NCBI GenBank assembly: GCA_018668475.1
Contig: JABJCZ010000320.1
Coordinates: 1-11,905, forward strand
Direction: 5' to 3'
Origin: Alphaproteobacteria bacterium
GTDB lineage: Bacteria > Pseudomonadota > Alphaproteobacteria > UBA828
Length of the DNA: 11,905 nt
Made by a program: the position numbers and the translations under genes. The notes under the pieces are model-generated. The model ran no database searches and was not told the origin of the DNA. It saw nothing but the letters and a program-made list of their open reading frames with translations. Positions 1 through 11,905 of this stretch are shown piece after piece; positions within the stretch are counted from its first letter, which is position 1; each line of letters opens with the position of its first letter.

Positions 1-1040
1 ACATTTTTCTGGTCAAAATCCAGCAGGTTGGTCAATTTCCACCGTTCACGAACTTCCAATAGAGAGGCCTCAACCCCGCGACCCAGAAACGCCATCAGCC
101 CTTCGCCGGGCTCCGGCTCAATGATCACCTGCATGTTCTCCTCGCCGCCCAGCCCGATATGGCGCAGTGTCACAGACATCGGACTGGCCACCACATCCTG
201 GATTATCGCACGCGCGGTCGCAGCATCTTCCTCTGGCCCGACGACGGCCTTCGGCCCCGTATTCGCCGCTGCATCCTCGACCAGCGCAGCAAGGATTGCC
301 TCCTGTGACTCGTCCGCCGGCGTCACTTCGGGTGCCATTTGGGGCGCCTGGGCGATGGCAACGACAATGCTGCCGACATCATATCGCGCAGCAAATTTAC
401 GCAACTCATCTGATGTCGCCTGCAGAACCCGGGCCTCCTGAATTGCCGTAATATCCGCGACATCTCCCAACGGTATAGAGACGGGCAGTAAACTTGCGTC
501 GCTTGGCCTGTTGGCCCACGCGTCCCACCAGGAATTTGGCTCGGTCCACAGCAACGCTTGTCCGCGATCAAGGAGAACCGGCAGCACTATCATTCCATCG
601 CTCACCGATTCGGCGAACCGGACACGGTGGCTGCGGAGATGAAGCCTCACATTCTGCGGATTGAAATTAATCGTCATTACCGCGCGGTAGCGGGTCGTCG
701 AAACCCTTTCCTCATCGATCTCGAACCCGGCCACCAAATCTGCCACTGCCTCATCATCTTGCGGCAGAAACTGGACGTCCTCGGCCACCACCAGGCGCAA
801 GTACAGAGACTTGAGCGCAGCCCGTTGACCACCCGCAAGCGCCGAAGTGCGGGCCTCGGCGGAGGACGCTGCCGTGGTGTCCACGACAACACCTCTGATG
901 GTGAAAATTTCGCTCGCGCCAAGTGGCACCGCGCGGCTAACGAGGACGGTCACCCCGACAATCAGGATGACTGCGACGGCGCGCGCCACTATGTGGCACC
1001 AGCCAGTATCCTGCTCGCCAACAGGGCGCGGATGGAACAT
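1..1040 (-). CDS. DUF2066 domain-containing envelope protein, 3' end outside window
   Basis: A single open frame runs leftwards from an ATG at 1040 to the window edge: 346 codons and no stop, so the C-terminus is missing. It starts with a hydrophobic stretch (residues 17-38, [19 protein letters not shown]) followed by PLGAS, like a signal peptide or a single anchor, so the body is probably periplasmic. The pattern [13 protein letters not shown] (71-83), [16 protein letters not shown] (105-120), INFNP (124-128) and [13 protein letters not shown] (163-175) matches my memory of the DUF2066 family, whose function is unknown. ATG at 1040 has a GAGG 8 nt upstream; a GTG at 989 would give a more compact signal peptide but has no ribosome binding site. 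The gene is divergent from purM, only about 22 nt away. I am confident of the family but can state no biochemical role. Confidence 0.88.
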
Positions 1041-1062
1041 TGCAACCGCCTCGATATCCAGT

Positions 1063-2187
1063 ATGTTCTTGACGCGTCCGAGGTGGGACGAAACGAAGAG
1101 TAGCACGAGCGAGCCGGCCATCCCAAGTCGCACCTACAAATCTGCTGGCGTAGATATTGCCGCTGGCAACGCCTTGGTCAGCGCCATCAAACCGCTGGTC
1201 GAAGCCACCGCGCGCCCTGGCGTGATGGGCTCGTTCGGCGGTTTCGGCGGGCTGTTCGACCCGGCAAAGGCTGGCTATCGCGACCCGGTGCTGGTCTCTG
1301 GCACCGACGGCGTGGGCACCAAATTGCTCCTGGCGCTCGCCACCGGTCACCACGACACCATCGGCATTGATCTCGTTGGCATGTGCGCCAACGATGTGCT
1401 CGCCCAAGGGGCCGAGCCGTTGTTTTTTCTGGATTATTTTGCCTGCGGCAAGTTGGAGGGCGACACCGCCGCTGCCGTGGTCGCCGGAATTGCCGAAGGC
1501 TGCCGCCAGGCCGGCTGTGCCCTGATTGGTGGTGAAACCGCGGAAATGCCAGGTATGTACGCACCTGGCCATTACGACCTTGCAGGATTTTGCGTTGGTG
1601 CGGTGGAACGCGACAGCATTTTGCCCCGGTCCGACCTTTGCGCCGGAGACGTTGTGCTTGGTGTGCCGTCGTCGGGTGCCCATGCCAACGGGTACTCGTT
1701 GATTCGCCGAATTGTCGACGAGGAAGAGGCTGATTTAGCCGCGCCCGCGCCCTTTGATTCATCAGTAACGCTTGGCGACGCGCTGATGGCACCCACCCGC
1801 CTGTATATCAAAGAGGCGCTGGCGGCGATCAAAGCGAGTGATGGGGTCAGGGCGTTTGCGCACATCACCGGTGGCGGTCTGCTGGAAAACGTGCCCCGCG
1901 TTCTGCCCGCTGGCCTCAACGTGGATATCGACGCTAATGCATGGGCCCTGCCGCCCTTGTTCAAATGGTTGCTTGAACAGGGAAATGTTGCTCCCCTCGA
2001 ACTCTGCCGCACCTTCAACTGTGGAATCGGACTGGTCGTCGTAGCTTCGCCTGACGCCGCGCCGGCAATTATTGACGCGTTCAATGGTGAGGCCATCGAG
2101 ATTGGCGTGGTTACGCCTGGCGATGCCAGCAAGGCCGATGAACCGGTATGCCGCATGGACGGCCTGGAGGCCGCATGGCGCGGCTGA
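1063..2187 (+). CDS. purM: Phosphoribosylformylglycinamidine cyclo-ligase (AIR synthetase)
   Basis: PurM closes formylglycinamidine ribonucleotide to aminoimidazole ribonucleotide using ATP, the fifth step of de novo purine synthesis, in the cytoplasm. Motifs, numbered from 1063: [12 protein letters not shown] near the N-terminus, ATP-site GTDGVGTKL (80-88), [31 protein letters not shown] (156-166), [14 protein letters not shown] and [16 protein letters not shown] (from 267). Family identity is essentially certain. The start is not. ATG 1063 gives 374 aa and is the first ATG upstream of the conserved region, but it has no Shine-Dalgarno and makes the N-terminus longer than usual. A good GAGGTGG at 1079-1085 points instead to about 1093, where the codon is ACG. 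The frame stays open far upstream, but that part is antisense to the DUF2066 gene. The 3' end overlaps purN by 13 nt, so the two are probably co-translated. Confidence 0.96.
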
Positions 2188-2825
2188 AGCTGGTCGTGCT
2201 CATATCTGGCCGTGGGAGCAACCTTCAGGCCCTGATCGACGCCTGCGCGGAGCCCGACTTTCCGGCCGAGATCTCCCTGATTATTTCCAATCGTGCTGAT
2301 GCAGGTGGCCTGACGCGCGCCGAAACTGCCGGCATCGCTACCGCCGTCGTGCCGCACGGTAACTATCCTGATCGCGAAACCTTTGACTCGGCTCTTAGCG
2401 CCACCATCGCCGATGCCGGTGGCGAGCTCATTTGTCTCGCCGGTTTCATGCGCGTGCTCACTGCTGGATTCGTCGATCAGTGGCGTGACCGGCTGATCAA
2501 TATCCATCCGTCATTGCTACCGGCTTTCAGGGGGCTCGACACCCATGCTCGGGCCCTTGCGGAAGGCGTGCGGCTAACTGGTTGCACAGTCCATTACGTG
2601 CGCACTGAAGTGGATGCCGGGCCGATCATCGTGCAAGCCGGTGTGCCCGTTATGCCGGACGATGACGAGGCGACCCTGGCGACCCGTGTGCTGGCCGCGG
2701 AACACCAGTGTTATCCGTTGGCAGTTCGCCTCATCGCCGAAGGGCGAACCTCAGTTCATGGCGAGTCCGTCACGATTTCTGGCCCAACGAATTGCCCGAA
2801 TACGCTTATCAACCCCAGCCTGTAA
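2175..2825 (+). CDS. purN: Phosphoribosylglycinamide formyltransferase (GART)
   Basis: PurN transfers a formyl group from 10-formyl-tetrahydrofolate to glycinamide ribonucleotide, the third step of purine synthesis. The 216-aa product has the family's normal size. The phosphate-binding [11 protein letters not shown] is at 10-20. The catalytic signature has N109 and H111 ([16 protein letters not shown]) and D147 (TEVDAGPI), matching the N-H-D triad known for E. coli PurN. The start at 2175 is chosen because GGAGG (2166-2170) sits 4 nt upstream and [12 protein letters not shown] is a typical beginning. An in-frame ATG at 2148 lies deeper inside purM without a site. The start lies inside the purM end, suggesting translational coupling. 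A hairpin terminator follows 18 nt after the stop. The next gene, a phasin, lies on the other strand. Confidence 0.97.
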
Positions 2826-2843
2826 CTCTCTGTCAGGACAAGT

Positions 2844-2878
2844 AAAAGGGCCCGCAGCGAAAGCTACGAGCCCTTTTT
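2844..2878. terminator. Rho-independent terminator, probably bidirectional (purN / phasin)
   Basis: A long hairpin: AAAAGGGCCCGCAGC pairs with GCTACGAGCCCTTTT across a GAAA tetraloop, with two C-A mismatches in a 15-position stem. A run of five T ends the plus-strand copy, and the A-run on the left gives four U on the minus strand. It sits between the convergent purN and phasin stops, so it can end transcripts from both sides. The GNRA-type loop would stabilise it. Confidence 0.88.
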
Positions 2879-2903
2879 GATCCGGCGACTAACGGGGAAG
2901 CGT

Positions 2904-3332
2904 TCAGGCAGCAGCCTTTGCTGTCTTGGTCACTGTCTCGTCAATACGTGCCTGGATCGGTGCGAACGCCTCGCTGGTGACCTTAGTGGTCATTTCGGTC
3001 AACTTGCCGGCCTGCGAAACGTAGGTGTCAAAAGCACCACGCGCCCATGTGCTCTGAACTTCGGTAGCGTCCTGAACATTTTTGGACGCGAGGACAGCCT
3101 GAGCCGTCTCGGCATTCTGCTCGAGCGCTGTGCGGGCAAAGTCGAGTGCCGTCTGTGCGCAGGCGCCGTAGCCCTGGGTTGCAATCTGGGAGGCCTTCAC
3201 AAAAGCCTCGAAGTTGCTACGACCGATGCTGGTGAGTTCTTCAACAGAACCGGTCGCGTCAAACTCCTTGCCGAATGCGGCAAATGGGTTGGGCTTGGAC
3301 TGCGTATTGGTCTTTGTTTTTTGGCCTGACAT
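2904..3332 (-). CDS. Phasin family protein (Phasin_2-like), PHA granule-associated
   Basis: A 142-aa, Ala/Thr/Gln-rich, mostly helical protein with no membrane segment. The N-terminus is polar and disordered (residues 1-14). The core (about 17-130) contains NPFAAFGKEFD, RSNFEAFVKASQIATQGYGA, and a long amphipathic helix with FARTALEQNAETAQAVLASKNVQ split between residues 65 and 87. The tail is Lys/Ala-rich (KTAKAAA). This is the pattern of alphaproteobacterial phasins, which coat polyhydroxybutyrate granules and control their number and size. ATG 3332 is chosen because AAGGA lies about 8 nt upstream; a longer frame to 3410 overlaps the promoter/operator region and has no site. It has its own sigma70 promoter and PhaR-like repeats, fitting stand-alone, polymer-responsive expression. 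No PHA synthase, depolymerase or PhaR gene is in the window. It could be a general phasin-like helical protein, but the operator supports the granule role. Confidence 0.86.
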   Translation of the reverse strand: MSGQKTKTNTQSKPNPFAAFGKEFDATGSVEELTSIGRSNFEAFVKASQIATQGYGACAQTALDFARTALEQNAETAQAVLASKNVQDATEVQSTWARGAFDTYVSQAGKLTEMTTKVTSEAFAPIQARIDETVTKTAKAAA

Positions 3333-3397
3333 TGTCGAATTCCTTTTTGCTAGGTTTGGCGTGCCGCCTGATGCGCACCGCTTTGTGCAGGCGCTAA

Positions 3398-3430
3398 TGC
3401 TGCAACGCAATATATGTTGCAGTGCAATAT
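3398..3430. promoter_or_regulatory. TGC-rich PhaR-like operator upstream of the phasin gene
   Basis: Read on the minus strand, two related blocks lie 17 nt apart: TATTGCACTGCAAC and TATTGCGTTGCAGC. The first contains an exact palindrome, TTGCA-C-TGCAA (3417-3427). TGC-rich repeats of this kind are the known binding sites of PhaR, which represses phasin genes in Paracoccus and Rhodobacter and is released by PHA. The blocks begin directly at the -10 box and extend past the expected transcription start, the usual place for a repressor site. The repeats are seen directly; PhaR as binder is inferred. Confidence 0.6.
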
Positions 3431-3453
3431 AAAGATTAATGCGGCACCGTCAA
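3426..3453 (-). promoter_or_regulatory. Sigma70-type promoter of the phasin gene
   Basis: On the minus strand, TTGACG (plus 3448-3453) and TATATT (plus 3426-3431) are separated by 16 nt. Each matches the consensus at five of six positions. Transcription would start near 3418 and give an untranslated leader of about 85 nt before the ATG at 3332. The -10 box is immediately followed by, and partly overlaps, the TGC-rich repeats. Confidence 0.62.
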
Positions 3454-3500
3454 GGGGCAAATTCGGCTCTAGGCACTTGAAGCGTAAAAGATTGATAACG

Positions 3501-3523
3501 CCGAGTTATTGCTGGTAACTCGG
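3501..3523 (-). terminator. Hairpin at the end of the three-gene operon, possible weak terminator
   Basis: CCGAGTTA and TAACTCGG form an exact 8-bp inverted repeat around a 7-nt loop, overlapping the stop codon of the 172-aa gene. On the minus strand the T-rich CAATCTTTT comes about 4 nt after the stem, not immediately. A second repeat, ATAAC-TCGGC-GTTAT (3495-3509), uses part of the same bases, so only one of the two can form at a time. The position suits a terminator; the detached U-tract makes this uncertain. Confidence 0.4.
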
Positions 3524-4024
3524 ATCCAGAACAACGGTATCTTGTGTCTCCAAAGCCTTCAGTTGGCGCGCTTTACGGGGTGCGGCGTAAAATACCGATT
3601 GGTCGCGCGCACCCCTCGTTGCCTCGCCAAATGGTCGCCGCACCCGTACGACAGTTCTATTTGCACGGGCCTCACGGTTGGCTGACTCGAGCTGCTGCGC
3701 CACTTCACGGTTCCACGGCATAGTGTAGGCTCGGGGCTCATCGAGCCCAGGAATCTGGAGCCACACATATATTGCTTCACCCTCCCGGGTTGATGCCCCC
3801 AGCAACTCGGCTTCCGCAACGCTCCCCATGCCCCACTCCAGCCCGACCGGCTTTGGCTTGCTGAGCAATTCGCTGTACCCGACATATCCAAGTGCCATTA
3901 CGACGCCGGTCAAGCACACAGCGGTACCTTTCACCCATATGCGGCGCGGCGACCATATTGCGATCGCCACCAGCGCCAGTGACGCAAATACAACGCCAGC
4001 GAAAAGGTAAGGCAGCATGCTCAT
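3506..4024 (-). CDS. Two-helix membrane protein of unknown function, third gene of ExbB-like operon
   Basis: A 172-aa protein I cannot assign to a named family. Two hydrophobic segments lie near the N-terminus (about 4-24 and 32-51). A soluble region of about 120 residues follows, with EGEAIYVWLQIPGLDEPRAY (82-100) and TMPWNREVAQQLESANREAR (101-120), ending in a charged tail with RKARQLKALE. With a short start and two helices, the soluble part should be on the same side as the N-terminus, probably the cytoplasm. Its ATG overlaps the TGA of the preceding gene (ATGA at 4024-4021), so it is translationally coupled. That ties it to the channel module rather than to the phasin. Another ATG two codons later is equally possible. 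It has no visible catalytic motif. It may be an assembly or accessory subunit, which is inference from context only. Confidence 0.82.
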   Translation of the reverse strand: MSMLPYLFAGVVFASLALVAIAIWSPRRIWVKGTAVCLTGVVMALGYVGYSELLSKPKPVGLEWGMGSVAEAELLGASTREGEAIYVWLQIPGLDEPRAYTMPWNREVAQQLESANREARANRTVVRVRRPFGEATRGARDQSVFYAAPRKARQLKALETQDTVVLDPSYQQ

Positions 4025-4641
4025 AGCTTCTGATTTTCCCGTAAGGGGCGGAACAGTGAGTGGACACTGCCGGCCTTCAATTGTCCGTCGCTACCGAGCT
4101 TGAAGCGGAAAACGGTCAGTTCTTCATCCACCTCGATGAGCGCCACCCGACGCGCCAGAATTTGCTTGGTCGTGCTTGCGGTGTCGCCGCCTTTGACACT
4201 TACGACCACATCTGCCGGAATCGTCCGACCGGTGGCATTCCCGCGAGTGGCATAAAGATGAAGGTTGACGGTGTATTCGCCCGCGTCGATTCCCCGGCTG
4301 TAGCTGACCTCGTAGTTGAGCTCAGTCGCATCCATGAGCTGCCCTCGGTCATCACGTAGAAGATTGAACTTGGCGCTGCCCTTGTTGGAATAACCCACCG
4401 CTGCGTCGTTGGGCGCGGCCACCCAAAGATCGATATCCGCATCAACACCATCCGGCCAGCGCACTTCGACAACAACGTTGCCTGGCGGCATAAGAGCCGC
4501 TTCCGCTTGCTTGGTCGGTGGATTCAGATGTGGCAACAGCAACATGACCACGACGACGAAACCGGCAAGGGCAAGCAAAATGACATCGCGAAATACGGTG
4601 CCACCTGCGTCATCTTCAAACTCGTCAATCCCGTCGAGCAT
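4021..4641 (-). CDS. Single-pass protein with ExbD-like topology and YfaP/DUF2135-like periplasmic domain
   Basis: A 206-aa protein: a short acidic N-terminus (MLDGIDEFEDDAGG), one membrane helix (20-37, VILLALAGFVVVVMLLLP), then a periplasmic region. An aspartate, D19 (FRD-VILL), stands right at the helix entrance, where ExbD, TolR and MotB carry their proton-binding Asp. The periplasmic part does not look like ExbD/TolR or OmpA-like MotB. It has VEVRWPDGVDADIDLWVAAP (58-77), GYSNKGSAKFNLLRDDRG (83-100), and GEYTVNLHLYA (121-131), resembling the beta-sandwich DUF2135/YfaP type from memory. The start is ATG 4641 because GGAGAG lies 4 nt upstream; the frame can be extended to a TTG at 4662 without a site. 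It overlaps the upstream channel gene by 17 nt and the next gene by 4 nt. Pairing as an Exb-like stator is an inference. Confidence 0.85.
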   Translation of the reverse strand: MLDGIDEFEDDAGGTVFRDVILLALAGFVVVVMLLLPHLNPPTKQAEAALMPPGNVVVEVRWPDGVDADIDLWVAAPNDAAVGYSNKGSAKFNLLRDDRGQLMDATELNYEVSYSRGIDAGEYTVNLHLYATRGNATGRTIPADVVVSVKGGDTASTTKQILARRVALIEVDEELTVFRFKLGSDGQLKAGSVHSLFRPLRENQKL

Positions 4642-5419
4642 AGGTCTCTCCAAGCTCGACAACTGCAGTGATCAGATTGATGGTGCCACTGGCCAAAAGC
4701 CGGTAATTGATCATGAGCCAAATATTGAAAACCGCGCCCACCAGCGTTGTATAGAGTGCGACGGACATACCATTGATCAGGGTCGACACCATGGGGCCGA
4801 CGGATTTCACATCGCTGGCGAGATCAGGGTCGACACCTGACAACGCGATGATGAAACCGAGAACGGTCCCAATGAGACCCAGAAACACAAGAGTGTTGGC
4901 GATATGCCGCACAATTCCGATACGGCTACCCATTTTGATACGAAATGAATTGGCGGTCAGCGAGCGGCTTCCACCACTGCGCAGCTTGACCGCTTGCAAA
5001 TACCCGGTAACACGAGAGGGTTCGAGCGGGTCATAGGTTTTGATCAGGTTCAATTCGGCACTGGTCCGCCAGATGCGCATACCGCAAATCACGAGCCCGA
5101 CCAGAAAGAGGCCAAAAATCAGAAACACAATGCCGGTGGAATCCGCCTTGGCTGCAATCGTCACCCAGCCCTGAAAATGAGCTGCGCCGAGCAAGGCAAA
5201 GCCCGCCATATTGACAACGATGAAGCGGAATAGAAGAAGGTAGCGATAGCGCTGGAGATTGGTGCGACGACCAGTCAGCGCTTTTTCAAGTGCCTCAAGT
5301 GGCCCAGCTTTTTCATGGGTGCCGGGGCCGAAATCGTGTTCAGCGGCAAACTTGCTCTCAGCCCCACCAAAAGACTGGATTTCGGCCTGAGCCGGGAACT
5401 CTGCACTTGGGCGCTGCAT
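4625..5419 (-). CDS. MotA/TolQ/ExbB-family proton channel subunit
   Basis: A 264-aa inner-membrane protein. Residues 1-55 are polar and likely cytoplasmic. Four helices follow: about 59-85, 96-116, 174-194 and 212-239. The C-terminal half carries the family core: HIANTLVFLGLIGTVLGFI (172-190) and VSTLINGMSVALYTTLVGAV (211-230). Threonines T185 and T224/T225 lie where ExbB/TolQ have pore threonines. Such proteins form a pentamer that couples proton flow to movement of a partner. ATG 5419 is preceded by AAGGAG 6 nt upstream; a GTG at 5569 would add 50 hydrophilic residues but has no site. The downstream 17-nt overlap with the one-helix partner supports a fixed-ratio complex. The loop between helices 2 and 3 is about 57 residues, shorter than in flagellar MotA, and no flagellar or TonB gene is near, so the energised partner is unknown. 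Confidence 0.87.
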   Translation of the reverse strand: MQRPSAEFPAQAEIQSFGGAESKFAAEHDFGPGTHEKAGPLEALEKALTGRRTNLQRYRYLLLFRFIVVNMAGFALLGAAHFQGWVTIAAKADSTGIVFLIFGLFLVGLVICGMRIWRTSAELNLIKTYDPLEPSRVTGYLQAVKLRSGGSRSLTANSFRIKMGSRIGIVRHIANTLVFLGLIGTVLGFIIALSGVDPDLASDVKSVGPMVSTLINGMSVALYTTLVGAVFNIWLMINYRLLASGTINLITAVVELGETYARRD

Positions 5420-5621
5420 GACGCTCTCCTTTTGGCCAGCCGCCTCGATACAAGCTCCCCCGGGATCTCCCCTTTCGATATCTCCTGAATCATTGGTGTT
5501 GTTATCTAACACATGGGCGACGCGATCTTCAGGCTTGCTGCCTTGTGCTTTCGCTTTCGCACCACTCACGACAATAGGCGCACATCATTAAATATTTGTT
5601 GCCGGGGCCACCCAAATCACT

Positions 5622-5652
5622 AATCAAACCTTGATTGTCAAACATAATTTGA
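5622..5652. repeat. Two adjacent palindromes, likely regulator binding sites
   Basis: AATCAA-ACC-TTGATT (5622-5636) is an exact 6-3-6 inverted repeat. One base later, TCAAA-CATAA-TTTGA (5638-5652) is an exact 5-5-5 inverted repeat. The half-sites share the core TCAA/TTGA, as if two dimers of one regulator bound side by side. They lie about 120-150 nt before the FAH gene and about 200-230 nt before the channel gene. The minus-strand TTGACA overlaps the junction. No regulator gene is adjacent. Confidence 0.5.
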
Positions 5653-5698
5653 TGATCACCCCTGGTCGCACGGCAGACTCTGCGGCGACACACCACGG

Positions 5699-5727
5699 TT
5701 GACGCCACCGCCCGTCATAGGGATTAT
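5699..5727 (+). promoter_or_regulatory. Candidate sigma70 promoter for the FAH-hydrolase operon
   Basis: TTGACG (5699-5704) and GATTAT (5722-5727) are 17 nt apart, matching five and four of six consensus positions. Transcription would begin about 40 nt before the ATG at 5775. The call rests on sequence match only. Confidence 0.42.
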
Positions 5728-5774
5728 CGCGGCACATAATTCCAAAATTCTCAAAACGGAGTGAATGAAGCGCG

Positions 5775-6653
5775 ATGAAACTCGTGACCTTCGAACGTGC
5801 CGGCGTCCAGGATATCGGTATCATCGACCCCGACAGCAGCCGTATCTGGCCGGTCGGTGATCGTATCAACAATGGCGGCGGCAACATGCTCGCCCTCATC
5901 GAAAACTTTGCGTCTGTGCGCGATCGCCTCACGACTGAAGGTGACAGCATCGACGTGGCTGATGTGACCATCGTCGCGCCGATTCCGCGTCCGTCACGGA
6001 ACATCTTCTGCGTCGGCAAAAACTATTTTGAACACGCGCAGGAATTTACCCAAAGCGGCTTCGACGCCACCAGCAAACGCGGTGAGAATGTACCGGACCA
6101 TCCGATCATCTTCACTAAGCCATCCACCACCGTGGTCGGCCCGGGTGCCCCCGTTCTTACCCATTCGGCGGTAACCGAGCAGCTCGATTATGAAGCCGAG
6201 CTCGCGCTCGTTATCGGCAAAGGCGGCCGCGGGATTACCAAGGCCCAGGCCTTCGATCACGTTTTCGGCTACACCATCGCCAACGACATCACCGGGCGCG
6301 ATATGCAACTCAAGCATCGCCAATGGTTCCTCGGAAAGTCGCTCGATACATCCTGTCCGTTGGGGCCCTGGATCGCGACCGCCGACGAAGTCGATGCAGA
6401 AAACCTCGACATCAAATGCTGGATCAACGGCGAGCTCCGACAGGACGCCAACACCAAAGATCTGATTTTTGATATTCCGACAATTATTGAAACAATTTCG
6501 GCCGGGCTGACACTCGAGCCGGGCGATATCATTTCCACTGGCACGCCCGCGGGTGTCGGAATCGGCTTCAAGCCACCTCGTTTCCTGAAGGCTGGAGATA
6601 CGATGAAAATCTCAGTCGATGGACTAGGCAGCCTCAGCAACACACTCAAATAA
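5775..6653 (+). CDS. Fumarylacetoacetate hydrolase (FAH) family protein
   Basis: A 292-aa soluble enzyme of the FAH superfamily: C-C bond hydrolases, isomerases and decarboxylases that act on 2,4-diketo or 2-hydroxy-dienoate acids with a bound Mg/Mn ion. Seen in the sequence: the N-terminal MKLVTFERAG cap, GKNYFEHAQE (81-90), the metal ligands E140 and E142 in DYEAELALVIG plus D171 in ANDITGRDMQ, FLGKSLDTSCPLGPW (185-199), and STGTPAGVG (254-262) near the C-terminus. All key residues are present and the length is normal. The exact substrate cannot be read: 2-hydroxyhepta-2,4-dienedioate isomerase, acylpyruvase and ureidoglycolate-lyase-type relatives look alike. A GGAG stands about 12 nt before the ATG. 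The next gene, an alpha/beta hydrolase, begins 64 nt later on the same strand, suggesting a small catabolic operon for aromatic or other ring-derived acids. Confidence 0.92.
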   Translation: MKLVTFERAGVQDIGIIDPDSSRIWPVGDRINNGGGNMLALIENFASVRDRLTTEGDSIDVADVTIVAPIPRPSRNIFCVGKNYFEHAQEFTQSGFDATSKRGENVPDHPIIFTKPSTTVVGPGAPVLTHSAVTEQLDYEAELALVIGKGGRGITKAQAFDHVFGYTIANDITGRDMQLKHRQWFLGKSLDTSCPLGPWIATADEVDAENLDIKCWINGELRQDANTKDLIFDIPTIIETISAGLTLEPGDIISTGTPAGVGIGFKPPRFLKAGDTMKISVDGLGSLSNTLK

Positions 6654-6717
6654 TCGCGTAATCGGCGCGGCACAGGTCCACGTAGCGGCCCGCCCGCCCA
6701 ACCGGGGAGAAAGACTA

Positions 6718-7488
6718 ATGATGCGCATCAACGGAAAAAACCTGGCGGTAGAAATCCACGGCGATGGCGAAGCCATGATCATGATCCACGGACTGGGTGG
6801 ATCAAGCAATGCGTGGATGCCGCAGTGCTCGGTGCTCTCGCGGACCCACAAAATCATTCGACCTGACCTCGAAGGGTCTGGTCGGTCCCCGGCCAAAGGC
6901 AAGATTTCCATTGCGTCCTTCATGAAGGACGTCTTCTCGATAATGGACAAACTTGAAATCAAATCGGCCCATTTTCTGGGCCATTCATTGGGCACAGTGA
7001 TTTGCGCCCACATGGCTGCCAAGTCTCCCAGCCGCGTCAAGAGCCTGGCTCTTCTCGGCCCCGTCGCCGAGCCGCCGCAGCCAGCACGACAAGCCATTCG
7101 TGACCGCGCTGCACTCGCCCGCAAAGAAGGCATGGTGCCCATTGCCGATGTTTTGGTGCAGGTTTCCACCTCTGCCGAAACCAAGGCATCCAAGCCGGCC
7201 GTTGCTGCTTTGGTTCGTGAAATTGTCATGCGTCAGGATGCCGAGGGCTATGCCCGCACCTGCGAAGCATTGGCCGCCGCTAAAGCTGCTGATTTTTCAA
7301 AAATTAAGTGCCCAACGCTGCTGATCACTGGCGACGAAGATGGTGTCGCGCCGCCGGCTGCCGCAAAGGCTATGGCCAAGGCGATCAAAAAATCTGAGCT
7401 TCTGCTACTGAGCGGTTGCGGTCACTGGACGCCGATCGAGAAGCCCACCGAGGTAAATGACGCACTGTTGAACTTCTATTACGGCTAG
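6718..7488 (+). CDS. Alpha/beta hydrolase
   Basis: A 256-aa cytoplasmic hydrolase of the alpha/beta fold with a complete catalytic apparatus: oxyanion motif HGLGGSSNAW (24-33), nucleophile S90 in LGHSLG, acid D206 or D208 in ITGDEDGVAPP, and H236 in SGCGHWTPIEKP. Overall it resembles 3-oxoadipate enol-lactonase (PcaD) and meta-cleavage-product hydrolases, but the substrate cannot be assigned. The start has two consecutive ATGs (6718 and 6721) preceded by GGGGAGA about 8 nt upstream. It follows the FAH gene by 64 nt with nothing visible between, and the DUF1636 fusion gene begins 4 nt after its stop, so the three are likely co-transcribed. With FAH-type chemistry next door, degradation of a dicarbonyl or ring-cleavage product is a reasonable inference. 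Confidence 0.92.
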   Translation: MMRINGKNLAVEIHGDGEAMIMIHGLGGSSNAWMPQCSVLSRTHKIIRPDLEGSGRSPAKGKISIASFMKDVFSIMDKLEIKSAHFLGHSLGTVICAHMAAKSPSRVKSLALLGPVAEPPQPARQAIRDRAALARKEGMVPIADVLVQVSTSAETKASKPAVAALVREIVMRQDAEGYARTCEALAAAKAADFSKIKCPTLLITGDEDGVAPPAAAKAMAKAIKKSELLLLSGCGHWTPIEKPTEVNDALLNFYYG

Positions 7489-7492
7489 TTCA

Positions 7493-8110
7493 ATGGCGAC
7501 CAGAAAACCTGCCAAGGCACCGGCCACAAAGGCCGGTGCCGCCAAGAAGATTGCGGCCACAAAGGCCGGTGCCGCCAAGAAGATTGCGGCCACAAAGGCC
7601 GGTGCCACCAAGAAGACTGCGGCAAAAAAAGCCGGTGCCACCAAGAAGACTGCAGCCAAAAAAGCCGGTGCGACTAAGAAATCGGCTACCAGAAAAAAGG
7701 TAGCGGCAAAAAGCGCTACGGCAACCGAGCGCAATATCATGTACATATGTCGCTCTTGTGTGTGGACTGAGGCGAACAGAGAGATAGACGGCAAACGCCA
7801 GGGCAAGTTCTTACTCGATGCCGTCAACGAACTTGTGGACAACAAGCCGCTACCCAAAACGGTTGATCTGCGAGGCGTCTTTTGCCTGAACGGCTGCAAA
7901 AACCCCTGCAACGTTTCGTTTCGCGCCCGCGACAAGTTTTCACTGCGTTTCAGTCATCTGACGCCGGAGCATGCCGCTGACGTCGTGGCCGTTGCCGAAG
8001 CCTATGCTGGCAGCGCCGACGGCGATCTGGCCGATAGTGAAATACCGGGCGCTCTGCAGGGCAAAGTGAGCGTTCGCACCCCACCGACGCCGCTCCCACG
8101 TCGCGGGTAG
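7493..8110 (+). CDS. Histone-H1-like Lys/Ala tail fused to DUF1636 ferredoxin-like domain
   Basis: A 205-aa protein with two unlike parts. Residues 1-80 are almost only Ala, Lys, Thr and Gly, built from five 11-residue repeats (ATKAGAAKKIA to AKKAGATKKSA, residues 11-65). This is strongly basic, disordered and like the tails of bacterial histone-H1-like proteins. Residues 83-205 match DUF1636 from memory: YICRSC (C86, C89), RGVFCLNGCKNPCNVSF (C131, C135, C139), KFSLRFSHLTPEHAADV, then AEAYAGSADGDLADSEIP. DUF1636 proteins are thought to have a thioredoxin-like ferredoxin fold with a 2Fe-2S site, function unknown. Start 7493 is 4 nt after the hydrolase stop with no clear Shine-Dalgarno, so coupling is likely. 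The in-frame ATG at 7739 would give the DUF1636 domain alone. The tail could bind nucleic acid or another polyanion. Confidence 0.87.
   Translation: MATRKPAKAPATKAGAAKKIAATKAGAAKKIAATKAGATKKTAAKKAGATKKTAAKKAGATKKSATRKKVAAKSATATERNIMYICRSCVWTEANREIDGKRQGKFLLDAVNELVDNKPLPKTVDLRGVFCLNGCKNPCNVSFRARDKFSLRFSHLTPEHAADVVAVAEAYAGSADGDLADSEIPGALQGKVSVRTPPTPLPRRG
7523..7687 (+). repeat. Five in-frame 33-bp tandem repeats encoding the basic tail
   Basis: Five consecutive 33-bp units encode residues 11-65 of the fusion protein. Units 1 and 2 are identical in DNA, unit 3 differs by two bases, and units 4 and 5 diverge further. This gradient suggests recent duplication at the 5' end. Copy number probably varies between strains without breaking the frame. 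There are no spacers, so it is not a CRISPR array. Confidence 0.92.
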
Positions 8111-8140
8111 TGCGTTAGCGCTTTTCGATACGCATTTTGC

Positions 8141-8162
8141 CTGCGATGAGTACTTTTCGCAG
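8141..8162. terminator. Small hairpin between convergent genes, weak terminator candidate
   Basis: CTGCGA and TCGCAG form an exact 6-bp inverted repeat with a 10-nt loop in the 62-nt gap between the DUF1636 fusion and the histidine kinase, which converge. There is no T-run on either side, so intrinsic termination would be poor. Position is the main reason for listing it. Confidence 0.25.
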
Positions 8163-8172
8163 AGACCAGGGG

Positions 8173-10458
8173 TCAGTGCAAAAGTTGGCCAATAATTGGC
8201 GTATCGAGCCCTTGAGGCAGCGTGACTCGAAAGGTCGTCCCCGCCCCCTCCTGGCTCTCACAGGTAATTGTGCCGCCATGGCTGGCTACTGCCCGCTTGA
8301 TAATCGCCAGGCCCAGACCTGTACCGGAAATAGCACCGACATTATCAAACCGATGAAACGGCTCAAACAACCGATCCCGGCCAATTTCAGGGATGCCCAA
8401 CCCAGCATCGGTGCAGGCTACTCTGACCCGCTGGTCTTCGCACCAAGCCTCCAGCATGACCGGGCCGCCATCCGGCGAGTATTTGATGGCATTTGATAGA
8501 AGATTTCCGACGACTTGCCGAAAGATCTGCTCATCAAGCAAAACTTCGCTGCAATTTCCGTTGATCCGAAACTGGAGCTCATGCCGGTCAGTGGCTTGAA
8601 GGCGTGCCTTGTCGATTAGTTCCTCAAAGAGCTCTTCAATATCGATAGGTGTCGGAGACACTTCCATCTGCCCGGAGTCAACGCGCCCGAAATTCAGGAT
8701 ATCGTCGAGCAGGTGCGTGATGTTGCCGACTTCCGACACAATTTCGGCCAGATTGCTATCTTTCTCGTCGTCACTCATCCGCGGGCCATACCGCCGGACG
8801 ATCTCCACCGCAGCCTGAATCGTCGTGAGTGGTGTGCGGAACTCATGCGACGCCATTGCGACGAACCGGGATTTGAGTTCCCCCAGTTCGCGCTCTTTTT
8901 CCAATGTCTGTTCCAGTTCCTGACGCGCGCGCCGCCTGACGCTGACATCAAAGCCCATCTGCCAACTCGACCAACCCGGCACCGGATAGGCCGCAGAAAT
9001 ATTGAACCACGAAATGGTCCGGTTGCCGCCGCCTTTGCACATGACGTCCCATTCCCAATCCCGGTAGTCACTGTGTTCAAGCAGCGTCCGGCGCACCTGG
9101 GCGCGCCGCTTTTCGTTCGGCCATAACAGTTCCAGACCTTTCGGATTGCCCACCACCTCATTAGCCGGAAACTCGGTCACCCGCTCACATTCCCGATTCC
9201 AGACGATAATCTCGCCTTGTTCGTCGAGTGCAAACATCATCACGGGCATGTTCTGAATAACCCGACGAAGGCGGTCTTCGCTCTGGGTCAGCGCATCATG
9301 CGCTTCGTATTCCTCCGTCCGGTCAATTCCCAGCGCGAACATCCCATCGATCTGGCCATCATCCTGACGATTTGGCACGAGGCTCACCTGGAGGCGGCGC
9401 CGACCCAGCCGCGTATTTCTGTCGGCTTCATAGGTGACAGCCTCGCCCGCCAGGACGCGCGTATACGGATCGTCAATTTCAGAAAACGCCTCATCGCCGA
9501 CAATCTGGTCAATCGGCATGCCCTGCACATGTTCACGAGAATTCCCAAACCAGGTCTCGTATTTTTCGTTCACGAAGCGAATACGTAAGTTGCTGTCGAT
9601 AGACGCCACCACGGCCGGAATGCTGTCTGTAATCAAACGCATCTGGCGCTCGTTTTCGGTCAATGCGCGCTGTGCGTGGTCTAGGTCCCGCAGGCGATGC
9701 TCAAGCGCCTCATTGGCCCGACTTAGTTCGCGCGTGCGCTCGACCACCTCTTTGTTCGCAACTTCATGCGCCTGAACCAACCGTCCCACGAGCCCTGCGT
9801 TTTCCTCACGCAGGCGCACTGAGGAATCCAGCCAGCGATGCACGGTGCGCGAAAAAAAGCTGATCGCGACTCCGTACACCAACACCATTGCCCCCATGGC
9901 GACATGTGTAATGTCGTCGCCCGTGAGGAGGACCACACCAAAAGGGATAAACATTGGCCAGATCGACGCGTAAAACACCGGCAACATCGCCGTCAGGCCC
10001 GCCATCGAGCCGGCGCTCATGCCACCCAGAACAAATGCCATAAACACGTGATCAACAGTCGAAGGCGAAACCACAAACACCAAAACGCCGCCTGCGCCCC
10101 AGCCGATTCCACCCAACGCCGAGCTCACAAATGCCAGCCGCTGCCACACCTGCACTGTTTCAACCGCATGCGACCTGCCGCGCCAGGCAACAAGCCAGAT
10201 TCCCGCTCGAAGCAGTGAAAATGCGACCATCACACCAGCCCAGATAAGCACCGAAACACCGTCCGTATTTGGCCAGACAACAGCGCCAACAAGCACAGCG
10301 TTGAAAATGTTGACCACCATCACAGTGGGCATCTGACCGAAATACATCCGAACCAGCTCAAGCTGGTGCAGTGCTTCGCCTTCGCCCGGAACGCCCGCAC
10401 CGCGATGCGTATCAGCGCCCGTCGAGCGGCTATCTTTGCGACCGGTATCCGTTGTCAT
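8173..10458 (-). CDS. Membrane sensor histidine kinase with two PAS domains
   Basis: A 761-aa inner-membrane kinase. After a hydrophilic start (1-40), about six helices follow (near 45-62, 70-92, 108-130, 136-158, 163-180, 186-204). They form a sensory domain type also seen in front of GGDEF proteins. A charged coiled coil (214-275) leads to PAS1 (about 272-385, ITDSIPAVVASID) and PAS2 (about 395-510, IQNMPVMMFALDEQGEIIVWN). HisKA has the phospho-acceptor H538 in ASHEFRTPL. The ATPase domain has N656 in NLLSNAIKYSP, D684 in DAGLGIP, LFEPFHRF (697-704) and GTGLGLAI (712-719). All catalytic boxes are intact. There is no receiver domain and no response regulator beside it, so the partner is encoded elsewhere. 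The signal is unknown; a hydrophobic, redox or ligand cue through PAS is possible. ATG 10458 has a weak upstream AGAG. Confidence 0.95.
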   Translation of the reverse strand: MTTDTGRKDSRSTGADTHRGAGVPGEGEALHQLELVRMYFGQMPTVMVVNIFNAVLVGAVVWPNTDGVSVLIWAGVMVAFSLLRAGIWLVAWRGRSHAVETVQVWQRLAFVSSALGGIGWGAGGVLVFVVSPSTVDHVFMAFVLGGMSAGSMAGLTAMLPVFYASIWPMFIPFGVVLLTGDDITHVAMGAMVLVYGVAISFFSRTVHRWLDSSVRLREENAGLVGRLVQAHEVANKEVVERTRELSRANEALEHRLRDLDHAQRALTENERQMRLITDSIPAVVASIDSNLRIRFVNEKYETWFGNSREHVQGMPIDQIVGDEAFSEIDDPYTRVLAGEAVTYEADRNTRLGRRRLQVSLVPNRQDDGQIDGMFALGIDRTEEYEAHDALTQSEDRLRRVIQNMPVMMFALDEQGEIIVWNRECERVTEFPANEVVGNPKGLELLWPNEKRRAQVRRTLLEHSDYRDWEWDVMCKGGGNRTISWFNISAAYPVPGWSSWQMGFDVSVRRRARQELEQTLEKERELGELKSRFVAMASHEFRTPLTTIQAAVEIVRRYGPRMSDDEKDSNLAEIVSEVGNITHLLDDILNFGRVDSGQMEVSPTPIDIEELFEELIDKARLQATDRHELQFRINGNCSEVLLDEQIFRQVVGNLLSNAIKYSPDGGPVMLEAWCEDQRVRVACTDAGLGIPEIGRDRLFEPFHRFDNVGAISGTGLGLAIIKRAVASHGGTITCESQEGAGTTFRVTLPQGLDTPIIGQLLH

Positions 10459-10646
10459 AGCAATACTCTGAGCCGTTTCATTTCCTCATTATGGCCGAAT
10501 ACTACCGGATTCCCTGGCAACGCGGGCGCAAAGAAATTGGCTCTCTGGTGCGTTGTCGCGCGGAGTGGTAAATGAGAGTTGCACATGAACTTTCCCGGAC
10601 CCCTTCCGAAACGTCAGAAAGATGAAACTTCCCTAGGACGAAACCG
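10459..10646. promoter_or_regulatory. Divergent intergenic region with small nested ORFs
   Basis: A 188-nt region between the kinase and the HGGYW hydrolase that must hold both promoters. I found no strong -35/-10 pair. On the plus strand three short ORFs are chained: 10491-10571 (26 aa), 10572-10625 (17 aa, GGAG 6 nt upstream) and 10585-10650 (21 aa), the last ending in an ATGA overlap with the hydrolase start. Two similar blocks, ATGAACTTTCCC (10585-10596) and ATGAAACTTCCC (10622-10633), lie 37 nt apart. Confidence 0.4.
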
Positions 10647-11495
10647 ATGACCATGCGCGATCTTTCCAACGAGGCTGAATACAGTCTGCGGCCCCGGCAC
10701 CCGGATTTCGAAGCTCATTTTGCGGAATGGCGCGCCCTGAGTGATCGCGCGCGGACATCGCTTGACTGCGAGCTGGGTATTAGCTACGGCGACGGCCCGA
10801 ACACGACGCTCGACCTGTTTCCGGCCGCCGGTGACAGCAATCCGCTGCTCATTTTTATTCACGGCGGATACTGGCGCTCCATGGACAAGGACGACCATGC
10901 CTTTGTTGCGCTGGGCTTTGTGCCTGAAGGAATATCGGTCGCGTCCATCAATTATGCGCTGACACCTTCAGTTTCGCTCGACGAAATTGTGGCTCAGGTC
11001 CAGGCCGCAGTTATTTGGCTGCACGCCAATGCGGCGCGGGCATCCGCCGACCCGGCAAAGCTGCATGTGTGTGGGCATTCCGCCGGCGGTCACCTGACCG
11101 CCGCAATGCTCTCGACAGACTGGGCTACCCGTGGCTTGCCCGCCGACACGCTGAAATCAGGTATGCCAATCAGTGGCGTATTTGATCTGCGGCCGTTGCT
11201 CAAAACTTCGATCAACGTTGATGTCCGTCTCGATGAAGCTGCCGCCCATCGCAATAGCCCGTTGCTCCACCTGCCCGCCCATGGCGCCCCAATGCTGGCC
11301 GCCGTGGGGCTTGGTGAAACCGACCAGTTCGTTGCCCAGTCAAAAGGCTACGCAACTGCGTGGACCAAAGCCGGCTTTGACGGCGCCTTCCTTGGCGTGC
11401 CCGAGGTACACCATTTCAATATTCTGACGGACCTGGCATTTCCTGACAGGGCGCTGACCGTGGCCGCTCTGGATCATATTCGCAGCGCCTGCTAG
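10647..11495 (+). CDS. Alpha/beta hydrolase, HGGYW type (kynurenine-formamidase-like esterase)
   Basis: A 282-aa cytoplasmic hydrolase. The motif IHGGYWRSMDKDDHAF (71-86) forms the oxyanion hole and is typical of the formamidase/esterase branch (arylformamidase relatives, hormone-sensitive-lipase-like fold). The nucleophile is S145 in CGHSAGGHL, the acid probably D226 in GETDQF, the base H256 in VHHFNIL. The N-terminal helix region with RHPDFEAHFAEWRALSDRAR is common to this group. The start at 10647 is supported by AGGA 8 nt upstream. The gene is divergent from the histidine kinase and is followed after 22 nt by an MFS transporter on the same strand, probably an operon. The substrate, for example N-formylkynurenine or a small ester or amide, cannot be read. 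No other kynurenine-pathway gene is present, so I leave the symbol blank. Confidence 0.9.
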   Translation: MTMRDLSNEAEYSLRPRHPDFEAHFAEWRALSDRARTSLDCELGISYGDGPNTTLDLFPAAGDSNPLLIFIHGGYWRSMDKDDHAFVALGFVPEGISVASINYALTPSVSLDEIVAQVQAAVIWLHANAARASADPAKLHVCGHSAGGHLTAAMLSTDWATRGLPADTLKSGMPISGVFDLRPLLKTSINVDVRLDEAAAHRNSPLLHLPAHGAPMLAAVGLGETDQFVAQSKGYATAWTKAGFDGAFLGVPEVHHFNILTDLAFPDRALTVAALDHIRSAC

Positions 11496-11517
11496 CCATT
11501 TTTCGGACACCCTTACA

Positions 11518-11905
11518 TTGACCCAAACTACCGACCACGGTCGCCGCGACGTCCTGCTGCTGGCAATTTGCCAAGCGCTGTTCATGACCTCCACCGCAGC
11601 AATTGTCGCTGGCTCGGCACTTATTGGGCACAGCCTGGCGGACGACAAGTCGCTCGCCACGTTGCCGCTCTCAAGTCAATTCATCGCGATGATGATATCG
11701 ACCATTCCGGTGTCCCTTCTGATGAAGCGGATCGGGCGAAAAAACGGCTTCACGGTCGCACTGATTGTTGGCCTCGGCGGATCCGTACTGGCTATCCATG
11801 CTATTCTAAACGACAGCTTTGTTCTTTTTTGTGTTGCGAGTGCACTCGTCGGCGTCATGAACGCGGCGGGCCAGTACTATCGATTTGCCGCCGCCGACGC
11901 CGCCA
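11518..11905 (+). CDS. MFS transporter, N-terminal part (runs off window)
   Basis: The first 129 codons of a major-facilitator protein; the 3' end is outside. Predicted helices lie near 12-36, 50-69, 78-97 and 100-118. Between helices 2 and 3 is MKRIGRKNGF (69-78), the basic turn that corresponds to MFS motif A. The end, GVMNAAGQYYRFAAADAA, matches an MFS subgroup common in Proteobacteria, from memory. The start is proposed at TTG 11518, since there is no ATG between the hydrolase stop and helix 1. The frame is open further upstream, and an internal ATG at residue 23 would remove most of helix 1. No strong Shine-Dalgarno is visible, so translation may depend on the hydrolase 22 nt upstream. 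Substrate unknown; it may import or export the hydrolase's substrate or product. Confidence 0.85.
   Translation, partial: MTQTTDHGRRDVLLLAICQALFMTSTAAIVAGSALIGHSLADDKSLATLPLSSQFIAMMISTIPVSLLMKRIGRKNGFTVALIVGLGGSVLAIHAILNDSFVLFCVASALVGVMNAAGQYYRFAAADAA

What the first reader, a model, noticed from the sequence alone, without database searches (positions are those of the whole stretch)
3506..5419. Three-gene ExbB-like operon with a non-standard partner: possible new energised membrane machine
A four-helix MotA/TolQ/ExbB-like protein, a one-helix protein with ExbD-like layout and a two-helix protein of unknown family are joined by overlaps of 17 and 4 nt. No TonB, Tol-Pal, flagellar or gliding gene is nearby. 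The overlaps suggest a fixed complex that uses proton flow for an unknown envelope task. The gene structure is seen directly; the joint function is inferred.
Basis: partly seen in the sequence, partly recalled or inferred. Interest (0 to 1): 0.72.

Follow-up and report, generated by a model that had tools for sequence, protein, structure and literature searches.

The report
Phage-shared three-gene envelope motor cassette
Three overlapping bacterial genes appear to encode a small ion-driven motor in the inner membrane, with an unusual part reaching into the space below the outer membrane, and the same three-gene set, in shrunken form, is carried by viruses that infect related bacteria.

Summary
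Window 5419→3506 (- strand) carries P1 (264 aa), P2 (206 aa) and P3 (172 aa), overlapping by 17 and 4 nt. P1 is a true MotA/TolQ/ExbB protein (Pfam E 4e-10). P2 has one transmembrane helix with an Asp kept in 193 of 194 P2 sequences (one gap), placed like ExbD's; but its periplasmic part is a DUF2135-related β-sandwich, not an ExbD domain. P3 matches no family searched. All 27 matching records among 50,697 phage records are Rhizobium/Sinorhizobium phages, of quite different genome sizes, with P1 shrunk to 138-158 aa in 11 examined. I propose a 5:2-type proton motor whose output domain works on the envelope; the architecture is well supported, the task inferred. In 16-3-type phages it lies downstream of endolysin and trypsin-like protease genes; in 150-kb phages it does not. 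My literature searches found no description. New variant of a known kind.

The parts
4625..5419 (-). P1, 264 aa, four-helix MotA/TolQ/ExbB channel subunit. TM3 carries G-L-I-G-T185-V-x-G, TM4 carries A-L-Y-T-T225-L.
   Evidence: Pfam PF01618 E 4.3e-10, 39.9 bits against cut-off 22.9. A 74-sequence profile hits solved MotA 8.4e-10, TolQ 1.3e-8, ZorA 4.9e-7, PomA 9.3e-7, ExbB 3.4e-5. In that alignment G184 and G188 are in 74 of 74, T225 in 72 of 74 (S in 2), T185 in 66 of 74 (N in 7, A in 1). The 74 rows are my selection: 70 from 139 non-redundant P1 places plus the window and three named phages.
4021..4641 (-). P2, 206 aa: one N-terminal TM helix (about 11-39) and a periplasmic beta-sandwich (about 54-182).
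   Evidence: AF2 model mean pLDDT 90.1 from 89 sequences. Over all 194 P2 rows: W62, D69, D71, D97, D98 and E111 in 194, D19 in 193 (one gap), N109 in 193, D104 in 191. hhalign to three DUF2135 domains: probability 97.6, E 4.7e-12.
4585..4587 (-). Codon of P2 Asp19 at the start of the TM helix, the proposed ion-carrying acid.
   Evidence: Asp in 193 of 194 P2 rows, a gap in the other. hhalign to an ExbD profile aligns only this helix, Asp on Asp, but weakly (probability 7.6, P 0.0046).
3506..4024 (-). P3, 172 aa: two N-terminal helices and a small alpha/beta domain (about 68-150), probably periplasmic (SPRR in the loop between the helices; my topology inference).
   Evidence: AF2 model mean pLDDT 89.5. 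No family above cut-off in Pfam or NCBIfam, none in PHROGs or PADLOC. Beside P1-P2 in 105 of 109 other bacterial loci.
4625..4641 (-). 17-nt overlap of P1 end and P2 start.
   Evidence: Sequence read directly.
4021..4024 (-). 4-nt overlap of P2 stop and P3 start.
   Evidence: Sequence read directly.

Best explanation
The three genes encode one inner-membrane complex of the MotA-B / ExbB-D / TolQ-R class. P1 forms the outer ring (pentamer by analogy), P2 the central axle (dimer by analogy). Protons, or another cation, pass between P1 TM3/TM4 (T185, T225 region) and P2 Asp19 and drive movement of P2 relative to P1. The movement is passed to P2's DUF2135-like beta-sandwich in the periplasm, which with P3's periplasmic domain acts on an envelope partner (peptidoglycan or an outer-membrane lipoprotein). 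In bacteria this serves upkeep of the envelope; phages bring a trimmed copy to act on the envelope of the infected or lysogenic cell. Shown: gene structure, P1 family, conserved Asp, DUF2135 relation of P2, conservation as a unit, presence in phages. Inferred: complex formation, stoichiometry, ion flow, the envelope task, the phage role.
For: P1 family membership; D19 in 193 of 194 P2 rows and near-invariant P1 TM3/TM4 residues; all three genes together in 105 of 109 other bacterial loci, order kept in 104 of those 105, and in 92 of 96 and 91 after near-duplicates are removed. In 84 phage/virus loci, P1 in 78 and P3 in 52 with profiles of close relatives, all 48 with both in the same order; 64, 42 and 40 of 67 without near-duplicates. 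In 11 named Rhizobium/Sinorhizobium phages (of 19 phage names among the 27 records) the genes before and after P2 were tested: the single-pass profiles find P1 in 11 (10 at E 1e-3, one at 0.0039), P2 in 11 and P3 in 7; retrained profiles find all three in 11, 7 of which were outside the training set, with the caveat on the retrained P3 profile given under Tried and rejected. The order is kept even where endonuclease genes lie between. In 7 small-genome bacterial loci a lipobox protein gene follows P3.
Against: No complex was modelled and no function assayed. T185 is N in 7 of 74 P1 rows, so that channel residue is not absolute. The ExbD-like match of the P2 helix is weak (probability 7.6). No peptidoglycan-binding family was found in P2 or P3. 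Beyond the cassette and ORFs overlapping it, the commonest neighbour cluster is in only 11 of the bacterial loci, so no neighbour points to a task (crude ORF calls, flanks of unequal length). With the close-relative profiles P3 was not found in 32 of 84 virus loci and P1 not in 6; 3 of these 38 misses lie at contig edges by my rule.
Confidence: 0.6

Rival explanations
1. Phage exclusion or anti-phage device in the manner of Zorya: the motor senses or answers envelope perturbation by an incoming phage; prophages and some chromosomes keep it to exclude others.
For: P1 has remote similarity to ZorA (PADLOC best E 4.9e-6; solved ZorA 4.9e-7 with the profile). In 16-3, X2_25 and TM3_3_14B the cassette lies some 6 to 8 kb from the integrase gene.
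Against: P1 is 264 aa (138-158 aa in 11 annotated phages) without the long ZorA tail; PADLOC finds nothing for P2 and P3; no ZorC/ZorD-like family among the nine window proteins scanned. It is also in 150-kb phages beside DNA-metabolism genes.
Confidence: 0.17
2. Phage lysis or release factor: in phages the motor helps break or hold the outer membrane at the end of infection; bacterial copies are domesticated.
For: A standalone endolysin gene lies within 5 kb of P2 in 8 of the 15 tested records that have one (combined P 0.001). Endolysin matches end 3.4 and 4.0 kb before P2 in 16-3 and NV1.1.1. A trypsin-like protease gene lies within 2 kb of P2 in 9 of 16 non-duplicate records that have one (combined P 1e-4).
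Against: 150-kb Rhizobium phages carry it next to a sigma factor and recombination genes, N3_13 among replication genes. In the distance test 7 of 15 endolysins lie 5.2 to 18.6 kb away and 7 of 16 proteases 5 to 258 kb away. 16-3 and TM3_3_14B also have a Rz-like spanin candidate (E 0.0016 and 4e-6; the 16-3 one matches families of unknown function better), so the usual outer-membrane step may be covered. The combined test assumes independence, which related phages lack, and no rate was measured in phages without the cassette. In five bacterial regions read by eye the neighbours looked like ordinary chromosomal genes.
Confidence: 0.2
3. An ordinary ExbB/ExbD or TolQ/TolR pair whose third partner is merely diverged (TonB or TolA).
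For: P1 family; single-helix P2 with ExbD-like Asp.
Against: P2 has no ExbD family hit; its periplasmic domain is DUF2135-like and only the helix aligns with ExbD. An ExbD-family gene is found elsewhere in 6 of 6 genomes searched (own genome, there a partial match, and five relatives). P3 has no TonB or TolA family hit.
Confidence: 0.05
4. Chance or artefact: three unrelated genes side by side in one MAG.
For: Single contig of a fragmented, 78.1% complete MAG.
Against: 105 of 109 loci elsewhere (92 of 96 without near-duplicates), including a complete chromosome (Tistrella mobilis, L063), carry all three.
Confidence: 0.01

Closest known systems
MotA/TolQ/ExbB proton-channel family (PF01618)
   Same: P1 matches above cut-off; TM3/TM4 glycine and threonine pattern kept.
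   Different: The stretch between TM2 and TM3 is short, and minimal in phage copies; annotated phage P1 genes are 138-158 aa in 11 phages.
ExbD/TolR (PF02472)
   Same: One N-terminal TM helix with a conserved Asp near its start.
   Different: Periplasmic domain is a DUF2135-like beta-sandwich; no PF02472 hit.
DUF2135 (PF09906), here the C-terminal domain of VIT-domain proteins
   Same: hhalign probability 97.6, E 4.7e-12 over 88 columns, against three such domains.
   Different: In the three proteins scanned it ends chains of 960-1150 aa that begin with a VIT domain; here it is joined to a motor helix. Only 7 of 89 P2 members touch the Pfam model at E 0.1, best 0.0042.
TerD fold (calcium-binding in the title of 2kxt)
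   Different: No sequence relation (hhalign probability 0.4 against seven TerD sequences). Calcium binding by P2 is untested.
Zorya ZorA/ZorB
   Same: MotA/ExbB-type motor in a phage-related setting; weak ZorA similarity.
   Different: No long ZorA tail, no PADLOC match for P2 or P3, carried by phages themselves.

Membership tests
MotA/TolQ/ExbB (PF01618) | Profile match above the curated cut-off | tested here: met
   39.9 bits against 22.9; separate profile search hits solved MotA, TolQ, ZorA, ExbB.
MotA/TolQ/ExbB (PF01618) | Conserved small/hydroxyl residues of TM3 and TM4 | tested here: met
   G184, G188 74 of 74; T225 T or S in 74 of 74; T185 66 of 74.
5:2 ion-driven motors | Pentamer around a dimer | not testable with these tools
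   No complex prediction available.
5:2 ion-driven motors | TM acid in the axle subunit | tested here: met
   P2 D19 in 193 of 194, one gap; aligned with the ExbD Asp, weakly.
ExbD/TolR (PF02472) | Family profile match | tested here: not met
   No PF02472 hit for the window P2, and PF02472 is not among the families matched by the 89 members of A4 at E 0.1.
ExbD/TolR (PF02472) | Periplasmic ExbD/TolR fold | tested here: inconclusive
   Sequence points to DUF2135 and the fold search to TerD-like sandwiches; absence from that list does not exclude a fold.
Tol-Pal / Ton system | TolA/TolB/Pal or TonB encoded alongside | tested here: not met
   None among the nine window proteins scanned in the 11.9-kb contig; genes beyond the contig unseen.
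Zorya | ZorA with long cytoplasmic tail plus ZorC/ZorD | tested here: not met
   P1 264 aa; PADLOC matches only its channel part; no ZorC/D family among the nine window proteins scanned with Pfam, which were not all scanned with PADLOC.
DUF2135 (PF09906) | Match above the Pfam cut-off | tested here: inconclusive
   7 of 89 members at E 0.1, best 0.0042; profile-profile relation strong.
TerD | Sequence-profile relation | tested here: not met
   hhalign probability 0.4 against 7 TerD sequences.
TerD | Fold | tested here: inconclusive

The most novel reading that the evidence does not exclude
Tailed phages of Alphaproteobacteria carry their own miniature proton-driven rotary motor, a P1 ring subunit of about 145 aa, a P2 axle ending in a DUF2135-like domain, and P3, and use it, often with a periplasmic trypsin-like protease, to remodel the envelope of the cell they occupy. 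Cellular copies such as the one in this window are the same machine, exchanged between phages and hosts over a long time.
Probability: 0.45. Interest if true: 0.85.

Novelty: new variant of a known kind. Interest (0 to 1): 0.72.

Why it matters
As far as the passages I saw go, the 5:2 motors of the review PMC9389320 and the generic ion transporters of PMC12505986 are cellular. A phage-borne three-gene version, with P1 trimmed to little more than its four helices, would be among the smallest forms of this motor class, give a genetically easy model (phage 16-3 in Sinorhizobium meliloti), and point to a step of alphaproteobacterial infection or lysogeny that needs membrane energy. It would also give DUF2135 a setting in which a mechanical role can be tested.

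Tried and rejected

Led nowhere: the solved-structure sequence search with P2 (two subtilisin-like rows at E 0.14-0.15); PHROGs for the three window proteins (best E 0.014); direct tblastn of window P3 against phages (no match) and of P1 (2 records), which shows how far the phage forms have moved.

Dropped or kept before counts: the window's own loci L001 and L002 are left out. Several bacterial loci came in twice, through; therefore repeats the count after removing loci whose P2 is at least 95% identical. L112-L114, labelled viral, fall inside the bacterial clade on the P2 tree and are probably bacterial DNA; they are inside the 84 virus loci. Without them: 81 loci, P1 75, P3 49, both and in order 45. 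A2-A6 are selections of the non-redundant rows (131 P2, 116 P3, 139 P1 places). In the distance test I left out lysozyme-domain hits in ORFs over 350 aa (L119, 16-3, NV1.1.1), one hit under the cut-off (L154), three near-identical records (L177, L179, L180), and NV1.1.1 and N34 (W02, W05) from the combined protease P. It missed the endolysins of 16-3 and NV1.1.1 found later. The families were chosen after seeing neighbours, so the P values are indicative only. The third round of P3 profile building drew in wrong-frame ORFs, so the P3 counts use the single-pass profile; both are given, and the ORFs tested there were picked by position.

Literature (PMC open library only, full-text search listings). 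Passages only were seen in PMC10460002, PMC6163359, PMC4641393, PMC9389320 and PMC12505986. None of these listings or passages described a phage-borne ExbB/MotA-type cassette. Most subscription papers and bioRxiv were not covered.

Full report
Observation. On the - strand the window encodes P1 (5419..4625), P2 (4641..4021) and P3 (4024..3506) with overlaps of 17 and 4 nt. The contig is the entire 11.9-kb record C225 of a 78.1% complete MAG; P1 has no other match at E 0.001 in the bases held. Neighbours are a phasin, an FAA hydrolase, two alpha/beta hydrolases, a DUF1636 protein and a PAS histidine kinase; purM and purN are read by eye from the translations.

Family of P1. Pfam PF01618 at 39.9 bits against a cut-off of 22.9. 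A profile of 74 bacterial and phage P1 sequences finds solved MotA (8.4e-10), TolQ (1.3e-8), ZorA (4.9e-7), PomA (9.3e-7) and ExbB (3.4e-5). In that alignment G184 and G188 are in 74 of 74, T225 in 72 (S in 2), T185 in 66 (N in 7, A in 1).

P3. Two N-terminal helices and a small alpha/beta domain, mean pLDDT 89.5, no family above cut-off and no trustworthy fold match. P57, I85, P97 and K156 are kept in at least 90% of 82 rows. Periplasmic placement of its domain is my inference from the positively charged loop between the helices.

Conservation in bacteria. P2 is found at E 0.001 in 38 of 289 genomes drawn from the class, own genome included, a few of them short or weak matches. A scan of genome contigs kept the best 80 of 297 confirmed loci, including Tistrella mobilis, Azospirillum halopraeferens, Skermanella aerolata, Mesorhizobium and Geminicoccus. 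Of 109 bacterial loci other than the window's own, P1 lies within 3 kb of P2 in 109 and P3 in 105; the order is P1-P2-P3 in 104 of the 105 with all three, the exception being L007. Some loci came in twice; with near-duplicates removed the figures are 96, 96, 92 and 91. Record titles such as Patescibacteria or Nitrospira are MAG labels that I did not check.

Phages. A scan of IMG/VR confirmed 312 of 355 candidate stretches and kept the best 80 loci. Among 84 virus loci (these 80 plus four named phages), P1 is found at single-pass E 1e-3 in 78 and P3 in 52; all 48 with both keep the order; 64, 42 and 40 of 67 without near-duplicates. In the named-phage collection 27 of 50,697 records match, all Rhizobium or Sinorhizobium phages, for the window's P2 and for two distant virus P2s; a third virus P2 found 13, again all of these two groups. 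The 27 records listed bear 19 phage names: 16-3-type phages of 59-69 kb, 68-kb phages such as N3_13, a group of 153-159 kb of which those opened are Pootjesviridae, and the 171-kb I1_18. I examined 11 of the 19. With single-pass profiles P1 is found in 11 (one at E 0.0039), P2 in 11 and P3 in 7; with retrained profiles all three in 11, seven of which were outside the training set. Annotated P1 genes there are 138-158 aa. Hallmark check: a terminase match in 14 of 45 records tested, 9 above the cut-off, so most metagenomic records rest on IMG/VR's own classification. The named isolates do not.

Tree. On a FastTree P2 tree (194 sequences, 192 columns, midpoint root) two halves appear: one with the window-type bacteria and 16-3-type phages, the other with most of the more distant virus contigs, RHph_Y68 and small-genome bacteria; phages and bacteria are mixed in both. 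Many inner supports are under 0.8, so I claim only exchange, not its direction or number. L112-L114 sit inside bacteria and are probably not viral.

Phage neighbours. In 16-3 the order is endolysin p029, a weak Rz-like p033 (E 0.0016), trypsin-like protease p036, P1 p038, P2 p040, P3 p042. X2_25 and TM3_3_14B have an annotated lysozyme and a trypsin-like peptidase gene upstream of P1. A trypsin-like protease is found in 21 of 45 records and lies within 2 kb of P2 in 9 of 16 non-duplicate records in the distance test; a standalone endolysin lies within 5 kb in 8 of 15. I have no baseline from phages without the cassette. Against a lysis role: the 150-kb phages opened carry the cassette beside a sigma factor and recombination genes, and N3_13 beside replication genes. 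So the association holds for one broad group and not for all.

Bacterial neighbours. No neighbour recurs widely: beyond the cassette and ORFs overlapping it, the largest cluster is in 11 loci. In seven loci of genomes of 1.4-2.5 Mb a lipobox protein of 230-254 aa follows P3 directly; two of four such proteins scanned resemble DUF3108-like, one at and one below its cut-off; in L227 three such genes stand close together. This is the only hint of an outer-membrane partner.

Reading. A PMF-type motor built from a known ring subunit, an axle with a new output domain and a third membrane protein is the simplest account. Which envelope task it serves is open; I rank envelope upkeep or remodelling first, lysis or release and phage exclusion next. 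The nine paper searches cited under Tried and rejected found no description of a phage-borne cassette of this kind in the open PMC library.

Noticed in passing
L192-L194, L204, L120, L124, L131, L136, L138, L149: Trypsin-like (HtrA-type) protease gene next to P1 in many phages; 21 of 45 phage records have one. L170 and L174 have a lipobox version directly after P3.
   Followed up: partly
L017, L018, L020, L021, L024, L025, L026 after P3; L227:3946-6785: Lipobox protein with a YFPL/YFPF motif follows P3 in small-genome alphaproteobacteria; three close together in L227.
   Followed up: partly
L204:7228-7986 and L194:8544-9086: A Seg-like endonuclease gene lies between P1 and P2 in one Rhizobium phage, and an HNH endonuclease gene between P2 and P3 in another.
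   Followed up: no
L225:163-5415: Cassette stands close to mreB-mreC-mreD-PBP2-rodA-like genes in one small-genome bacterium (names from my reading).
   Followed up: no
window 7493-8110: DUF1636 protein with a Lys/Ala-rich repeat N-terminus resembling histone H1-like tails.
   Followed up: no
L192:7729-8019 and 8549-8734: Small ORFs p039 and p041 stand between the cassette genes in phage 16-3; AP-16-3 has similar small ORFs around its cassette.
   Followed up: no
Azospirillum plasmid records NZ_CP032346.1 and six others: Each of the 7 records is listed with two places matching P2 (14 places), perhaps a second, diverged copy.
   Followed up: no
L112, L113, L114: IMG/VR contigs whose P2 falls inside the bacterial clade; probably bacterial DNA labelled viral.
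   Followed up: partly
L153:9204-10163: Subtilase gene directly after the cassette on the other strand in a 225-kb viral contig.
   Followed up: no
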